A DNA stretch of 64,000 nucleotides, taken from the NCBI RefSeq assembly GCF_013391105.1, contig NZ_CP058335.1:186001-250000 (forward strand), read 5' to 3'. The notes under the pieces were generated by a model, which was not told the origin of the DNA, searched no databases, and saw nothing but the letters and a program-made list of their open reading frames with translations. Position numbers and translations under genes: made by a program. Each line of letters starts with the position of its first letter. Positions within the stretch are counted from its first letter, which is position 1. This DNA is from Natronomonas salina. Lineage in GTDB: Archaea; Halobacteriota; Halobacteria; Halobacteriales; Haloarculaceae. Of the stretch, positions 1 through 64,000 are shown one piece after another.

Positions 1-297
1 CCAGCGCTGGAACCCCGGGAGGTCGACGTAGACGAAGGCCCGCGAGCGGGCGACCTCCAGTTGCGCCTGGGTGCTCACCTCGTAGTGGTGGCCGAGTTCG
101 CCCACCGGGATCGGGTTCTCGACGTCGAGGGCGTCGCCGGCGACGGCGTCGGCGAACTGCTCGAGGGTGAAGAACGCGGTGTAGGCGACGTCCTCGCGTT
201 CGCCCTCCGAGGTTCCGCCGATGCCGTCGACGCAGCCCGCGGCGCCGGCGGCCAGACCGGCCGCGCCGCCGATGACCTGCCGCCGGGTCGGTTGCAT
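1..297 (-). CDS. Metal (zinc-type) ABC transporter substrate-binding lipoprotein, 5' part only
   Basis: The protein starts at the ATG read from 297 and runs off the left edge of the window, so only about 99 residues are present. The N-terminus carries RRQVIGG followed by GLAAGAAGC, a Tat signal with a lipobox, so the protein should be anchored outside the membrane. The following stretch reads AYTAFFTLEQFADAVAG and then PVGELGHHYEVST, which resembles the first lobe of ZnuA/TroA cluster A-I binding proteins, where a histidine after the first strand binds metal. The permease and ATPase would lie to the left of the window. The metal specificity cannot be read from this fragment. Confidence 0.7.
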   Translation of the reverse strand, partial: MQPTRRQVIGGAAGLAAGAAGCVDGIGGTSEGEREDVAYTAFFTLEQFADAVAGDALDVENPIPVGELGHHYEVSTQAQLEVARSRAFVYVDLPGFQRW

Positions 298-395
298 GGA
301 CACCAGTTGCCCCCGACCGAGTAAAAGCGTTATTATCGAAGTTCTCAGATTTAATAATCTGTCCACGTATACCGACGCTCGTTGTTAACGACGCG

Positions 396-872
396 TCACT
401 CGGCGACGTCCGCGACGGTGGCGCCAGCGATATCCCGGAGCCGGTCGGGGTCGATTGGGAAGACGGCCTCCGGCGTCCCGGCCGCCGCCCAGACCCGGTC
501 GTGGTCGGCGAGCGTCTCGTCGAGGAACACCGGGACGTCGCCGTCGTGGCAGAACGGCGGCACCCCGCCGATGGACCACCCCAGGGTCGCCTTGACGTCG
601 CCGGCGTCGGCCATCGACACCGATCCGGACTCGACGCCGAGCAGGTCGGCGACCTTCGAGGTGTCGACGCGGTTGGCGCCGCTGGTGACCACGACTACCA
701 GGTCGTCGCCGGCCGACAGGACGATGCCGCTGGCGATCTCCGAGACGTCGCAGCCGACGGCGGCGGCGGCGTCCGCTGCGGTCTTGGTCCCCTCCGGGAA
801 CTCGTGGACGTCGACCTCGAAGCCGTGTTCGTCGGCGGCCCGTTCGGCGAACTCTCTGGCGCGTGGATGCAT
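396..872 (-). CDS. YbaK/EbsC family aminoacyl-tRNA deacylase-like protein
   Basis: A complete 158-residue protein, the usual size of single-domain YbaK/ProX proteins, which hydrolyse mischarged aminoacyl-tRNAs (commonly Cys-tRNA-Pro or Ala-tRNA-Pro). Family features are visible: ASGIVLSAGDDLVVVVTSG near residue 47, KVADLLG near residue 72, and TLGWSIGGVPPF near residue 95, which is the glycine-rich loop typical of the fold. It is followed on the same strand by the metal-binding lipoprotein but nothing suggests a functional link. Substrate specificity is inferred only at family level. Confidence 0.85.
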   Translation of the reverse strand: MHPRAREFAERAADEHGFEVDVHEFPEGTKTAADAAAAVGCDVSEIASGIVLSAGDDLVVVVTSGANRVDTSKVADLLGVESGSVSMADAGDVKATLGWSIGGVPPFCHDGDVPVFLDETLADHDRVWAAAGTPEAVFPIDPDRLRDIAGATVADVAE

Positions 873-974
873 GCCCGACCGCTCGCTGCCGCGTCAGATG
901 AATCCCCCGATGAGTGTCAAAGAGCCGTTTGAACGTCCGGCACCTCTTTTGTCTCTCCCGGGGAAGGCCCGGTC

Positions 975-1571
975 GTGAGACGACGAGCCCTCCTCGCGGC
1001 CGCCGCGGCCGCGACGACGACCGGAATCGCCGGCTGCCTCGACGACGGGACGGGCGACCAGCCGGACCCGAGCCCGACCGACGAACCGACGCCGTCGCCG
1101 ACCGCGACGTCCGACGAGCCCCGTCTCGTCGACGAGTACTTCGAGGTCCGGCGCGTGGAGTGCGGCGACGACTACGGCGGCCACGACGTCACCCAGTCCG
1201 ACGGCGTCGTCACCGTCGAGGGCACCCTGGACGGTTCGAACGGCTGCTACACGGCCGAACTGGTCACGGCCGAGTACGATTCCGAAGCGGACGAACTCTA
1301 CGTCGAAGTCGAGAGCGTCGACGGCAGCGAGGAGGGCGAGGCCTGCTCGACCTGTATCGTCGAGATCGACTACGTCGCCGAGTTCACCTTCGAGAACAGC
1401 GAGCCGTCGTCGGTGCGGGTCGAACAGCGCGGCGTCTCGTCGGGTTCGTCGTCGGCGAGCGAGTCCATCAGCGGCGGCGGCTCCGGAAACGAGAGCGACG
1501 GTGGCTCCACCAGCGAGAGCCGGTCGGGCAGCGGCGAGGACACCCCGGAGCCGACCGCGACCGACGCCTAG
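975..1571 (+). CDS. Tat lipoprotein of unknown function, Ser/Gly-rich C-terminus
   Basis: 198 residues from a GTG at 975. The N-terminus MRRRALLAAAAAATTTGIAGC is a twin-arginine signal with a lipobox cysteine at about residue 21. A T/P/D-rich linker follows, then a compact domain (about residues 45-140) with four cysteines: CGDDYGG, NGCYTAEL and EACSTCIVEID. The tail is a Ser/Gly/Asp/Glu low-complexity segment. It looks like an exported cell-surface protein; the paired cysteines suggest disulfides or metal binding, which is inference. Its 3' end overlaps the convergent HMGS-like gene by four bases. I do not recognise the domain. Confidence 0.75.
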   Translation: MRRRALLAAAAAATTTGIAGCLDDGTGDQPDPSPTDEPTPSPTATSDEPRLVDEYFEVRRVECGDDYGGHDVTQSDGVVTVEGTLDGSNGCYTAELVTAEYDSEADELYVEVESVDGSEEGEACSTCIVEIDYVAEFTFENSEPSSVRVEQRGVSSGSSSASESISGGGSGNESDGGSTSESRSGSGEDTPEPTATDA

Positions 1572-2950
1572 TCCTGCGGCAGCGCCTTCAGCCCGTACCG
1601 GGGGACGTCCTCCTCGACGTAGACGCGGCGCGGCACCGCTCGGACGGTGTCGCCGACCGCCCCGCCGTCGCCGACCACCTGCATCGGCAGGGACACCTCA
1701 CCGTCCCCGGCCTCGAACCGGACGACGGCGACCCCGAAGGCGCCCTGGCGGGCCTGCTGTTCGGCGAACTCCGGCGGGGCGCCGCCCTGGCCGATGGTCG
1801 TCGCCGCGTCGACGGTGCCCTCCAGTGCGGGTTCGACGGGGTCGAACTCCACCAGCGAGCGGCAGCCCGGGCAGGCGCCGTCCGGCGGAAACGCCACCGC
1901 CCCGCACTCGGGGCAGACGCCGGACTCGTGGCGGTGCCGCTGCGGGAGACTGCGCCGCCACGTCGGCACCGGGACGTGCGCCGCGCCGCCGTCGGGCTTC
2001 TCGCCGACGATGTCGCCGCGCCGGCGGAGGTATCCCGGGTAGTTCAGTTCGTTCGTCCCCTCCAGCGAGGCCTCGACGGGCGCCGTCCCCTCGACGAGGA
2101 ACGCGGTCGCGCCGGCGCCCGACCCCCACGCGACTGCGAGCGTGCGGTCGTGCCCCTCCTCGAAGGCCCGGGCGAGCGACAGCGGGACGCTCGCGGCGGC
2201 GGTGTCGCCGAGCTCCGAGACCGTCTCGACGGCCGCGATGGCTTCGTTCTCCAGGTTGGTCCGGTAGGGTAGCTTGCCGTTCGGCGCCTGCAGCGCGACG
2301 GCCTCGAAGTCGTCGTCGGCTTCGATGCTGGCGACGGCCGCCTCGACCGGCTCGGTGAAGGCGGCGCGGTCGTAGGTGCCGATGTCCAGCCCGTCGACGT
2401 CGTCGCTGCCACGTTGCCGGAAGCGGGTCCCCGGTCTGGGATCGGTGAAGGACTCGTGGTCGGCGACGGTCGCCGGCGCGTCGTCGCCCACCAGGAGCGC
2501 CGCGGCGCCGGCACCGGCGGCGTGCTCCCGGCTGTCGTCCGGTTCGCCCTCCGGACAGTCCGCGACGACCACGAGCGCCGGGCCGTCGGCCTCCAGCGCG
2601 TCGAAGAGTGCCTCGGCGCCGGCGCGGGTGCTGCCCGTGTGGGTCCGCCGGGTCGTGTCCGTCGGAACGGCCAGGTACGAGCCCAGCCGCGGCGTCAGGT
2701 CCTCCTCAGCCAGCGGTGGATTCGTGGAGGCGAACGAGAGGAACTCGAGGTCGCGGCCGTCGGTGTCGCCGGCGCGGAGCGCCCGCCTCGCCGCCTGGAC
2801 GCCCATCGTCAACGCGTCCTCGTCGGCGTCCGGGACGGCCTTGGTCTCGACGCCGGGCGCGTCGAAGCTCCCCCAGGCCTCCTCGAAGGCCTCGGCCGGC
2901 ACGCGGTTCGCCGGGGCGTAGGCGCCGACCGCGAGGACGCCGCGGGTCAT
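1568..2950 (-). CDS. HMG-CoA synthase-like (thiolase-fold) protein fused to a DUF35 zinc-ribbon/OB domain
   Basis: 460 residues in two parts. Residues 1-310 have the condensing-enzyme fold of archaeal HMG-CoA synthase (GVLAVGAYAPANRVP at the start, LSFASTNPP near 72). Residues 330-460 form a DUF35-type rubredoxin-like zinc ribbon (cysteines about 346, 349, 360, 363) followed by an OB fold ending VPRYGLKALPQD. In archaea, thiolase, HMGS and DUF35 proteins form a complex; here two of the three are one chain and the thiolase is the next gene, overlapping by four bases. In the segment THTGSTRAGAEAL the position normally held by the catalytic Cys appears to be Thr108, so this is probably not a working HMG-CoA synthase. 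Its substrate is unknown. Confidence 0.8.
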   Translation of the reverse strand: MTRGVLAVGAYAPANRVPAEAFEEAWGSFDAPGVETKAVPDADEDALTMGVQAARRALRAGDTDGRDLEFLSFASTNPPLAEEDLTPRLGSYLAVPTDTTRRTHTGSTRAGAEALFDALEADGPALVVVADCPEGEPDDSREHAAGAGAAALLVGDDAPATVADHESFTDPRPGTRFRQRGSDDVDGLDIGTYDRAAFTEPVEAAVASIEADDDFEAVALQAPNGKLPYRTNLENEAIAAVETVSELGDTAAASVPLSLARAFEEGHDRTLAVAWGSGAGATAFLVEGTAPVEASLEGTNELNYPGYLRRRGDIVGEKPDGGAAHVPVPTWRRSLPQRHRHESGVCPECGAVAFPPDGACPGCRSLVEFDPVEPALEGTVDAATTIGQGGAPPEFAEQQARQGAFGVAVVRFEAGDGEVSLPMQVVGDGGAVGDTVRAVPRRVYVEEDVPRYGLKALPQD

Positions 2951-4122
2951 GCGTCCACCTCCTCTTTTTCAAAGATGTGAACCACGGCCGCGCCCCCGGA
3001 CCCGCCGACGTTGTGGGTCATGCCGACCCGCGGGTCCTCGAGCTGTCGGTCGCCTGCCCGCCCTTTCAGCTGGTCGAAGGCTTCGACGACCTGCCCGGCG
3101 CCCGTCGCGCCGATGGGGTGACCCTTCGACTTCAGGCCCCCCGAGGTGTTGACCGGCAGGTCGCCGTCCATCCGGGTTGCGCCGGACTCGACGAAGTCGC
3201 CGGCCTTGCCGCGCTCGCAGAAGCCGAGGTCCTCGTACGACATCAGCTCCGCGATGGCGAAGCAGTCGTGGACCTCCGCGAAGTCCAGGTCCTCGGGGCC
3301 CATCCCGGCGCGCTCGTAGGCGGTGTCGCCCGCCATCCGCGAGGCGGGCACCGAGTTGTAGCTGTCCCGCTGGAAGAGCCCGACGTTGTCCGAGGCGGCG
3401 CCGACGCCCGCGACGCGGACCGGCTCGTCGGTGTACTCCTCGACGACGTCCTCGCTGACGACCAGGGTGGCGGCCGCGCCGTCCGTCGTCGGACAGCAGT
3501 GATAGAGGGTCAGGGGTTCGGCGACGGCCGGGGCGTTCACGGCGTCCTCCAGGGTGCAGGTGAAGCCGAGCTGCGCCTTGGGGTTCTTCGCGCCGTTGTC
3601 GTGGTTCTTGACGGCGACGTGGGAGAGCTGCTCCTTCGTGGTCCCGTGCTCGCGCATGTGGGCGGAGGCCATCTGGGCGTAGACGCCGGCGAAGGTCGTC
3701 CCGGACATCCGCTCCCACTCCGTCTCGCCGGAGACGCCGAGCCAGTAGCGGACGGCGTCCCCCGAGAGGTCGGTCATCACCTCCACGCCGCCGGCGAGGA
3801 CCACGTCGGCCATGCCGGAGCGGACGGCCTGGACGGCCTGTCGGACCGCGTAGCCCGACGCGGCGCAGGCGTTCTCGACCCTCGTGACGGGAACGCCGTG
3901 GAGGCCGACGTGCTCGGTGACGGCCGGACCCGGGAGTCCGAGCTGTCGTCCGCCGACGCCGAGCGTCCCGACGACCGCCTCGTCGATCTCGTCGACGTCC
4001 ATCCCGTCGTCGACGCTCGCCATCGTGTTCTCGACGGCCGTGCGGAACAGCGACCGGTAGCTCTCGTCGGGGAACGAGCCGTACTTCGACTGACCCGCGC
4101 CGACGACGTGGGCTTCGCGCAT
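2947..4122 (-). CDS. SCP2-type thiolase / acetyl-CoA acetyltransferase-like protein
   Basis: 391 residues, full length for the thiolase family. The nucleophile cysteine is in RVENACAASGYAV near residue 85, and the C-terminal catalytic motif is SKGHPIGATGAG near residue 340, followed by HNVGGSGGAAVVH. The last motif has no second cysteine, as in SCP2/lipid-transfer thiolases rather than classical biosynthetic thiolases. It is the first gene of a two-gene operon with the HMGS-like/DUF35 fusion (ATGA overlap), so the two proteins probably act together on an acyl-CoA substrate. A box A lies just upstream. Confidence 0.85.
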   Translation of the reverse strand: MREAHVVGAGQSKYGSFPDESYRSLFRTAVENTMASVDDGMDVDEIDEAVVGTLGVGGRQLGLPGPAVTEHVGLHGVPVTRVENACAASGYAVRQAVQAVRSGMADVVLAGGVEVMTDLSGDAVRYWLGVSGETEWERMSGTTFAGVYAQMASAHMREHGTTKEQLSHVAVKNHDNGAKNPKAQLGFTCTLEDAVNAPAVAEPLTLYHCCPTTDGAAATLVVSEDVVEEYTDEPVRVAGVGAASDNVGLFQRDSYNSVPASRMAGDTAYERAGMGPEDLDFAEVHDCFAIAELMSYEDLGFCERGKAGDFVESGATRMDGDLPVNTSGGLKSKGHPIGATGAGQVVEAFDQLKGRAGDRQLEDPRVGMTHNVGGSGGAAVVHIFEKEEVDA

Positions 4123-4141
4123 GTCGGACCCAGAGTAGTTA

Positions 4142-4152
4142 CGCTATTAACT
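4142..4152 (-). promoter_or_regulatory. Box A promoter of the thiolase operon
   Basis: On the minus strand the sequence AGTTAATAGC sits about 20-30 nt upstream of the thiolase ATG at 4122, the spacing expected for a haloarchaeal box A with a leaderless or nearly leaderless transcript. Confidence 0.45.
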
Positions 4153-4290
4153 ACCACGGTCCCGGCACCGTCCGGTGGGTTCGATACCCTCGCGACCGCC
4201 GCCGCATCCGGCGAAACTCTCCGGTTGGTCGTCTATTAATCAATTTTAACTGGCGCATAGTAACCCGTCGGCCTCGCGAGCGACGAGGTG

Positions 4291-4992
4291 ATGACGTCAC
4301 ACGACACGACGGACGACGCAGAGCCGACGACCGAGACCGAGTCGAACCACGGTCGTCGCCGCTTCGTCCAGCTCTCCGGCAGCGCCGTCGCGGTCGGTCT
4401 GGCGGGCTGTTCGGACATGCTCGGATCGGGGAGCGACGAGACGCCCGAGGGGACGACGGGCGGCGACGGGAACGGCACCGACGAACCGACCGACACCGAG
4501 ACGACGACCCAGAACGGCACGAACACCGAGAACGGCACCGACACCGAGAACGGCACCGACACCGAGACGGACGACGAGGGGACGCCGACGGAGACCGAGG
4601 GCGACCTCCACGAGCACGGGACCCTCTACCTCGAGATCGACGGGGATCGCCACGAGTTCACCGACCCCAAGTACTCCCAGGCGAGCGCGAACGCCGGCGG
4701 CGCGGCGGGCGCCAACTTCCACTTCCACGACGACGGGAACCCCTACTACTGGCACATGCACGACGTCCGCCTGACGCTCCAGGAGGCCCTCGCGTCGCTG
4801 CCGGACATCGCCTACGAGAACCGCGACGGCAGCCACGCCCTGGAGTTCGAGGGCGAGACGTACGTCGACGGCGAGGGCGGCACCGAGGTCCAGATCCGCG
4901 AGCGGGACGTCGACATCGACCCCACGGAGTACCAGCTTCAGGACGGCGACATCATCTGGATCGAGGTCTTCACCGACGGCGACGGCTCGTAA
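4291..4992 (+). CDS. Tat lipoprotein with Thr/Asp/Glu-rich linker and His-rich domain
   Basis: 233 residues from ATG 4291; a GTG directly before it is an alternative start. RRRFVQLSG followed by LAGC gives a Tat lipoprotein signal at residues 27-48. A linker with repeated NGTDTE units (about residues 55-100) precedes a globular domain of roughly 125 residues that contains NFHFHDDG and YYWHMHDVRL, a cluster of four histidines in a short stretch. It ends with an acidic C-terminus. It is probably a surface protein; metal binding by the histidine cluster is possible but inferred. It is transcribed divergently from the thiolase operon. Confidence 0.75.
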   Translation: MTSHDTTDDAEPTTETESNHGRRRFVQLSGSAVAVGLAGCSDMLGSGSDETPEGTTGGDGNGTDEPTDTETTTQNGTNTENGTDTENGTDTETDDEGTPTETEGDLHEHGTLYLEIDGDRHEFTDPKYSQASANAGGAAGANFHFHDDGNPYYWHMHDVRLTLQEALASLPDIAYENRDGSHALEFEGETYVDGEGGTEVQIRERDVDIDPTEYQLQDGDIIWIEVFTDGDGS

Positions 4993-5099
4993 TCCGAGCG
5001 AGCACTCTTCTCCCGGCCGAGGTTCGCAGGAGTCCACCGTCCGGGCCTTCGGGCCTCGCATGCGAACATTGAGGCCGGTGGGCCTCCACAGCGTGGGCC

Positions 5100-7103
5100 A
5101 TGGACGAGGTTCGCCTCGGCGTCGACGTCGGCGGGACGTTCACCGACCTCGTGGTGGTATCGGACGGGGAGGCCCACGTCGAGAAGGTCGCGTCGACCCC
5201 CGAGGCACCCGAACGAGCCGTCGGGGCGGGCGTCGAGGCGGTCGGGGAGACGGCGCCGCCGGAGTCGATCGACTTCCTCGGCCACGGGACCACCGTCGCG
5301 ACGAACGCCGTCCTCGAACGCGACTGGGCCGAGACCGCGCTCGTGACGACGGCGGGGTTCCGCGACGTCCTCGAGATCGGTCGCCAGGACCGCCCCGACA
5401 TCTACGACCTCCACGGTTCGAAGCCCGCGCCGGTCGTCCCGCGGGACCGACGCTACGAGGTCCCGGGCCGGCTGGACGAGCGCGGCGAGGAACTCGAGCC
5501 CGTCGACAGGGAGGCCGTCCGCGCGGTCGCCGACGAGATCGACGCCGACAGCGTCGCCGTCTCCCTGCTGTTCTCCTTCGAGAACGCCGACCACGAACGC
5601 TTGGTCGGCGACGTCCTCCGGGAGTCCGGCGTCGACAGTGTCTCCCGCTCCTCGGCGTTGCTCCCCGAGATCCGCGAGTACGAGCGGACGCTGGCGACGG
5701 CGCTCAACGCTGCGCTGCGTCCGGTAGTGGACGACTACCTCGGGCGGCTCGACGGCGACCTGTCCGAGGTGGGCGTGACGGCGTCGCTCCGGGTCATGGC
5801 CTCGAACGGCGGCATCGTGGACGCGAGGACCGCGCGCCGCCGCCCCGTCGAGACGCTGCTCTCCGGGCCGGCGGCGGGCGTCCGCGGCGCCGCCCACGTC
5901 GCCGGGCGCCTCGGCCGCGAGGACGTCCTGACGATGGACATGGGCGGGACCTCCTGCGACGTCTCGCTCGTCGAGGACGGCGACCCCCGCGTCGCGACGG
6001 ACGTGACCGTCGGCGACTACCCCGTCGCCGTCCCGATGGTCGACGTCCACACGGTGGGGTCGGGCGGCGGGTCCGTCGCGTGGCTCGACGACGGCGGCGC
6101 CCTGCGGGTGGGCCCCCGCTCGGCCGGCGCCGACCCGGGACCGATCTGCTATGGCCGCGGCGGCAGCGAGCCGACGATCACCGACGCCCACTGCGTCCTC
6201 GGCCGGATCGATCCCGGGTCGTTCCTCGGCGACGTGGGCGGCGCCATCGACGAGACGCGGGCCGTCTTCGAGAGCCTGGGCGAGGAACTCGGCGCCGGAC
6301 CCAGGGAGGCCGCCCGCGGCGTCCTTGAGGTCGCCGACGCGAACATGGCGCGGGCGCTCCGCGTCGTCAGCGTCGAGCGCGGCTACGACCCCCGGGAATT
6401 CGCTCTGGTCGCCTTCGGCGGCGCCGGACCGCTGCACGCGGCCAGCGTCGCCGCCGACGTGGGCGTCCCGGAGGTGCTCGTCCCGCGGGCGGCGGGCGTC
6501 CTCTCGGCGCTCGGGCTGCTCGTCTCGGACCTCACCTACGATCGGTCCACCTCGCGGGTACGCCCCTGGCGCGAGGTCGATCCGGGCGAACTCGAGGAGA
6601 CGTTCGGGGAGTTCGAGGCCGACGGTGCCGGGCGGGTCCCCGGAGGACTCCCCGTCGAACACGAGCGGTACGTCGACCTCCGCTACGCGGGCCAGTCGTT
6701 CGACCTCCGGATTCCCGTCCCCGCCGAACTGGACGCCGCTGAGCTCGACGCGGTCGCCGAGCGGTTCCACGAGCGCCACGAGGCGCGGTACGGGCATGCG
6801 GCGCCGGGCGAACCGCTGGAACTGGTGACCGTCCGCGTCCGGACGCGCGGCGTCGTCGACCCGCCGGAACTGGACCCGCCGACCGTCTCCGGCGACCCCG
6901 ACGACGCGATCCGGGAGACCCGGACGGTCGGCTTCGACCGGGATCGGGAGGCGCCCGTCTACGCGCGCGAGGCGCTCCCGACCGGCGCGGCGCTCGACGG
7001 TCCGGCCGTCGTCGAGGGGTCCGAGAGCACCGTCGTCGTGCGACCCGACGACGCGCTCTCGGTCGAATCGGACGGGACGCTCCGCCTGGAGGTGGGCGGA
7101 TGA
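5100..7103 (+). CDS. hyuA: Hydantoinase/oxoprolinase family protein, ATP-binding A subunit
   Basis: 667 residues, normal for HyuA. Family features in order: GVDVGGTFTDLVVV at residues 8-21 (phosphate-binding, actin-like ATPase fold), GHGTTVATNAVLERD near 62, LSGPAAGVRGAAHVAG near 253, MDMGGTSCDVSLVEDG near 280, and VAFGGAGPLHAASVAADV near 437. HyuA with HyuB carries out ATP-dependent opening of cyclic amides such as 5-oxoproline, hydantoins or N-methylhydantoin, or carboxylation of ketones in the related acetone/acetophenone carboxylases. The stop overlaps the start of hyuB by four bases. Just upstream, 5071-5086 is a perfect 6-bp inverted repeat with a 4-nt loop. Confidence 0.92.
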   Translation: MDEVRLGVDVGGTFTDLVVVSDGEAHVEKVASTPEAPERAVGAGVEAVGETAPPESIDFLGHGTTVATNAVLERDWAETALVTTAGFRDVLEIGRQDRPDIYDLHGSKPAPVVPRDRRYEVPGRLDERGEELEPVDREAVRAVADEIDADSVAVSLLFSFENADHERLVGDVLRESGVDSVSRSSALLPEIREYERTLATALNAALRPVVDDYLGRLDGDLSEVGVTASLRVMASNGGIVDARTARRRPVETLLSGPAAGVRGAAHVAGRLGREDVLTMDMGGTSCDVSLVEDGDPRVATDVTVGDYPVAVPMVDVHTVGSGGGSVAWLDDGGALRVGPRSAGADPGPICYGRGGSEPTITDAHCVLGRIDPGSFLGDVGGAIDETRAVFESLGEELGAGPREAARGVLEVADANMARALRVVSVERGYDPREFALVAFGGAGPLHAASVAADVGVPEVLVPRAAGVLSALGLLVSDLTYDRSTSRVRPWREVDPGELEETFGEFEADGAGRVPGGLPVEHERYVDLRYAGQSFDLRIPVPAELDAAELDAVAERFHERHEARYGHAAPGEPLELVTVRVRTRGVVDPPELDPPTVSGDPDDAIRETRTVGFDRDREAPVYAREALPTGAALDGPAVVEGSESTVVVRPDDALSVESDGTLRLEVGG

Positions 7104-8794
7104 GCGGCGACCGGAGCGATGCCGGCGAGGCTGTCGACCCGGTCACCCTCGAGGTCGTCCGGAACGCCTGCGCCGCGGTCTGCGAGGAGATGAACGCGAC
7201 GCTGGTGCGGACGAGCTACTCGCCGAACATCAAGGAGCGGAAGGACTGCTCGTGTGCGCTGTTCGACGCGAACGGCACGCTCGTCTCACAGGCCGAGAAC
7301 CTCCCCGTCCACCTCGGCGCGATGCCCTTCTCGGTGGCGGCGGCGCTGGAGGCGTTCCCGCCGGCCGACCTCGAGCCGGGCGACGCGGTCCTGCTGAACG
7401 ACCCCTACGAGGGGGGCGCACACCTGCCGGACCTGACGCTCGTGTCCCCCGTCTTCCACGACGGGACCCTGGTGGCGTTCACCGCCAACCGCGCCCACCA
7501 CGCCGACGTCGGCGGCGCGACCGCCGGTAGCGTCGGCGCCGACTCGACGGAGATCTACCAGGAGGGGCTCCGAATCCCGCCGGTCAAGCTCCGGGAGGGC
7601 GGCGCCCCGAACGCGGCCGTCTACGACCTCATCGAGCGCAACGTCCGGACGCCCGAGGAGCGCCGGGGCGACCTCCGGGCGCAGGTGGCGGCCAACGAGA
7701 CCGGCGCCGAGCGGTTCGAGGAACTCGTCGACCGCTACGGCTTCGACACCCTGTCGGACGCGCTGACCGAGATCCAGGACTACTCCGAGCGCCGGATGCG
7801 CGCCGAACTGGCCGAGATTCCCGACGGCGAGTACCGATTCGAGGACGCCCTCGACGACGACGGGCGAGGGAACGAGGACCTTCCGGTCGTCGCCCGAGTC
7901 ACGGTCGACGGCGACTCCGTGCTCGTGGACTTCGACGGGACCGCCCCCCAGACCGAGGGACCGATCAACGCCGTCGCCGCGGTCACCGCGTCGGCGACGT
8001 ACTACGCCGTCCGGGCGGTGACCGACCCGGACATACCGCCGAACGCCGGCTGCTACCGACCGATCGAGATCGACGCCCCATCCGGGACCGTCGTCAACCC
8101 GGACCCGCCGGCCGCCGTCGTCGGCGGGAACCTCGAGACCTCACAGCGTGTCACGGACGTCGTCCTGGGCGCCTTCGCCCAGGCCGTCCCGGAGCGCGCC
8201 GTCGCGGGCTGTCAGGGGACGATGAACAACGTCACCTTCGGCGGCGCGGACGAATCGGGCGAGCCGTTCGCCTTCTACGAGACGCAGGCGGGCGGCTTCG
8301 GCGCCCACGCGGCCGGCGACGGCATGGACGCCGTCCACGTCCACATGAGCAACACCCTCAACACGCCCGCGGAGGTCCTGGAGACGGCCTACCCCTTGCG
8401 CGTCCGACGGTACGCGCTGCGACCCGACACGGGCGGCGCCGGCGAGTACCGCGGCGGACTCGGGCTGCGGCGGGACATCGAGGTCCGGACCGACGCCGTC
8501 TGCAGCCTGCTGGCCGACAGACAGCGACACGCGCCCTACGGCCTGGAGGGGGGCGAGCCCGGCGCGACGGGAGAGACCTTCGTCGTGCGGCAGAGCGGAG
8601 ATGGGGCCGAGGAGCGCGTCGACGGCAAGTCGACGCACGAGCTAGACGCCGGCGACGTAGTCAGTCTCCGGACGCCTGGCGCGGGCGGCTACGGGGACCC
8701 AGCAGAGCGGGATGCGATGGCCATCGAGCGCGACCTGCGACTCGAAAAACTGACCGCGGACGCGGCTCGCGAGTCCTACGATCACGAGGAGTGA
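7100..8794 (+). CDS. hyuB: Hydantoinase/oxoprolinase family protein, B subunit
   Basis: 564 residues, full length. It starts VDPVTLEVVRNACAAVCEEM, the standard HyuB opening, and contains SYSPNIKERKDCSCALFD near residue 37, LNDPYEGGAHLPDLTL near 98, NRAHHADVGGATAGS near 129 and TPGAGGYGDPAERD at the C-terminus. It is translationally coupled to hyuA (ATGA overlap), which indicates a heteromeric enzyme. The true substrate (5-oxoproline, hydantoin or a ketone) cannot be decided from sequence. It ends immediately next to the convergent ribbon-helix-helix gene with no intergenic base. Confidence 0.92.
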   Translation: MSGDRSDAGEAVDPVTLEVVRNACAAVCEEMNATLVRTSYSPNIKERKDCSCALFDANGTLVSQAENLPVHLGAMPFSVAAALEAFPPADLEPGDAVLLNDPYEGGAHLPDLTLVSPVFHDGTLVAFTANRAHHADVGGATAGSVGADSTEIYQEGLRIPPVKLREGGAPNAAVYDLIERNVRTPEERRGDLRAQVAANETGAERFEELVDRYGFDTLSDALTEIQDYSERRMRAELAEIPDGEYRFEDALDDDGRGNEDLPVVARVTVDGDSVLVDFDGTAPQTEGPINAVAAVTASATYYAVRAVTDPDIPPNAGCYRPIEIDAPSGTVVNPDPPAAVVGGNLETSQRVTDVVLGAFAQAVPERAVAGCQGTMNNVTFGGADESGEPFAFYETQAGGFGAHAAGDGMDAVHVHMSNTLNTPAEVLETAYPLRVRRYALRPDTGGAGEYRGGLGLRRDIEVRTDAVCSLLADRQRHAPYGLEGGEPGATGETFVVRQSGDGAEERVDGKSTHELDAGDVVSLRTPGAGGYGDPAERDAMAIERDLRLEKLTADAARESYDHEE

Positions 8795-8944
8795 TCACGG
8801 TTCGTCGGCGAACCGATCGAGGGCGGTCGAGACGACCGACGATCGGTCCTCGTGGGCGGACCGACGTCGGAACCGGTCCACGTCGGCGACGAGGTCCTCG
8901 GGCAGACGGACGTGAACGACGACTACTTCGTCGGGTGACGACAT
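8795..8944 (-). CDS. Small ribbon-helix-helix (CopG-like) protein
   Basis: 49 residues from ATG 8944, reading MSSPDEVVVVHVRLPEDL and then VADVDRFRRRSAHEDRSSVV. A short beta strand with alternating residues (VVVHVRLPED), a helix, a turn and a second helix with DRSSVVSTALDRF match a ribbon-helix-helix DNA-binding unit, which works as a dimer. An in-frame extension upstream is possible but its composition is not coding-like. It could regulate the convergent hyu genes or the divergent maoC gene; neither is shown. Confidence 0.65.
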   Translation of the reverse strand: MSSPDEVVVVHVRLPEDLVADVDRFRRRSAHEDRSSVVSTALDRFADEP

Positions 8945-9095
8945 GCCCCAGGCATCGAGAGCGGCGACAAAACCGTAGTTACCACATGGGTTCGTAGGGG
9001 ATGAGCCGGCCGAGGGAAACGCCGGACCCGTCGAATCTGTCGATAGGGCTCTCGATATTGTAATCGGAAGGCTGTGTGAGGAACTTCCACTTCGG

Positions 9096-9105
9096 GAAAA
9101 TATTA
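9096..9105 (+). promoter_or_regulatory. Box A promoter of the MaoC gene
   Basis: The AT-rich AAAATATTA lies about 27-36 nt upstream of the ATG at 9132, inside otherwise GC-rich DNA. Just upstream, GGAACTTCC (near 9080) is a 9-bp palindrome that could be an operator. Confidence 0.45.
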
Positions 9106-9131
9106 CGGCAATTCCGAACCATTGCCACGGC

Positions 9132-9596
9132 ATGCCGTACAGCTACGAGCCCCACCACTTCGAGGACATGGCCGTCGGGAAGACCTTCGAGAGCGCCGGT
9201 CGGACGATCACCGAGACCGACTTCGTCTTCCACTCGATGTTCACGGGCGACTGGACGGAGCTCCACACGAACCGGGAGTACGCCGAGGACGGCCCCTTCG
9301 GCGCCCGCATCGCCCAGGGCCCGATGACGTTCATCCTCGCGACGGGGCTGTTCCAGCGGACGGGCGTCGTCGAGCGGACCGTCGTCGCCTTCCTCGGGAT
9401 GAACTACATGGACGTCCCGAACCCCGTCTTCATCGGCGACACGCTCTCGGCGGAGTACGAGTGCACGGAGAAGCGGGAGCTCGAGAGCCGCGACGACGCC
9501 GGCTACGTCGAGATCGACACGACGATGACCAACCAGGACGGCGAGTCGGTCTTCGAGGGCGACATGAAGTTCCTCTTCAGGCGGCGGGACGATTGA
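9132..9596 (+). CDS. MaoC family dehydratase (hot-dog fold enoyl-CoA hydratase-like)
   Basis: 154 residues, one complete MaoC hot-dog domain. The characteristic hydratase segment is SMFTGDWTELHTNREYA near residues 36-52, with the catalytic Asp and His of the family, followed by FGARIAQGPMTFILATGL. Such proteins hydrate enoyl-CoA thioesters in fatty-acid or aromatic-acid catabolism. The phenylacetyl-CoA epoxidase operon starts 1.6 kb downstream, but a membrane-protein gene on the opposite strand lies between them, so participation in phenylacetate degradation is only a guess. Confidence 0.88.
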   Translation: MPYSYEPHHFEDMAVGKTFESAGRTITETDFVFHSMFTGDWTELHTNREYAEDGPFGARIAQGPMTFILATGLFQRTGVVERTVVAFLGMNYMDVPNPVFIGDTLSAEYECTEKRELESRDDAGYVEIDTTMTNQDGESVFEGDMKFLFRRRDD

Positions 9597-9704
9597 ACGT
9601 CGACCGCTCGTGTCCGCGGCCACCGACCGGTAACGGCTACTTACCGCCGCGTGGTCCGTGAACGTACACCGGGACTTGAGTGTCGCTGTGAGAGACCGGC
9701 AGAC

Positions 9705-9869
9705 ATGAGCCTGGTCGAGAAAGTCAGGTCGCTCGTCGGCGACGAGGACGACGAGACGTACCGCTACGAGTGCGAGAACTGCGGGAACGAGTTCGAGTCA
9801 CAGGCGCCAAACCCGAACGACGTCGACTGCCCGATGTGCGAGAGCGGACGAATCCACACGGCACTCTGA
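9705..9869 (+). CDS. Small zinc-ribbon protein
   Basis: 54 residues from ATG 9705 (MSLVEKVRSLVGDEDDE). Two cysteine pairs, YECENCGNEF and VDCPMCESGRIH, form a short zinc ribbon similar to FmdB-type regulatory ribbons. The upstream in-frame extension to 9651 has poor codon use, so the downstream ATG is chosen. Function unknown; such micro-proteins are common in haloarchaea and may bind nucleic acid or protein partners. Confidence 0.75.
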   Translation: MSLVEKVRSLVGDEDDETYRYECENCGNEFESQAPNPNDVDCPMCESGRIHTAL

Positions 9870-9989
9870 GCCCCAGGCTGGGCCGTCGGTTGCAGCCGCA
9901 AGCAGAATCGACACCCCTGACGGTCGCCGAGTTCGGACGAGGTCTCCGTCGCTCCGCAGCCCTTCGGCGACGGTCGGCCTCGAGGGGAG

Positions 9990-11045
9990 CTATTCATGGT
10001 ACGAAACGACCGACGGCGGGACGAGGAGCGCCAGGACGCACAGGGCGACCAGCAACGGCAGTACGAGGCCCACAGCAACCAGCAGCAGCGGCGCGGCGAC
10101 CAGAACCAGCAGAACGCCCACCAGGGCGAGCACCACGGCGGGAAGCTGCAGGGCACGGACCCGGTCGACGACCACCCCCAGCGCGGGGTCGGCGCGCCCG
10201 GCGGCGAGCAGGGCCACCGGACGAACCGCCAGGGCCAGGAGGGCGGCCAGCACGGCGACCAGGGCGTCCGCCACGGGAACGTGAGCGAGAAGGCGAACCC
10301 CGACCAGTATGGGGAGGGCGACCGGCAGGTTGGGGAGGGACGCGGTCGAGAACACCACTCGGACCGGACCCAGGAGTACGACCAGCAGTCCGAGCGACTC
10401 CACGAGTACACCCAGCAACAGACCACCCCCGGCGACCAGCAGAACCACCCCGACCATCCGAACGCGGGGCAGCACCAGCAGAATCGGGACCAGCAGCCCC
10501 AGGGGCAGCGAAGACAGCAGGATCACCGCCAGCAGTACGACCAGGGCCAACAACAGAACCGGGGTCAGCATCAACAACAGGACCATGGCCAGCATCATCA
10601 ACAGAACCGCGGCCAGCAGCAACAACAGAACCGCGGCCAGCGCCAGCAGTCCAATCGACAGAATCACCCACAGAACCAGCAGCAGGGCGGACAACGACAG
10701 GGAGGACACCAGCAGGGCGGACAGCGGCAGGCTGGACGGCAGAACCAGGGTCGACAACAGCACTCCCAGGCGTCTCACCAGCAGCAAGGCCGACGACAGC
10801 AGCAGGGCCAGCACCAACAGCGGAATCACCAGCAGAACCAGGGGAACAGACAGACCGGGCAGCAACACCAGCAGGGCGGCCATCAGCAGCAGAACCGACA
10901 GTCGCAGAACCAGCAGTCGCGGGGCCAGCAGTCGCAAAGCCAACAGAACCAGGGCCAGCAGCCCCGGCGGGATCAGCGCCGGCAGAACGACCGGAACGAC
11001 CGGGGCGGGAATCGAAGCGGTCGATAGCTCCCGTCGGGTCATCAA
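9990..11045 (-). CDS. Leucine-rich polytopic membrane protein encoded in a CTG/CAG-rich tract
   Basis: A 351-residue reading frame that is almost entirely Leu, Val and Ala with short Arg/Pro turns, giving roughly ten possible membrane spans. The C-terminal third (ALAVRPVALLAAGRADP, then VDRVRALQLPAVVLALVG) has normal haloarchaeal codon use with GC-rich third positions. The middle is built from repeated CTG codons and degenerate 8-residue units. All six frames are fairly open here because the DNA is low-complexity. The opposite strand offers a 343-residue Gln/Asn-rich frame at 9996-11027 with a GGGGAG motif just before its ATG, but it lacks acidic residues, so the membrane protein is preferred. 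No family recognised. Confidence 0.55.
   Translation of the reverse strand: MMTRRELSTASIPAPVVPVVLPALIPPGLLALVLLALRLLAPRLLVLRLSVLLLMAALLVLLPGLSVPLVLLVIPLLVLALLLSSALLLVRRLGVLLSTLVLPSSLPLSALLVSSLSLSALLLVLWVILSIGLLALAAVLLLLLAAVLLMMLAMVLLLMLTPVLLLALVVLLAVILLSSLPLGLLVPILLVLPRVRMVGVVLLVAGGGLLLGVLVESLGLLVVLLGPVRVVFSTASLPNLPVALPILVGVRLLAHVPVADALVAVLAALLALAVRPVALLAAGRADPALGVVVDRVRALQLPAVVLALVGVLLVLVAAPLLLVAVGLVLPLLVALCVLALLVPPSVVSYHE
10551..10646. repeat. Four tandem copies of a degenerate 24-bp unit
   Basis: Units begin at 10551, 10575, 10599 and 10623; each starts CAACAG and ends GGTCAGC or GGCCAGC on the plus strand. The third and fourth copies are identical over 19 bases (10599-10617 and 10623-10641). 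Because 24 is a multiple of three, the array adds 8-residue hydrophobic units (pattern LLLLAAVL) to the minus-strand membrane protein without changing frame. It is the core of a longer CAG/CTG-rich tract of about 800 bp. Confidence 0.75.
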
Positions 11046-11178
11046 TCCAGCAGCAGCGCGAACGCAGCGCCGACAGCCGTGGTAGCCTTTCAGGAGGTTG
11101 TCGGTAATCGCGGTCGTCGTCGATAACTCGACTTTCGTCGTCAGGACAGCCCGATACCGCGTCTTTCGGTACCGCTGG

Positions 11179-11190
11179 AGTATTTAGTAC
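11179..11190 (+). promoter_or_regulatory. Probable box A of the paa operon
   Basis: GAGTATTTAGTAC is the only AT-rich element in the 200-bp gap before paaA. It is about 55-60 nt upstream of the ATG, so transcription would start near 11211-11215 and leave a leader of about 30 nt that contains the inverted repeat at 11216-11230. Confidence 0.45.
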
Positions 11191-11215
11191 CTCTCTATGT
11201 GGTGGGAAAGGGGTA

Positions 11216-11230
11216 TGTGAACGCGTCACA
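11216..11230 (+). promoter_or_regulatory. Inverted repeat TGTGA-N5-TCACA, candidate operator of the paa operon
   Basis: Perfect 5-bp arms TGTGA and TCACA around ACGCG, ending 12 nt before the paaA start codon and at or just after the predicted transcription start. This is where a repressor would block transcription of the phenylacetate operon. The regulator is not encoded nearby, so this is inference from position and symmetry. Confidence 0.4.
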
Positions 11231-11242
11231 CTAGAACGAGGT

Positions 11243-12184
11243 ATGGACGTAGAGACCGTCACGGAACGGGCCGGGCCGCGGGAGTTCGGTCCCGGCGACG
11301 AGATGCCCCGGGAGTACCGCGAGGCGGCGACCCGGATGATCCAGTTCCACGCGAACTCCGAGATCATGGGCGCGTACATCGAGCGGCCGTTCATCCGGCA
11401 GGCACCGAGTCTGGACCGGAAACTTGCCGTGAGCGCGCAGGTCCAGGACGAGATCGGCCACGGCCAGCTACTGTACCGCGCCGCAGAGGAGCTCGGCGTG
11501 AAGACGCGCGAGGAGATGCTGGCCGAACTCGAGAACGGGGAGGGGAAGTTCCTCAATTGCTTCCACTACCCGCTGGACGACTGGTACGAGCTGCCGATGA
11601 TCATGTTCTTCGTCGACGGCGCGGCGATGCGTCGGCAGGCCACGCTCAAGCGGACGTCGTGGGAGCCGTACGCCCACGCCATCGACAAGATCTGCTTCGA
11701 GGAGGGCTTCCACATCAAACACGGCGAGGACATCCTGCGGACGCTGGCGACGGGCAGCCGCAAGGACCAGGAGCGCCTCCAGGAGGCCTTCGAGAGGTGG
11801 TGGCCGCGCATCCTGCAGTTCTTCGGGCCGACCGACGACCAGTCGACCCATGGCGACTTCTCGATGGCCGTCGGGCTGAAGACGATGACCAACGACGACC
11901 TGCGGAACGCCTTCCTCAACGCCTACGTCCCGAAGGCCGAGAAGTACGGGCTCGAACTGCCCGAGTACCCTCGCGTCGAGTACCACGAGGACGACGACTA
12001 CTACGAGGTCTACGAGGAGGACCTCGACTGGGAGGAGTTCTTCACCGTCGCGGCCAACGAGTACCCGACCGGCGTCGGACAGATCGAGAAGCGCCGGCGG
12101 GCCCAGGACGCCGTCGAGTGGGTCCGCGACGCCATCGAGACACCCCAGCAGGGTGGGGTCGACCCTGCGGCGGCGGACGACTGA
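11243..12184 (+). CDS. paaA: 1,2-phenylacetyl-CoA epoxidase, catalytic subunit PaaA
   Basis: 313 residues, normal for PaaA, a ferritin-like di-iron protein that inserts oxygen into the ring of phenylacetyl-CoA. The carboxylate/histidine iron ligands are visible in two helices: FHANSEIMGAYIERP near residue 36 with QVQDEIGHGQLLYRAAEEL near 66, and DKICFEEGFHIKHGEDIL near 152. It heads a tightly packed operon paaA-B-C-D-zinc ribbon, with paaB starting 2 nt after its stop. The electron-transfer subunit PaaE is not in this window. Confidence 0.95.
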   Translation: MDVETVTERAGPREFGPGDEMPREYREAATRMIQFHANSEIMGAYIERPFIRQAPSLDRKLAVSAQVQDEIGHGQLLYRAAEELGVKTREEMLAELENGEGKFLNCFHYPLDDWYELPMIMFFVDGAAMRRQATLKRTSWEPYAHAIDKICFEEGFHIKHGEDILRTLATGSRKDQERLQEAFERWWPRILQFFGPTDDQSTHGDFSMAVGLKTMTNDDLRNAFLNAYVPKAEKYGLELPEYPRVEYHEDDDYYEVYEEDLDWEEFFTVAANEYPTGVGQIEKRRRAQDAVEWVRDAIETPQQGGVDPAAADD

Positions 12185-12186
12185 CC

Positions 12187-12516
12187 ATGAAGTGGGAAGT
12201 GTTCCGACAGGCCAAGAAGAAGGACTACCACACGCACGTGGGCGACGTCCACGCGCCGAACGCAGAACTCGCCAGGCAGTACGCCCAGATCATGCACGCG
12301 CGCCGGAAGCCCGCCAACAGCCTCTGGGTCGTCCCACGGGACGACATCGAGGAGGTCCACGCCGACGAACAGGGCGTCGCGATGGGCGGCACCACCCAGA
12401 AGGAGTACCGCTGGGCGACGAACTACAACACCGACGAGACGTTCGCCGAGGAGATCGAGGCCAGCCAGCGCGAACAGGAGGAGGCCGAGCGCGACCTCGC
12501 CGGGGTGGACGAATGA
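12187..12516 (+). CDS. paaB: 1,2-phenylacetyl-CoA epoxidase, subunit PaaB
   Basis: 109 residues from ATG 12187, the usual size for PaaB, a non-catalytic subunit that bridges PaaA-PaaC units. The family opening WEVFRQAKKKDYHTHVGDVH and the later LWVVPRDDIEEV are present. The C-terminus ends in an acidic tail (EEAERDLAGVDE). The stop overlaps the ATG of paaC, which suggests translational coupling. Confidence 0.93.
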   Translation: MKWEVFRQAKKKDYHTHVGDVHAPNAELARQYAQIMHARRKPANSLWVVPRDDIEEVHADEQGVAMGGTTQKEYRWATNYNTDETFAEEIEASQREQEEAERDLAGVDE

Positions 12517-13403
12517 CCCGGACCGGCGAAGCGTCCCTCGGCGGCCCGGACGACCTCTCCGAGCGGGAGCGAGCCGCCGTCGAGTCGGAGCTCCGGTGTC
12601 TCGCCGACGACGAGTTCGTTCTCGCCGAGCGGTACACCGAGTGGCAGGTCCGGGGGCCGACGCTCGAATCCGACATCGGCGTGGCCAACATCGCCCAGGA
12701 CGAACTCGGCCACGCCAGACTGTGGTACGACCTGCTGGAGGACTTCGGCTACGACCAGGTCGACCTCGTATGGGAACGGGACCCGTCGGACTTCCGGCAC
12801 GCGACGCTCGTCGAACGGCCCTTCGAGACCGGTGACTGGGCCGACTGCGTCGTGCGCGGCTACCTCTACGACACCTACGAGCGGCTGCGGCTCGAATCCC
12901 TCGAGGGGACGACTTACCCCCGTATCGCCGACCGCGTCGGGAAGGTCCTCGGCGAGGAGGACTACCACCGCGAGCACGCCCACAACTGGCTGGAACGGCT
13001 CTCGGAGGATGGCGGGACGCCGGAGGGGTCCCGTGGAGGCGGCGAAGCCGCCGAAGGGCGCCGCCGGCTGCAGGACGCCCTCGACCGGCTGTTCCCGCAC
13101 GCCCTCACGATGTTCGAACCTACCGAGCACGAATCGGACGTCATCGAACTCGGGGTCCGACCTGACCCGCTGGCGGACCTGCGGGACGACTGGCGGGCCA
13201 TCGTCACGTCGTTCCTGACGGGACTCGATCTCGACGTGCCGGGCGGAGAGTACGATGCGCTGCTCCCGGACGAGCGCGGCCGCGACGGGACGCACACCGA
13301 CGCCTGGGAATCTCTCTACGACGAGTTCACGTTCACGTACCGGCAGCTCGGACGGAGCGAGGCGCCCTCGCTCATGCCCGACCCGGACGAGGCCGATGTC
13401 TGA
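12513..13403 (+). CDS. paaC: 1,2-phenylacetyl-CoA epoxidase, structural subunit PaaC
   Basis: 296 residues starting at ATG 12513 inside the last codons of paaB. It has the same ferritin-like fold as PaaA: LADDEFVLAERYTEWQVRGP near residue 29, ANIAQDELGHARLWYDLLED near 57, and EEDYHREHAHNWLERL near 150. In bacteria PaaC pairs with PaaA and supports its structure. A loop near residue 170 (EGSRGGGEAAEGRR) looks like a local insertion. It overlaps paaD by 8 nt. Confidence 0.93.
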   Translation: MTRTGEASLGGPDDLSERERAAVESELRCLADDEFVLAERYTEWQVRGPTLESDIGVANIAQDELGHARLWYDLLEDFGYDQVDLVWERDPSDFRHATLVERPFETGDWADCVVRGYLYDTYERLRLESLEGTTYPRIADRVGKVLGEEDYHREHAHNWLERLSEDGGTPEGSRGGGEAAEGRRRLQDALDRLFPHALTMFEPTEHESDVIELGVRPDPLADLRDDWRAIVTSFLTGLDLDVPGGEYDALLPDERGRDGTHTDAWESLYDEFTFTYRQLGRSEAPSLMPDPDEADV

Positions 13404-13824
13404 ACCCGACGCGGACCCGGTCGAGGTACCGGACGCGCCGTCGTACTGCGCGTACACGGAGTACGAACGCGGGCCCGACCCCGAGGACCTCCCGGCCACC
13501 GGCGACGGCGCGACCGGTGCGGAAGCCGCCGTCTTCGAGGAACTCTACGAAGTCGAGGACCCCGAGATGCCCATCTCGGTCGTCGACCTCGGGCTGATCT
13601 ACGGCGTCGACGTCGCGGACGGGCACGCTACCGTGACGATGACGCTGACCTACACGGGCTGTCCGGCGCGGGACTACCTGCAGGAGGACGTCCGGCGAGC
13701 CGCGGCGCGGGCCGACGGAGTCGACAGTGCAGCGGTCGAACTGGTCTGGAGCCCGGAGTGGAACCTCGAACTGGTGACCGAGGACGGCCGAACGGCGCTC
13801 AGAGAGTTCGGGGTGAGCGTATGA
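13396..13824 (+). CDS. paaD: PaaD, DUF59/MIP18-type domain only
   Basis: 142 residues from ATG 13396. The central part is a DUF59 (MIP18) domain: EELYEVEDPEMPISVVDLGL near residue 48 and MTLTYTGCPARDYLQEDV near 84, the latter with the conserved Cys linked to Fe-S assembly. PaaD is thought to help mature the epoxidase. The family's usual C-terminal zinc-binding segment is missing and is instead encoded by the next, overlapping gene. A 40-residue acidic N-terminal extension precedes the domain. Confidence 0.9.
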   Translation: MSEPDADPVEVPDAPSYCAYTEYERGPDPEDLPATGDGATGAEAAVFEELYEVEDPEMPISVVDLGLIYGVDVADGHATVTMTLTYTGCPARDYLQEDVRRAAARADGVDSAAVELVWSPEWNLELVTEDGRTALREFGVSV

Positions 13825-13991
13825 GGCGGCGGCTGGACCCCTCCGTCGACGTCGACGAGGAGTCTGAATCTGCCGAGTGTCCCTACTGCGGCTCGACCAA
13901 CACCGAACGGGAGCACCCGAAGGGGCCGTCGCTCTGCCGGTCGATGCACTTCTGTAACGCCTGCGGCGAGCCCTTCGAGGCGTTCGGATAG
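13821..13991 (+). CDS. Detached zinc-ribbon half of PaaD
   Basis: 56 residues from ATG 13821, overlapping the paaD stop as ATGA. The sequence AECPYCGSTNTEREHPKG followed by SMHFCNACGEPFEAFG matches the C-terminal zinc-binding tail that is fused to the DUF59 domain in bacterial PaaD. Both cysteine pairs are intact, and the reading frame has its own start and an acidic leader (DVDEESESAE). So the bacterial PaaD is split into two polypeptides here. Whether they act as a complex is inference from the overlap. Confidence 0.85.
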   Translation: MRRRLDPSVDVDEESESAECPYCGSTNTEREHPKGPSLCRSMHFCNACGEPFEAFG

Positions 13992-13997
13992 ATCATC

Positions 13998-14007
13998 TTC
14001 TTTTTCT
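13998..14007 (+). terminator. Poly-T terminator after the paa operon
   Basis: CTTCTTTTTCT starts 7 nt after the stop of the zinc-ribbon gene; T-rich runs of this type end archaeal transcripts. Confidence 0.5.
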
Positions 14008-14055
14008 ACTAATCGTGGCGTAATACTATTATACAATATCCTGGTAGGAAACGGT

Positions 14056-14318
14056 GTGATATCCGATTTCCTCCTGGTAGTGGTGTTCTGCCGCGTCGTG
14101 GTCGGTGGTCTCGTGTTCTGGGACGCCTGGCAGAACAGTTCACAGAGTGCGGTGCTGTGGGCGCTCGTCGTCGCTTCGGCGGGGCCATCCTGGGGTCTCT
14201 CCTGTACCTGCTGCTCGGCCGCGAGCAATCCTTCTCCCTGTCCGAACGACCCCGGCGCCGCGCTACGGCAGACGAGGCCGTCGAACCGATGAACGTCGAC
14301 GATAGCGGACCGTTCTAG
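14056..14318 (+). pseudogene. Small two-span membrane protein (PLD-nuclease N-terminal-like) broken by a 1-nt deletion
   Basis: From GTG 14056 the frame reads FLLVVVFCRVVVGGLVFWD and then SAVLWALVVASAG. At the G-run near 14179-14182 the frame is lost, and it resumes one base later as ILGSLLYLLLGREQSFSLSE and continues to a TAG at 14316-14318. Adding one G gives an uninterrupted 87-residue protein with two hydrophobic spans and a YLLLGR motif, like the small PLDc_N-type membrane proteins common in haloarchaea. The stop overlaps the convergent transglutaminase gene. Either a recent frameshift or a sequence error in a homopolymer. Confidence 0.65.
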
Positions 14319-15553
14319 TTCGCGACGTTCTGCTCGAACCAGTCGTTGAGGTTGCGGTCCAGCCCGCTCCCGATGGCGCCGACGTCGTAGTGGATCCACC
14401 CGTCATCGCCGTAGGCCGCGGTGACGGGCGCGTCCGGGTAGTCGCCGACGTCGAACCGGATAGAACCGTCGACGGGGACGAACTCCCGACCGCCGAGGTC
14501 GAGTCGCTCGCGGTCGTCGTACCTGTCTGGCACGTCTGCTGACGCGACGCCGATCAGGACGTGGGCCGGCTGGAAGAGCATCGCGGTCTCGCAGGACAGC
14601 GGCGGCGCGCCGAGCAGCCCCGCGAGGAGGTGCGTCTTGTCCTTGCAGTCGCCGACGCCGGCGACGAGCGTCTCCTCGACGGTCCGGTTGTAGTCGTACC
14701 TGCCCAGCGTGGTGACGTCCCGCGAGTAGCGGAGCCCCTGGACGAACCTGACGACGAGGTCGAACCACTCCGCCGCCGGCAGGTCGGCTGCGGTGGTCTC
14801 CGACTCCGTGTCGTCGGATTCGACGACGGCGTCGGACGAGATGGCGGACGCGAGGTCGCGGGCGTACGGGTTCGTCTGGGATTCCTCGAACGTCTTCGCG
14901 TACCCCCGCTCCCGGGCGACGGCCGCCTCGTGGACCGACCGGCGGAGGCGATACTGGAGGTCCCAGTCGCGGTCGGCGGAGTCGTGCCACCGGTAGCGGA
15001 GCCGGTAGTCGTTGCCGGCCATCCGTCGACCGAACTTGGGTCCCTGAATGGGCTCTTGGCCGCCGGTGACGCGCTCCGCGCGGTCGGCGCCGTACTCGGC
15101 GCGCTGTCGCCACCGGTACGGCGCCGACTCACAGAGGTACGCGAGGCTCCCGGCGTCGTCGACGGTGTAAACCTCGTAGAACCAGCGGCCCGACTCGTAG
15201 CCCCCGTAGGGAATCTCGACGTCGACGGTCGCCGAGGCGCCGGGCTCCGGTAACTGGACGGGTTCGGAGTGACCGTCTGCGATCACGTCGCCGTCGGGGT
15301 ACTCCCGGCGCACGACGGCCGCGCGGGTCGGTCCCGCCGCGTCCCGGGCGACGAGGTCGACGGTCACGGTGGCGCCGTCGACGGCGGCCACCCGACCGCC
15401 AACGTCGGTCGCGCGGGACGGAACCGTGTCGCCGCTCGCCGCGCGGGCCACGCCGCTGCCGATGCCGATCCCGGCGTTCCGGCTCGCGAAGGAGTTGCCG
15501 AGTAGGCCGGTCGTAACCGCCGCAGTCGCCCCGAGGAATCGCCGTCTGTTCAT
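14315..15553 (-). CDS. Tat-exported transglutaminase-like protein
   Basis: 412 residues. MNRRRFLGATAAVTTGLLG is a Tat signal without a clear lipobox. The C-terminal half carries the transglutaminase-like catalytic triad: Cys in AGVGDCKDKTHLLAGLLG near residue 303, His in FQPAHVLIGVA near 330, and Asp in EFVPVDGSIRFD near 362. The N-terminal half (residues 50-150) looks like a beta-sandwich domain. Likely a secreted protease-like or cross-linking enzyme of the cell surface; the substrate is unknown. It faces the frameshifted small membrane gene. Confidence 0.85.
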   Translation of the reverse strand: MNRRRFLGATAAVTTGLLGNSFASRNAGIGIGSGVARAASGDTVPSRATDVGGRVAAVDGATVTVDLVARDAAGPTRAAVVRREYPDGDVIADGHSEPVQLPEPGASATVDVEIPYGGYESGRWFYEVYTVDDAGSLAYLCESAPYRWRQRAEYGADRAERVTGGQEPIQGPKFGRRMAGNDYRLRYRWHDSADRDWDLQYRLRRSVHEAAVARERGYAKTFEESQTNPYARDLASAISSDAVVESDDTESETTAADLPAAEWFDLVVRFVQGLRYSRDVTTLGRYDYNRTVEETLVAGVGDCKDKTHLLAGLLGAPPLSCETAMLFQPAHVLIGVASADVPDRYDDRERLDLGGREFVPVDGSIRFDVGDYPDAPVTAAYGDDGWIHYDVGAIGSGLDRNLNDWFEQNVAN

Positions 15554-15728
15554 GGTCTCCTGTCCGGTCGCGGGCGATCGGGTCGCCCGTCTCTACTGGT
15601 GAGAGACCACTAGGGAGGGAAACCATTCCGTACAGGTAAGGAGCTGTTACCGCCGTTACGTCTATTAGTCGAGAGTCGTTTCTGCCGGTTTCGAGTCGAG
15701 TATCGAAGTCACCGCCGGCGGACTCCGG

Positions 15729-16514
15729 TCAGGAACTCGTCTCGAGGTCGCCGCCCTCGCGCTGCCACTCCGTGAGGCTCCCCTCGTAGAACGCCAGGTC
15801 GGGGTACTCGAGGTGCCGCAGGACCGTGTACGTGTGACTGATGCGCCGGGCGGTGTTGCAGTACAGCAGGACGCGCCGGTCCGGAGAGACCCCGCGGCTC
15901 TCGAGGAGCTCCCGGATCTCGGACTCCGGTCGCAGGCCGCGCGTCTCGTCGTCGACGAGTTCCCGCCAGTCGACCCGGACCGCGCCCGGGATGTGCCCCT
16001 CCTCGAACTCCCACTCCTCGCGGGTGTCGACCAGCACGGTCCCGTCGTCGTCGAGGGCGTCCTCCACGACCGACAGCTCCACGAGCGGGCCGTCGGTCCG
16101 GAACGAGGTCTCGTACTCCGTGGGGCTCGGATCGGGCTCGTCCTTGCTCACCTCGTGCTCGCGGCTCCACGACGAGTAGTCGCCGTCGAGGAGGTGGAGC
16201 TTCGCGGGGTCGTGACCGTACAGCTCCGCGGTCACGAGGAACCGGGCGGCGAAGACACCGTGTGTGTCGTCGTAGGCGACGATTTCGTCGTCGTTCCCGA
16301 TACCCGCCTCGGAGCAGAGTTCGGCGAAGCGGTCGGCACCGGGGAGCATGCCCGCCTCGCCGGCCTCATCCGAGCGGAAGCTGTCGAAGGGGACGTTCAC
16401 CGCGCCGGGCAGGTGACCGATGCCGTCGTACTCCCAGGCGTCGCGGACGTCGACCACCGCGACCGAATCGAGGCGGTCGACCACCCACGCCGCCGGGACC
16501 ACTGCGTCGCTCAT
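15729..16514 (-). CDS. Two-domain rhodanese / thiosulfate sulfurtransferase
   Basis: 261 residues from ATG 16514; the longer upstream frame is not coding-like. Two rhodanese domains are visible: the first with VVDVRDAWEYDGIGHLPGAV near residue 20 and no active-site Cys (AYDDTHGVFAARF), and the second with LVDTREEWEFEEGHIPGAV near 150 and the active-site loop LLYCNTARRISHT near 218. The Cys-X4-Arg loop accepts the sulfane sulfur. A second rhodanese is divergently encoded 258 bp away. The role may be thiosulfate or cyanide detoxification, or sulfur trafficking. Confidence 0.9.
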   Translation of the reverse strand: MSDAVVPAAWVVDRLDSVAVVDVRDAWEYDGIGHLPGAVNVPFDSFRSDEAGEAGMLPGADRFAELCSEAGIGNDDEIVAYDDTHGVFAARFLVTAELYGHDPAKLHLLDGDYSSWSREHEVSKDEPDPSPTEYETSFRTDGPLVELSVVEDALDDDGTVLVDTREEWEFEEGHIPGAVRVDWRELVDDETRGLRPESEIRELLESRGVSPDRRVLLYCNTARRISHTYTVLRHLEYPDLAFYEGSLTEWQREGGDLETSS

Positions 16515-16772
16515 GGTTCGGTTTTCCGGCCGGAGGGCTTCAATGCGTTCACTCGCAGCCGGTCGAAGGTACCGGATATATTGGCCGCAACCTCTGTCGG
16601 CGGGCCGATAGCTGCTCCTCACCAGTCACTAGGTAAGTCGGACGTTGGTCTCGACTCCCGGTGAACGCGGGTGAGAGAAACCGGCGATATGTGCCGCGGA
16701 CCGGGAGGCGTGGCCGAACGTGCCGAGAATGCCAGCTTAATGGGGCTGGTGTGTTTACGGTTCGACCGTACT

Positions 16773-17633
16773 ATGAGTAACTACGCGAAATCCGACGTCC
16801 TCGTCTCCGCCGACTGGGTCGAGGACCACCTGGACGAGTTCCAGAGCGACGACGCCGACTACCGGCTGCTCGAGGTCGACGTCGACACCGAGGTCTACGA
16901 CGAGGAGGGCCACGCGCCCGGCGCCATCGGCCTCGACTGGGAGGCCGACCTCCGGGACCAGGTCGAGCGGGACCTGCTCTCGAAGGACGACTTCGAGGAC
17001 CTCATGGAGCGCCTCGGCATCGCCGAGGACACCACGGTCGTCCTCTACGGGGACAACTCCAACTGGTTCGCCGCCTACGCCTACTGGGAGTTCAAGTACT
17101 TCGGCCACGACGACGTCCGCCTGCTGGACGGCGGCCGGAACTACTGGGTGGAGAACGACTACCCGCTCACCGACGAGGAGCCGGACTTCCCGAGCACCGA
17201 CTACGAGGCCAGCGGTCCCCGCGAGTCCATCCGCGCCTACCGGGAGGACGTCGAGAAGGCCGTCGACAAGGGTCTGCCGCTCGTCGACGTTCGCTCGCCC
17301 GAGGAGTTCTCCGGCGAGATCCTCGCGCCCCCGGGCCTGCAGGAGACCGCCCAGCGCGGCGGCCACGTCCCCGGCGCACAGAACATCTCGTGGGCCGACG
17401 TCACGAACGACGACGGCACGTTCAAGAGCCGCGACGAGCTCGAAGAGCTCTACAGCGAGTACGACATCGAGGGCGACGAGTCGACCATCGCCTACTGCCG
17501 CATCGCCGAGCGCTCCTCGGTCGCGTGGTTCGCGCTCCACGAGCTCCTCGGCTACGAGGACACCTCCAACTACGACGGTTCCTGGACGGAGTGGGGCAAC
17601 CTCGTCGGCGCGCCGATCGAGAAGGGTAGCTAG
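16773..17633 (+). CDS. Two-domain rhodanese / thiosulfate sulfurtransferase
   Basis: 286 residues from ATG 16773, starting MSNYAKSDVLVSADWVEDHL. The first domain lacks a catalytic Cys (VVLYGDNSNWFAAYAYWEF near residue 90); the second has the loop IAYCRIAERSSVAWFAL near 240, the usual haloarchaeal active-site form with Cys and Arg. WADV and TEWGNLVGAPIEKG near the end match the family. A GTTTACGG element about 20 nt upstream may be its box A. A clear T6 terminator follows. It is divergent to another rhodanese and belongs to a different subfamily. Confidence 0.92.
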   Translation: MSNYAKSDVLVSADWVEDHLDEFQSDDADYRLLEVDVDTEVYDEEGHAPGAIGLDWEADLRDQVERDLLSKDDFEDLMERLGIAEDTTVVLYGDNSNWFAAYAYWEFKYFGHDDVRLLDGGRNYWVENDYPLTDEEPDFPSTDYEASGPRESIRAYREDVEKAVDKGLPLVDVRSPEEFSGEILAPPGLQETAQRGGHVPGAQNISWADVTNDDGTFKSRDELEELYSEYDIEGDESTIAYCRIAERSSVAWFALHELLGYEDTSNYDGSWTEWGNLVGAPIEKGS

Positions 17634-17658
17634 AGCCCCCACCGGTTCGAGAAACCGC

Positions 17659-17664
17659 TTTTTT
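17659..17664 (+). terminator. T6 terminator after the rhodanese gene
   Basis: The sequence AAACCGC followed by six T lies 25 nt after the stop codon at 17633; it is preceded by a weak CGGTT/AACCG stem. Confidence 0.6.
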
Positions 17665-17718
17665 GTCGCAGACGCGAGGACCGCTGGTTACAAGCGCTCC
17701 CGAGCAGTAGCCGCAGTC

Positions 17719-18345
17719 ATGACTGCAGCGGAGTTCATCGACGCCGTCCGCGACGCCAACGACACCGCCCTCTCGCGACTCGGTTCGTCGAAGTCGCTGT
17801 ACGCCGACACGCAGGGCGAGATGGAGGCCGAGGAGGTGCTGCGGGCGGCCGCAACCGCCGAGCACCACGCCGCCGAGACCTACGAGCAGTGGGCCGACGA
17901 GTCCGACGGCGACGTCGCCGACGCCTTCGCGGAGACCGCCGCCGAGGAGCGCGACCACTACGCGACGGTCGCGGGCGAACTCGACGACCACGACCCCGGC
18001 GAGCTGTCGGCCATCCAGGCGTACCTCCGGGACCTCGAGGGCGACGTCGAGCGCCTCGGCGGGTTCGTCGGTCGGACGCTGGCCGCCGAGAAGTCCAAGG
18101 AGCAGACGACCGGCTTCTTCGTCGGCGAGGCGGACCCGCAGACGGCCCGGCTCTTCCGCGAGATGGGCGACGACCTCGACGCACAGCTGGAGCGGGCGAC
18201 CGACCTACTCGAAGCCGAGTGCGGCGACGACGATGACTGCTGGAACCGCGCCGAGGAGGCCGCCTCCGGCGCCATCCAGGCCGCCTACGACGAGTACACC
18301 GAGCGCCTCGAGTCGATGGGCGTCAACCCCAAGCCGGTCTGCTGA
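17719..18345 (+). CDS. Rubrerythrin/ferritin-like di-iron protein
   Basis: 208 residues, mostly helical. The N-terminal four-helix bundle has the Glu/His pattern of ferritin-like proteins: AATAEHHAAETYEQWADE near residue 46 and FAETAAEERDHYATVAGEL near 75. The C-terminal half is a second helical segment ending GVNPKPVC with a terminal cysteine. It probably binds two irons and acts in peroxide defence or iron handling; there is no rubredoxin domain. Relatives have been labelled as transcription antitermination proteins, which the sequence does not support. Confidence 0.75.
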   Translation: MTAAEFIDAVRDANDTALSRLGSSKSLYADTQGEMEAEEVLRAAATAEHHAAETYEQWADESDGDVADAFAETAAEERDHYATVAGELDDHDPGELSAIQAYLRDLEGDVERLGGFVGRTLAAEKSKEQTTGFFVGEADPQTARLFREMGDDLDAQLERATDLLEAECGDDDDCWNRAEEAASGAIQAAYDEYTERLESMGVNPKPVC

Positions 18346-18380
18346 CGCGACGGGGCGACGTTCAAGGGGCTCCCGCGCCT

Positions 18381-19088
18381 ATGGACGTCCGTGCGGAGTC
18401 TTCTGAAAGCGACCGGGGAGGGAGCACCGCCGTGAGCGGTCCGCACCAGGACCGACCGCTGGTGACCGGCGGCGCGCCGCTCGCTGTCGCCGACGCGGCT
18501 GCCGTGCTCCTCCACGGGCGAGGCGCGACCGCGGAAGGTATCGTCGCACTCGCCGACGAGTTCTACCGGCACGGGCTGGCGTTAGTGGCCCCCCAGGCGG
18601 AGCGCAACCGCTGGTACCCGGACTCGTTCCTGGCGCCGACCGAACGCAACGAGCCGTGGCTCTCCTCCGGGTTGGAAGCCGTCGCCGATGCCGTCGAGTT
18701 CGTCGAGGAGGCTGGCGTCCCGAAGGATCGGACGCTCGTGGCTGGCATCTCGCAGGGGGGCTGCCTGGCGGCCGAGTTCCTCGCGCGTACCCCGGCTCGT
18801 TACGGCGGCGCGGCGGTACTCAGCGGGGGGCTGATGGGTCCGGACGTCGACGTGACCCGGTACGCCGGGTCGCTGGAGGGGGCCCCGGTTCTCGTCGGCT
18901 GCAGCGACGACGACGAGTACGTCCCGCTGGCTCGCGTCCGCGAGACGGCCGCGGTCTTCGAGCGACTCGACGGCGACGTGACGGAGCGCATCTACGAGGG
19001 GCTGGGACACGGCGCCAACGACGACGAACTGGCGTGGCTCGAAGATCGGGTCGAGGTACTCCTCTCCGCGGGAGGTGTCTCGCAGTGA
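18381..19088 (+). CDS. Alpha/beta hydrolase, phospholipase/carboxylesterase (MhqD-like)
   Basis: 235 residues. The oxyanion strand AAVLLHGRGATAEGIVALAD is near residue 39, the nucleophile elbow is VAGISQGGCLAAEFLAR near 120, the acid is in the CSDDDEYVPL region near 175, and the histidine is in YEGLGHGANDDEL near 213. This matches the esterase family that includes Bacillus MhqD. Its last bases overlap the start of the adjacent VOC dioxygenase, and a second VOC gene follows, as in mhq quinone-detoxification gene groups. The substrate is inferred from that arrangement only. Confidence 0.82.
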   Translation: MDVRAESSESDRGGSTAVSGPHQDRPLVTGGAPLAVADAAAVLLHGRGATAEGIVALADEFYRHGLALVAPQAERNRWYPDSFLAPTERNEPWLSSGLEAVADAVEFVEEAGVPKDRTLVAGISQGGCLAAEFLARTPARYGGAAVLSGGLMGPDVDVTRYAGSLEGAPVLVGCSDDDEYVPLARVRETAAVFERLDGDVTERIYEGLGHGANDDELAWLEDRVEVLLSAGGVSQ

Positions 19089-20011
19089 GACCCCCGACGC
19101 CGGGCCTCCACCACGTCTCGGCCATCGCGAGCGACCCGCGGGCGAACGTCGACTTCTACACCGACGTGCTGGGGCTGCGGTTCGTCAAGCGGACCGTCAA
19201 CTTCGACGACAAGTTCGCCTACCACCTCTACTACGGGGACGACCGGGCGACGCCCGGGACCCTCCTGACCTTCTTCCCGTACCCGCGGGACGACGACGGC
19301 CGGGTCGGCCGGCCCCAGCCGAAATCGGTCGCCTTCTCGGTGCCAGCGGGGTCGGCCGGCTACTGGTACGAGCGACTCCTCGAGCGGGGGATCGACGCCG
19401 ACGAACCCGTCGAGCGCTTCGGCGAGCCGACCGTCGCGTTCCGCGACCCGGACGGACTGGCGGTCGAACTGGTCGAGCGGGACGCTCTGCGAGGTCCCGC
19501 TACGGACGTCGTTCCCTCGGACCGCGCCATCCGGAACCTCCACAGCGTGACGCTGCTGTCGACCAGTATCTACCACACCGCGGCGACGCTGGAGGTACTC
19601 GGATTCGAACTGCTCGACCAGGAGGGCGACCGGGTCAGGTACCGCGCGCCCGGCGAGTACGGGACCGACGTGGACCTGCTCGACGTCGAGACGGAGTACG
19701 GTCGGGAGGGCAGCGGGACGATCCACCACGTCGCCTTCGGCGCCGGCGACACGTCGCTCCCGGAGTGGCGCGACCGGCTCCTCGAGGCGGGCCTGGAACC
19801 GACGTTCGTCAAGGACCGCTACTACTTCGAGTCGATCTACTTCCGCGAACCCGGCGGCATCCTCTTCGAGATCGCGACCGCCGAACCGGGGTTCACCGTC
19901 GACGAGAACCCCGAAGACCTGGGGTCGACGCTCAGCCTCCCGCAGTGGTTCGAGGAGGACCGCGAGATGATCGTCTCGCAGCTCCCCGATCTCGAGGTGC
20001 CCGACAGTTGA
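19085..20011 (+). CDS. VOC-family ring-cleaving dioxygenase (MhqO/MhqA-like), copy 1
   Basis: 308 residues from GTG 19085, overlapping the hydrolase stop by four bases. It opens GLHHVSAIASDPRANVDFYT, the classic N-terminal vicinal-oxygen-chelate motif with the first metal His. The second module has SGTIHHVAFGAGD near residue 216 and GGILFEIATAEPGFTVDENP near 255, supplying His and Glu ligands. Relatives open the ring of hydroquinones or catechols. A paralogue follows 63 bp downstream, so the two probably arose by tandem duplication. Confidence 0.88.
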   Translation: MRPPTPGLHHVSAIASDPRANVDFYTDVLGLRFVKRTVNFDDKFAYHLYYGDDRATPGTLLTFFPYPRDDDGRVGRPQPKSVAFSVPAGSAGYWYERLLERGIDADEPVERFGEPTVAFRDPDGLAVELVERDALRGPATDVVPSDRAIRNLHSVTLLSTSIYHTAATLEVLGFELLDQEGDRVRYRAPGEYGTDVDLLDVETEYGREGSGTIHHVAFGAGDTSLPEWRDRLLEAGLEPTFVKDRYYFESIYFREPGGILFEIATAEPGFTVDENPEDLGSTLSLPQWFEEDREMIVSQLPDLEVPDS

Positions 20012-20074
20012 TCCGTTCCCACGCGACTCGCCGGCGCCCCAGACGTTAACCCGCCAGTCGGCGTATCTCCGGGC

Positions 20075-21004
20075 ATGCCGTCCGCTATTCCAGGTATCCA
20101 CCACGTCACGGCCATCGCCAGCGACCCGGGCCGGAACCACGACTTCTACACCCGGACGCTCGGCCTCCGGATGGTCAAGCGGAGCGTGAACCAGGACGAC
20201 GTCTCCGTGTACCACCTCTTCTACGGCGACCGCGGCGGCTCGCCGGGAACGAGCATGACCTTCTTCCCCTACACCGACGCCCGGCCGGGTCGGGTCGGGG
20301 CCGGCCAGGTCAGCATGACCCAGTTCCTCGTCCCCGAGGGATCGGTCGACTACTGGGTCGACCGCCTCGCCGACGAGGGCGTCGACGCCGACGAACCCGT
20401 CGAGCGCTTCGGCGACACCGTGATCCCGTTCCGGGACCCCGACGGCCTCCCGCTGGAACTCGTCGCGCGGGCCGACGCGCCCGACGGGGACCCCCCGGAG
20501 GGCCCGGTCCCGGCCGAGCACGCCGTCCGGGGGTTCTTCGGCGTCGCGCTCACCCTCCAGACCGCGGAACCGACGGCGGGCCTCCTCGAAGAGATGGGGT
20601 TCGACGCCGTCGAGGGAGAGGGCGACCGTCAGCGGTTCCGCGCCGACGGCGACCTCGGCTACGTCGTCGACCTCCTCGAGGAGCCGCAGGCGCCAAGGGG
20701 CCAGCCCGGTGCCGGCACCGTCCACCACGTCGCCTTCCAGGTGACCGAGGAGGAGCAGGCAGAGTGGCGGGAGGTCCTGCTGGACCGGGGCCTCCGCCCC
20801 ACCGAGATCATCGACCGGAAGTGGTTCAAGTCGGTCTACGCGCGCACCTCCGGCGGCGTGCTCTTCGAGTTCGCGACGAAGTCGCCGGGTTACACCGTCG
20901 ACGAGGACCTCGAGAGCCTCGGCGAGCGGCTCGTCCTCCCGGAGTGGCTCGAGGACCGCCGCGACGAGATCGAGGCCGGCCTGCCGGACCTCGACGCCAA
21001 CTGA
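20075..21004 (+). CDS. VOC-family ring-cleaving dioxygenase (MhqO/MhqA-like), copy 2
   Basis: 309 residues starting MPSAIPGIHHVTAIASDPG. It has the same two-module plan as the preceding gene, with metal ligands in GIHHVTAIAS, AGTVHHVAFQVTEEE near residue 211 and GGVLFEFATKSPGYTVDED near 257. The shared phrases (GLRMVKRSVN versus GLRFVKRTVN, and the identical VDADEPVERFG) show a clear paralogue relation, but the proteins have diverged well beyond a recent copy. It may handle a different aromatic substrate. Confidence 0.88.
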   Translation: MPSAIPGIHHVTAIASDPGRNHDFYTRTLGLRMVKRSVNQDDVSVYHLFYGDRGGSPGTSMTFFPYTDARPGRVGAGQVSMTQFLVPEGSVDYWVDRLADEGVDADEPVERFGDTVIPFRDPDGLPLELVARADAPDGDPPEGPVPAEHAVRGFFGVALTLQTAEPTAGLLEEMGFDAVEGEGDRQRFRADGDLGYVVDLLEEPQAPRGQPGAGTVHHVAFQVTEEEQAEWREVLLDRGLRPTEIIDRKWFKSVYARTSGGVLFEFATKSPGYTVDEDLESLGERLVLPEWLEDRRDEIEAGLPDLDAN

Positions 21005-21112
21005 AGCGACGAATTAGGAGTTCACCACTCAGACAGCGCTCGGGCGGATTCCCCCGAACAGGGCAGTTTAGGAGGTCTATTACCATCTACTCTGCAGGCG
21101 TTCTCCCGGTCG

Positions 21113-21400
21113 ATGACCTCCCGAACCGACCGGTCCACTGACTGCGAGGCGTCCGATTCGGCCGAGCCCGTCCCCATCCGCGTCGGCGCACCGTGTCCGG
21201 ACTGCGGCGCGGAGATCGAGGACCTCGAGTTCGTCTCGCTGCCGGCCGTCGCCATCAAGCGCGAGATGTACGACGTCTGCGTGGTCGACACCGACGACCT
21301 GCCGACGCCGTGGCAGCACCCGACGGCCATCGCCTACCACGAGGACCCCGACCCCTTCGAGTCCGACCCGGTGGTCGTCGCGTCGCCCGGCGACGACTGA
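21113..21400 (+). CDS. Small protein with one CPDCG motif, unknown function
   Basis: 95 residues. After an acidic Ser/Thr-rich leader comes GAPCPDCGAEIEDLEFVSLP, a single zinc-knuckle half, then YDVCVVDTDDLPTPWQHPTA and an acidic tail. The third Cys and a His could complete a metal site. Upstream, CAGTTTAGGAGG about 45 nt before the ATG may be the promoter. I do not recognise the family. Confidence 0.6.
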   Translation: MTSRTDRSTDCEASDSAEPVPIRVGAPCPDCGAEIEDLEFVSLPAVAIKREMYDVCVVDTDDLPTPWQHPTAIAYHEDPDPFESDPVVVASPGDD

Positions 21401-21461
21401 CGCGGTCGGGCCGCAGGTCGCATCGAGAACGCATATAGGAGGCCGGGGTGTACGGTGGGGC

Positions 21462-22300
21462 ATGACCGAACGGAGTGCCGCGGACGAGGGGTGGTTCGCG
21501 GGCGTGGATCCCGGGGACACCGACGGGGCCGCGGCCGCCATCCGCGAGGGCGAAGCGGACGCCTCCGCGGCGTGGCCGTCCCCTGGCCGTCGACGCGGGG
21601 TTCGCCGCCGACGAGGAGCGCTACTACGAGATGCTCCACGAGGCGTCGATGGCGGCGACCCGCGCCGCGGTGACCGAAGCCGAGACGGCGGGCGACCAGC
21701 AGTTGATCCACGCGGTCCCGCGCGATGGACGACTGCGAGCGCGTGGCCAACGAGCTCGCCGAGCGCGTCGCGGAGTGGGCGGGCAGCCGCCGGGACGGCG
21801 CGGGGACGGGCGTCGAGTACGCGAGAGAGCTGGCCGAGGAGGACGGCGACGACCCGTTGCTCTCGCTGGCGCGGCGGGTCCGAGACCTCGACGACGAGGC
21901 GGCCGACCTCCGGTCGCACGTCGAGCGGACCGCCCCCGAGGTGGCGCCGAACCTCGCGGCGCTGGCGGGGCCGGTCCTCGCGGCGCGGCTCGTCGCGCTG
22001 GCCGGCGGGCTGAAGCAGCTTGCCCGGAAGCCGGCGGGGACGGTGCAGGTGCTCGGCGCGGAGGAGGCGCTGTTCGCGCACCTCCGCGGGCACGCGCCGT
22101 CGCCGAAGCACGGCGTCATCTTCGTCCACGAGGCCGTCCAGGGGACCCACCCCGAGAACCGCGGGTCGGCGGCCCGGGCGCTGGCCGGCAAACTCGCTAT
22201 CGCGGCGCGGGTCGACCACTACTCCGGGGAGCGGAAGCCCGAACTGGACCAGGAGCTGGCCGACCGCATCGAGCGCATCCAGGCGCGTGATACGGAATGA
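21462..22300 (+). pseudogene. nop5: Nop5 (C/D box sRNP core protein), interrupted by two 1-nt insertions
   Basis: The start MTERSAADEGWFAGVDPGDT is in one frame; the next part (LAVDAGFAADEERYYEMLHE to DQQLIHAV) is in a second; the remainder (MDDCERVANELAERVAEWAG to the stop) is in a third. Removing one C from the C4 at about 21579-21582 and one C from the C3 at about 21719-21721 restores a continuous 278-residue protein with coiled-coil and Nop domains (SPKHGVIFVHE, ARALAGKLAIAARVDHYSG). Nop5 holds fibrillarin on guide RNAs for 2'-O-methylation of rRNA and tRNA and is expected to be essential. Both lesions are extra C in C runs, so assembly error is more likely than loss. Fibrillarin follows with a 4-nt overlap. 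Confidence 0.85.
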
Positions 22301-22923
22301 GCCTGCCCGAGGGCGTCGAGCGCCGGCCGTTCGACGGGAGCGAGTCGCTGGCGACCGACGGCGAGGCGGTCTACGGCGAGCCGACGGTCGACGACTGGCG
22401 GCGGTGGGACCACCGGCGCTCGAAGCTCGGCGCGATGCTCGAGACCGGGATGGACACCGGCCTCGAGGGCGGCGAGACCGTCCTCTACCTCGGTGCCGCC
22501 GCCGGGACGACAGTCAGCCACGTCGCGGACTTCGCGGGGCCGACCTACGCCGTCGAGTTCGCCGCGCGGCCGGCCCGCGACCTGCTCGACGCCGCGGAGC
22601 CCCGGGAGAACCTCTTCCCGCTGTTGAAGGACGCCCGGAAGCCGGAGACGTACGCGCACGTCGTCGAGCCGGTCGACGTGCTGGTCCAGGACGTGGCCAC
22701 CCGCGGGCAGGCGAAGGTGGCGCTGGCCAACCGGCAGTTCCTCCGCGACGACGGACGGCTCCTGCTGGCCGTGAAGGCCCGCAGCGAAGACGTCGCTCGC
22801 GACCCCGACGAGGTGTTCGACGAGGTCCTCGAGGCCCTGGAGGAGGGGTACGAGGTCCTCGAGACGCGGTCGCTGGAGCCGTTCCACGACGACCACCTGG
22901 GCGTCGTCGCGCGGCCGGAGTAG
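22297..22923 (+). CDS. flpA: Fibrillarin-like rRNA/tRNA 2'-O-methyltransferase
   Basis: 208 residues, normal for archaeal fibrillarin. The SAM-binding motif is ETVLYLGAAAGTTVSHVADF near residue 61, followed by YAVEFAARPARDLL near 86 and VDVLVQDVATRGQAKVA near 126; the catalytic Lys is in LLLAVKARSED near 155. It forms the C/D box RNP with Nop5, whose gene overlaps it by four bases, and L7Ae (not in the window). The gene itself is intact, unlike nop5 directly upstream. Confidence 0.95.
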   Translation: MSLPEGVERRPFDGSESLATDGEAVYGEPTVDDWRRWDHRRSKLGAMLETGMDTGLEGGETVLYLGAAAGTTVSHVADFAGPTYAVEFAARPARDLLDAAEPRENLFPLLKDARKPETYAHVVEPVDVLVQDVATRGQAKVALANRQFLRDDGRLLLAVKARSEDVARDPDEVFDEVLEALEEGYEVLETRSLEPFHDDHLGVVARPE

Positions 22924-22975
22924 CCCCGAGGGGTCCGCTCGCGTCCGTGCACGTTCGCCGCGGAAGGTCACATGG

Positions 22976-22981
22976 TATTTA
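22976..22981 (+). promoter_or_regulatory. Box A promoter of gshA
   Basis: TATTTA in GGTATTTAGTG sits 26-31 nt upstream of the gshA ATG at 23007, the expected spacing for a leaderless haloarchaeal transcript. Confidence 0.55.
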
Positions 22982-23006
22982 GTGAACCGATTCGAACGGA
23001 CCGACG

Positions 23007-24083
23007 ATGGACCTGGGCTCGCGCGACGCCTTCGACCGGATGGGCACGCTCGGAATCGAAGAGGAGTTCTTCGTCGTCGACGAGGCGGGGCGGCCCACCG
23101 CCGGGACCGACGAGCTGGTCTACCGGAGCGAGCCCCCCGAGATTCTAGAGGGTCGACTCGACCACGAGCTGTTCAAGTGCGTCGTCGAGACGCAGACGCC
23201 GACTGTCGAGACCCTCGCCGAGGCCGACGAGCAGCTCCGGGCGGTCCGTGAGGCACTCGTCGACCACGCCGAAGCCCACGGCTACGGCATCGCCGGCGCG
23301 GGTCTGCATCCGGCGGCCAAGTGGCGCGAGCTCGAGCACGCCGAGAAGCCGCGCTACCGCGCGCAGCTCGACCGGATCCAGTACCCCCAGCACCGGAACA
23401 CGACCGCCGGGCTGCACGTCCACGTCGGGGTGGACGACGCCGACAAGGCCGTCTGGATCGCCAACGAACTGCGCTGGCACCTGCCGATCATGCTGGCGCT
23501 GTCGGCGAACTCGCCGTTCTGGAACGGCTTCGACACCGGACTCGCGTCGGCGCGGGCGAAAATCTTCGAGGGGCTGCCGAACACGGGCATGCCGACCACC
23601 TTCGAGGACTTCGAGGCGTTCCAGCGGTTCGAACGGACGATGGTCGAGAACGGCTCGATAAACGACCGGGGGGAGCTGTGGTACGACGTCCGGCCGCACT
23701 CCGCCCACGGGACCGTCGAGGTACGGGCGCCGGACGGTCAGGCCGACCCCGAGTACGTCCTGGCGTTCGTCGAGTACACCGAGGCGCTCGTCGAGGACCT
23801 GGCGGCCCGCTACGAGGACGGCGAGGACGGCCGCGAGCACCGCCGCGAACTCCTCGACGAGCACAAGTGGCGGGCGCTGCGGTACGGCCACGACGCCGAA
23901 CTGCTCTCGCGGGACTGCAGCGACTCCGTGCCGCTGGGCGAACTCGTCGACCGCGAGAGCAGCCGCCTCGGCGTCTCGGGCATCAAGGACCTCTACGACG
24001 AGGAGAGCGGGGCCGCGTGTCAGCGCCGTCTCGTGACGGAGGGTGGTTTGGATCTTGTTTGTGAGCGCTTGTTACTCGGTTGA
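23007..24083 (+). CDS. gshA: Glutamate-cysteine ligase (gamma-glutamylcysteine synthetase), haloarchaeal type
   Basis: 358 residues, belonging to the GCS2/YbdK superfamily. [19 protein letters not shown] at residues 13-31 carries the metal-binding glutamates; [20 protein letters not shown] near 133 and [20 protein letters not shown] near 160 are diagnostic, and [20 protein letters not shown] follows near 230. Haloarchaea use gamma-glutamylcysteine instead of glutathione as their main thiol, and this enzyme makes it from Glu, Cys and ATP. A winged-helix regulator lies 55 nt downstream. Confidence 0.92.
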
Positions 24084-24138
24084 GAATTGGCACTGGTTTT
24101 ATGTGTGGGTACTCCTTGTGTCCGATTGATTACGACGT

Positions 24139-24639
24139 ATGTCTACCGATGAACCAGCGGATGACGGGAGCCCTGAACCCGTCGAGGGGGACGAGGGTGT
24201 GCGCGGGAAACTCGAAGAGGAGGCCGAGCGGGCGGCCAACGAGTTCGACGACGGGATCGTCGACCTGCTCGCGTGGGTGCTCGACACCGAGACGCGTGCG
24301 CGCATCTACGTCTACCTCCGGCAGAACCCGGGCAGCACGAGCCAGGAGATCGCGGAGGGGACCGGCCTCTACCCGAGCACCGTCCGCGAGGCGCTCGCGG
24401 AACTGAACGGCGAGGAGAAGGTCCAGCGCAGCAAGCGGGAGTCCAGCGGCGCCGGCAACAACCCCTACGAGTACACGGCCATCGCGCCGAGCGACCTCGT
24501 CGCCAGCATCGTCGAGGACGTCCAGTCGGAGCTGAACACGGTGTTCAACCTGGACGCCCACCTCGGGCTCTCCAGCGGGGGGACCGCCGAGCCGGTCGAC
24601 ATCACGGTCCGCGACCTCGAGGACGCCGCCGACGACTGA
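24139..24639 (+). CDS. Winged helix-turn-helix transcriptional regulator
   Basis: 166 residues. The N-terminal 35 residues are acidic and disordered. A winged HTH follows: ETRARIYVYLRQNPGSTSQE near residue 52, then the recognition helix GLYPSTVREALAELNGEEKV near 76 and a wing. The C-terminal third (SDLVASIVEDVQSELNTVFN) could be a dimerisation helix. An AT-rich GGTTTTATGTG about 40 nt upstream is a likely box A. It lies directly after gshA and before coaD; a role in thiol regulation is possible but unproven. Confidence 0.82.
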   Translation: MSTDEPADDGSPEPVEGDEGVRGKLEEEAERAANEFDDGIVDLLAWVLDTETRARIYVYLRQNPGSTSQEIAEGTGLYPSTVREALAELNGEEKVQRSKRESSGAGNNPYEYTAIAPSDLVASIVEDVQSELNTVFNLDAHLGLSSGGTAEPVDITVRDLEDAADD

Positions 24640-24690
24640 CGGACTGCCACCATCGAAGCCACTAAACCCGGCCCGCGCGTTCTCGCGTCC

Positions 24691-25182
24691 ATGAAGGTCG
24701 TTCTGGGCGGGACGTTCGACCCGGTACACGACGGTCACCGGGCGCTGTTCGACCGCGCCTTCGAGCTCGGCGACGTGACCGTCGGCCTGACGAGCGACGA
24801 CCTCGCGCCGAAGACGCGGAGCGTCGACCGGCACGTCCGCCCGTTCGACGAGCGACGCGAGGACCTCGAGGCCGAACTCGCGTCCCTCGCCGCGGAGTAC
24901 GACCGCGAGTACGAGGTCCGCGAGCTGACCGAGCCGACCGGCATCGCCACCGAACCCGGCTTCGACGTCCTCATCGTCTCCCCGGAGACCGAGGACGGCG
25001 GCCGGAAGGTCAACGAGATCCGCGAGGAGAAGGGACTCGACCCCCTGGAGATCGAGGTCGTCGACCACGTCGAGGCCGAGGACGGCGACATCATCTCCTC
25101 GACGCGCATCGTCTCAGGAGAGATCGACGAGCACGGCAACCTCACGCCAGAGCGCGAGGGGCGCCCGCCGGCAGGAGAATAG
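24691..25182 (+). CDS. coaD: Phosphopantetheine adenylyltransferase, archaeal type
   Basis: 163 residues. The nucleotidyltransferase signature GGTFDPVHDGHRALFDRAFE at residues 6-25 contains the HxGH site, and the C-terminal SSTRI motif (DGDIISSTRIVSGEID near 133) supplies the second ATP-binding element. It transfers AMP to 4'-phosphopantetheine, the penultimate step of coenzyme A synthesis. panB, another CoA-pathway gene, is at 49.9 kb in this window. Confidence 0.93.
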   Translation: MKVVLGGTFDPVHDGHRALFDRAFELGDVTVGLTSDDLAPKTRSVDRHVRPFDERREDLEAELASLAAEYDREYEVRELTEPTGIATEPGFDVLIVSPETEDGGRKVNEIREEKGLDPLEIEVVDHVEAEDGDIISSTRIVSGEIDEHGNLTPEREGRPPAGE

Positions 25183-25206
25183 GGTCTCCGACGCCGTACC
25201 TCCGTC

Positions 25207-25515
25207 CTACCACTTCGGCGGTTCGAGCCCCGCCTCCTCCAGCAGGTCCTTCCAGCGCTGCTGGACGGTCAACCGGGAGACACCTGCGGCCTCCGCGACG
25301 TCCGACTGCGAGCGCCGGTCGCCGGCGATGAGCGCGCCGGCGTAGACGCTCGCCGCCACCGTCGCCTTCTTCGAGCGGTCCTGCTCCGGGACGGTCGAGA
25401 GGAACAGGTCCGTCGCCCGGGACTTCGCGTCTCCGCTCAGGTCCAGCCGCTCGGCCGTCTCGTCGATGGCGGCGAGCCACTCCTCGTTCTCGACCTGGTC
25501 GCGGGCGCGGTACAC
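25207..25515 (-). CDS. Stand-alone TFIIB-like cyclin-fold protein
   Basis: 102 residues from ATG 25515. The sequence DLSGDAKSRATDLFLSTVPEQDRSKKATVA, then SVYAGALIAGDRRSQSDVAE and AAGVSRLTVQQRWKDLLEEA, matches one TFB cyclin repeat ending in the helix-turn-helix that contacts BRE DNA. The zinc ribbon and second cyclin repeat of a real TFB (about 300 residues) are absent, so it cannot recruit RNA polymerase alone. It might compete with or modify TFB. Its promoter region overlaps that of the divergent MOSC gene. Confidence 0.75.
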   Translation of the reverse strand: MYRARDQVENEEWLAAIDETAERLDLSGDAKSRATDLFLSTVPEQDRSKKATVAASVYAGALIAGDRRSQSDVAEAAGVSRLTVQQRWKDLLEEAGLEPPKW

Positions 25516-25588
25516 GCCCCTCTCTCCGTCGCGGAGCTACATAAACGGTCGGCGCGGGACGTATGTGGTCGGCGCCCCTATATCGGTC

Positions 25589-26098
25589 GTGCGCGTCGAA
25601 TCCATCTTCGTCTCCGAGGCCGCCGGCGAGCCGATGGAGTCTCGCGACTCCGTCGCGGCTGTCCACGGCGGCCTGGAGGGCGACCGCTACTGCACCGGCC
25701 GCGGCTACTACTCGCCGTTCGACGTCTGCGAGGTGACGCTGGTGCAGGCGGAGGCCATCGAGGAGATCCGCGAGACGACCGGCATCGACCTCACCGACGG
25801 TCGCCACCGCCGGAACGTCGTCGTCCGCGGCGGCGACATCCACGACCTGTTGAACACCCGTTTCGAACTCGGCGGGGCGACCCTCGAAGGAACTCGCCCG
25901 CGGCCGCCGTGCCGCCACGTCGAGGAGGTCGCCGGCGAAGACGGCGTGATGCGGGCGCTGATGGACGGGCGCGGCGGCATCTGCGCCCGGGTAGCCGAGC
26001 CCGGGTCGATCGCGGTCGGCGACGAGGTCGGCGACGTGGAGGACATGGGCAACTTCGAGGGGCTGGTGGCCAACATCCGCGAGCGGGTCGGCAGGTAG
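25589..26098 (+). CDS. MOSC domain protein
   Basis: 169 residues from GTG 25589 (next residues RVESIFVSEAAGEPMES), chosen because the upstream in-frame part overlaps the divergent gene. A MOSC beta-barrel is recognisable: VHGGLEGDRYCTGRGYYSPF near residue 28, RNVVVRGGDIHDLLNTRFEL near 74, and the conserved Cys in TRPRPPCRHVEEVAG near 104. MOSC proteins carry sulfur or molybdenum cofactor-linked groups. There is no molybdopterin gene adjacent, so the partner is unknown. A poly-T terminator follows. Confidence 0.85.
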   Translation: MRVESIFVSEAAGEPMESRDSVAAVHGGLEGDRYCTGRGYYSPFDVCEVTLVQAEAIEEIRETTGIDLTDGRHRRNVVVRGGDIHDLLNTRFELGGATLEGTRPRPPCRHVEEVAGEDGVMRALMDGRGGICARVAEPGSIAVGDEVGDVEDMGNFEGLVANIRERVGR

Positions 26099-26106
26099 CG
26101 ACAGGT

Positions 26107-26111
26107 ATTTT
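26107..26111 (+). terminator. Short poly-T terminator after the MOSC gene
   Basis: GGTATTTTTGG with five T lies 8 nt after the MOSC stop and 26 nt before the tRNA. The TATTTTT may also serve as the tRNA promoter element. Confidence 0.4.
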
Positions 26112-26137
26112 TGGTGGAGGGAGGAACCGTGGAGTGC

Positions 26138-26222
26138 GCGCGGGTAACCGAGCCAGGCCAAAGGTGCAGCGCTTAGGACGCTGTCCTGTAGAGGTCCGCC
26201 GGTTCAAATCCGGTCCCGCGCA
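26138..26222 (+). tRNA. tRNA-Leu(UAG)
   Basis: 85 nt with a perfect 7-bp acceptor stem (GCGCGGG with CCCGCGC), an anticodon stem CAGCG/CGCUG enclosing the loop CUUAGGA with anticodon UAG, a long class-II variable arm, and a GGUUCAAAUCC T-loop. The discriminator base is A and CCA is not encoded. Its last 24 bases are repeated exactly at 26321-26344. No intron is visible. Confidence 0.95.
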
Positions 26223-26344
26223 TACTGCCTCGAACGAACGTGAGAGGCATGTATGCGCACTGAGGATTTGAACCCTGGAAGACGCAGCCCGCGCAGCGAA
26301 GCGAGCAGGAACGTCTTCCTCCGGTTCAAATCCGGTCCCGCGCA
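26199..26344 (+). repeat. 24-bp direct repeat of the tRNA-Leu 3' end, att-like
   Basis: The sequence from CCGGTTCAAATCC to CCGCGCA occurs at 26199-26222 (end of the tRNA gene) and again, identical over 24 bp, at 26321-26344. Direct duplication of a tRNA 3' end is the usual scar of tyrosine-recombinase integration. Here only 98 bp separate the copies, so any element between them has gone or the insertion lies to the right of the second copy. No integrase gene is present in the window. Confidence 0.6.
26264..26333. repeat. Long imperfect inverted repeat made from tRNA T-arm sequence
   Basis: GGATTTGAACC (26264-26274) is the exact reverse complement of GGTTCAAATCC (26323-26333), and inside it GGAAGACG (26277-26284) pairs with CGTCTTCC (26312-26319). 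So one tRNA-like T-arm copy lies in inverted orientation facing the direct copy. Upstream, the tRNA 3' end GCGCATAC-TGCCTC also pairs with GAGGCATGTATGCGC (to 26258). The spacer can therefore fold into two successive hairpins. Confidence 0.6.
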
Positions 26345-26579
26345 CTCCCACTTTTTACTCGTCGGGTTTCCTCGCTCGCTACGCTCGCTGCGGGAACCAC
26401 TCCTCGCAAAAACTTGGGGCAAAACTCCCCGGCGGCTCACTTCGTTCGCCGCCGGTGAACCGCGCTCGCTACGCTCGCGCGGATGCTCGCCTGTCCTCAT
26501 GAGACCAGATTTGCTGGTTATGAGTTTATAGCGTCCAATCTGGGGAACAGTCAAGCGTAGGAGCTCCCTGAATACGGCC
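26345..26579. other. Gene-free accessory spacer with repeated GC motif and a promoter
   Basis: No gene is supported here. The 16-mer CGCTCGCTACGCTCGC occurs twice (26373-26388 and 26463-26478), and TTCGTTCGCCGCCGG and similar symmetrical GC-rich words lie between. From about 26500 the DNA becomes AT-richer; TTTATA at 26525-26530 is a good box A for the next gene and GGAG at about 26560 may be its ribosome binding site. Confidence 0.5.
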
Positions 26580-27227
26580 ATGAGTGAATCGCGGAGTCTC
26601 GTCGGAGCCCTCGCCGAATCTTTCGCCGAGGTAATTCAGGACGTGGATGCCGATATCGGTGAGAACAGAACATATGGAGCAGGTATCGGTCCGCACGACG
26701 AAGACGATCAGATAGATGCGTTAGTGAACGCCGTCCGTGAACGGGACCTCTTCGACGGAACGATTGCCACGGCGAAAGCTGATGCGACGGCAGTACGATA
26801 TCCGGGAGGGCAGTCAGCCGACCTATATCTTGAAGCGGATGGACGCTCGGAGTACTGCGAGGCAAAGCTCTTCAGATTCCAGAAGGCGAACGGCAATCCG
26901 TACGCCCAGGAGTTCAGCAAGGTGTTCAACCCCTACCAGGACCGTAACCCGCGGTCCTTCATACACGATATAGAGAAGCTGGCTGCCGCAGACATCCGGC
27001 ATCCGAAGACGTTCCTCGGGATATACTATCGACCTGTCGACGGGGCAGGAACGGAGATTACGAGCAGGGAGATAGCAGACAAGTTCGCTGCCGACGTGGC
27101 CCACTGGACCGACTACTCCATCAGCATCGACACGGTCGCTCGTTTCTCGGACTTACAACACGAGGTCCACCATCGGGGTGCTGTCTTGACCTGGACTCTC
27201 GACGATCAGCCCGAACAGTTCTTCTGA
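26580..27227 (+). CDS. Orphan protein with PD-(D/E)XK nuclease-like motif
   Basis: 215 residues, not recognised as a named family. SADLYLEADGRSEYCEAKLF (residues 79-98) gives Asp81, Glu94 and Lys96, the D-X12-E-X-K spacing of PD-(D/E)XK restriction-type nucleases, on a strand-turn-strand pattern, and is followed by FRFQKANGNPYAQEFSKVFN. The C-terminal half (VAHWTDYSISIDTVARFSDL) could be a further strand-rich part. Codon use is visibly AT-richer than neighbouring genes, and it sits beside a duplicated tRNA end, so horizontal gain is likely. It has its own box A and a GGAG motif. A defence or DNA-cleaving role is inference; no methylase accompanies it. Confidence 0.75.
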   Translation: MSESRSLVGALAESFAEVIQDVDADIGENRTYGAGIGPHDEDDQIDALVNAVRERDLFDGTIATAKADATAVRYPGGQSADLYLEADGRSEYCEAKLFRFQKANGNPYAQEFSKVFNPYQDRNPRSFIHDIEKLAAADIRHPKTFLGIYYRPVDGAGTEITSREIADKFAADVAHWTDYSISIDTVARFSDLQHEVHHRGAVLTWTLDDQPEQFF

Positions 27228-27292
27228 AACAGCATCCTTCGCGATAGTCAGATCGGAGCTCCTCTCAAGTCGGAATTCGTCCCTGATGCTTC

Positions 27293-28141
27293 TTAGGCCG
27301 GACTCTCGAAGGGCTCCCGCTCCTCCTCGAGAGCGTCCTCCGTCCACTCCGGTTCCTCGATGGTCGGCGTTCCGGCCGTGATCTCCACCCCGCCGTCGAT
27401 GCTGTACCGGTCCTCCGTCGGCGTCCCCGGCGGGGTGCCGTACTGGGCCTGGGCGTTCCGGACGATGCCGTCGACACCGGTGAAGAACGTCGCTAACTCC
27501 ATCTCCAGTCGTTCGGACGTAGCCTCCGTGTGGCGAGCGTGTCGTAGCTCCGCCCCGTCGACGGTGACGGTATCCTGGATCTCGAACTCCGAGAGCTGGA
27601 AGAACGACATCAGGAGGTGTGAGTCGACGCGGTCGCGGTGTCGATTGGGATCGGGGACGTGGAAGTGCTCCGTCTCGCCGCCGTGGTCCGTCGCGACGTA
27701 GCGCGTCCCGTCGTTGTAGTCCCGGACGGTGGCGTCGGGTTCGGACTGGCGTTCTATCTCCTGGCGCTGGTAGACCACGCCGGTCTCGGCGTTCCGCCAC
27801 AGCGACCGTCGCCACCGCCCCTCGTACTGCCCCTCCACGATCTTGGACTCGACGGAGAGCTGGAAGGACACCTCGCGGAGCGCCCAGGCGGTTTCCGTCA
27901 CCAACTGCCACGCCTCGTTGCCGTCCAGGGTGGCGTCCTCCTCGGGCGGGTTGCCGGCGGTCGTGTCGAAAGTGCCTGCCTCAAAGGCGACGTACTCGCT
28001 GTCGATCGGGTCGGCGTGGTACCAGTCGTCGGGGTACGAGTCGGAGGGCTCGTCCTCGCCGCTCGAGACCGGGTCGAGGCAGCCGGCCAGGGGGAGGGAC
28101 GCTGCAGCGGGGGCCGTCTTCAACAGGGTTCGGCGTCGCAT
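27293..28141 (-). CDS. Tat lipoprotein, haloarchaeal, unknown function
   Basis: 282 residues from ATG 28141; the open frame further upstream overlaps the divergent gene and lacks coding character. MRRRTLLKTAPAAASLPLAGC is a Tat lipoprotein signal. The mature part includes NEAWQLVTETAWALREVSFQ near residue 75, repeated beta-strand-like stretches (YQRQEIERQSEPD, YVATDHGGETEHFHV) and an acidic C-terminus. It resembles the haloarchaeal surface lipoproteins of the DUF7537 kind, though that assignment is from memory and tentative. Confidence 0.75.
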   Translation of the reverse strand: MRRRTLLKTAPAAASLPLAGCLDPVSSGEDEPSDSYPDDWYHADPIDSEYVAFEAGTFDTTAGNPPEEDATLDGNEAWQLVTETAWALREVSFQLSVESKIVEGQYEGRWRRSLWRNAETGVVYQRQEIERQSEPDATVRDYNDGTRYVATDHGGETEHFHVPDPNRHRDRVDSHLLMSFFQLSEFEIQDTVTVDGAELRHARHTEATSERLEMELATFFTGVDGIVRNAQAQYGTPPGTPTEDRYSIDGGVEITAGTPTIEEPEWTEDALEEEREPFESPA

Positions 28142-28153
28142 GTCGGCACGTTC

Positions 28154-28179
28154 GAGGCATACAGCATGTATTTTGCCTC
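28154..28179. promoter_or_regulatory. Nested inverted repeats between divergent genes
   Basis: GAGGCA (28154-28159) pairs with TGCCTC (28174-28179), and between them TACA-GCA-TGTA (28160-28170) is a second palindrome. The site lies 13 nt upstream of the lipoprotein start codon and about 100 nt upstream of the divergent PRC-barrel gene, where it could bind a dimeric regulator and control the lipoprotein gene. Confidence 0.4.
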
Positions 28180-28280
28180 TAAACGTGTCGAATAGAAGCC
28201 TCACCGGGTCAGTATTGCCGCAACCATCCCGCACGCGACCCGGAACAGTCCTTTTCCGCGACACGGCCGAATCTCTACGA

Positions 28281-28685
28281 GTGACCGACGACATCACAGA
28301 CCCCGACGCCGACGCGGAGACGGACACCGCGACCGACGTCGACCACGGCGAGGAGAACCCGGCAATCCACGGCAGCGAGTCGGGCGGCGACGAGTCTGGG
28401 GCCCAGGCGTCCGGCGACGACGTCCGGGCGATCCCCCAACTGGCCGACCAGGGCAAGCGCGTCGTCGACACCCACGGCGAGGACCTGGGGATGGTCTCCG
28501 ACGTCGACGGCCAGACCCTCTACGTCGAACCCGACCCGTCGCTGACGGAGAAGATCATGAGCACCCTCCACTGGCGGGAGGGCGACCGCGACGAGATGAA
28601 GGTCCCCGGCGACCGGATCCTGCGCATCGACGACGAGGTCGTCCTGGACCTGGAGCGCGACTCGGAGTTCCGGTCGGAACCCTGA
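28281..28685 (+). CDS. PRC-barrel-like protein with acidic N-terminal tail
   Basis: 134 residues from GTG 28281 (next residues TDDITDPDADAETD). The first 55 residues are Asp/Glu/Ser-rich and probably unstructured. Residues 58-134 look like a PRC-barrel: RVVDTHGEDLGMVSDVDGQT and GDRILRIDDEVVLDLERD, the fold used in RimM and photosynthetic reaction-centre subunits. Haloarchaea have many such small proteins; partners are unknown. Confidence 0.7.
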   Translation: MTDDITDPDADAETDTATDVDHGEENPAIHGSESGGDESGAQASGDDVRAIPQLADQGKRVVDTHGEDLGMVSDVDGQTLYVEPDPSLTEKIMSTLHWREGDRDEMKVPGDRILRIDDEVVLDLERDSEFRSEP

Positions 28686-28700
28686 GCCCGCCGGCGGTGT

Positions 28701-29435
28701 TCAGTCGAGGTGGCGGACGTACTGGTCGAACACCCCGCGGTCGAAGATCAGCTGGATGTGCTCCTGGTACCCCGAGTTGATGTTCCGCCCCCGGGAGTCG
28801 GCGAGCATGTACTCGGAGATACTGGCGTACGAACTCGGGGCGATGAGTTCGTCGGCGTGCGACCAGACCGCGGTGTAGTCGACGCCGGGGGCGAGGCCGT
28901 CGTCGTTGAGTTCCTCGAGGAGCGTGCTCCCCGGGATCATGTCACGGCCGCCCTCGGTGCCGATGCCGACGTAGGCGACGTACGTCCCCTGGTGGGGCGT
29001 CCCGAGCGTGACGAGGTCGTCGACGCGGTCGGCGGCGCCCTCCTTCTCGACCGCCCAGCGGGTGTCGAGACCGCCCATGGAGTGGGCGACGACGTCGACG
29101 GGTCCGCCGTTCTCCGCCGCGATCCGGTCCAGTTCCCGCGCGACGACCTCGCCGTACTCGGAGGGCGAGTCCGTCGTGGTCCCGGGGATGTCTCCGAGAC
29201 TCAGGACGTGGATCTCCTCGCTGTCGTATCCCACGTCCTGGAGGTAGCCGACGTGGACGTCCCACCACGGCGTCTCGCCGGTATCCATGTATCCGTGGAC
29301 GAGGAGGACCGGGTCACGGTTCGTGCGAGCGCTGGCGCTCCCGAGCGAGGCGGCGCCCAGCAACGCCGTCCCGCCGGCCGCGGCGGAGCGGAGCAGTCCA
29401 CGTCGTGTCGTCGCGGTCGTGTCAGAATCTGGCAT
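28701..29435 (-). CDS. Tat-exported lipase / alpha-beta hydrolase
   Basis: 244 residues from ATG 29435. TTRRGLLRSAAAGGTALLGA is a Tat signal near residue 8. The hydrolase core follows: PVLLVHGYMDTGETPWW near 43 (oxyanion loop), the nucleophile in VDVVAHSMGGLDTRWAVEKE near 116, and VTLGTPHQGTYVAYVG near 145, as in secreted triacylglycerol lipases of the LipA/EstA type. The catalytic His is probably in SGYQEHIQLIFD near the C-terminus. The start was taken downstream because the longer frame lacks a signal. Confidence 0.85.
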   Translation of the reverse strand: MPDSDTTATTRRGLLRSAAAGGTALLGAASLGSASARTNRDPVLLVHGYMDTGETPWWDVHVGYLQDVGYDSEEIHVLSLGDIPGTTTDSPSEYGEVVARELDRIAAENGGPVDVVAHSMGGLDTRWAVEKEGAADRVDDLVTLGTPHQGTYVAYVGIGTEGGRDMIPGSTLLEELNDDGLAPGVDYTAVWSHADELIAPSSYASISEYMLADSRGRNINSGYQEHIQLIFDRGVFDQYVRHLD

Positions 29436-29569
29436 TGTGGACCGCTTACGGACCGTAACCAAGCCTCCTTCCCCGGAGTCTGCCGGTGGATTAAGTACCT
29501 GCCGTCGGGCGGCGACGCGGTCCACCCCGAGACGCCACGTTCACTAGGACTCCGGCCCTCGACCGAGGC

Positions 29570-30199
29570 ATGGACGGAACGGAAGTCGAGATTGTCGGCG
29601 TCTCCGACGTCGGACCGGACACCGTCGCACTCGCCGTGGAGGCGCCGCGGGACTTCGACGCCCGACCCGGGCAGTTCGTCCAGGTCCGGGCGACCGTCGA
29701 CGGCGAGGCGGTCACGCGACACTACACTGTCTCCTCGCCGCGTGTGACGGAGACGTTCGAGATCACCGTCGGCGTCGACCCCGGGGGGACGCTGTCGCCG
29801 TGGCTGGCCGACGCCTCGCCCGGCGACGCCGTCGAGGTGGACGGCCCCTTCGGTCGCGTCTACTACGAGGGCGAGTCCCGGGCGGTCGTCCTCGCGGCGG
29901 GCCCCGGCATCGGCCCGGCGGTCGCCGTCGCCGAGCGCGCCATTCAGGAACGGAACGACGCGGCCGTCGTCTACCGGTCCGAGGCGCTCGTCCACGAGGC
30001 GCGGCTCTCCGGGCTGGCGCTCGCCGGCGTCGACGTCTTCGTCGTCGGCGAGGACCGCTTCGCGGACGCGGTGGCCGCCGCGGTCGGTGACGGCCAGACG
30101 TTCGTCTACGGGTTCGAACCGTTCGTCGAGGCGGCCGAGCGCGCCGTCGGTGGCGCCGGCGGAGACTGGACGGCCGCGAAGGTGGAGAACTTCGGCTGA
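29570..30199 (+). CDS. FAD-binding ferredoxin/NAD(P)H reductase-like oxidoreductase
   Basis: 209 residues, short for a ferredoxin-NADP reductase. The FAD domain covers residues 1-105, with ARPGQFVQVRATVDGEAVTR near 31 followed by HYTVSSP (the RxYS/T flavin motif) and GGTLSPWLADASPGD near 72. The nucleotide-binding half begins AVVLAAGPGIGPAVAVAERA near 105 and is compact. There is no iron-sulfur domain. It may be a flavin-dependent reductase with an unidentified partner. Confidence 0.82.
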   Translation: MDGTEVEIVGVSDVGPDTVALAVEAPRDFDARPGQFVQVRATVDGEAVTRHYTVSSPRVTETFEITVGVDPGGTLSPWLADASPGDAVEVDGPFGRVYYEGESRAVVLAAGPGIGPAVAVAERAIQERNDAAVVYRSEALVHEARLSGLALAGVDVFVVGEDRFADAVAAAVGDGQTFVYGFEPFVEAAERAVGGAGGDWTAAKVENFG

Positions 30200-30259
30200 T
30201 TACGGGCCTCGGCCCTGCATCAGCAAGTCCAACGGTTACCCGCTCGAGGCCCCGAGATA

Positions 30260-30832
30260 ATGGTGATGAGCGAATCCGAACAGCAGCGGCTGGACGGTGT
30301 ATCGGTCGGCATCCTCCTGGCGCCGGAGGGTTCAGAGGAGGTCGAGTTCGTCGAGCCGAGGGACGCGCTGACGGACGCGGGCGCCGACGTCGAGGTCCTC
30401 GGGCCCGAGACGGGCGAGGTCCAGACCGTGAACAACGACCTCGAGGAGAGCGACACCTACGAGGTCGAGCGGGACATCGCCGAGGCATCTCCCGACGACT
30501 ACGACGCGCTCGTCGTTCCCGGCGGGACGGTCGGCGCCGACAAGCTCCGCGCCGACGAGGAGACGGTCCAGTTCCTGTCCGAGCACGTCGAGGCGGGCAA
30601 GCCCGTGGGCGTCATCTGCCACGGCCCGTGGACGCTCGTCGAGGCGGACCTCGCGGAGGGCCGGACGCTGACCTCCTACTCGAGCCTCGAGACGGACGTG
30701 GAGAACGCCGGCGGCGAGTGGGTCGACGAGGAGGTCGTCGTCGACGACGGCGTGATCACCAGCCGCAACCCCGACGACCTCGACGCGTTCTGCGAGACGC
30801 TCGTCGAGGAGTTCGCCGACGCGGCCGCCTGA
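30260..30832 (+). CDS. DJ-1/PfpI family protein
   Basis: 190 residues; a second ATG at 30266 is equally possible. The family fold is clear: SVGILLAPEGSEEVEFVEPR near residue 15, DYDALVVPGGTVGADKLRAD near 80, and the nucleophile elbow VGVICHGPWTLVEADLAEGR near 114 with the Cys-His pair. Members include Pfp1-like proteases and deglycases that repair methylglyoxal-modified groups. It ends EEFADAAA. Function is assigned only at family level. Confidence 0.9.
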   Translation: MVMSESEQQRLDGVSVGILLAPEGSEEVEFVEPRDALTDAGADVEVLGPETGEVQTVNNDLEESDTYEVERDIAEASPDDYDALVVPGGTVGADKLRADEETVQFLSEHVEAGKPVGVICHGPWTLVEADLAEGRTLTSYSSLETDVENAGGEWVDEEVVVDDGVITSRNPDDLDAFCETLVEEFADAAA

Positions 30833-30846
30833 CGTCCGCGATACCG

Positions 30847-32280
30847 CTATTCCTCGTCCCGACCGCTATCCGAGCGCCGCCGACCGAACGCTCGCGCGGC
30901 GTCGATGGAGTTGGAGACCAGCCGGCCCAGCGCGTTCACCGAGCTGTCAGGGTGGGAGCGGTCACCCAGCCGGGTCACGCCGGTCAGGTCCACGGTCTCG
31001 TCCGGGGACGCCCGGCGGGAGAGGGCGACTGCAGCACCCAGCAGCGAGTCCTGCAGCGTTCCGAGCACGGCCGGGTCGACCCCGTCGGGGACCGCCGCGG
31101 GGTCGAACGGCAGGTCCACCGCGCCCGGGTCGGGCCAGCCCAGCTCCCGGCGAACGAGTTCGGAGGCCTGCCGCACCTCCCCGACGGAGCCGAGGTGGCC
31201 GGCGCCGACGACGGCCTTCATCGCCCGCGCCGGGTCGCCGCCCAGGACGACCGAGCCAACCTGCGCGACGGCGCCGTCGCCGACGCTGACGACCCAGCCC
31301 AGCTCGTCGAACTCGTAGCTGTACCGCCGGGGCGGGGTACCGGCCGTCTCCTCGGCCACCGTCGATTCGTTGACCCGCCGGACGACGTTCTTCGCGGCGA
31401 CCCGGGCCTCGCCGATGGCCGTCCTGGCGCTGGCGGGGACGTTACGGCCGCCGGCGTCGACCACCGCGGCAGCGTCGCCGACGACGAACGTCGAGTCCGA
31501 GACCTGCAGGTCCGCGTCGACGGGGAGCCGTTCGCCGTCGAGGGCCGCGGACCCGCGGATCCCGCCCGTCCAGACGAGGACGTCGGCGGGAATCTGGCGT
31601 CCGTCCGCCAGGTGGACCGAGTCGGCTTCCGCGCGGTCGATCGCCACGCCAGTCGTGACCGACACGCCCCGCGCCTCGAGTTCGCGCCCGATGGCGTCCG
31701 CGAAGACTGGGTCGAACCCCGGCGCGACCCGGTCGGCCATCTCGACGAGGCGGACGTCCAGCCCGAGGTCCGCCCCGCGGGAGAGCGCAGCCAGTTCCCC
31801 GGCCACCTGGACGCCGGAGAGTCCGGCACCGCCGACCACGGCGGTCCCGCCTTCGGCCGCGAGGGCTTCGCGTCGGATCCGCCGCGCGTGTTCGAGGCGC
31901 TTCAGCGGAACGGCGTGTGACTCGACGCCCGGCAGGTCGTAGAAGGCCGTCTCGGCGCCGAGGCAGACGACGCCGACGTCGTAGGTCAGCGTCTCCGACC
32001 GCTCGTCCCCGGCCGTCGACAATGCGGCGGTCCCACGCTCCGGGTCGACGTCGCGGACCCGGGCTCGCCGCACGGTCGCCCGGTCGAGCACGTCGTCCAG
32101 CGGGACGGTTATCGTCTCCTCGAGGTCGGGTCGGCGGACGACCCGGTGGAGTTCGTGCTGGACGAGGTGGTCGCGGGATTCGTCGACGACGACCAGTTCG
32201 ACTCGCTCGGGGAGCGTCCGTTCGAGGCGGCGCGCGACCGTCAGCCCGGCGTACCCCGCTCCCAGTACCGCGACGCGCAT
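30847..32280 (-). CDS. NAD(P)/FAD-dependent oxidoreductase, type II NADH dehydrogenase-like
   Basis: 477 residues. The N-terminal FAD fingerprint is RVAVLGAGYAGLTVARRLER at residues 2-21, the second nucleotide site is AVVGGAGLSGVQVAGELAAL near 144, and the C-terminal FAD contact is STFVVGDAAAVVDAGG near 262. VWTGGIRGS in the middle is typical of NDH-2 proteins. The usual C-terminal amphipathic membrane helix is not evident; instead there is a long acidic/Arg tail (AFGRRRSDSGRDEE). It probably feeds electrons to the quinone pool. Confidence 0.87.
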   Translation of the reverse strand: MRVAVLGAGYAGLTVARRLERTLPERVELVVVDESRDHLVQHELHRVVRRPDLEETITVPLDDVLDRATVRRARVRDVDPERGTAALSTAGDERSETLTYDVGVVCLGAETAFYDLPGVESHAVPLKRLEHARRIRREALAAEGGTAVVGGAGLSGVQVAGELAALSRGADLGLDVRLVEMADRVAPGFDPVFADAIGRELEARGVSVTTGVAIDRAEADSVHLADGRQIPADVLVWTGGIRGSAALDGERLPVDADLQVSDSTFVVGDAAAVVDAGGRNVPASARTAIGEARVAAKNVVRRVNESTVAEETAGTPPRRYSYEFDELGWVVSVGDGAVAQVGSVVLGGDPARAMKAVVGAGHLGSVGEVRQASELVRRELGWPDPGAVDLPFDPAAVPDGVDPAVLGTLQDSLLGAAVALSRRASPDETVDLTGVTRLGDRSHPDSSVNALGRLVSNSIDAARAFGRRRSDSGRDEE

Positions 32281-32462
32281 GGTCGGTGGTGGGTCGCGTC
32301 CGCAATAGTCCCACCGCAGAATTTGCGCCAGCAGCGGCCCCAGGCGGCTCCAGCCCGAATCCCACGAGCCGGTTAGTCGGTGATATCCGGGGTCGACGAC
32401 CGAACCGGGAGCGGTTAAGCGCGGGTTATCTCTCCGGAACGCACCTGCACGATGAACAGCCC

Positions 32463-32468
32463 TTATTT
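32463..32468 (+). promoter_or_regulatory. Box A promoter of the GPIG-repeat membrane protein
   Basis: TTATTT within CCTTATTTCG lies 24-29 nt upstream of the ATG at 32492, indicating a leaderless transcript. Confidence 0.5.
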
Positions 32469-32491
32469 CGCGACTTGGTCAAAGATACTAC

Positions 32492-33712
32492 ATGTCACCC
32501 CCGGAGCGCACGTTCGGCCCCATCGGCTGGAAGGGACTCTTCGGCGACGACGAGTCCGACGATGCGGTCGCCGACGGGTCGAACGACGACGAGCCTGCTG
32601 TCAACGACGAGGGCCACGTGGCCGATCCGGACCTGTCCAGCGCGGAGGAAGCGATCGCAGACGAACCGTCGCGCCGGTCCGACGACCGCGAGACGACCGG
32701 CGGAACAGCCCCCACCGGGTCGTCCTCGAGCGTCGGCGACCAGGTGCGCGAGGAGCGGTCGCGTAGCGCCCGAGAGTTCTCCGAGGGCAGACCGACCGCG
32801 GCCGGAACCGACGACGACGTCTCCGGTCGTCCCGCGGATACCGAGCGCACTGCGGGCGAACGCCAGGAGACCGACAACTCGAACCTCTGGGTGAACCCGC
32901 TCGACGACGACCAGCAGGGCCGGGGAAACGCGACGAGCGGTAAGGCGGCATCGTCACCGACGAACGCCGGTACCGGTCGATCGGGAGATTCGGCGACGAC
33001 GCCACCCAACGAGGCCCGGGTCAGAACGTCGGAGGAGGGGACCATCGACGAGTCGGAGTCGACCTCGGAACGGACGGTCGGCCCCATCGGACTGCAGGGG
33101 CTCACTGGCGACGACGCGACGGACGAGTCGGGGATCCGGAGGCGACGGGAGACCGAGTCGACGACGAGCACCGCGGGAACGCCGCGGACGACCTCGGAGA
33201 CGTCCGGAACGCCGGCTATATCACCGACGCGAACCCCGGCCCGTCAGCGGACGTCGACCGACGAGGAGGACGGACTGCTGAGTCGGATCCCCTGGTCCAT
33301 CAGCGTCACCGCTATCGCTGTCGGCGTCGGACTGCTCGTCTTCATCGACATCGTGACGATGATGGTGCCGCTGCTCGCCGCCATCGGCGCCGGCATCATC
33401 GCCGGGTTCGTCTCTGGTTACATCGCCGGCGGGACGTTCCGCGGCGCGCTGCACGCCCTCGCGGTCGGGATCATCGGCGGCATCGCGGTCGGTTACCTGA
33501 CGGCGCTCATCGGGGCGCTCATCGGACTGTTCCTCGAGCCCGCGACGCTGCTCGGGGGTGTACTCGGCCCGCTCGCGCCGGAACTCGGAGCGTTCGGCGA
33601 CTGGGGCCCGCTGCTCGTGATGGTCCTGGTCACCGTCCTGGTCGCCGTCGACGCCACCATCGGCGGGGCCGTCGGCGGGACGGTCCGCTCGGTGGTCGAC
33701 CAGGCGCGCTAG
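32492..33712 (+). CDS. Membrane protein with long disordered N-terminus and duplicated GPIG motif
   Basis: 406 residues. Residues 1-265 are Asp/Glu/Ser/Thr/Gly-rich with no hydrophobic segment. The motif GPIGWKGLFGDDESDD at residues 9-24 recurs as GPIGLQGLTGDDATDE near 198, so the N-terminal part is duplicated. Residues 275-406 form a four-span glycine-rich membrane domain: IVTMMVPLLAAIGAGIIAGF, YIAGGTFRGALHALAVGIIG, YLTALIGALIGLFLEP and LLVMVLVTVLVAVDATIGGA, similar to DUF5518-type haloarchaeal proteins. The function is unknown; the cytoplasmic tail could be a scaffold. Confidence 0.75.
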   Translation: MSPPERTFGPIGWKGLFGDDESDDAVADGSNDDEPAVNDEGHVADPDLSSAEEAIADEPSRRSDDRETTGGTAPTGSSSSVGDQVREERSRSAREFSEGRPTAAGTDDDVSGRPADTERTAGERQETDNSNLWVNPLDDDQQGRGNATSGKAASSPTNAGTGRSGDSATTPPNEARVRTSEEGTIDESESTSERTVGPIGLQGLTGDDATDESGIRRRRETESTTSTAGTPRTTSETSGTPAISPTRTPARQRTSTDEEDGLLSRIPWSISVTAIAVGVGLLVFIDIVTMMVPLLAAIGAGIIAGFVSGYIAGGTFRGALHALAVGIIGGIAVGYLTALIGALIGLFLEPATLLGGVLGPLAPELGAFGDWGPLLVMVLVTVLVAVDATIGGAVGGTVRSVVDQAR

Positions 33713-33713
33713 A

Positions 33714-34247
33714 TTACGACTCGAGGATGGCCCCGAAGACGAGGCCCATCATCGACCCGTAGACGACCCAGCCGACGACGGCGAGGACTCCGTTGAGGTT
33801 GAGCATCGGGAACGCCGTCGGTTCGCCCATCACGTAGGTCAGCCACAGCGGGACGAGGACGACGTGACCGATGCCGATCGCGAGGCCGTAGCCCTGTCCG
33901 AGGAGGTAGCAGACCGAGCCCATCGGCGAGAGGTGGACCATCGGCTGGAGCATCTTCTTGAGGATGCTGCTCCGTTTCGTCAGTGCCATGATCGAGCGGA
34001 CGAACGGGTCGAAGGCCTTCCCGGCGTAGAGTTCGAAGCCGCCGGCGAACAGGACGCCGAGGCCGAACATCACGAGCCACGCGACGTCGTGGGAGGAGGA
34101 CCCGACGATCTGTGCGAACTGTATCATCAGTTCGTAGGAGATGAGGTTCATCAACCCGCCGGCGAGGAGCGCGCCGAAGAGGCCACCGCCGACGATACCT
34201 TCGAAGTCCCGGACTTTGACGGGCCGGACTGCGTTTTCGGTCGCCAT
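33714..34247 (-). CDS. Four/five-span membrane protein, unknown function
   Basis: 177 residues from ATG 34247. Hydrophobic spans occur at about residues 20-45, 55-75, 108-130 and 145-170. The segment SIMALTKRSSILKKMLQPMV between spans is basic, a probable cytoplasmic loop. It is convergent with the GPIG-repeat protein, whose stop is one base away. I recognise no family. The upstream region overlaps the 5' side of dacZ, which is divergent. Confidence 0.7.
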   Translation of the reverse strand: MATENAVRPVKVRDFEGIVGGGLFGALLAGGLMNLISYELMIQFAQIVGSSSHDVAWLVMFGLGVLFAGGFELYAGKAFDPFVRSIMALTKRSSILKKMLQPMVHLSPMGSVCYLLGQGYGLAIGIGHVVLVPLWLTYVMGEPTAFPMLNLNGVLAVVGWVVYGSMMGLVFGAILES

Positions 34248-34422
34248 ATTGTCACGTTCTACGTGGAGGGTCAAAACATCACCTCGACGGGCAACTAATC
34301 GAACCTATCCGGTAATCAACCGGCGGGAGAGCGGACGCGCGTCCGTCGCGCGTGCGTCCTCCGGCGGACCCGCGTCGGACGGCCCGCAAGACCTTTCTCC
34401 CGTCGGCGTGGGGGTAGGGGTG

Positions 34423-35232
34423 ATGAGTGAACTCGGCGATCTTCTCGACGACATCGTGGCCGACGTCGACAGCGTCTTCCTGTTCTCGCCGAGCGGGTCG
34501 CGTTACTCGGAGTTCGAGGCGTCGGAACTACCGGTTGTCGTCGTCGCGCCGGAGAACACCGTCGACGCCGAGCGGTACGTCGAGTTGCCCCTGGAGTTCA
34601 ACGACCTGGGCGAGCGTGTCCGCTTCGGGGTCGAGGGCGGCCTCGACAACGAGTTCGTCGAGGAGGGCGACCAGATCGCCTGCGCCGCGAAGCTGTTCTC
34701 CGCCGACATCGACACGGTCACCCGGGTCCGCGCCGGCGACTTCGACCGCTCGGGCGTCTACGACCTCTTCGTCAACAGCCGCGCCGAACCCGAGGTCATC
34801 CGCCACGTCCTCGAGGTCGCCATCGAGCTCGGGAAGAAGGGCCAGAAGGGCAAGCGCGTCGGCGCGCTGTTCGTCGTCGGCGACGCGGGCAAGGTGATGA
34901 ACAAGTCCCGCCCGCTGTCGTACAACCCCTTCGAGAAGAGCCACGTCCACGTCGGCGACCCCATCGTCAACGTGATGCTCAAGGAGTTCTCGCGGCTCGA
35001 CGGCGCCTTCGTCATCTCCGACTCCGGGAAGATCGTCTCCGCGTACCGCTACCTCGAACCCTCCGCGGAGGGCGTCGACATCCCGAAGGGCCTCGGGACC
35101 AGACACATGGCCGCCGGCGCCATCACCCGCGACACCAACGCCGTCGCGGTCGTCCTCTCGGAGTCCGACGGGCTGGTCCGCGCCTTCTCGGGGGGCAACA
35201 TCGTCCTGGAGCTCGATCCGGAGGAGTACTGA
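34423..35232 (+). CDS. dacZ: Diadenylate cyclase DacZ (c-di-AMP synthase)
   Basis: 269 residues from ATG 34423. The C-terminal DAC domain (about residues 120-269) has the catalytic motifs LDGAFVISDSGKIVSAYRYL near 191 (DGA) and LGTRHMAAGAITRDTNAVAV near 225 (the RH-type ATP-binding motif), ending GLVRAFSGGNIVLELDPEEY. DacZ condenses two ATP into cyclic di-AMP, an essential second messenger linked to osmotic balance in haloarchaea. It overlaps the MscS gene by one base, which couples c-di-AMP production to a tension-gated channel. Confidence 0.92.
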   Translation: MSELGDLLDDIVADVDSVFLFSPSGSRYSEFEASELPVVVVAPENTVDAERYVELPLEFNDLGERVRFGVEGGLDNEFVEEGDQIACAAKLFSADIDTVTRVRAGDFDRSGVYDLFVNSRAEPEVIRHVLEVAIELGKKGQKGKRVGALFVVGDAGKVMNKSRPLSYNPFEKSHVHVGDPIVNVMLKEFSRLDGAFVISDSGKIVSAYRYLEPSAEGVDIPKGLGTRHMAAGAITRDTNAVAVVLSESDGLVRAFSGGNIVLELDPEEY

Positions 35233-36023
35233 TGACCGCGCTCGTGGTCCGCGAGTGGTTCGAGGGGCTGTCGCCGCCCGGCCAGGACCTCATCGTCGCG
35301 GCGGGCATCGTCCTGGCCGGCCTCGTCCTCGCGGCGCTCGCCGCGTGGCTCGTCCGCCGCATCCTCCTGGCCTTCGGCGTCGACGAGGCCGTCGAGGGGA
35401 CGCCCTTCGAGCGCACCGCCCAGCAGCTCGGCAGCTCCAGCGTCCGCCTGCTCGCGCAGCTCTGCGGGCTGTTCGTCTTCACCGTCGCGGCGCTGTACGC
35501 CACCCGGACGCTCGGCGTCGTCCCCTCGCAGGCGCTCGTCGACGAGATCAGCCGGTTCCTCCCGCGGCTCTTCATCGCGGCGCTGGTCCTCATCGTCGGG
35601 CTCATCCTCGGCGACAAGGCCGAACTCGTCGTCAGCGAGCGACTCAAGAGCGTCAAGCTCCCCGAACTGACGCTCATCCCCCAGCTCGTGAAGCTCTCGA
35701 TCATCTACGTCGCCGTCCTCGTCGCCCTCTCGCAGCTCGGCGTCGCGACCGGCGCCCTGCTCATCCTGCTGGCCGCCTACGCCTTCGGCGTCTTCTTCCT
35801 CGGCGGCCTCGCCTTCCGGGACCTGATGTCCTCGGCCGCCGCCGGCGTCTACCTGCTGCTCACCGAACCGTACAGCATCGGCGACGAGGTCGAGATCGAC
35901 GGCGCACGCGGCATCGTCCAGGAGGTCGACGTCTTCGTCACCTACGTCGAGGACGACGGCGAGGAGTACATGATCCCCAACCGGAAGGTGTTCCGGGAGG
36001 GCGCGATGCGGGTTCGGAACTAG
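35232..36023 (+). CDS. Small-conductance mechanosensitive channel (MscS family)
   Basis: 263 residues. Several hydrophobic spans come first (DLIVAAGIVLAGLVLAALAA near residue 17, LCGLFVFTVAALYATRTLGV near 77, RLFIAALVLIVGLILGDKAE near 114). The pore-lining helix is VALSQLGVATGALLILLAAY near 161, followed by FLGGLAFRDLMSSAAAGVYL and the beta domain EPYSIGDEVEIDGARGIVQE typical of MscS. It ends right after this domain (EYMIPNRKVFREGAMRVRN), without the large C-terminal vestibule. The ATG overlaps the dacZ stop, so the two are co-translated; opening relieves osmotic shock. Confidence 0.9.
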   Translation: MTALVVREWFEGLSPPGQDLIVAAGIVLAGLVLAALAAWLVRRILLAFGVDEAVEGTPFERTAQQLGSSSVRLLAQLCGLFVFTVAALYATRTLGVVPSQALVDEISRFLPRLFIAALVLIVGLILGDKAELVVSERLKSVKLPELTLIPQLVKLSIIYVAVLVALSQLGVATGALLILLAAYAFGVFFLGGLAFRDLMSSAAAGVYLLLTEPYSIGDEVEIDGARGIVQEVDVFVTYVEDDGEEYMIPNRKVFREGAMRVRN

Positions 36024-36058
36024 CTGCCGAAAGCGGGGGATACGACGCTTCTCCGCAC

Positions 36059-36274
36059 CTATCGAGGGTCGTCGTCCTTCAGGAGCGAGCCGGCGACCGC
36101 GACCGAGATCAGGATCGCCGCGCCTGTCCCAGACAGCCGGAGCGACAGTCGCGTCGAGAAGCCGAGTACCTCGCCCAGCATCGGCGTCTCGAGTGAGACG
36201 CTCCCGGCGACACCGAACGCCAGCAGGAATATCCCGAGGGCCGCGACGAGTCCCGCGAGGTCTTCACGGTTCAT
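36059..36274 (-). CDS. Small two-span membrane protein
   Basis: 71 residues from ATG 36274: MNREDLAGLVAALGIFLLAF then a second span GTGAAILISVAVAGSLL, ending in an acidic DDDPR tail. It starts one base after the stop of the upstream 97-residue membrane protein, so the two form a small operon. Unknown function. Confidence 0.6.
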   Translation of the reverse strand: MNREDLAGLVAALGIFLLAFGVAGSVSLETPMLGEVLGFSTRLSLRLSGTGAAILISVAVAGSLLKDDDPR

Positions 36275-36275
36275 C

Positions 36276-36569
36276 TCACACGTACCCCCGCTCCCGTAGC
36301 GGCTGGCGGAGGAACCGGCGGTAGACCGCGACGTAGGGGAGCAGCACTGCGACGGTGAGGAGGACGGCGAGGAGGAACCGTCCGTAGCCCGCGGAGAGCG
36401 CGCCGGCGCCCGACCGTGGGACCATGGCCTCCAGTCCGACCGCGAGCAAGTGTTCGTGCAGCACGAGTCTGAACAGGGTCCAGATGGAGACGAACGCGAC
36501 GATTCCAGGGACGAACACCGTGAGGAGGAACTCGTTGACGACGGCGCCCGGTTCGTTCGCGTCGTACAT
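36276..36569 (-). CDS. Small membrane protein, three predicted spans
   Basis: 97 residues from ATG 36569; a TTG at 36596 would add nine residues. The segments VVNEFLLTVFVPGIVAFVSI, WTLFRLVLHEHLLAVGLEAM and FLLAVLLTVAVLLPYVAVYR are hydrophobic. The end is basic (RRFLRQPLRERGYV). An ACTTTTGTC element about 30 nt upstream may be the promoter. It is paired with the following 71-residue gene. No family recognised. Confidence 0.6.
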   Translation of the reverse strand: MYDANEPGAVVNEFLLTVFVPGIVAFVSIWTLFRLVLHEHLLAVGLEAMVPRSGAGALSAGYGRFLLAVLLTVAVLLPYVAVYRRFLRQPLRERGYV

Positions 36570-36727
36570 GGCTCGCTGGAGGGGAGGTCTCGACAAAAGT
36601 CCTGTCCGGGTTTCGGGAACTCGAAGCGGCGTCCCGGGCCCTGGAACGTGCCGCGAACCCCGGAGGCACGGTTGGAGGCGACTGCGGCCATCACCACGGA
36701 TTTCACGGTGGCGGTCCCAGACCGGGT

Positions 36728-36991
36728 GTGCTCAACCTCAACCTGGACGATTTCATGGTCGAGTTCGAGGAGGGTAGCGTCAAGAACGTCGGCCCGACGA
36801 CGAAGTCGGCGACGGCGAAGCTGTTCCACCCCGAGTCCGTCGAGGCGCGGGCGTTCGGCGACAGCCAGGTGAAGGTCGTCGCGGAGGACGAGGCGGGCAA
36901 CGAGGTCCAGGTCGCGATGTTCCCCGAGCAGGTCGAGGGCATCGTCGAGGACGTCGAGGCGATGCGCGAGGAGAGCCAGGTCTTCGAGTAG
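36728..36991 (+). CDS. Small conserved acidic protein, unknown function
   Basis: 87 residues from GTG 36728; ATG 36755 is an alternative start. The sequence FMVEFEEGSVKNVGPTTKSA and FGDSQVKVVAEDEAGNEVQV suggests a small beta-rich fold with a C-terminal acidic helix (VEGIVEDVEAMREESQ). It is convergent with the acyltransferase gene. It resembles small acidic haloarchaeal proteins of unknown role; no family named. Confidence 0.6.
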   Translation: MLNLNLDDFMVEFEEGSVKNVGPTTKSATAKLFHPESVEARAFGDSQVKVVAEDEAGNEVQVAMFPEQVEGIVEDVEAMREESQVFE

Positions 36992-36994
36992 CCC

Positions 36995-37561
36995 TCACTC
37001 CTCGGCCCTGGGATCGGCGTCCGCTTCCTCGCCGTCGTCGGCACCGGTTCCGACGGGTTCGGCGGGCACGCCGGCCCAGGTCTCGCCCGGCGGGACGTCC
37101 TCCGCGACGAGGGAGTTGGCGGCCACCTGCGCGTCGGCGCCGATCTCGACGCCCGGCAGGACGACGGCGCCGGCGCCGATCATCGCCCGCTCGCCGACGC
37201 GGACCTCGCCGGTCCGGTACTCGTCCTGCAGGAACTCGTGGCAGAGCAGGGTCGCGTCGTACCCGATGATGGCGTCGTCCTCCACGGTGATGAGCTCCGG
37301 CCAGAAGACGTCAGGCGTCGACTCCAGGCCCCACGAGACGCCGGTCCCGACGTCGACGCCGATGCGCCGCAGCAGCCAGTTCTTCAGCTTCAGGCTCGGC
37401 GAGTGGCGGGCGGCGACGATTACGGGGTAGTTTACGGCGAGCCGCAGCGGGTGCTTGGCGTCGGGCCAGGACTGCAGGGAGTTCCGCGGCCCCGGCGTCG
37501 CGTGCCGGACCAGCCGGTCGTGTCGCCTCGCGTCCCCCTCCGGGTCGTCGCCGTCTGTCAC
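36995..37561 (-). CDS. Left-handed beta-helix (hexapeptide) acyltransferase
   Basis: 188 residues from GTG 37561; an ATG at 37621 would add 20 residues but overlaps the helicase by 29 nt. The hexapeptide repeats are seen as VDVGTGVSWGLESTPDVFWP, then VEDDAIIGYDATLLCHEFLQ and VGERAMIGAGAVVLPGVEIG, followed by ADAQVAANSLVAEDVPPGET near the end. This is the NeuD/WbbJ-like O- or N-acetyltransferase fold with acetyl-CoA bound between coils. The acceptor is unknown; a cell-surface sugar is possible. It follows the helicase on the same strand. Confidence 0.82.
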   Translation of the reverse strand: MTDGDDPEGDARRHDRLVRHATPGPRNSLQSWPDAKHPLRLAVNYPVIVAARHSPSLKLKNWLLRRIGVDVGTGVSWGLESTPDVFWPELITVEDDAIIGYDATLLCHEFLQDEYRTGEVRVGERAMIGAGAVVLPGVEIGADAQVAANSLVAEDVPPGETWAGVPAEPVGTGADDGEEADADPRAEE

Positions 37562-37592
37562 GGCAGAGGTATCGTCGGCGACCCGTTTCAAG

Positions 37593-39545
37593 TTACTCCT
37601 CGACGGTGTCGTCTTCGCCATCGTCTCCGGGCCCCTCGTCGGCCGTCTCCACCACCCGACCGTCGCCGAACGCGACCGGGTCGGCCTCCCGGACCCTGAC
37701 GCCGCGGGCCGCGAGGTGCTGGGTGCGCTGGCGGGCGAAGTCCTCCTCCCGGGTGCCGCGGGTGGCCAGGACGTACATCCGGGCCTTCCCAACCGGGCGC
37801 ATCGTCCGGCCGGCGCGCTGGGCGCCCTGCCGCCGGGAGCCGCCGAGCCCCGACGCGGCGATGGCGACCTCAGTGTCCGGCAGGTCGATGCCCTCGTCGC
37901 CGACCCGGGAGACGACGATGGTGTCCAGCGGCCCCGAGCGGAAGCGGTCGAACAGGCGGCTCCGGCGGGCGTGCGGCGTCTCGCCGCTGATGAACGGGAC
38001 GCCGAGGGCCTCGGCGATGGCGTCGCCCTGGTCGATGAACTCGACGAAGACGATGGCCTTCGACCCTGGGTTCTCCCGGAGGATGGCCTCGATCTCCTGT
38101 ACCTTCGCGGGGTTGGTGGCGGCGAGCTGGCGCTTCTCGTGGCCCTCGCTGGAGCCGTACTCGTTGCGGTGCATCTCGGAGGCCCACGGCAGGTACCGGA
38201 TCTCGACCTCGGGCTCGGCGACGTAGCCCGCGTCGAACAGCGCGTTCCAGTCGGTGCCGATCGGTGGGCCGATGAGCGTGTAGATCTCGCGTTCGAGGTC
38301 GTCCTCCCGGATGGGGGTGGCCGACAGCCCGAGGCGGTGCTTGGTCTGGAGGTCGGCGCTCCGCCGGCTCACCGGACTGGGGATGTGCTGGCACTCGTCG
38401 TAGACGATGAGCCCCCACTTCCGGGAGTCGAACAGCATCCGGTGGCGGTCCATCCCGGCGGTCTGGTAGGTCGCGATTGTGACCGGTCGGATCTCCTTGG
38501 AGCCGCCGTGGTACTCCCCGACCTGGTCGGGGGTGAGGGTCGTGTCCGCGAGGATGCGCTCGCGCCACTGGGCGGCGAGGTCCCGCGACGGGACGAGGAT
38601 CAGCGTCTCGCCCTCGATGTCGGCCATGATGCCCAGCGCGGCGACGGTCTTGCCCGACCCCGGCGGGCCGACCAGGACGCCCGACTTCGCGTCGGCGAAC
38701 CGCTGGACCCAGTCGGCCTGGTAGGGGCGCAACTCCAGGGTGAGGTCGACCAGCAGCGCGTCGCCCGACTCGAGGTCGCGGTAGTCCTGGACCGGGTAGC
38801 CGGCCTCGTAGAGCGTCCGCTTGACCTCGGCGGTGCGGTCCTCGGCGACCCAGGCCGTCGCGTCGCCGATGCGGGCCCGCAGGACGCCGTCCTCGAGGTG
38901 CTGCTCGGCGACGTTGCCGAGCAGGTCCGGGCTCTGCGCCTCGAGGACGACGTAGCCGTCCTCGTGGGTCGCCAGCCGGAACTTGTGGGCGCGCTCCCAC
39001 TGGCCCTCGACCCACTCCTCGAGGGCGTCGTAGCGGCCGCCGAGGACCGACCGCATCGTCGTCCGGAGGGACTCGTAGGAGTCGTGCGGCGCGCTCCAGA
39101 CGTCCTGCTCGCGGACCTCGTAGATGTAGGCGCCCTCGCGGTTCGTATCGCGGAGGTGCGCGAACTGCGAGAGCTGTGCGCGCGTGAACTGCGTGGGCTG
39201 GTCGGCCAGGATCTCCCGGCGCTTCGGGAACACGGTGATGCGTTCCCTGGCCGCGGTCTCCCGGTAGTCGCTGGGGAACCAGACCACGGGGTCCGATTCG
39301 ACGTTCAGGCGCTCGACCTGGCCCTCGTTGGCGAGGTCTCGCAGCGCCTCGACGGCCTCGGCCTGCGAGCAGTCGGCGACGCGGGCCACCTCGCTGGCCG
39401 TCACGACCGGTCGCGTCCGGTCCTCCAGGGCGTCGTAGAACGCAGCGACGTCGACCGGTTGCTCCTCCTCCGGCTCGCTCCGCCCGTTCGGAGCCTCGTC
39501 GGGCGCTTCCTCGTCGTCGGGGGCCTCGTCTATCACTGACTCCAC
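37593..39545 (-). CDS. XPB/Rad25-type superfamily 2 DNA helicase
   Basis: 650 residues from GTG 39545; a second GTG at 39536 is possible. The N-terminal third is a haloarchaeal XPB-type damage-recognition region (VAAFYDALEDRTRPVVTASE). The helicase core has Walker A GVLVGPPGSGKTVAALGI near residue 320, the DECH-type box LIVYDECQHIPSP near 410, motif III LGLSATPIREDD near 430, and motif VI QRAGRTMRPVGKARMYVLAT near 590. XPB unwinds DNA during repair. The upstream reading frame carries an unrelated lipoprotein fragment, so the start was set after it. Confidence 0.87.
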   Translation of the reverse strand: MESVIDEAPDDEEAPDEAPNGRSEPEEEQPVDVAAFYDALEDRTRPVVTASEVARVADCSQAEAVEALRDLANEGQVERLNVESDPVVWFPSDYRETAARERITVFPKRREILADQPTQFTRAQLSQFAHLRDTNREGAYIYEVREQDVWSAPHDSYESLRTTMRSVLGGRYDALEEWVEGQWERAHKFRLATHEDGYVVLEAQSPDLLGNVAEQHLEDGVLRARIGDATAWVAEDRTAEVKRTLYEAGYPVQDYRDLESGDALLVDLTLELRPYQADWVQRFADAKSGVLVGPPGSGKTVAALGIMADIEGETLILVPSRDLAAQWRERILADTTLTPDQVGEYHGGSKEIRPVTIATYQTAGMDRHRMLFDSRKWGLIVYDECQHIPSPVSRRSADLQTKHRLGLSATPIREDDLEREIYTLIGPPIGTDWNALFDAGYVAEPEVEIRYLPWASEMHRNEYGSSEGHEKRQLAATNPAKVQEIEAILRENPGSKAIVFVEFIDQGDAIAEALGVPFISGETPHARRSRLFDRFRSGPLDTIVVSRVGDEGIDLPDTEVAIAASGLGGSRRQGAQRAGRTMRPVGKARMYVLATRGTREEDFARQRTQHLAARGVRVREADPVAFGDGRVVETADEGPGDDGEDDTVEE

Positions 39546-39584
39546 GTTGGCGGCGAGCGACCAAAAGCCCACTTTTCGAGGGCC

Positions 39585-39743
39585 GGGGCTACTCGGGACC
39601 CGGCCGTCGGAGACGGCCAGGATCCGGCCCCCGACGTCGTGGCTCCAGTCGCCTCCGTCGGGTTCGCCGGACGAGCCGCGAAGACAGCCGGCGAGGCCGA
39701 CTGCGGTCGTCCCGGCCGCGGTGAGGAGGGCTCTGCGTTTCAC
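39585..39743 (-). pseudogene. Truncated Tat lipoprotein remnant fused in frame to the helicase
   Basis: From GTG 39743 the frame reads KRRALLTAAGTTAVGLAGC, a full Tat lipoprotein signal, then DWSHDVGGRILAVSDGRV and no more recognisable domain before it runs into the helicase frame without a stop. The WSHDVGGRILAVSDGRV phrase resembles the first blade of PQQ/BamB-type beta-propeller lipoproteins. A cytoplasmic helicase with an export signal makes no sense, so this is a broken gene whose 3' part was lost. The end coordinate is approximate. Confidence 0.55.
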
Positions 39744-39797
39744 GCCGTGGCCTCGCGGCGACGGAGGCAAGCGCGTTCGCGATGGTCAAACGTGCGT

Positions 39798-40091
39798 TTA
39801 ACGGAGGAAGTCGAACCGCGGCCCCTCGACGCCGGTGCCCGGGTCGACCTCCTCGCCGTCCTCGAACTTCACGAAGTTCAGGTAGTACGGTTCGCCGCAG
39901 CCCTCGCCGTCGGTCTCGGCGGCGCCGCAGACGATGACCACGCCGTCGGCGTCCTCGAAGTCCCCGTAGGCGTCGGCGTACTCCCACTCGTCCAGCGGCG
40001 CCTCGGTCACGCACTTGTCGTCGAGGTAGGCGTCCCGTTCGAGTTCGGCGACGGCGCCGCAGCGCGGGCAGTGGTAGGAGACCTCGACCAT
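39798..40091 (-). CDS. Zinc-ribbon protein, unknown function
   Basis: 97 residues from ATG 40091. YHCPRCGAVAELERDAYLDD supplies one Cys pair near residue 8; further cysteines are CVTEAP, VIVCGAAETDGEGCGEPYY, spaced like a second metal site. The rest is acidic. It lies 55 nt downstream of the lipoprotein remnant and is divergent from the aIF2B-like gene. No family recognised. Confidence 0.65.
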   Translation of the reverse strand: MVEVSYHCPRCGAVAELERDAYLDDKCVTEAPLDEWEYADAYGDFEDADGVVIVCGAAETDGEGCGEPYYLNFVKFEDGEEVDPGTGVEGPRFDFLR

Positions 40092-40171
40092 ACCGGAGCG
40101 TGGCGCTGAACCGCCATAGGGCCGTCGGACGGTCCCGAAGGAATATGGGTGGGCCGGTCGACTGTCCCGGT

Positions 40172-41023
40172 ATGATAGACGAGACCGTCGACGAGATCAG
40201 CGAGATGCAGACCCACTCCTCCTCGACGGTGGCCATCAAGGCGGCCGAGGCCCTCCGCGAGATGGTCGACCGCGAGTTCGCCACTGTCGAGGAGTACGTC
40301 CGGTCGCTGGAGCGCAACAGCAACGCGCTCCGGCGGGCCCAGCGCTCCCACGCCTCCCTCCAGAACACCCAGCGGGAGATCATCAGCCGGGTCCGGGACG
40401 CCGACCCCGAGACCGTCGACGAGGCCAAAGCCGAGACGGAGTCGGTCATCGAGGAGATCGTCTCGGCCGTCGAGACGGCGAAGCACGACGCGGCGTCGAA
40501 CGGCGTCGAACTGCTCCCCGACGGGGCGACCATCCTGACCCACGACTACTCCTCGACGGTTCTGGAGGCCGTCGAACTCGCCGTCCAGGAGGGCCGGCAC
40601 CTCGAGGTGTACGTCACCGAGGCCCGCCCGCGGTTCCTCGGGCGGAAGACCGCGCGGACGCTCGCGTCGCTGGACCGGGTGGACGCGACGCTGGTCGTCG
40701 ACAGCGCTGCCGGCCACTACCTCGACGAGTGCGACCGCGTCGCCATCGGGATGGACTGCATCGTCGACGACACGCTGTACAACCGCGTCGGTACGTTCCC
40801 CATCGCGGCGACGGCCGCGGAACTGGACGTCCCGGTGTCGGTGTTCGGTTCCAGCGCGAAGATCATCGAGGAGGGGTTCGCCTTCGAGAACGACTTCCGG
40901 TCGACCAGCGAGGTGATGCGGGAACCCGCCGAGGGGTTCCGCATCGAGAACCCCGCCTACGACGCGACGCCGACGCACCTCCTAGAGAACGTCGTGACGA
41001 ACGACGGCATTCAGAAGCTGTAG
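40172..41023 (+). CDS. aIF2B/ribose-1,5-bisphosphate isomerase-like protein
   Basis: 283 residues from ATG 40172 (MIDETVDEISEMQTHSSSTV). The N-terminal helical domain is followed by the Rossmann-like core of the eIF2B alpha/beta/delta family: VYVTEARPRFLGRKTARTLA near residue 150, then VAIGMDCIVDDTLYNRVGTF and VPVSVFGSSAKIIEEGFAFE. The fold is shared by methylthioribose-1-phosphate isomerase and ribose-1,5-bisphosphate isomerase, but the catalytic Cys/Asp motif for isomerase activity is only partly visible. The last bases overlap the convergent zinc-ribbon gene. Confidence 0.83.
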   Translation: MIDETVDEISEMQTHSSSTVAIKAAEALREMVDREFATVEEYVRSLERNSNALRRAQRSHASLQNTQREIISRVRDADPETVDEAKAETESVIEEIVSAVETAKHDAASNGVELLPDGATILTHDYSSTVLEAVELAVQEGRHLEVYVTEARPRFLGRKTARTLASLDRVDATLVVDSAAGHYLDECDRVAIGMDCIVDDTLYNRVGTFPIAATAAELDVPVSVFGSSAKIIEEGFAFENDFRSTSEVMREPAEGFRIENPAYDATPTHLLENVVTNDGIQKL

Positions 41024-41260
41024 GACCGGCCGGATCGACCCGCCGAGGCCCTCCCCGCCGTCGCCCGTCGTCAGCCGGGGCTGGCTCACGACGAGGTCGC
41101 CGCACTCCGGGCAGGTGACGTCGGTCCTGGAGCCGTCGTCGTCCGTGCGGTCGCGGTGCGACCAGTCCCCGTCCAACGGCGCCTCGTGATCGCAGGTCGG
41201 GCAGAACAGGACGCTCTTCCTGCCTGGCGACCGGGCCGAGGGTCCACGTGCGGGGGTCAT
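40982..41260 (-). CDS. Zinc-ribbon protein, unknown function
   Basis: 92 residues from ATG 41260. A Pro/Ser/Arg-rich leader is followed by VLFCPTCDHEAPLDGDWSHR and VTCPECGDLVVSQPRLTTGD, two CxxC pairs that should bind one zinc. The C-terminal 15 residues (QLLNAVVRHDVL) are encoded within the 3' end of the convergent aIF2B-like gene, overlapping it by 42 bases. The zinc core lies outside the overlap. Function unknown. Confidence 0.7.
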   Translation of the reverse strand: MTPARGPSARSPGRKSVLFCPTCDHEAPLDGDWSHRDRTDDDGSRTDVTCPECGDLVVSQPRLTTGDGGEGLGGSIRPVLQLLNAVVRHDVL

Positions 41261-41365
41261 CGAGTGAGGGTTGGCACTGCGGTTATAAACGCCTTGTGTC
41301 TGTAACGGGGATTGAGGGCGAACAGCGGAAAATAGTGGTATATAGTGGCACCGAGGGCTACCGGA

Positions 41366-43639
41366 CTACTGGAACGTCCGGCTGACCTCGGGTTCGTCCG
41401 GCTCCTGGCCGGGGCCGAACCGCTCTTCGATCTCCTCGTAGCGCTCGCGGGTGTCCTCGTCGACGCTGGCACGGACTTCGTCGAGGGCCGTCTCGAAGTG
41501 CTCGCGGGTCACGCGGACGTTCCCGACGCTCGTGGCGGCCTCCTCCGGGGAGACGCTGTTGATGAACTCCCGGGTCGCGGCCATCGAGGCCTCGCGGGCG
41601 ACCGCCTCGATGTCGGCGCCGACGTACCCCTCCGTCCTCGCGGCCAGCTCGTCGAGGTCGACGTCGTCGGCCAGCGGCTTCTCGCGGGTGTGGACCTCGA
41701 AGATCGCCTTCCGGGCGTCCTCGTCGGGGACGGGGACGTGGACGTGGCGGTCGAGTCGACCGGGGCGCAGCAGCGCCGAGTCGATGAGGTCCGGCCGGTT
41801 GGTCGTCGCGATGACGACGACGTCCTCGAGCTCCTCGAGGCCGTCGAGTTCGGTCAGCAGCTGGGAGACGACGCGCTCGCCGACGCCGGAGTCGCCCATC
41901 CGCTGGCCGCGTTCGCCGGCGATGGAGTCGATCTCGTCGAAGAAGACCACCGTGGGCGCGTTCGCCCGGGCCTTCTCGAACACCTCGCGGACGCCCTTCT
42001 CGGACTCCCCGACGTACTTGTTGAGGAGTTCGGGGCCCTTGATGGAGATGAAGTTCGACTGCGCCTCGTTGGCGACGGCCTTCGCCATCAGGGTCTTCCC
42101 GGTGCCGGGCGGGCCGTACAGCAGGACGCCCTTCGCGGCCTGCATGTCCATGGCCTCGAACACCTCGGGGTACTCCAGCGGCCACTGGATGGTCTCGCGG
42201 AGCCGCTCCTTGGTGTTCTCGAGGCCGCCGACCTGGTCCCAGGAGATGTCCGGGACCTCGACGAAGACCTCGCGGAGTGCGGAGGGCTCGATGCCCCTCA
42301 GCGCGTCCTTGAAGTCCTTCTCGGTGACTTCCATCGACTCGAGGACCTCGGCCTCGATCTCGTCGGCCTCGAGGTCGAGTTCGGGACGGATGCGCCGCAG
42401 CGCGTTCATCGCGGCCTCCTTCCCGAGGCTCTCGAGGTCGGCGCCGACGAAGCCGTGGGTGCTGTCTGCGAACTGGTCGAGGTCGACGTCGTCGGTCAGC
42501 GGCATCCCGCGGGTGTGGACCTGCAGGATCTCCTTGCGGCCGGCCTTGTCCGGGACGCCGATCTCGATCTCGCGGTCGAAGCGCCCGCCGCGGCGCAGGG
42601 CCGGGTCGAGAGCGTCCACGCGGTTGGTCGCGCCGATGACGATGACGTCGCCGCGCTCGTCCAGCCCGTCCATCAGGCTGAGCAGCTGGGCGACGACGCG
42701 GCGCTCGACGTCGCCGGAGGTCTCGCCGCGCTTGGGCGCGATGGAGTCGATCTCGTCGATGAAGACGATGGCCGGGGCGTTCTCCTCGGCCTCCTCGAAG
42801 ACCTCGCGGAGCTGCTCCTCGGACTCCCCGTAGTACTTCGACATGATCTCGGGGCCCGAGATGTTGGTGAAGTGGGCGTCGATCTCGCTGGCGACGGCCT
42901 TCGCCATCAGGGTCTTCCCCGTCCCCGGCGGGCCGTGGAGGAGGACGCCCTTCGGCGGCTCGATGCCGAGCTGCTGGAACAGCTCGGGGTGCCGCATCGG
43001 CAGCTCGATCATCTCGCGGACCTGCTCGAGTTCGCTGTCGAGGCCGCCGATGTCCTCGTAGGTGACCGAGGGCGTGCCGGCCTCGCCGGGGTGGCTACCG
43101 CCGCCGCCCTCGCCGGCGATCTGTTCGGCGGGCTTCTCGCTGACCTGGATCTCGGTGGAGTCCGTGACGACGACCGTCCCGCTGGGGTCGGTGTCGGCGA
43201 TCTTCAGCGGGATGCGCTGGCCGCTGCGCGAGGAGAGCGGCCCCAACCCCAGTGAGAAGGGGACGTTCTGGCCCTTCGTGACGGCCTGCCCGCTGAGCTT
43301 GTCGCGGATGTGCGGGCCGATGTTCCCCCGGATGCGGAGGTTCTGCGGGAGCGCCACCGTGACCTGCTTGGCCGGGTTGACGTCGGCGGGTTCGACCTCG
43401 ACACTGTCGTCGATGCCGACGTCGGCCTCCTGCCGGAGCCGACCGTCGATGCGGATGACGCCCTGGCCCTCGTCCTCCGGATAGCCGGGCCACACGCGGG
43501 CGACCGCGCGGGAGTCGCCGCTGTCGATGACGATGTAGTCGCCGTTCTCGAGGTCGAGTTCGTCCATAGCCGACCGGTCTATGGCCGCCAGCCCCCGACC
43601 CGCGTCCTTCTGCTTGAGAGGTTTGACCGTCAGCTTCAT
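41366..43639 (-). CDS. cdc48: CDC48/VCP family AAA+ ATPase
   Basis: 757 residues, normal length. An N-terminal double-psi barrel and CDC48 domain 2 ([40 protein letters not shown] near residue 80) precede two AAA+ modules. Each has Walker A GPPGTGKT (near residues 232 and 506), Walker B ([10 protein letters not shown] and [10 protein letters not shown]) and a second region of homology with Arg fingers. It unfolds proteins for the proteasome or releases them from complexes. It is preceded by a 78-residue gene one base away, and the pair shares a palindrome-rich promoter. The C-terminal tail ends SRTFQ. Confidence 0.96.
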
Positions 43640-43640
43640 C

Positions 43641-43877
43641 TTATCGCTCCACCTCGACAGTGACGATTCCGTTGTTCATAATACCACGGGACGCCGTGGC
43701 AGGGACGTCGAACTCGTACTGCTCGTCGCCGACGACGACGATGGCGGTGCCGTCGACGAGGTCGACGGTGCCCTCGGCGTGGCCGAAGTCCGCGACGAAG
43801 AGCGCCTCGTCGTCGTACTCGTAGCGGCGCACCAGGGCGTCCGAGTCGCCTCGAACCGACTGCGTGTATTCTGTCAT
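43641..43877 (-). CDS. Small acidic beta-rich protein co-transcribed with cdc48 (CS/Hsp20-like?)
   Basis: 78 residues from ATG 43877, ending one base before the cdc48 start. The sequence [20 protein letters not shown] then [20 protein letters not shown] and a short [11 protein letters not shown] tail is strand-rich with even polar/hydrophobic alternation, like a half-size Hsp20/CS domain; NGIVTVEV resembles the last strand of small heat-shock proteins. Assignment to that fold is tentative. Being the first gene before cdc48, it may act as a cofactor or substrate adaptor. Confidence 0.7.
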
Positions 43878-43878
43878 G

Positions 43879-43893
43879 CTAACTCTGAGTTAG
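43879..43893 (-). promoter_or_regulatory. Perfect 15-bp palindrome, candidate operator of the cdc48 operon
   Basis: CTAACTCTGAGTTAG has arms CTAACTC and GAGTTAG around one T and sits one base upstream of the start codon of the 78-residue gene (plus-strand coordinates). With the box A at 43901-43912 this is at the predicted transcription start, so a bound protein would occlude initiation. Confidence 0.55.
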
Positions 43894-43900
43894 TTCTCTT

Positions 43901-43912
43901 AGTATATATACT
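43901..43912 (-). promoter_or_regulatory. Strong palindromic box A, AGTATATATACT
   Basis: A perfect 12-bp palindrome containing TATATA, about 24-35 nt upstream of the cdc48-operon start codon, the normal TATA distance for a leaderless haloarchaeal gene. It is the most AT-rich promoter in the window. The palindrome means TBP could in principle bind in either orientation. Confidence 0.65.
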
Positions 43913-44009
43913 TTGCTACGGTAATCGCCGTACGGTATAGTATCAGTGGAGAGTAGTAGAATTGCGGTTCACACCGACCGCCGCCTGCCGACGAACCGGA
44001 GGGACCCGA

Positions 44010-44855
44010 TCAGGCCAGGTCGGCGAGTCGCTGGATTCGCTTCTCCATCGGCGGGTGGGTGGCGAAAATGGCCGAGAGCAGGCCCCGTTTGCCACCGAAG
44101 ATGCACATGGCGGCGGTCGACCCTTCGACGTCGGCGGCCTCCCGGTGAGAGCCGACCTCGGCGATGAGCGAGAGCGCGCTCGCCAGCGCCTCCGGGTCCC
44201 CGGTGTACTCGGCGGCGTCCTCGTCGGCGACGTACTCGCGGTACCGGGAGATGGCCAGGACGAACACCATCACGAGCATCTGGGTGACGATGCTGGCGAG
44301 GTAGGCGACGACGAACCCGACCAGCGGGATGTCGTCGGTCACCAGCCGGACGACGAAGAAGACGGTCAGCGCGACGATGGAGGCCACCGACTGCCCGAGC
44401 AGCATGAGCACGACGTCGCGGTTCTTCACGTGGGCGAGCTCGTGGGCCAGGACGCCCTCCAGTTCGTCCATCGACATGTGCCCTTCGTCGACCATCGCGA
44501 GCATCGTCTCCGAGAGGACGACCGTGCCCGCGCCGCGCCGCCCGATCGCGAAGGCGTTCGGCACGCCCATGCGGCCGACCTTCAGCGCCGGCTTCTCGAT
44601 CCCCATCGCCGCCGAGAGCTCCTCGACGCGCTCGTGGATCTCGGGGCGCTCCTCCCTCGAGAGGGACTCCGCCCCGACGCTCCGGAGGGCCAGCTTCTTC
44701 CCGACGACGTACTGCACGCCGACGAACAGCACGCTCCCGGCCACCACGACCGGGATACCGACCAGCGGCGCGAACAGCGAGGCCACGAGGGCGTAGAATC
44801 CGAACAGGATCCCCATCGCCACCACCATCCGCACTTTGAGACCAGTATGTCTCAT
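44010..44855 (-). CDS. htpX: HtpX-type membrane zinc metalloprotease
   Basis: 281 residues. Two N-terminal spans (VRMVVAMGILFGFYALVASL; VVVAGSVLFVGVQYVVGKK) precede the zinc site LEGVLAHELAHVKNRDVVLM near residue 132 (HELAH, with the distal Glu in SRYREYVADEDAAEY near 207). Two more spans lie in between. HtpX degrades misfolded membrane proteins on the cytoplasmic side. A box A about 30 nt upstream suggests a monocistronic gene. Confidence 0.94.
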   Translation of the reverse strand: MRHTGLKVRMVVAMGILFGFYALVASLFAPLVGIPVVVAGSVLFVGVQYVVGKKLALRSVGAESLSREERPEIHERVEELSAAMGIEKPALKVGRMGVPNAFAIGRRGAGTVVLSETMLAMVDEGHMSMDELEGVLAHELAHVKNRDVVLMLLGQSVASIVALTVFFVVRLVTDDIPLVGFVVAYLASIVTQMLVMVFVLAISRYREYVADEDAAEYTGDPEALASALSLIAEVGSHREAADVEGSTAAMCIFGGKRGLLSAIFATHPPMEKRIQRLADLA

Positions 44856-44877
44856 GACCGCGGGTTCCAGAGGCTGT

Positions 44878-44888
44878 ACAAAAATCTT
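44878..44888 (-). promoter_or_regulatory. Box A promoter of htpX
   Basis: On the minus strand GATTTTTGTACAG lies 25-35 nt upstream of the htpX ATG at 44855, matching haloarchaeal box A spacing. Confidence 0.45.
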
Positions 44889-45013
44889 TAGGAGGATTTC
44901 GGGCGGAAAAACGTCCTCCGGTCCGTCTTCTGGCGATACGAGTCCGGACGGAGGACTGGGAATCGCCTCCCCTCGGTCGTCGCGTTTATCGCCCGAACGT
45001 TCCAGGAGTGGGT

Positions 45014-45775
45014 ATGGAGACGGTCACGCACTACGGGCGGACGACGGCGTACCGGGCGACCGACTTCGGCGACGGGCCGACGGTCTGCTACGTCCACGGC
45101 GCCGGCGGCAGCCACGACGTCTGGGTCGAACAGTACGGCGACCGCGAGGGGCCGCCGGCGGTCGCCCTCGACCTCTCGGGGCACGGCGACAGCGACGACG
45201 TGGACGCCGAAGCGGGTGCAGCGACTCTGGACGCCTACGCGGACGACGTCGTCGCGGTCTGCGAGGCGACGGGCGCGTCGGTCCTCTGCGGCAACTCGAT
45301 GGGCGGGGCCGTCTCGCTGTGGGTCGCCCTCGAGCGGGACCTCGACGTCGAGGCGCTGGTCCTCGCCGACACCGGCGCGAAGCTCGGCGTCGAGGACGGG
45401 TTCCTCGAGTCGCTCGACCGGAACTTCGAGAGCGCCGTCGCGTCGCTGCAGGTCCCCGACACGCTGTTCCACGAGCCCGACGACGACCTCGTCGAGGTGT
45501 CGAAGCGGGGGCTCCTGGAGACCGGCCGCTCCGTCACGCTGCGGGACTTCCGGACCTGCAACGCCTTCGACGTCCGCGAGCGACTCGGCGAGATCGACGC
45601 GCCTGCGCTGGCGCTCTGCGGCGAGCACGACCCGATGACGCCGCCGAGGTTCCACGAGTACCTGGCGGCGGAACTCCCGGACTGCGAGTACGTGGAGATC
45701 GACGACGCCGCGCACATGCCGATGCTGGAGCGACCCGACGTCTTCAACGACGCCGTCCGGTCGTTCCTACTCTAG
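45014..45775 (+). CDS. Alpha/beta hydrolase (peptidase S33/epoxide-hydrolase-like)
   Basis: 253 residues from ATG 45014; a GTG at 45008 would add two residues. The oxyanion motif is PTVCYVHGAGGSHDVWVEQY near residue 24, the nucleophile is in SVLCGNSMGGAVSLWVALER near 94, the acid in LCGEHDPMTP near 204, and the histidine in DDAAHMPMLERPDVF near 230. The triad is complete. The substrate is unknown. The 3' end overlaps the convergent GINS gene by nine bases. Confidence 0.86.
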   Translation: METVTHYGRTTAYRATDFGDGPTVCYVHGAGGSHDVWVEQYGDREGPPAVALDLSGHGDSDDVDAEAGAATLDAYADDVVAVCEATGASVLCGNSMGGAVSLWVALERDLDVEALVLADTGAKLGVEDGFLESLDRNFESAVASLQVPDTLFHEPDDDLVEVSKRGLLETGRSVTLRDFRTCNAFDVRERLGEIDAPALALCGEHDPMTPPRFHEYLAAELPDCEYVEIDDAAHMPMLERPDVFNDAVRSFLL

Positions 45776-46789
45776 CCGCTCGGCCGCGTCCTTCTCGACG
45801 AGCACGTCGGCGTTCGGCTCCGGCAGCGTGACGACGTCCTCCGGCCCGAGGTCGTAGTCGCGGTCGTCGGCGCCCACGACCTCTCCCACGTCGGCGGTGA
45901 TGCGTACCGTGGTCCGCGGGATGCCCGGGATATCCCGGTCGCTGGAGGTCGAGTCCCGCTGCCGGCCAGCGTCCGACTCCGTCGAACCAGTCGACTTCGA
46001 CGGGTCGGTTCCATGGGACGGGCCATTGGACTCCGGCGACGTGGGCCCCGGGTCGTTTCTCTCCGGCGCATCGTCGTTCGACACTGTTCCGCCCGGCGGC
46101 CCCGCCTCCGGGGGCACCTCGGTCGTCGACCCTCCCTCGTCCGCGGCCAGCGGGTCGTCGCTCGGAACGTCCGGCGCCGAATCGGTGGGCGCTGCGGGGT
46201 CGTCGTCGGACGCCGAGTCCTCGTCGGGACCGCTACCCATCAGGTCGGCCGCGCTGACCCCGTCGGCGTCGTCGGCCGAAGCTGGGTCCGTTCCGGGGTC
46301 GGTCGTCTCGTCGGCGGGTGGGGCCTGCTCCGATGCCGGGGACGAAGCGGTATCGCCTGGGGTGTCCATCCCGGTGTCTACGGAGCCGGAGAGGTCCGGG
46401 GTCTCGCCGTCGAGCACCGAGAGGACGGTGTCGCGGTTCCGCTCGATGCGGGCGACGAGGTCCTCGAAGAGTGTCTCCTCCTCCTCGGTCAGGCCGTCGT
46501 CGTCGACTGGCATGCCCGCGGCGGCGATGGAGGCCTTCTTGACGACCTTGCCGACCCGCCGCTCGTAGATCGCCTCGACGGTCTTCTCGGCCGTCTCGAT
46601 GTCGTCGCTGAGCTGTCGGACCTCGGAGGAGGAGAAGGGGTCGTCGGCCCGCTCGACGAGCGCGTCGCGCTCCTCGGAGAGCGACTGGATGTACTCGCCG
46701 ACCTCCCGGTAGAACGACGAACGCAGGTGCTGCAGGTCGCTCGACTGCCGTTCCCGCGCCTGCACGGATTGTAGTTCGTCGAGGTTCAT
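45767..46789 (-). CDS. GINS complex subunit (Gins51-type) with long linker
   Basis: 340 residues. Residues 1-130 are the helical A-domain (LRSSFYREVGEYIQSLSEER near 24; RRVGKVVKKASIAAAGMP near 77), and residues 285-340 are the small B-domain (TADVGEVVGADDRDYDLGPE, then DVVTLPEPNADVLVEKDAAE). Between them lies a 150-residue Ser/Thr/Asp/Pro-rich linker, unusually long for GINS. GINS binds MCM and GAN/Cdc45 in the replicative helicase. Its ATG overlaps the priS stop by four bases, so primase small subunit and GINS are co-translated, as in other haloarchaea. Confidence 0.9.
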   Translation of the reverse strand: MNLDELQSVQARERQSSDLQHLRSSFYREVGEYIQSLSEERDALVERADDPFSSSEVRQLSDDIETAEKTVEAIYERRVGKVVKKASIAAAGMPVDDDGLTEEEETLFEDLVARIERNRDTVLSVLDGETPDLSGSVDTGMDTPGDTASSPASEQAPPADETTDPGTDPASADDADGVSAADLMGSGPDEDSASDDDPAAPTDSAPDVPSDDPLAADEGGSTTEVPPEAGPPGGTVSNDDAPERNDPGPTSPESNGPSHGTDPSKSTGSTESDAGRQRDSTSSDRDIPGIPRTTVRITADVGEVVGADDRDYDLGPEDVVTLPEPNADVLVEKDAAERLE

Positions 46790-47967
46790 TCTCCTGCCTT
46801 GGTCGCGTGCCCGCGGGCCATCGCGAAGACGCCCGCGTACTCTGGTACGGACTCGACTCCCTCCGTCAGCCTAAAGCTTTCCCCCCCGAGTTCGACGGTC
46901 GTCTCCTCGCGAACGTAGACCGCGATGTCGTTGTTCCGGAACGTCTCCGGGACGGCGTCGACGAGGGGGTCGAAGTCGTCGACTGCGGCCCGGTCGATGT
47001 GCTGGACCGCCAGGCCGGTGCCGCCGTGGAGGCTCCCCGGCAGCCGGATGAGGCGGTTGATGTCGGTCGTCACCGGCTCGTCGATGGGGGCCGTCTCGTC
47101 GTCGAGGACCTCCGCGAAGAGGTGCCGGGCGATGCTGTACACCGCGGGGTGGACGTCGACGTTCCCGCGGTCCAGTTCCCGGCGGTTGTTCCGGGCGGCG
47201 TTCAGCGCCGCCGTCGCCTTCCCCTCGCCGATGCCGTCGAACTCCCGGAGCCGCTCTACCGCCTCCGACTCGTCGACGGCGAGCAGTTCCTCGACGAAGG
47301 CATCCAGGCGCTCGCGGGTCCGCCCCGCCCAGCCGCCGTCCGGCAGCGTCCGCTTCTGCGCCGGCGAGGAGCGGCCCGCGCTGCCCGCCACCGCCTCGGT
47401 GGCGACGATGTCCTCGAACTCGAGGTCCTGTCCGAGGAGGTAGTCGACGATCTCGCGGCGGGCCGTCCGGCTCAACCCCTGGACGCCCGGGTCGCGGACG
47501 TGGACGTGGTACCCCCGGCCGCCCGAGAAGACCACGGTCATGTCGTCGAAGTCGAAGTCCGACTCCAGGAGGTCGAGCAGGCGCAACAGCGCGCCCTTGC
47601 ACTCCCGGAGCATCTCGGCGTAGCTGTCCGCCTCGGGGTCGACGCCCGGCAGGTGGTCGGCGTCGAGGTCGAAGACCAGGTCGGAGCCGCGCCACCCCTT
47701 CTGACCCATGGTCCCGGCGCCGGGGTCGTCGTACCGACCCGCCGAGAAGTAGACGTGGCGCGGACGTTCGCCGGCCAGGAAGTCGCCGAGGTCGCCGCCG
47801 CCGACGAGGTCCAGGTACGAGTGGTGTCTGACCATCGTCGTCCCCCCGGAACTCCAGGTGATGTACCCCCACTCCCGTTCGTTGGCCGCGGGCGGCGGCG
47901 ACGGCGCCGTCCGGCGGTAGTGGTCGCCGAACCGCCCCTTCAGGTACTCGCGCGTGCGGCCGTCCAT
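46786..47967 (-). CDS. priS: DNA primase small (catalytic) subunit PriS
   Basis: 393 residues. The polymerase active site is in LVFDLDADHLPGVDPEADSY near residue 97 (DxD pair) and the downstream Asp lies near TDINRLIRLPGSLHGGTGL near 308; VVFSGGRGYHVHVRDPGVQG near 147 is the nucleotide-binding loop. The N-terminus begins RTREYLKGRFGDHYRR. It synthesises RNA/DNA primers together with PriL (not in window). It precedes the GINS gene on the same strand with an overlapping stop. Confidence 0.94.
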   Translation of the reverse strand: MDGRTREYLKGRFGDHYRRTAPSPPPAANEREWGYITWSSGGTTMVRHHSYLDLVGGGDLGDFLAGERPRHVYFSAGRYDDPGAGTMGQKGWRGSDLVFDLDADHLPGVDPEADSYAEMLRECKGALLRLLDLLESDFDFDDMTVVFSGGRGYHVHVRDPGVQGLSRTARREIVDYLLGQDLEFEDIVATEAVAGSAGRSSPAQKRTLPDGGWAGRTRERLDAFVEELLAVDESEAVERLREFDGIGEGKATAALNAARNNRRELDRGNVDVHPAVYSIARHLFAEVLDDETAPIDEPVTTDINRLIRLPGSLHGGTGLAVQHIDRAAVDDFDPLVDAVPETFRNNDIAVYVREETTVELGGESFRLTEGVESVPEYAGVFAMARGHATKAGE

Positions 47968-47991
47968 GCCACCGGCTTCGCCCCAGGCGTG

Positions 47992-47997
47992 AAAAAA
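47992..47997 (-). terminator. T6 terminator after the GNAT gene
   Basis: Reading the minus strand, six T follow the GNAT stop codon by seven bases, inside the 36-nt gap before priS. They may separate the GNAT transcript from the priS-GINS transcript. Confidence 0.5.
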
Positions 47998-48003
47998 CGT
48001 TGC

Positions 48004-48492
48004 CTAGTTCCCCGGCATGAACTTCGAGAGCCTCGAGGCGAGGCCGCCGTCGCCGAGCCGGAGGTAGTAGGCGTCGCCGTTGTCCTCGTAGTAGTTGTCG
48101 ACGCGGCGCTCGACCTCGAAGCCGAGGTGCTCGTAGAAGGACAGCGCGTCGTCGTTCGTCGCCCGCGCGTGGCAGGTCACCGAGCTGTGGTCGTCGGCGA
48201 CCATGGCCACGAGGCGCTTGCCGAGGCCCTCGCCGCGGTAGTCGGGGGCGACGGCGAGAAAGAGGATGTAGCCGTCCCGCCTCGTGGCGGCGAACCCGAC
48301 GAGCGACTCCTCGTCGAACCCCGGCTCGAAGAGGGCGTAGACCCGCGACCGGCGGTAGGCGTCCGTGAAGAAGCCCCGGCGCTGCTTGAGCACACCCTCC
48401 GAGCGGCGGATCTGCTCCTTCAGTTCCCAGGCCTGCCCGACGAACTCGTCGTCGCCGGTCCCTATCTCCCGGGAGTCGATAGTGACACTCAC
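48004..48492 (-). CDS. GNAT family N-acetyltransferase
   Basis: 162 residues. The acetyl-CoA-binding signature is FLAVAPDYRGEGLGKRLVAM near residue 78 (RGEGLGKRL), followed by VTCHARATNDDALSFYEHLG near 104 and FEVERRVDNYYEDNGDAYYL. This is the RimI-like layout, so protein N-terminal or amine acetylation is likely. It stands alone, upstream of priS on the same strand and separated by a terminator. Confidence 0.88.
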   Translation of the reverse strand: MSVTIDSREIGTGDDEFVGQAWELKEQIRRSEGVLKQRRGFFTDAYRRSRVYALFEPGFDEESLVGFAATRRDGYILFLAVAPDYRGEGLGKRLVAMVADDHSSVTCHARATNDDALSFYEHLGFEVERRVDNYYEDNGDAYYLRLGDGGLASRLSKFMPGN

Positions 48493-48596
48493 TGCCGCGG
48501 ACTAGGACTGCGTCGAATATAACTCCACCGCCCAGCGTCCGCGACGACCGCCTCACCCCGCAAGGCTTTCGGCCCGTCGGCGAGTGCGTTCGTCCG

Positions 48597-49472
48597 ATGC
48601 CGTCTGCCCCGGCCGACCTGGAGGCCGCCGAGGAACTCGTCGCCGACCGGCCGGACCCCAAGGAGGTGGTCTGGCGCTCGCTCGTCAAGGGCGTCGCCAT
48701 CCTCCTCCCGCTGGTGGTCACCCTGTTCGTCGTCTCCTTCGTCCTGGGGTTCGTCTTCGAACAGCTCGCGCCCCTCGTCGGCGCCGTCGTCGGCACGGGC
48801 GTCACGGACAGCGAGGCGCTCGTGACCGCCATCACCCTCGCGCTCTTCCTGGGCATCGTCCTCGCCATCGGCTTCGCCGCGGAGTTCACGCCCGGCGACC
48901 ACCACCTCAACGACCAGTTCGACGAGTTCATGGCCTCCATCCCGGGGATCGGCTCGGTGTACACGAGCTTCAACGAGATGACGGAGCTGCTGCTGGACTC
49001 CGACACCGACAGCTTCCAGGACGTGAAGCTGGTCGAGTACCCGGGCGAGGACTCCTACGTCGTCGCCTTCAAGACCGCGGAGACGCCCGAGGTCATCGCC
49101 CGCGACACCGGGAACGACGACATGATCACCCTCTTCATGCCGATGGCGCCGAACCCGGTCATGGGCGGGTTCGTCATCCACGTCTCCCGCGAGCGGGTCG
49201 TCGACGTCGACCTCACCGTCGAGGAGGGGATCCGCTCGATCGTCACCAGCGGCGTCGCCATCGGCCACGACGAGGAGACGATGACCGACGTCAGCGAGGA
49301 CCGACTGCGGAACCTCGGCAACCTCGACGACCACGCCACGGTCGCCCGCGTCGACGGGACGCCCGCCCCGAACCCGGGCGCGGAGCCGACCGACGAGCGG
49401 GAGGCGGACGCGGAGACGGAGTCGGAATCGGGTACCGCACCAGACGACGGACGCGACGGCGGGCGACGATGA
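48597..49472 (+). CDS. DUF502 family membrane protein
   Basis: 291 residues. Two hydrophobic spans (LLPLVVTLFVVSFVLGFVFE near residue 37 and ALFLGIVLAIGFAAEF near 82) precede the family signature IPGIGSVYTSFNEMTELLLD near 113 and VEYPGEDSYVVAFKTAETPE near 146. The C-terminal 60 residues are a Asp/Glu/Pro-rich tail not usual for the family. DUF502 proteins have no known function. It is co-translated with archease (4-nt overlap). Confidence 0.82.
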   Translation: MPSAPADLEAAEELVADRPDPKEVVWRSLVKGVAILLPLVVTLFVVSFVLGFVFEQLAPLVGAVVGTGVTDSEALVTAITLALFLGIVLAIGFAAEFTPGDHHLNDQFDEFMASIPGIGSVYTSFNEMTELLLDSDTDSFQDVKLVEYPGEDSYVVAFKTAETPEVIARDTGNDDMITLFMPMAPNPVMGGFVIHVSRERVVDVDLTVEEGIRSIVTSGVAIGHDEETMTDVSEDRLRNLGNLDDHATVARVDGTPAPNPGAEPTDEREADAETESESGTAPDDGRDGGRR

Positions 49473-49882
49473 GCTTCGTCCTCCGGGAGCACACCGCCGA
49501 CGTCGCCGTCGAGGCGACCGCCGACACCCTCGCGGAGACGTTCGCGGCCGTCGCCGAGGGGCTCACGGCCGCCCACTGCGAGGCCGTCCCGCCGGACGTC
49601 GGCGAGCGGTTCGAACTGACCGTCACCGCCGAGTCCCGGGAGGCGCTGCTGTTCGACTACCTCGACGAACTGGTCTACGAGCGCGACGTCCGGAGCGTCC
49701 TGCCGGCCGACCACGAGGTGGTGATCCGCGGCGACGGAGACGGGGGGACCGTCGAGGCCACGGCTCGGGGCGTCCCGTTCGAGGCCGTCGACGCCCGCGA
49801 GATAAAGGCCGTCACGTACTCCGAGATGGAACTGGTCGAGACACGGTCCGGCTGGCGCGCGTACGTCGTCTTCGACGTCTAG
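49469..49882 (+). CDS. Archease, RtcB activator
   Basis: 137 residues from ATG 49469. SFVLREHTADVAVEATADTL at the N-terminus and the C-terminal AREIKAVTYSEMELVETRSG are typical archease motifs, with conserved Asp and His residues for metal binding. Archease promotes the RtcB tRNA-ligase reaction during tRNA splicing; the rtcB gene is not in this window. It overlaps the DUF502 stop and ends four bases inside the convergent panB gene. Confidence 0.9.
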   Translation: MSFVLREHTADVAVEATADTLAETFAAVAEGLTAAHCEAVPPDVGERFELTVTAESREALLFDYLDELVYERDVRSVLPADHEVVIRGDGDGGTVEATARGVPFEAVDAREIKAVTYSEMELVETRSGWRAYVVFDV

Positions 49883-50685
49883 TAGACGTCGTCGACCTCG
49901 TCCTCGTGGTGGCTGTGCTCGTCGGCGGGGAACTCGCCGCTCTCGACGGCCTCGGCGTAGTCGCCGATGGCCTCGCGCATCTCGCCGCGGACGTCCCCGA
50001 ACTTCTGCGAGAACGGCGCGGTCCGCTCGGAGAGGCCGATCACCTCGTCGACGACGAGCACCTGGCCGTCGCAGTCCGGGCCGGCGCCGATGCCGATCGT
50101 CGGGATATCGAGGGCCTCGGTGACGGACGCGGCGAGGTTGGCCGGCACGTGCTCGAGGACGAGCGAGAAGGCGCCGGCGGCCTCGTGTTCGCGCGCGAGG
50201 TCGAGGATGCGCCGTGCGGACTCCTCGTCGGTCCCCTGCCGGAACAGCCCCGTCTCGTTCTCGCGCTGGGGCGTGAGCCCGAGGTGGGCCTGCACCGGGA
50301 CGCCCAGCCGCGTCAGCCGCCGGGTCAGTTCGACGGTGTGCGGTCCGGACTCCAGTTTGATGGCGTCGGCGTCGGCCTCCTTGAGCATCCGCCCGCAGTT
50401 CTCGACGGCCTCGTCCTCGTCGGCGCCGTAGGAGAGGAACGGCATGTCCGCGACGACGAGGGCGTCGTCGGTCGCCCGGGCGACCGCCGCTGTGAGGCTG
50501 GCCATCTCGTCGACGGTGACCGGCAGCGTCGAGTCGTAGCCCAGGCGGGTGTTGCCGACGGAGTCGCCGACGAGCACGGCGTCGACGCCCGCCTCGTCGA
50601 CGAGTTCTGCGGTGGGCGCGTCGTACGCCGTCAGCATCGTGATCGGCTCCTCGCCGGCCTTCTCGCGGATGTCCTTCGCGCGCAT
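49879..50685 (-). CDS. panB: 3-methyl-2-oxobutanoate hydroxymethyltransferase
   Basis: 268 residues from ATG 50685. Active-site and metal features: ITMLTAYDAPTAELVDEAGV near residue 15, VLVGDSVGNTRLGYDSTLPV near 37 (metal-binding Asp), IKLESGPHTVELTRRLTRLG near 108, PVQAHLGLTPQR near 129, and IGIGAGPDCDGQVLVVDEVI near 190. PanB transfers a hydroxymethyl group from methylene-tetrahydrofolate (or a haloarchaeal analogue) to 2-oxoisovalerate, the first committed pantoate step of CoA synthesis. The C-terminus has a short acidic His-rich extension. Confidence 0.93.
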   Translation of the reverse strand: MRAKDIREKAGEEPITMLTAYDAPTAELVDEAGVDAVLVGDSVGNTRLGYDSTLPVTVDEMASLTAAVARATDDALVVADMPFLSYGADEDEAVENCGRMLKEADADAIKLESGPHTVELTRRLTRLGVPVQAHLGLTPQRENETGLFRQGTDEESARRILDLAREHEAAGAFSLVLEHVPANLAASVTEALDIPTIGIGAGPDCDGQVLVVDEVIGLSERTAPFSQKFGDVRGEMREAIGDYAEAVESGEFPADEHSHHEDEVDDVY

Positions 50686-50777
50686 GCCACCGAGTGGGTA
50701 CCGGTCCGGGTTAAACGCTACCACTCCCTGCGCGGGAAACCGTAACCGCTTACAGGCCGACGCACCCACTCCGAGCA

Positions 50778-51020
50778 ATGCCGAAACGCGTCGGGACGAC
50801 GGACCCCGAGGGCGTCGACTACGGCTGGGTCATGCAGACGACGTTCGTCCTCACCATCGTCGTCGGCGCGCCCGCGGTCGCCCTGCTCTCCCTGCTCGTC
50901 GAGCTGGGGTCGTGGTCGGCGCGGGCGAACTTCGCGATCAGGGTCGGCGCTGTCGTCTGGCTCTGCATCGGCATCCCCGTCTACGCGTACGCGCGGAGCC
51001 ACTCGGAGACGTCGACGTAG
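50778..51020 (+). CDS. DUF5822-type small membrane protein
   Basis: 80 residues, two spans: DYGWVMQTTFVLTIVVGAPA near residue 14 and FAIRVGAVVWLCIGIPVYAY near 51, with an acidic N-terminus (PKRVGTTDPEG). The overall look matches the haloarchaeal DUF5822 family. The 3' end overlaps the convergent HAD gene by 40 bases. Function unknown. Confidence 0.75.
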   Translation: MPKRVGTTDPEGVDYGWVMQTTFVLTIVVGAPAVALLSLLVELGSWSARANFAIRVGAVVWLCIGIPVYAYARSHSETST

Positions 51021-51514
51021 CCGGTGCCGGCCCGCTCTGCGGTCACGCGGTCGCGGTCGGAATCCCCGACGAACAGCGTCTCCGCCGGGTCGCCCTCCAG
51101 GCGCCGGACCGTCTCGAGCAGCGGCTGGGGGTCGGGTTTCTCCGTCGCGACGGTGTCCCGGCCGACGACGGCGTCGATGCCCCCGATGTCGTGGACGTCG
51201 AGGGCGATGCGGCAGGCGTCCTCGCAGTTCAGCGAACAGACGCCCGTCGAGCGGTCGGGGACGGTGTCGGCGGCGGGCAACCGCTCCGAGTCCCGGGCGC
51301 CGGCGCGCTCGAACTCCGAGATGACGCGCTCGACCGGCTCGCGGAACCCCGCTTCGTCGGCGGTCCGCAGCATCCCCCAGAGGTCCTCCGGGGGCGCGAC
51401 GCCGCGCTCGCGGAGCGTCTCGGCGACGTCCCTCGCGACGGCGTCCCAGTCGACGACGAGCCTGACGAGCGTGCCGTCGAGGTCGAAGACGAGGGTCTCG
51501 TGGTCGCCGGTCAT
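50981..51514 (-). CDS. HAD-superfamily phosphatase
   Basis: 177 residues. Motif I is TLVFDLDGTLVRLVVDWDAV near residue 8, motif III/IV are KPDPQPLLETVRRLEGDPAE near 131 and LFVGDSDRDRVTAERAGTGY near 152. Motif II (NCEDACRIAL) is weak. The fold suggests a phosphoglycolate phosphatase-type enzyme, but the substrate is unknown. The start overlaps the stop of the upstream 135-residue gene, forming a two-gene unit. Confidence 0.85.
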   Translation of the reverse strand: MTGDHETLVFDLDGTLVRLVVDWDAVARDVAETLRERGVAPPEDLWGMLRTADEAGFREPVERVISEFERAGARDSERLPAADTVPDRSTGVCSLNCEDACRIALDVHDIGGIDAVVGRDTVATEKPDPQPLLETVRRLEGDPAETLFVGDSDRDRVTAERAGTGYVDVSEWLRAYA

Positions 51515-51918
51515 CGCTCCAGGACGTCCTCCACGGCGTCGACGAGGTCCGTCACGGGCGCGCCGGGGGCGACCGACAGGAACACGCCCTGCTTCTCGGC
51601 GACGATCCGGACCGCGACGAAGGCGTCCATGTAGGTGACGAACGCACGGATGCTGCCCGGCTCGCGGAACAGCTCCCGGAACAGCTCCATCTCGGTGAAG
51701 TCGAGGTGGACGTAGGAGTGTATCTGGCCGAAGTGTTCCTCGCGAGCCGCTTCGTCGTCGTAGGTCGCCTGGATGCGGTCGTCGACGTACACCGTCTCGA
51801 AGTCGGTGTCGTCGTAGACGACGCAGGAGAACACCGACCGCTCGCCCGCGGCTCCCTGGGCCGCCTCGAGGACCGCCTCCGCGTCGAAGTCGACGACGTC
51901 TCCTTCCCCGTCGGACAT
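51511..51918 (-). CDS. Haloarchaeal protein of unknown function, upstream of HAD
   Basis: 135 residues from ATG 51918. FDAEAVLEAAQGAAGERSVF, then SCVVYDDTDFETVYVDDRIQ and FTEMELFRELFREPGSIRAF suggest an alpha-beta fold with no catalytic motif; it ends DLVDAVEDVLER. The stop overlaps the HAD start by four bases, so the two are likely to work together. It looks like a haloarchaea-specific conserved protein; the family number is not recognised with confidence. Confidence 0.7.
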   Translation of the reverse strand: MSDGEGDVVDFDAEAVLEAAQGAAGERSVFSCVVYDDTDFETVYVDDRIQATYDDEAAREEHFGQIHSYVHLDFTEMELFRELFREPGSIRAFVTYMDAFVAVRIVAEKQGVFLSVAPGAPVTDLVDAVEDVLER

Positions 51919-51961
51919 ACCCCGAACGTCCGGTCGGCGGTAGCTTAAGACTGTGGGCGGT

Positions 51962-53089
51962 TCAGTCCAGCAACTCGCGGGCGACGACCTTCTTCTGGAT
52001 CTGGGTCGTCCCCTCGTAGATGGTCGTGATCTTCGCGTCGCGGTAGAGCCGCTCGACGGGGAAGTCGGTGGTGTAGCCGTAGCCGCCGTGGATCTGGACG
52101 GCCTCGTTGGTGACGTCCATCGCCGCCTCGCTGGCGAAGTACTTCGCGGTGCTGGCGGCCAGCGCCGGCGGCCGGCCGTCGTCCAGCTGGCGGGCCGCGT
52201 CGTAGGTCAACAGCCGACCGGCCTGCGTCCGGGCGTGCATCTCCGCGAGCTTGTGCCGGACGCTCTGGATGTCGGCGATGGGGCCGTCGAACTGCTCGCG
52301 CTCCTGGGCGTACTCGAGGGCGAGGTCGAGTGCCGACTGGGCCAGCCCGACGGCTTGGGCGGCGATAGCGACCCGGCCGCCGGTGAGGATCGAGAACGCG
52401 GCGGCGAGGCCCTCGCCGACCGGCGTCAGGCGGTTCTCCTCGGGGATGCGGACGTCGTCGAAGGTCAGCGTCGTCGTGTCGCTGGCGCGGAGGCCCAGCT
52501 TCTCCTCCTTCTTGCCGACCTCGAGGCCGTCGACGTCCTTCGGGACGACGAACTGCGTGACGGTGCCGGGGGCGTCGGCGTCGGTCTTCGCGAAGAGGAC
52601 GACGACGCCCGAGCGCTCGCCGTTCGTGATCCACTGCTTCGTCCCGTCGATGACGTACTCGTCGCCGTCCTTCCGGGCCTCCGTGGACATCTCCGCCGGG
52701 TTCGAGCCGGCGTGGGGCTCCGAGAGCGCGAACGCGCCGACGGGTCGGCCCTCGACCATCTCCGGCAGCCACCGCTCTTTCTGCTCCTCGCTGCCGAACT
52801 CCGCGATGCAGGAGGTGGCGAGACAGTGGACGGACAGGGCCGTCGCGACGGCCAGTTGGCCGTAGGCGACCTCCTCGTTGACGAGCGCGTACGTCAGGCC
52901 GTCGACCTCGAGGCCGCCGTACTCCTCTGGGACGGTCATCGCGGTCAGCTCCTGCTCGGCGAGGTCGTCCCAGACCCCCTCGGGGAACGACTCCTCCTCG
53001 TCGGCCGCCCGCGCGGTCGGACGGATCTCCTCGACGGCGAACTCCCGGACGGACTCCCGGATGGCCGCCTGTTCCGGCGTCAGGTCCAT
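51962..53089 (-). CDS. Acyl-CoA dehydrogenase
   Basis: 375 residues, full length. The N-terminal helical domain opens MDLTPEQAAIRESVREFAVE. FAD/substrate motifs are visible: GAFALSEPHAGSNPAEMSTE near residue 119, KQWITNGERSGVVVLFAKTD near 151, and the C-terminal catalytic Glu region RLYRDAKITTIYEGTTQIQK near 344, with Glu at the usual position before GTTQIQ. It dehydrogenates acyl-CoA in beta-oxidation, passing electrons to ETF (not in window). It is likely monocistronic. Confidence 0.94.
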   Translation of the reverse strand: MDLTPEQAAIRESVREFAVEEIRPTARAADEEESFPEGVWDDLAEQELTAMTVPEEYGGLEVDGLTYALVNEEVAYGQLAVATALSVHCLATSCIAEFGSEEQKERWLPEMVEGRPVGAFALSEPHAGSNPAEMSTEARKDGDEYVIDGTKQWITNGERSGVVVLFAKTDADAPGTVTQFVVPKDVDGLEVGKKEEKLGLRASDTTTLTFDDVRIPEENRLTPVGEGLAAAFSILTGGRVAIAAQAVGLAQSALDLALEYAQEREQFDGPIADIQSVRHKLAEMHARTQAGRLLTYDAARQLDDGRPPALAASTAKYFASEAAMDVTNEAVQIHGGYGYTTDFPVERLYRDAKITTIYEGTTQIQKKVVARELLD

Positions 53090-53113
53090 GCCCTCCCCAC
53101 GCGCCCGACCGGC

Positions 53114-53118
53114 AAAAA
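53114..53118 (-). terminator. T5 terminator after the AlaX-like gene
   Basis: Reading the minus strand, five T in GGACGATTTTTGCCGG lie 20 nt after the AlaX-like stop and 25 nt before the acyl-CoA dehydrogenase start. Confidence 0.45.
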
Positions 53119-53137
53119 TCGTCCCCTGCGAGGGCGG

Positions 53138-54310
53138 TCAGTCCGTCCGGAGGAAGGCAACCACGTCGTCGCCGGAGCCGGACAGGCCGCCGGCCTGGGC
53201 GACCGACGCCGAGCCGCCGCCACCGCCCCCGAACTCCTCTGTCACCTCGTCGACCACATCGTTGGCGTCGAGTCCGTCGTCCGCACCCACGGCGATCTGG
53301 CCGTCTGGGGTCGCGAGGACCAGCACGTCCACGCCATCGGGTCGCTCCTCGACCCGCTCGGCCAGCGAGTTCACGTCGGCGCTGATCACGCCCGTTGCCC
53401 AGGTCGTCCCGTCGCGCTCGAAGGCGTCGGCGGCGAACTCGTCGACGCGGCTCGAGAGGAGCTCCGCCTCCAGCGCGTCGCGTTCCTCCACCAGGGCGTC
53501 GCGCTTCCCGCGGAGTCCCTCGACGGCCCCGGGCAGCGACCCGACGTTCGTATCCAGGCTCTCCGCCGCCTCGAGGGCCGCCGCCTTCTCGGTTGCACGG
53601 CGGTCGATGGCCGCCGGTCCGACGGCGAACTCGATCCGGGTCAGCCCCTCGCCGGGGTTCGACCGCCCGAGTATCGTCACGGGGCCGATCTCGGCGGTCC
53701 GCCGGACGTGCGTGCCGCCGCAGGCCGCCGCGTCCCAGCCGTCTATCTCGACGACGCGGACGGTGTCGCCGGCGATGCCCTCCTCGGTCTTCGCGTTGAA
53801 CGCGACGTCCTCGCGGCCGAGGGCCTCGTCGCGGGGGAGCCGCTCCCACGACACCTCGCGGGACTCCCAGACGCAGCGGTTCACCAGCCGCTCGAGTTCG
53901 ACCAGCGTCCCGTCGTCGATCGGCGTCGGCGTCGTGAGGTCGACGCGGACCTTCTCCGATGTGATGCCGAAGCCGCCGTAGCCGAGGTCCTCGAACAGGC
54001 GCCGGCCGGCGCCGAACAGCGCGTGGCTGGCGGTGTGGGCGCGCCTGCAGTACCGCCGGAACTCGGGGTCGATCGCTCCCTCGACCGTCTCGCCGGCTTC
54101 GATCGCCCCGTCGACGACGTGGACGACGCCCTCGTCGGTCGTCTGGACGTCGAGGACCTCGAGTCCGCCGAGCGTGCCGCGGTCGGCCGGCTGGCCGCCG
54201 CCCTCCGGGTAGAAGTACGTCTCCGAGAGGACGACCTCCCTGCCGCCGTCCTCGACGGTCGCCTCGAAGGCGAGCGTCTCGGGGTCGTCCGGAGCCTTCG
54301 ATCGAGCCAT
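53138..54310 (-). CDS. AlaX-type alanyl-tRNA editing protein with DHHA1 domain
   Basis: 390 residues from ATG 54310. The editing domain has the zinc motifs CRRAHTASHALFGAGRRLFE near residue 92 (HxxxH) and WDAAACGGTHVRRTAEIG near 190 (CxxxH). A coiled-coil (VEGLRGKRDALVEERDALEA) leads to a C-terminal DHHA1 domain ending EEFGGGGGGSASVAQAGGLS. It is long enough to be an AlaX-L type, which clears Ser- or Gly-tRNA-Ala. It is convergent-free, following MBF1 on the same strand. Confidence 0.9.
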   Translation of the reverse strand: MARSKAPDDPETLAFEATVEDGGREVVLSETYFYPEGGGQPADRGTLGGLEVLDVQTTDEGVVHVVDGAIEAGETVEGAIDPEFRRYCRRAHTASHALFGAGRRLFEDLGYGGFGITSEKVRVDLTTPTPIDDGTLVELERLVNRCVWESREVSWERLPRDEALGREDVAFNAKTEEGIAGDTVRVVEIDGWDAAACGGTHVRRTAEIGPVTILGRSNPGEGLTRIEFAVGPAAIDRRATEKAAALEAAESLDTNVGSLPGAVEGLRGKRDALVEERDALEAELLSSRVDEFAADAFERDGTTWATGVISADVNSLAERVEERPDGVDVLVLATPDGQIAVGADDGLDANDVVDEVTEEFGGGGGGSASVAQAGGLSGSGDDVVAFLRTD

Positions 54311-54335
54311 GGCTACCGGCAGGCGCCTCGGCACC

Positions 54336-54340
54336 AAAAA
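54336..54340 (-). terminator. T5 terminator after the MBF1 gene
   Basis: On the minus strand CCCGTTTTTGGTGCC lies 20 nt after the MBF1 stop and 26 nt before the AlaX-like start. Confidence 0.45.
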
Positions 54341-54358
54341 CGGGTCGGAAGCGGCGGG

Positions 54359-54862
54359 CTACTCGTCGACGAGTTCGACGCCGAGTCGCTCCTCGAGGGC
54401 CTCGACGACCGACCCGCCGACGCCCGCGCGGGCCGCGCGGCCCTGCTCGACGGCGACGACGTCGTCCTCGTCGACGTCCAGTTCCTCGGCCAGCTCCTCG
54501 GTCTGGAGGCCGGCGTCCTGGCGGGCTTCCTCCACCCTGTCGCCGTAGCCGCGGACGAGGTACGGCAGCGGGTCGTCCTCGTAGTCGGTCCCCTCCTCGA
54601 AGTCCGTGTCGGCCTTCCGGGCGTCGTCGAGCTTTGCGACGTTCTGTGCGGCCTTCTTCCGCCGGTTGGGCTCGTCGCGGTCCCGGTTCCGCTCCGAGCC
54701 GCCACCGCCCGAGTCGGCCTCGCCGTGCTTGGCGCACTCCTTGCAGACGTCCAGTTTCGCGCCGGCGACGGTCGCGGACTTGAGGTCGCGGTCCTCGGCG
54801 CCGCAGAGCTCGCAAGCGCCGCTGGAGTCGCCCCCGACTCCGCCGGTCGAGTACTTCGCCAT
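54359..54862 (-). CDS. MBF1-type multiprotein bridging factor (zinc finger + HTH)
   Basis: 167 residues from ATG 54862. An N-terminal zinc ribbon GACELCGAEDRDLKSATVAG with KLDVCKECAKHG precedes a basic, disordered region and a C-terminal helix-turn-helix: LPYLVRGYGDRVEEARQDAG, then LQTEELAEELDVDEDDVVAV and EQGRAARAGVGGSVVEALEE. This is the archaeal MBF1 layout, which binds the ribosome or TBP and TFB-dependent regulators. It is divergent from the small gene at 54965. Confidence in the family is high, in the role moderate. Confidence 0.85.
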   Translation of the reverse strand: MAKYSTGGVGGDSSGACELCGAEDRDLKSATVAGAKLDVCKECAKHGEADSGGGGSERNRDRDEPNRRKKAAQNVAKLDDARKADTDFEEGTDYEDDPLPYLVRGYGDRVEEARQDAGLQTEELAEELDVDEDDVVAVEQGRAARAGVGGSVVEALEERLGVELVDE

Positions 54863-54930
54863 ACGTCGTATCACTGCAGGTACGTACTTCAACCCCGCGC
54901 TCCCGCGGTTCGAGCCGCTGTACTGGACGG

Positions 54931-54940
54931 AAAGTATATG
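54931..54940 (+). promoter_or_regulatory. Box A promoter of the 85-residue gene
   Basis: GAAAGTATATGCC contains TATA about 25-33 nt upstream of the ATG at 54965. Confidence 0.5.
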
Positions 54941-54964
54941 CCGGTCTCCGCTCGCTGCTTCGCT

Positions 54965-55222
54965 ATGAGTCGATACGCGGCGGACGCGACGCGGACCAGG
55001 GCGGCGGCGCTGTTCGTCGGCAGTACGGTCCGGTACCACTGGCGCGACGGGGACGGCCTCGCCACCGTCGTCGAGGCGACCGACGACCGCATCGCGTTCC
55101 ACGGCCCGGAGTGCGACGGTCGGTTCACCCGCGACCAGATCGACCGCCTCTTCGAGACCGATCGCCTGCAGATAGTCCTCGACGACGAACAGTACGCCGA
55201 CGCTCCCCGCACCGAGCGATAA
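54965..55222 (+). CDS. Small protein of unknown function
   Basis: 85 residues from ATG 54965: MSRYAADATRTRAAALFVGS then VRYHWRDGDGLATVVEATDD, FHGPECDGRFTRDQIDRLFE and an acidic C-terminus. The middle looks like a small SH3/Tudor-like beta barrel, with a helix at the end. It has its own box A. It lies between divergent MBF1 and a monooxygenase-like gene. I recognise no family. Confidence 0.65.
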   Translation: MSRYAADATRTRAAALFVGSTVRYHWRDGDGLATVVEATDDRIAFHGPECDGRFTRDQIDRLFETDRLQIVLDDEQYADAPRTER

Positions 55223-55271
55223 GCCGCCGGAGAGTAAACGTCTTGTTCGCGTACGGGAGTGAACGATAGTA

Positions 55272-55592
55272 ATGTATCTCGTCACGTTCCGGCTCGCCCC
55301 GGGGGAGTACGACGCGGAGTTTCACGAGTTGAACGACGCGATACAGGCGGCTGCCGAGGACACGGAGGGATATCTGGGCAAGCGGACGTGGCACGCCCCG
55401 GAGAGTGAGGAGGTTCTCGTCGTGTACTACTGGGAGTCGCTGGACGCACTGGACTCCTTCGGGGAGGACTCTGACCACGAACGGGCGAAACAACGGTGGA
55501 CAGAGTGGTACGACGCGTACGAAGTCACTATTACAGAAGTTGTCGAGGCATACGGGAGCGGGTTCGGGGACGATGCAGACCCACCTGTATAG
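55272..55592 (+). CDS. Small dimeric alpha-beta barrel (ABM/DUF3291-like) protein
   Basis: 106 residues. The core MYLVTFRLAPGEYDAEFHEL, VLVVYYWESLDALDSFGEDS and KQRWTEWYDAYEVTITEVVE has the ferredoxin-like strand-helix order of antibiotic biosynthesis monooxygenase-type proteins, with a Trp/Tyr-rich pocket. A heme-degrading or monooxygenase role is only family-level inference. It is followed by the AT-richer gene-free region. Confidence 0.7.
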   Translation: MYLVTFRLAPGEYDAEFHELNDAIQAAAEDTEGYLGKRTWHAPESEEVLVVYYWESLDALDSFGEDSDHERAKQRWTEWYDAYEVTITEVVEAYGSGFGDDADPPV

Positions 55593-55917
55593 GACCATCG
55601 GGGCGTCTTCGATTGGTGCGATATGTGGTGGTAGAACAAGCTTCCCTCTCTTCACCGACCGTGCGGTATCTTCCCTCCAGAGCCCGACGCCTGAAGGGAT
55701 GGTTCCAGTTCGACGAGACTGGACGGGCCAAACGACCAGGACTGCGTACAGACCGATTCGGAGGGGACAGGTGTCAACGCAACGAAACTAAACCAGCCAC
55801 GTGAAGTAGTCTGCCGAGGGAGCTTCAATTTAGAAACTCGAGATATCCTTTCTACAGACTTCGAGTTACACATAGTTACCACTTCAATTTGGGGGATGGA
55901 TTTCGATATTCGAACTA
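55593..55917. other. Gene-free, AT-richer region; possible decayed insertion
   Basis: No continuous coding frame is supported; short overlapping frames have no domain. The DNA is noticeably less GC-rich than flanking genes. The stretch around 55640-55720 (CCCTCTCTTCACCGACC, later CCTGAAGGGATGG) looks reminiscent of the 3' end of IS200/IS605-type tnpB elements in haloarchaea, but this is memory-based and weak. The right side leads into the box A of the next gene. Confidence 0.3.
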
Positions 55918-55925
55918 CTTTTATA
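55918..55925 (+). promoter_or_regulatory. Box A promoter of the zinc-ribbon gene
   Basis: CTTTTATACC ends about 24 nt before ATG 55948. The spacing supports a leaderless transcript starting at that ATG rather than the ATG at 55936, which is too close to the TATA. Confidence 0.6.
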
Positions 55926-55947
55926 CCCTGTCTTCATGGGGGCTATA

Positions 55948-56127
55948 ATGGCCAACCCCCCAATCGGGCTAGAAGTCACTTGCCCCGAGTGTGGGTCAGA
56001 TGCCGTCGCTATAGTCCCGAGAGAGAGCACGATTATCGAACGGGAAGATGAGGCCGATGGAAAGGTCTGGGTCAACTGTCGACCTTGTGATTCCAAATTC
56101 ATCGTCTTCTACCGAACCGAGGAATAG
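55948..56127 (+). CDS. Small zinc-ribbon protein
   Basis: 59 residues from ATG 55948 (MANPPIGLEVTCPECGSDAV), chosen over ATG 55936 from the TATA spacing. TCPECGSDAVAIVPRE and VNCRPCDSKFIVFYRTEE are two CxxC pairs around a beta-rich middle, giving one zinc site. Codon use is AT-richer than the neighbours. Function unknown; it is followed by another AT-richer lipoprotein gene. Confidence 0.7.
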   Translation: MANPPIGLEVTCPECGSDAVAIVPRESTIIEREDEADGKVWVNCRPCDSKFIVFYRTEE

Positions 56128-56253
56128 CACCCCTGTTCCGACCGACTCGGTAGTGGTATGGACCGATCGTGATGAGACGAATCAGCCGAACGACTAGGCT
56201 GGCCCAGTAGCCGCTCGAAGTCGAGCTCCGCTGACGCATCGCCCCCCGTCCGT

Positions 56254-56673
56254 TCAGTCCTCTGTGAGAAATCGAATCTCGTCCTCGTAGATCCGGACGA
56301 TGATATCCGAGCCGGAATCGAGGTCGAACGCCCCGATATCGAAGCTAGTATCCTCTACGCGGTCCTTCCTGGCGACCTTGAGAGTATAGTCACCCGGTTC
56401 GTCGATGCCCGTCTCGAACCCCGTGAACTCGCTCGGTCTAATGGTCGCCTGGTCTTCGAGGAGTGCGGTATCCCCGGAGGTCAGTTCTACAGTGACCGTG
56501 ATGGGCCGGGAGATCTCGTTGTGGACGACGACGTGGATGGCTTGGGCCGCTGGGTTCGGGTCGGGCGAGTCTGTCGGCGTCCCCGTAGTCGTTCCGTCGA
56601 TACTGCTACACCCGGCGAGTCCGATACCGACTCCAGTGGCGACGTGGAGGAGCGTTCGTCTCTGGAGGGCCAT
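56254..56673 (-). CDS. Small Tat lipoprotein
   Basis: 139 residues. QRRTLLHVATGVGIGLAGC is a Tat lipoprotein signal; a Thr/Pro linker leads to a beta-rich domain HVVVHNEISRPITVTVELTS, then RPSEFTGFETGIDEPGDYTL and SDIIVRIYEDEIRFLTED, like a small immunoglobulin-type sandwich. A GAGTTTACGCC element about 25-32 nt upstream (near 56700) is its likely box A. Composition is AT-richer than the core genes. Confidence 0.72.
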   Translation of the reverse strand: MALQRRTLLHVATGVGIGLAGCSSIDGTTTGTPTDSPDPNPAAQAIHVVVHNEISRPITVTVELTSGDTALLEDQATIRPSEFTGFETGIDEPGDYTLKVARKDRVEDTSFDIGAFDLDSGSDIIVRIYEDEIRFLTED

Positions 56674-56979
56674 GATCTGCGAATCGATGAAACGGCGTAA
56701 ACTCTTTCTGGGTACTCAGTTCATCAATGGCCACCAGAAATTGCCTCGTCTACCTCCTGTATCGACCGACACGAGTGTGGATGGGTCCAGGGACGAGAGA
56801 CTGCATCAGTTGTGTGAACCTGCTCGTGGGTCAGACACGGACTGACGGGTCGATGCCGGATGGTCCAGACAGGCCTCTAACCCAGGCCCGCGTGCGTTGC
56901 AGAGGGGCATACGGCGGTGGAATCAGAACCAATATAAGTCCCCACTGCTCAACAAGAGATGCAGCAAGAGACCACGTGT
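56674..56979. other. Gene-free spacer before tRNA-Leu(GAG)
   Basis: It contains the lipoprotein promoter near 56696-56705 at its left end and, at its right end, the AT-rich AATATAAG at 56931-56938 that sits 42-49 nt before the tRNA and is its probable promoter. Otherwise nothing recognisable. Confidence 0.5.
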
Positions 56980-57064
56980 GCGTGGGTAGCCAAGCTAGGC
57001 CAACGGCGCAGCGTTGAGGGCGCTGTCCTGTAGAGGTCCGCCGGTTCAAATCCGGTCCCACGCA
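56980..57064 (+). tRNA. tRNA-Leu(GAG)
   Basis: 85 nt with acceptor stem GCGTGGG/CCCACGC, anticodon stem CAGCG/CGCTG around the loop TTGAGGG (anticodon GAG), a long variable arm and a T-loop GGTTCAAATCC. The discriminator is A; CCA is not encoded. The 3' half (from GGCGCTGTCC to TCCGGTCCC) is almost identical to that of tRNA-Leu(UAG) at 26.1 kb. Confidence 0.95.
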
Positions 57065-57118
57065 CTGCAGGCGGCCCACAGGCCGCCCACTCAGTGCGGG
57101 TGCTCGAAGACAGCACCC
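57062..57118 (+). repeat. Two hairpins directly after tRNA-Leu(GAG)
   Basis: GCACTG (57062-57067, beginning in the tRNA 3' end) pairs with CAGTGC (57092-57097), enclosing the perfect stem GGCGGCC-CACA-GGCCGCC (57070-57087). Next, GGGTGCT (57098-57104) pairs with AGCACCC (57112-57118). They may act in 3' processing or termination. Confidence 0.55.
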
Positions 57119-57187
57119 ACGCAAATTCCTACCGAAGCCACGTCGAACAGCGACGGCTGGCGAGAACGGCTCTCCCGTGGCCAGTCC

Positions 57188-57334
57188 CTACAGACTCCGC
57201 GAGACGCTGATGTTCTTCAGGTACCCGCCGCAGGAACAGAGCCGGCCGTCCGGATCTCGCTGGCGGTCTCCGCAGTCGATGCACTCGTAGAGGCTCTCTC
57301 CCGTCGGTTGCGTTCCCCGCATATCGAGCACCAT
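57188..57334 (-). CDS. Rubrerythrin-like zinc-binding mini-protein (DUF7129-like)
   Basis: 48 residues from ATG 57334 (MVLDMRGTQPTGESLYECID). ECIDCGDRQRDPDGRLCSCG has two Cys pairs like the rubredoxin-type zinc ribbon of short haloarchaeal proteins of the DUF7129 kind; CGGYLKNISVSRSL closes the chain. Its small size is normal for that group. It is divergent from the DUF420 gene. Confidence 0.7.
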   Translation of the reverse strand: MVLDMRGTQPTGESLYECIDCGDRQRDPDGRLCSCGGYLKNISVSRSL

Positions 57335-57437
57335 TTCGTACCGAGGTGTGTTAAACGTTATCACGGATGGGTTCGAGCATCCGGCTGTCCCGGCCGAACC
57401 ACCAACACCTATTCGGCGGCCCGCCCTATCCCGAGAC

Positions 57438-58001
57438 ATGCAAACTCGGACGTGGGCCAGAGAGCACGTGCCGGCCCTGACGGCCCTCCTGACCGCCGTC
57501 TCGCTGGCGCTCGTGTTCGGCGCCGCACTCCAACTGCTCCCGGTCGACGCCCTGCCGAGCCCCGACGCGCTTCTGGCGGCGATCCCGCACCTCAACGCCG
57601 TCATCAGCCTCACCGCCATCGGGACGATCGTCGCGGGAGTCCGGGCCATCCGCCGAGGCGACGTCGCCCGCCACCGGCTGCTGATGGTGGCGAGCTTCGG
57701 GCTGTTCGCGCTGTTCCTCGGGCTCTACCTCTACCGCGTCGCCATCGTCGGACCGACGGAGTTCCCGGGGCCGGCGACGATCCGGACGTACGTCTACTAC
57801 CCGTTCCTCCTCGTCCACATCGCCTTCGCCATCGTCTGCGTCCCGTTCGTCTTCTACGCGCTGCTGACGGCCGGGACGCGGCCGGTCGCCGACATCTACG
57901 AGACGCGCCACCGGACTGCCGGCCGCGTCGCCGCCGCGCTGTGGCTCGTCTCCTTCGCTATGGGCGTCTCCATATACGCGATGCTCTACCACGTGTTCTG
58001 A
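57438..58001 (+). CDS. DUF420-type membrane protein
   Basis: 187 residues from ATG 57438. Five hydrophobic spans are visible: ALLTAVSLALVFGAALQLLP, IPHLNAVISLTAIGTIVAGV, LLMVASFGLFALFLGLYLYR, FLLVHIAFAIVCVPFVFYAL and AALWLVSFAMGVSIYAMLYH. The conserved histidines HLNAVIS, RHRLLMV, LVHIAF and YHVF match DUF420/CtaM-like proteins linked to cytochrome oxidase assembly. No oxidase genes are nearby, so the role is inferred. Confidence 0.83.
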   Translation: MQTRTWAREHVPALTALLTAVSLALVFGAALQLLPVDALPSPDALLAAIPHLNAVISLTAIGTIVAGVRAIRRGDVARHRLLMVASFGLFALFLGLYLYRVAIVGPTEFPGPATIRTYVYYPFLLVHIAFAIVCVPFVFYALLTAGTRPVADIYETRHRTAGRVAAALWLVSFAMGVSIYAMLYHVF

Positions 58002-58097
58002 CCGGCGATCCTGCGACGAACGATCGACGCGCTTGCCCTGCCTTGGATTTTAGGCTCAGCCGTTACCCCCCGCCGACCCGACGTTCCTATTGTCGAA

Positions 58098-58295
58098 ATG
58101 TCATTCTTCGACCTCCCCCGCTGGGCCATCGAGTCGACGACGCTGCTGGTCGCCAGGAACGCCTGTGGCGACGAGACGACGCTGGACGTCGGCGAACGCG
58201 TCCTCGACGAGGACGCCGCGGAGTCCGTCGCCGACCGCAACCCCAACCAGGTCTCCTCGATGGTCGAGACGCGGGCAGGGCTGGACGGCGACTAA
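58098..58295 (+). CDS. Small conserved haloarchaeal protein
   Basis: 65 residues from ATG 58098: SFFDLPRWAIESTTLLVARN then ACGDETTLDVGERVLDEDAA. Mostly helical and acidic, with a single Cys. No domain recognised. Position: just before the sdh operon, convergent with sdhA. Confidence 0.55.
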   Translation: MSFFDLPRWAIESTTLLVARNACGDETTLDVGERVLDEDAAESVADRNPNQVSSMVETRAGLDGD

Positions 58296-58364
58296 CGTCG
58301 GCGAGAACGGGCGGATCGACGCAAAACGAACTTCTTCTCCGGAGCGAGGAACCCGAGAGTCGGG

Positions 58365-60200
58365 TCAGTACGAGCGGACCTTCGGCTCGTACTCCTTGTC
58401 CTCGCCCTCGAGGATGACGGGCTTGTAGTAGAGTTCGGGGGTGCCGTCGTTCCAGGCGATCATGGTGTGTTTCAGCCAGTTCTCGTCCTTGCGCTCCTGG
58501 TGTTCCTGTCGCCAGTGGGCGCCGCGGAACTCCTCGCGTGCGAGGGCGCCGAGGGTGATGGTCTCGGCGACGTCGATGAGGTTCCGCGTCTCGATGGTGT
58601 GGATGAGGTCGGTGTTGAACGTCCGGGAGGGGTCGGAGACGGCGACGTCCTGGTAGCGTTCCCGGCACTCGCGGATGACCTCGAGGGCCTCCTGGAGGCC
58701 CTCCTTGTTCCGGAAGACGTTGACGTTCTCCGTCATGGCCTTCTGGAGGTCGGCGCGGATCTCGGCGTGGTTGGTGCCGTCGCGTTCGAGCAGCGTCTCG
58801 ATGCGCTGGCGTTCGGTCTCGACGGCGTGCTCGACGACCTCGCGCGGTTCGACCAGCGCGCCGTCGGCGGCGACGTCCTCGTCGCTGCCCGCGACGGCGC
58901 CGGGTTCGACCGGCGTGTCGAGGCTGTCCTCGTCCTCGCTCTTCGCGCCGAGGCCGGTCGGCACCTCGGGTTCGCCGAGGTCGCGGCCGGCGGCGTGGTG
59001 GCCGGCGCGGGCGCCGAAGACGATGAGTTCCGGCAGCGCGTTGCCGCCCAGGCGGTTCGACCCGTGGACCGACGCGCAGGCGCACTCGCCGGCGGCGTAG
59101 AGGCCGTCGATGCAGGTCTGGCCGTGCTCGTTCGTCTCGATGCCGCCCATGTGGTAGTGCTGGCCGGGTTTGACGGGCATCGGTTCGTCGACGGGGTTGA
59201 CGCCCTCGAAGTCCTCGGCGAGGTGGATGATGTTCTCCAGGCGGTCGTAGATGCGCTCCTCGCCGAGGTGCCGCATGTCCAGGTAGACGTACTCGTCCTC
59301 GATGCCGCGGCCGTTGTTGACCTCCGTCAACTCGGCGCGGGCGACGACGTCGCGGGAGGCGAGTTCGCCGGCGTTGTTCGCGTAGCCGTACTCGAACATG
59401 AAGCGCTCGCCCTCGCTGTTGTAGAGGATGCCGCCCTCGCCGCGGACGCCCTCGGAGATGAGCACGCCGGTCGACGGGAGTGTCGTCGGGTGGAACTGGA
59501 CGAACTCCATGTCCTCGACGGGGACGCCGACGCGGTAGGCCATCGCCGGCCCGTCGCCGGTGTTGGCGACCGCGTTCGTCGTGTGGTCGAATACCTGGCC
59601 GTCGCCGCCGGTCGCGAGGATGACGCCGCCGGTGGCGCGGAACCCGACGACCTCGCCGTTCTTGATGTCGTAGGCGACGACGCCGTGGCACTCGCGGTCC
59701 TCCGGGTCGTCGTGGTCCGTGACGGCCAGCCGGGAGACGTAGAACTCGTCGTAGACCTGGATGCCCCGCTTGACCACCTGCTCGTACATCGTGTGCAGGA
59801 GGTGGTGGCCGGTCTCGGCCCCAGCGTAGGTCGTCCGGGGGAACGAGAGGCCGCCGAAGGGCCGTTGGGAGACCCGGCCGTCCTCCTCGCGGGAGAACGG
59901 CATCCCCCAGTGCTCGAGCTGGACGACCTCCTCGGGGGCGTCCTGGGCCAGCGTCTCGATGGCCGGGGCGTCCCCGAGGTAGTCGGACCCCTTCATCGTG
60001 TCGTACGCGTGCAGTTCCCAGTCGTCGCCGTCCCGGAGCGCGGCGTTGATGCCGCCCTCCGCGGCGCCGGTGTGGCTCCGGACCGGGTGGAGTTTCGTGA
60101 CCATGGCGACGTCGGCGCCCGCCTCGTGGGCCGCGATGGCCGCACGGAGGCCGGCGCCGCCGGCACCGACCACGATGACGTCGTGTTCGTGTATCGTCAT
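58365..60200 (-). CDS. sdhA: Succinate dehydrogenase flavoprotein subunit
   Basis: 611 residues. FAD site DVIVVGAGGAGLRAAIAAHE near residue 7, the histidyl-FAD motif VRSHTGAAEGGINAAL near 39, and the C-terminal NRLGGNALPELIVFGARAGH near 385. The catalytic Arg/His region lies in the middle (LPSTGVLISEGVRGEGGILY near 243). It oxidises succinate to fumarate in the TCA cycle and complex II. It is the last gene of sdhCDBA, 31 nt after sdhB. Confidence 0.96.
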   Translation of the reverse strand: MTIHEHDVIVVGAGGAGLRAAIAAHEAGADVAMVTKLHPVRSHTGAAEGGINAALRDGDDWELHAYDTMKGSDYLGDAPAIETLAQDAPEEVVQLEHWGMPFSREEDGRVSQRPFGGLSFPRTTYAGAETGHHLLHTMYEQVVKRGIQVYDEFYVSRLAVTDHDDPEDRECHGVVAYDIKNGEVVGFRATGGVILATGGDGQVFDHTTNAVANTGDGPAMAYRVGVPVEDMEFVQFHPTTLPSTGVLISEGVRGEGGILYNSEGERFMFEYGYANNAGELASRDVVARAELTEVNNGRGIEDEYVYLDMRHLGEERIYDRLENIIHLAEDFEGVNPVDEPMPVKPGQHYHMGGIETNEHGQTCIDGLYAAGECACASVHGSNRLGGNALPELIVFGARAGHHAAGRDLGEPEVPTGLGAKSEDEDSLDTPVEPGAVAGSDEDVAADGALVEPREVVEHAVETERQRIETLLERDGTNHAEIRADLQKAMTENVNVFRNKEGLQEALEVIRECRERYQDVAVSDPSRTFNTDLIHTIETRNLIDVAETITLGALAREEFRGAHWRQEHQERKDENWLKHTMIAWNDGTPELYYKPVILEGEDKEYEPKVRSY

Positions 60201-60231
60201 AGTTTGAATGGGTGGTGTACTCGGCGTTCGG

Positions 60232-61101
60232 TTACCAGAACTTCAGGTTGCTCTTGACAGCCTCGCGCTTCAGCTCCTGGATGTGCTCGGTGAGGGGGAT
60301 GTCCTTCGGGCACACCTCGGTGCAGGAGAACTGGGTCTGGCAGCGCCAGACGCCGTGTTCCTGCTCGATGATGTTGATCCGGTGTTCCTTCATGTCCTCG
60401 CCCTCGCGTTCGTCCATCGCGAACCGGTAGGCCTTGTTGATGGCCGCCGGGCCGAGGTACTCGTTGTCCCCGGCGGCGATGTTACAGGAGGACATGCAGG
60501 CCGCACACCAGATGCAGCGCGTGGACATCTTGACCTTCTCGCGGTTCTCGCGGTCCTGTCGCTGCTCGTCGAGCTTGCCGGTCGGCAGGTCGTTCGTCTG
60601 GAAGTACGGCTCGACGGACTCCATCTGGTCGTAGAAGTGCTCCATGTCGACGACCAGGTCCTTGACGACGTCGGCGTGCGGGAGCGGCTCGATGCGGACC
60701 GGCCAGTCGAGGTCCGACATCTGCGTCTGGCAGCCGAGCCGCTGGCGGCCGTTGATGAACAGCGCGTCGGAGCCGCAGATGGCCTGCCGGCAGGAGTGCC
60801 GGAACGTCAGGCTGGAGTCGAAGTGGTCGCGCGCGTAGATGAGCGCGTCGAGGACCGTCATCCCCTTCTTGAAGGGGATGCGGAAGGTGTCGAACCGCGG
60901 GTCCCGCTTGCCCTTGACCTCGGGGTCGTAGCGGAAGACCTTGATGCGGACCGTCTCCTCGGTTTCGTCCAGCTCCTCTTCGGCGCGTTTGCGCATGTCC
61001 GCGCGCTCGCGCTTCTCGGCCATCCGCCGCTGCTGGTGGGCCGACTCCTGTTCGGTCTCCGGTTCCGTCTCGGTCTCTTGTTCGGTGACTTGCGTGCTCA
61101 T
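60232..61101 (-). CDS. sdhB: Succinate dehydrogenase iron-sulfur subunit
   Basis: 289 residues from ATG 61101. After an acidic leader come the [2Fe-2S] ligands HSCRQAICGSDALFINGRQR with a final Cys in RLGC (near residue 105; an Asp stands in one Cys place, as in E. coli SdhB), then RCIWCAACMSSCNIAAGDNE near 188 and FSCTEVCPKDIPLTEHIQEL near 258 for the [4Fe-4S] and [3Fe-4S] centres. It carries electrons from SdhA to the membrane quinone site. Confidence 0.95.
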   Translation of the reverse strand: MSTQVTEQETETEPETEQESAHQQRRMAEKRERADMRKRAEEELDETEETVRIKVFRYDPEVKGKRDPRFDTFRIPFKKGMTVLDALIYARDHFDSSLTFRHSCRQAICGSDALFINGRQRLGCQTQMSDLDWPVRIEPLPHADVVKDLVVDMEHFYDQMESVEPYFQTNDLPTGKLDEQRQDRENREKVKMSTRCIWCAACMSSCNIAAGDNEYLGPAAINKAYRFAMDEREGEDMKEHRINIIEQEHGVWRCQTQFSCTEVCPKDIPLTEHIQELKREAVKSNLKFW

Positions 61102-61103
61102 AG

Positions 61104-61469
61104 TTAGACGATGTTCGTCATGGCGAGTGCGACGCGGACGCCCTGGACGACGAGCAGGCCGCCGGCGGCGACGAGCACCCACTTCACGACGCTCTTCTGT
61201 GTGCCCTCGAGGCCCTGGTTGATGAGTGCGTTGTAGACGCCGTTGACCCCGTGGAAGGCGGCCGTGATCAGGAACATCACCATCGTCGAGAAGTACCCGA
61301 CCTGCGTCATCCGGGCCGTCGTCCCGGCGAAGGTGATCTCGGCCGCGTGGTTGACGAAGTGCAGCAACATGAAGTGATACGCCAGCACGACCACGAGGAA
61401 CGCGGCCGTGACCCGCTGGAGCAGCCAGCGGGTGCCCTTCCGGTCGAACGAGGAGTAGTGTTCAGCCAT
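61104..61469 (-). CDS. sdhD: Succinate dehydrogenase membrane anchor subunit SdhD
   Basis: 121 residues. Three spans: WLLQRVTAAFLVVVLAYHFM near residue 14, GYFSTMVMFLITAAFHGVNG near 58, and WVLVAAGGLLVVQGVRVALA near 97. His in YHFMLLHFVNHAAE and FHGVNG are candidate heme/quinone ligands. It starts one base after the sdhC stop and ends two bases before sdhB. The SdhC/SdhD labels could be exchanged. Confidence 0.85.
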   Translation of the reverse strand: MAEHYSSFDRKGTRWLLQRVTAAFLVVVLAYHFMLLHFVNHAAEITFAGTTARMTQVGYFSTMVMFLITAAFHGVNGVYNALINQGLEGTQKSVVKWVLVAAGGLLVVQGVRVALAMTNIV

Positions 61470-61470
61470 G

Positions 61471-61860
61471 TCAGAACCCTCCGAGGAACGTCGGGATGCT
61501 CGCGACCGTGATGGCCGCGGAAGCGATCAGTGCGGCGTAGAACGCCTTGTCCTGTGCGTCCAGCCCCACGCCGAGGTCGACGAACAGCAGGCGGACCCCG
61601 TTGAGGATGTGGAACACGGCGACGGCCAGCAGTCCGACCTCGAGGAAGCGGACGAGCATCAGCTCCTCGAGGCCCTGCAGCGTCGCGGTGTACACCTCCC
61701 CGTTCACCGTGGCCGTGCTGAGCACGGCGATGTGGGTGAAGAGGTAGCCGATGAGCACCCAGCCGGTGAACTTGTGGAAGATCCAGGCCCACATCCCGGC
61801 GGAGAACTCCTGCCACCGCCCGAAGTCCTCGATCAGACCCCGGTCGTACGATTGACTCAT
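61471..61860 (-). CDS. sdhC: Succinate dehydrogenase cytochrome b556 subunit SdhC
   Basis: 129 residues from ATG 61860 ([20 protein letters not shown]). [20 protein letters not shown] near residue 24 is the SdhC signature with the quinone-site Ser/His region; [20 protein letters not shown] near 68 carries a heme-b histidine and [20 protein letters not shown] is the third span. It is the first gene of the sdhCDBA operon. A box A is visible upstream. Confidence 0.87.
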
Positions 61861-61885
61861 GCATCGAAGGGTCAGTACCGCGCTG

Positions 61886-61897
61886 GTATAGTAGTAA
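61886..61897 (-). promoter_or_regulatory. Box A promoter of the sdhCDBA operon
   Basis: On the minus strand ACTACTATACCAG is about 26-37 nt upstream of the sdhC ATG at 61860. Confidence 0.5.
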
Positions 61898-62028
61898 CTA
61901 TCTGCGAACGTCTCACAGGCGCGAAGCAGCAACGTTCGCCGGCGAATCGCCCCGCGGAACCCCACGTCCGTCGAGGGACGTTCGCGGGCGGTCCGCGGTC
62001 CGGTGGCCGCCGTTCCGGCGGTCGCCGG

Positions 62029-63039
62029 TCAGGCCCGCTCGCCGGTCTGGCTGAGCCGGAGGGCGCGGGTCGTCACGTCGTCGAGCGCGACGAGGTGACA
62101 AATGGGGTTGCCCGGGTAGACCAGCGGGTTCTCGAGGATGCCGACGACGAGTCCGGTGAACGGCGCCTCGACGACGGTCGTGTCCGTCTTGAAGGGGTTC
62201 GTGATAGAGCAGACGGCGTCGCCCTCCTCGACGAGCGAGCCGCGGCCGTGGTGCATCTCGACGACGCCGCCCGCGTCGGCGCGGAGCCACGTCTTCTCGT
62301 CGGCGCCGTCGATGACGGTCCGCCAGCCCGGCCACTTGACCGTCTCGGTCGGCCGGATGCCGAACTCCGCCATCACCGAGAGGACCCCCTCGAGGGCCTT
62401 GTCGATGAGGTTGCGCTGGAAGCGGTGGGCCTCCCCGAGCTCGATCGTCACGGTGGGCGTCCCGGCGTCGGTAGCCTCGCCGCGGAGCGTCCCGCTGGGC
62501 CCCTCACTGGAGATGATGACGTTGGACCCGAAGGCCTTCGCGAGCCGCTCGACGGCCTCGGTGTCCGTGTCGCCGCGGACGTGGAGCATGTTGCTCCGGC
62601 CGCGGGTCGACGTGTGGAAGTCGAGGCCGTAGTCGCAGGGCTCGATGAAGTTCCGGAAGATGCGGGCCGCGATGCGCTTGGCGCTGGTCCCCGAGTCGTT
62701 GCCCGGGAAGGAGCGGTTGAGGTCGCGGTCGTAGATCGGGAGGTAGCGCTGCTGGGCGATGAACGCGGGCACGTTGAGGACGGGGAGGCAGACGAGCGTC
62801 CCGTGGAGGTCCTCGAGGTCCCACTCGTGGGCGACCTCGCGGACGATCTCGATGCCGTTGAGCTCGTCGCCGTGGGCGGCCGCCGAGAGGAACAGCGTCG
62901 GGCCCTCGCGCTCGCCGTTGATGATGGTCACGGGGATCCTGACCGGGTCGCCCAGGTAGGTCTCGCTGACGGTGTACCTGACGTTGACCCGCTCCCCCGG
63001 CGCGACGGACCCGCCGTCGTACGTGAACGCCTCCGCCAT
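62029..63039 (-). CDS. Succinylglutamate desuccinylase/aspartoacylase-type zinc hydrolase
   Basis: 336 residues from ATG 63039. Zinc-site features: LFLSAAAHGDELNGIEIVRE near residue 50 (HGDE, His and Glu ligands), IYDRDLNRSFPGNDSGTSAK near 100 (DLNRxFPG substrate loop), and DYGLDFHTSTRGRSNMLHVR near 136 (second His). The C-terminal part is a beta domain (GVVEMHHGRGSLVEEGDAVC). The class removes acyl groups from amino acids or peptides. Upstream CCTTTTGTAGC (near 63060) is a likely promoter. The substrate is unknown. Confidence 0.88.
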   Translation of the reverse strand: MAEAFTYDGGSVAPGERVNVRYTVSETYLGDPVRIPVTIINGEREGPTLFLSAAAHGDELNGIEIVREVAHEWDLEDLHGTLVCLPVLNVPAFIAQQRYLPIYDRDLNRSFPGNDSGTSAKRIAARIFRNFIEPCDYGLDFHTSTRGRSNMLHVRGDTDTEAVERLAKAFGSNVIISSEGPSGTLRGEATDAGTPTVTIELGEAHRFQRNLIDKALEGVLSVMAEFGIRPTETVKWPGWRTVIDGADEKTWLRADAGGVVEMHHGRGSLVEEGDAVCSITNPFKTDTTVVEAPFTGLVVGILENPLVYPGNPICHLVALDDVTTRALRLSQTGERA

Positions 63040-63172
63040 ATCCGACCCAGGCGGGTCTGCTACAAAAGGGCACGCACTCGGTACGTCGTCGATCCGGGCG
63101 GAATCTCCGGCCGGCCCGGCGGGCTCGCAACCGCTAGCCACTTACCGCCGGGGGTCCTTGTCCCGACAGCGA

Positions 63173-64000
63173 ATGAGCACCGACGCCGACCCGGCCGAGT
63201 CCGACGCGTTCGAGCGGGTCTGTGAGTCCCTCGTCGAGGACATCCTGGCGGGCGAGATCGACGGTGACGACCTCGAGTCCGCCAAGATGGACGCCTGCCG
63301 GGAGTACTCCTCGCCGAAGGTCCCCAAGAACACGGACCTGCTCGACTACGCCCCCGAGGAGCGCCGCGAGGAGCTGGAGTCGGTCGTCCGCCGGAAGCCG
63401 GTGCGGACCGCCTCGGGCGTTTCGCCCGTCGCCATCATGACGTCGCCGCACATGTGCCCGCACGGGAAGTGCCTCTACTGTCCCGGCGGTCCCGCCTCGG
63501 AGTTCTCCTCCTCGCAGAGCTATACGGGCCACGAGCCGGCGGCGGCCCGCGGCGTCCAGAACGACTACGACCCCTACGGGCAGGTGACGCTGCGGCTCCA
63601 CCAGCTCCGGGAGATCGGCCACCCCGTCGACAAGGTCGAACTCATCCTGATGGGCGGGACGATGACGGCCCGCTCCCACGACTACCAGGAGTGGTTCGTC
63701 AAGCGCGCCCTCGAGGCGATGAACGACTACGACCTCGACAGCGAGCCCCAGCCGAGCGAGGAGGAGTCCTTCAAGCCGGACCCCGGGGAGACCGAGTTCA
63801 CCTACCTCGAGGACGTCATCGCCGAGAACGAGACGAACGACATCCGCAACATCGGGACGACGTTCGAGACGAAGCCCGACTGGTGCGACCCCGAGCAGAT
63901 CGACCGGATGCTCGACCTCGGCGGCACCAAGGTCGAGGTCGGCGTCCAGACCACCTACGAGCGGGTCAACCGCGAGATGCACCGCGGCCACGGCGTGCAG
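63173..64000 (+). CDS. elp3: Elp3-type tRNA uridine-34 modification enzyme, 5' part
   Basis: Starts at ATG 63173 (MSTDADPAESDAFERVCESL) and runs without a stop to the right edge, giving about 276 residues of a protein that is normally near 550. The radical-SAM cluster is in MCPHGKCLYCPGGPASEFSS near residue 97, with ILMGGTMTARSHDYQEWFVK near 160 and TTFETKPDWCDPEQIDRMLD near 226. Archaeal Elp3 adds the cm5 group to wobble uridine of tRNA using acetyl-CoA; the C-terminal GNAT domain would be outside the window. Confidence 0.93.
   Translation, partial: MSTDADPAESDAFERVCESLVEDILAGEIDGDDLESAKMDACREYSSPKVPKNTDLLDYAPEERREELESVVRRKPVRTASGVSPVAIMTSPHMCPHGKCLYCPGGPASEFSSSQSYTGHEPAAARGVQNDYDPYGQVTLRLHQLREIGHPVDKVELILMGGTMTARSHDYQEWFVKRALEAMNDYDLDSEPQPSEEESFKPDPGETEFTYLEDVIAENETNDIRNIGTTFETKPDWCDPEQIDRMLDLGGTKVEVGVQTTYERVNREMHRGHGVQ

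Follow-up and report, generated by a model that had tools for sequence, protein, structure and literature searches.

The split nop5 gene and its neighbours

The DNA analysed here (the window) is a stretch of 64,000 nucleotides, positions 186001-250000 of an assembly consisting of one 3.75 Mb contig with 99.84% completeness and 2.8% contamination. The nop5 gene in it begins, by frame reading, with the ATG at 21462 and ends with the stop codon at 22298-22300, and its residues are distributed over three frames: 1-40 in frame 1, approx. 41-85 in frame 2 and 86-278 in frame 3 (Table 1). The original prediction held that these three consecutive frames encode one conserved Nop5, which was confirmed by frame reading and by tblastn against relatives. 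It had also placed a one-base insertion in each of two C runs; one extra base was indeed found in each run, but the predicted coordinates were 1-2 bases off, and those of the true runs are listed in Table 1. Dropping one C of each run gave the uninterrupted frame of 278 residues that had been expected. The two +1 sites are separated by 137 bases, and the codon statistics, obtained with a model trained on the genome itself, change frame at about 21581 and 21720.

Table 1. Features of the nop5 locus (window coordinates)
Feature	Position	Strand	Evidence and remarks
nop5 (aNop56/58, box C/D sRNP core protein)	21462..22300	+	split over three frames; frame reading, tblastn vs relatives
C4 run (CCCC), one base too many vs all aligned relatives; codons W-P-S-L-A-V	21580..21583	+	frameshift-aware alignment with G004 and G005 proteins (+1); codon alignment, 20 loci
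C3 run (CCC), one base too many vs all aligned relatives; codons H-A-V-R-A-M-D-D	21717..21719	+	frameshift-aware alignment; codon alignment, 20 loci
Longest intact nop5 piece, 191 aa, coiled-coil and Nop domain	21725..22300	+	ORF list, Pfam
Fibrillarin-like 2'-O-methyltransferase (flpA), intact	22297..22923	+	390 bits to NF003278; 4-base overlap with nop5

The Nop (snoRNA-binding) domain PF01798 was recognised in the last segment of nop5 (21725-22297) with a score of 139 bits (cut-off 25.4; E=2e-40). The curated aNOP56 equivalog NF011121 was matched with 201 bits only, below its cut-off of 452; this model has 417 positions, of which the C-terminal stretch alone is matched, and the haloarchaeal protein has 278 residues. 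The assignment as Nop5 is based on PF01798 and orthology, and not on NF011121. The ATG of the 191-residue piece is the conserved Met of RAMDDC, the codon of which is kept in nearly all relatives in the codon alignment, and it does not argue for a new start.

The fibrillarin gene that follows was intact, as predicted, and the adjacency of the two genes is also present in the sister genome G004. Nop5 links fibrillarin to the complex of L7Ae and sRNA, and guided 2'-O-methylation in vitro requires three proteins, of which it is one (PMC3608112). The same protein set is encoded by H. volcanii, in which HVO_1669 and HVO_1670 are adjacent by number (PMC2584109). In its Nop domain, in the haloarchaeal length of approx. 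278 residues and in its place directly upstream of fibrillarin, the gene resembles the archaeal Nop5 (H. volcanii HVO_1670); the sole difference lies in the two one-base insertions of the present assembly. Upstream of nop5, two tandem glyoxalase-type dioxygenase paralogs with 67% DNA identity are located at 19107-21004. A tRNA-Trp, sought for an intron-borne box C/D guide, was not reported in a 1.2 Mb sample of the genome.

Nop5 genes of relatives and copy number

The mended Nop5 showed 72-81% identity to the proteins of genus members over nearly the whole length (tblastn), and the closest named relatives of the gene were Natronomonas species. Full-length alignments were obtained at 97 of the 101 haloarchaeal ortholog loci examined, and nearly all of these 97 were in one frame throughout, including every one of the 16 aligned loci of the same genus. 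A frame break among the full-length loci was seen only as a deletion type, in one metagenome-derived genome that was represented by three locus identifiers (L020, L021 and L131). Approx. 28 codons are missing there ahead of the Nop domain core and the frame changes at this place, which is probably an assembly fault. The stop flagged at one further locus (L127) lies upstream of the gene start.

In a codon alignment of 20 relative loci, some of which were the same genomes entered twice, an extra base was not found at either site. The codons of these relatives read W-P-x-x-A-V at the first site and H-A-V/I-R-A-M-D-D at the second. This bears on programmed ribosomal frameshifting or transcript slippage, which could mend the frame at both sites, since both are C runs and the shift needed is in the same sense. 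A conserved shift site would be expected for such a mechanism; however, neither insertion is present in any relative, the two sites share no motif beyond the C run, and the contexts are different at the other affected genes described below. We therefore consider frameshifting or slippage extremely improbable.

The original prediction had also proposed a search for a second nop5. When this was carried out on the whole genome, PF01798 matched at one place only. A nucleotide search using the 4.7 kb that surround nop5 returned only the query region itself, the tandem paralog of the glyoxalase gene and short matches attributable to chance. A broken copy accompanied by a working one which is missing from the assembly, on a plasmid or in a collapsed repeat, could be imagined, because plasmids may be absent from a single-contig assembly and the genome carries two RNase J genes. 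Against this, the nop5 found here adjoins fibrillarin, as it does in G004, and the nearest relatives of G004 show no second nop5 apart from a fragment in one draft genome, so that a missing working copy has next to no probability. In a draft Natronomonas-type genome (G019, locus L023, C10:30702-30941) a second, N-terminal-only nop5 fragment was observed, which meets stop codons after approx. 93 residues and lies approx. 16 kb from the full-length gene.

One-base indels across three assemblies

In order to survey one-base indels, samples of 1.2 Mb from this genome, 1.2 Mb from G004 (a single contig) and 0.4 Mb from another genus member (G005) were compared. Each conserved protein was aligned to the DNA of the other genome with one-base shifts allowed, in both directions. 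Frameshift-aware alignment replaced a simple tblastn split detection, the hits of which over-extended, so that nop5 was missed. Many of the raw events fell at the starts of genes for which the reference protein had an upstream extension; these were discarded by hand in either direction of the comparison. The candidates at contig positions 320706 and 141777/141860, searched against the genus, stand outside the indel count.

In 595 conserved genes (166k codons) of this assembly, nine clear one-base indels were located inside genes, including the two of nop5. The reciprocal test gave no clear internal indel in G004 (636 genes, 171k codons) or in G005 (approx. 120 genes). The difference between nine indels per 497 kb here and none per 512 kb in G004 corresponds to a Fisher p of 0.0016, a value which rests on hand filtering; the excess over the sister assemblies is strong but not exact. 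Seven of the events were insertions (contig positions 68185, 68739, 207579, 207715, 418715, 419442 and 795664, the third and fourth being the nop5 pair) and two were deletions (751789 and approx. 3657961), both outside G/C runs. The one event in G004, near a gene end (742540), mirrors the shift at 751789. At approx. 1470 of the window (contig 187470) a weak sign of a further +1 shift was seen towards the C-terminal end of a conserved gene, with a flanking score below that required for counting.

Six of the seven insertions fell in C or G runs of 3-7 bases. Because an insertion makes the run in which it sits longer, the proper comparison is with the share of bases in G/C runs of at least two, which is about one third as computed by hand from run counts; the enrichment is thus real, though modest. 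The insertions group into three pairs, each within 750 bp, for which the simulated chance was approx. 1e-5. The two members of the pair 68185/68739 lie in neighbouring genes of opposite strand, which speaks for a locally poor consensus and not for the decay of a single gene. Over 300 bases, the local G+C of nop5 ranked at the 94th-97th percentile; high G+C was nevertheless rejected as a general cause of the indels, as the other sites were not unusual. Ab initio calling with a 3-periodic Markov model gave mostly false calls with the first training set, into which antisense frames had been mixed. The retrained model detected the shift at 68745 and left nop5 unflagged, because the nop5 segments are too short.

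Compared with intact genes, those carrying indels were of average or above-average conservation, the C-terminal piece of nop5 reaching 88.8% where the median was 80.4%. Among them are a member of the RNase J family (TIGR00649), a NUDIX-type gene, a carboxyltransferase-type subunit of an acyl-CoA carboxylase and a geranylgeranyl-reductase-family oxidoreductase; another, named from its sequence, is presumably a FlaI/TadA-type secretion ATPase. For the carboxylase gene (best paralog 51%), and likewise for the NUDIX and reductase genes, the genome yielded no close intact copy. RNase J occurs in two copies, one at contig positions 418649-419994, outside the window, with two one-base insertions and one at contig positions 1333750-1335087 that is intact, and both are equally close (approx. 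86%) to that of G004. Since an intact copy exists, the indels are not necessarily all errors, and the RNase J copy with the insertions could be a real pseudogene.

Origin of the two extra bases

The sequence comparisons suggest that this organism very probably has a normal, single-copy nop5 and that both extra bases are one-base errors remaining in the consensus of the assembly. Such errors are left where short G/C runs are covered by error-prone reads, and we infer that the reads themselves would not support the extra bases. The sequence error implied by the original prediction, as opposed to gene loss, agrees with the lack of a second copy in the genome, with the fact that no relative shares the insertions and with the occurrence of similar indels here but not in the sister assemblies. 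A residual consensus error explains all of the observations.

Taken as it reads, the deposited sequence would mean that the insertions are real, recent mutations, in which case a full-length Nop5 could not be made and only the 191-residue C-terminal piece would be possible. The broken RNase J with its intact paralog resembles a real decaying duplicate and lends this reading some weight. For nop5, however, +1 events would have had to arise independently at two sites, separated by 137 bases, in a single-copy core gene that is otherwise unchanged; the fibrillarin partner is intact, and similar indels occur in unrelated genes. In addition, Nop5 connects fibrillarin with L7Ae and the guide RNA and is thus required for box C/D methylation (PMC3608112). 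We regard such a pair of real mutations as improbable, and programmed frameshifting likewise. It would be surprising if nop5 were lost and fibrillarin retained, although no statement on its essentiality in haloarchaea was found. That a living haloarchaeon lacks full-length Nop5 and has a C-terminal Nop-domain piece beside an intact fibrillarin is very improbable; if true, box C/D-guided methylation would be dispensable, or workable without the fibrillarin-binding domain.

Preferring the consensus errors, we consider the finding ordinary and most probably an assembly artefact. Indel errors that fragment genes are recognised in long-read assemblies (Kastor, PMC12007338; Polypolish, PMC8812927). 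The present case is like those described there in its spurious frameshifts, in the conserved genes affected and in the involvement of homopolymer lengths; it differs from them in the shortness of the runs (3-7). The interest of the result is chiefly for annotation. Automatic pipelines would label nop5 a pseudogene, and gene-content studies would score the false loss of a core archaeal gene. Extrapolated from nine indels per approx. 500 kb of conserved coding sequence, approx. 50-60 genes of the assembly may be falsely broken.
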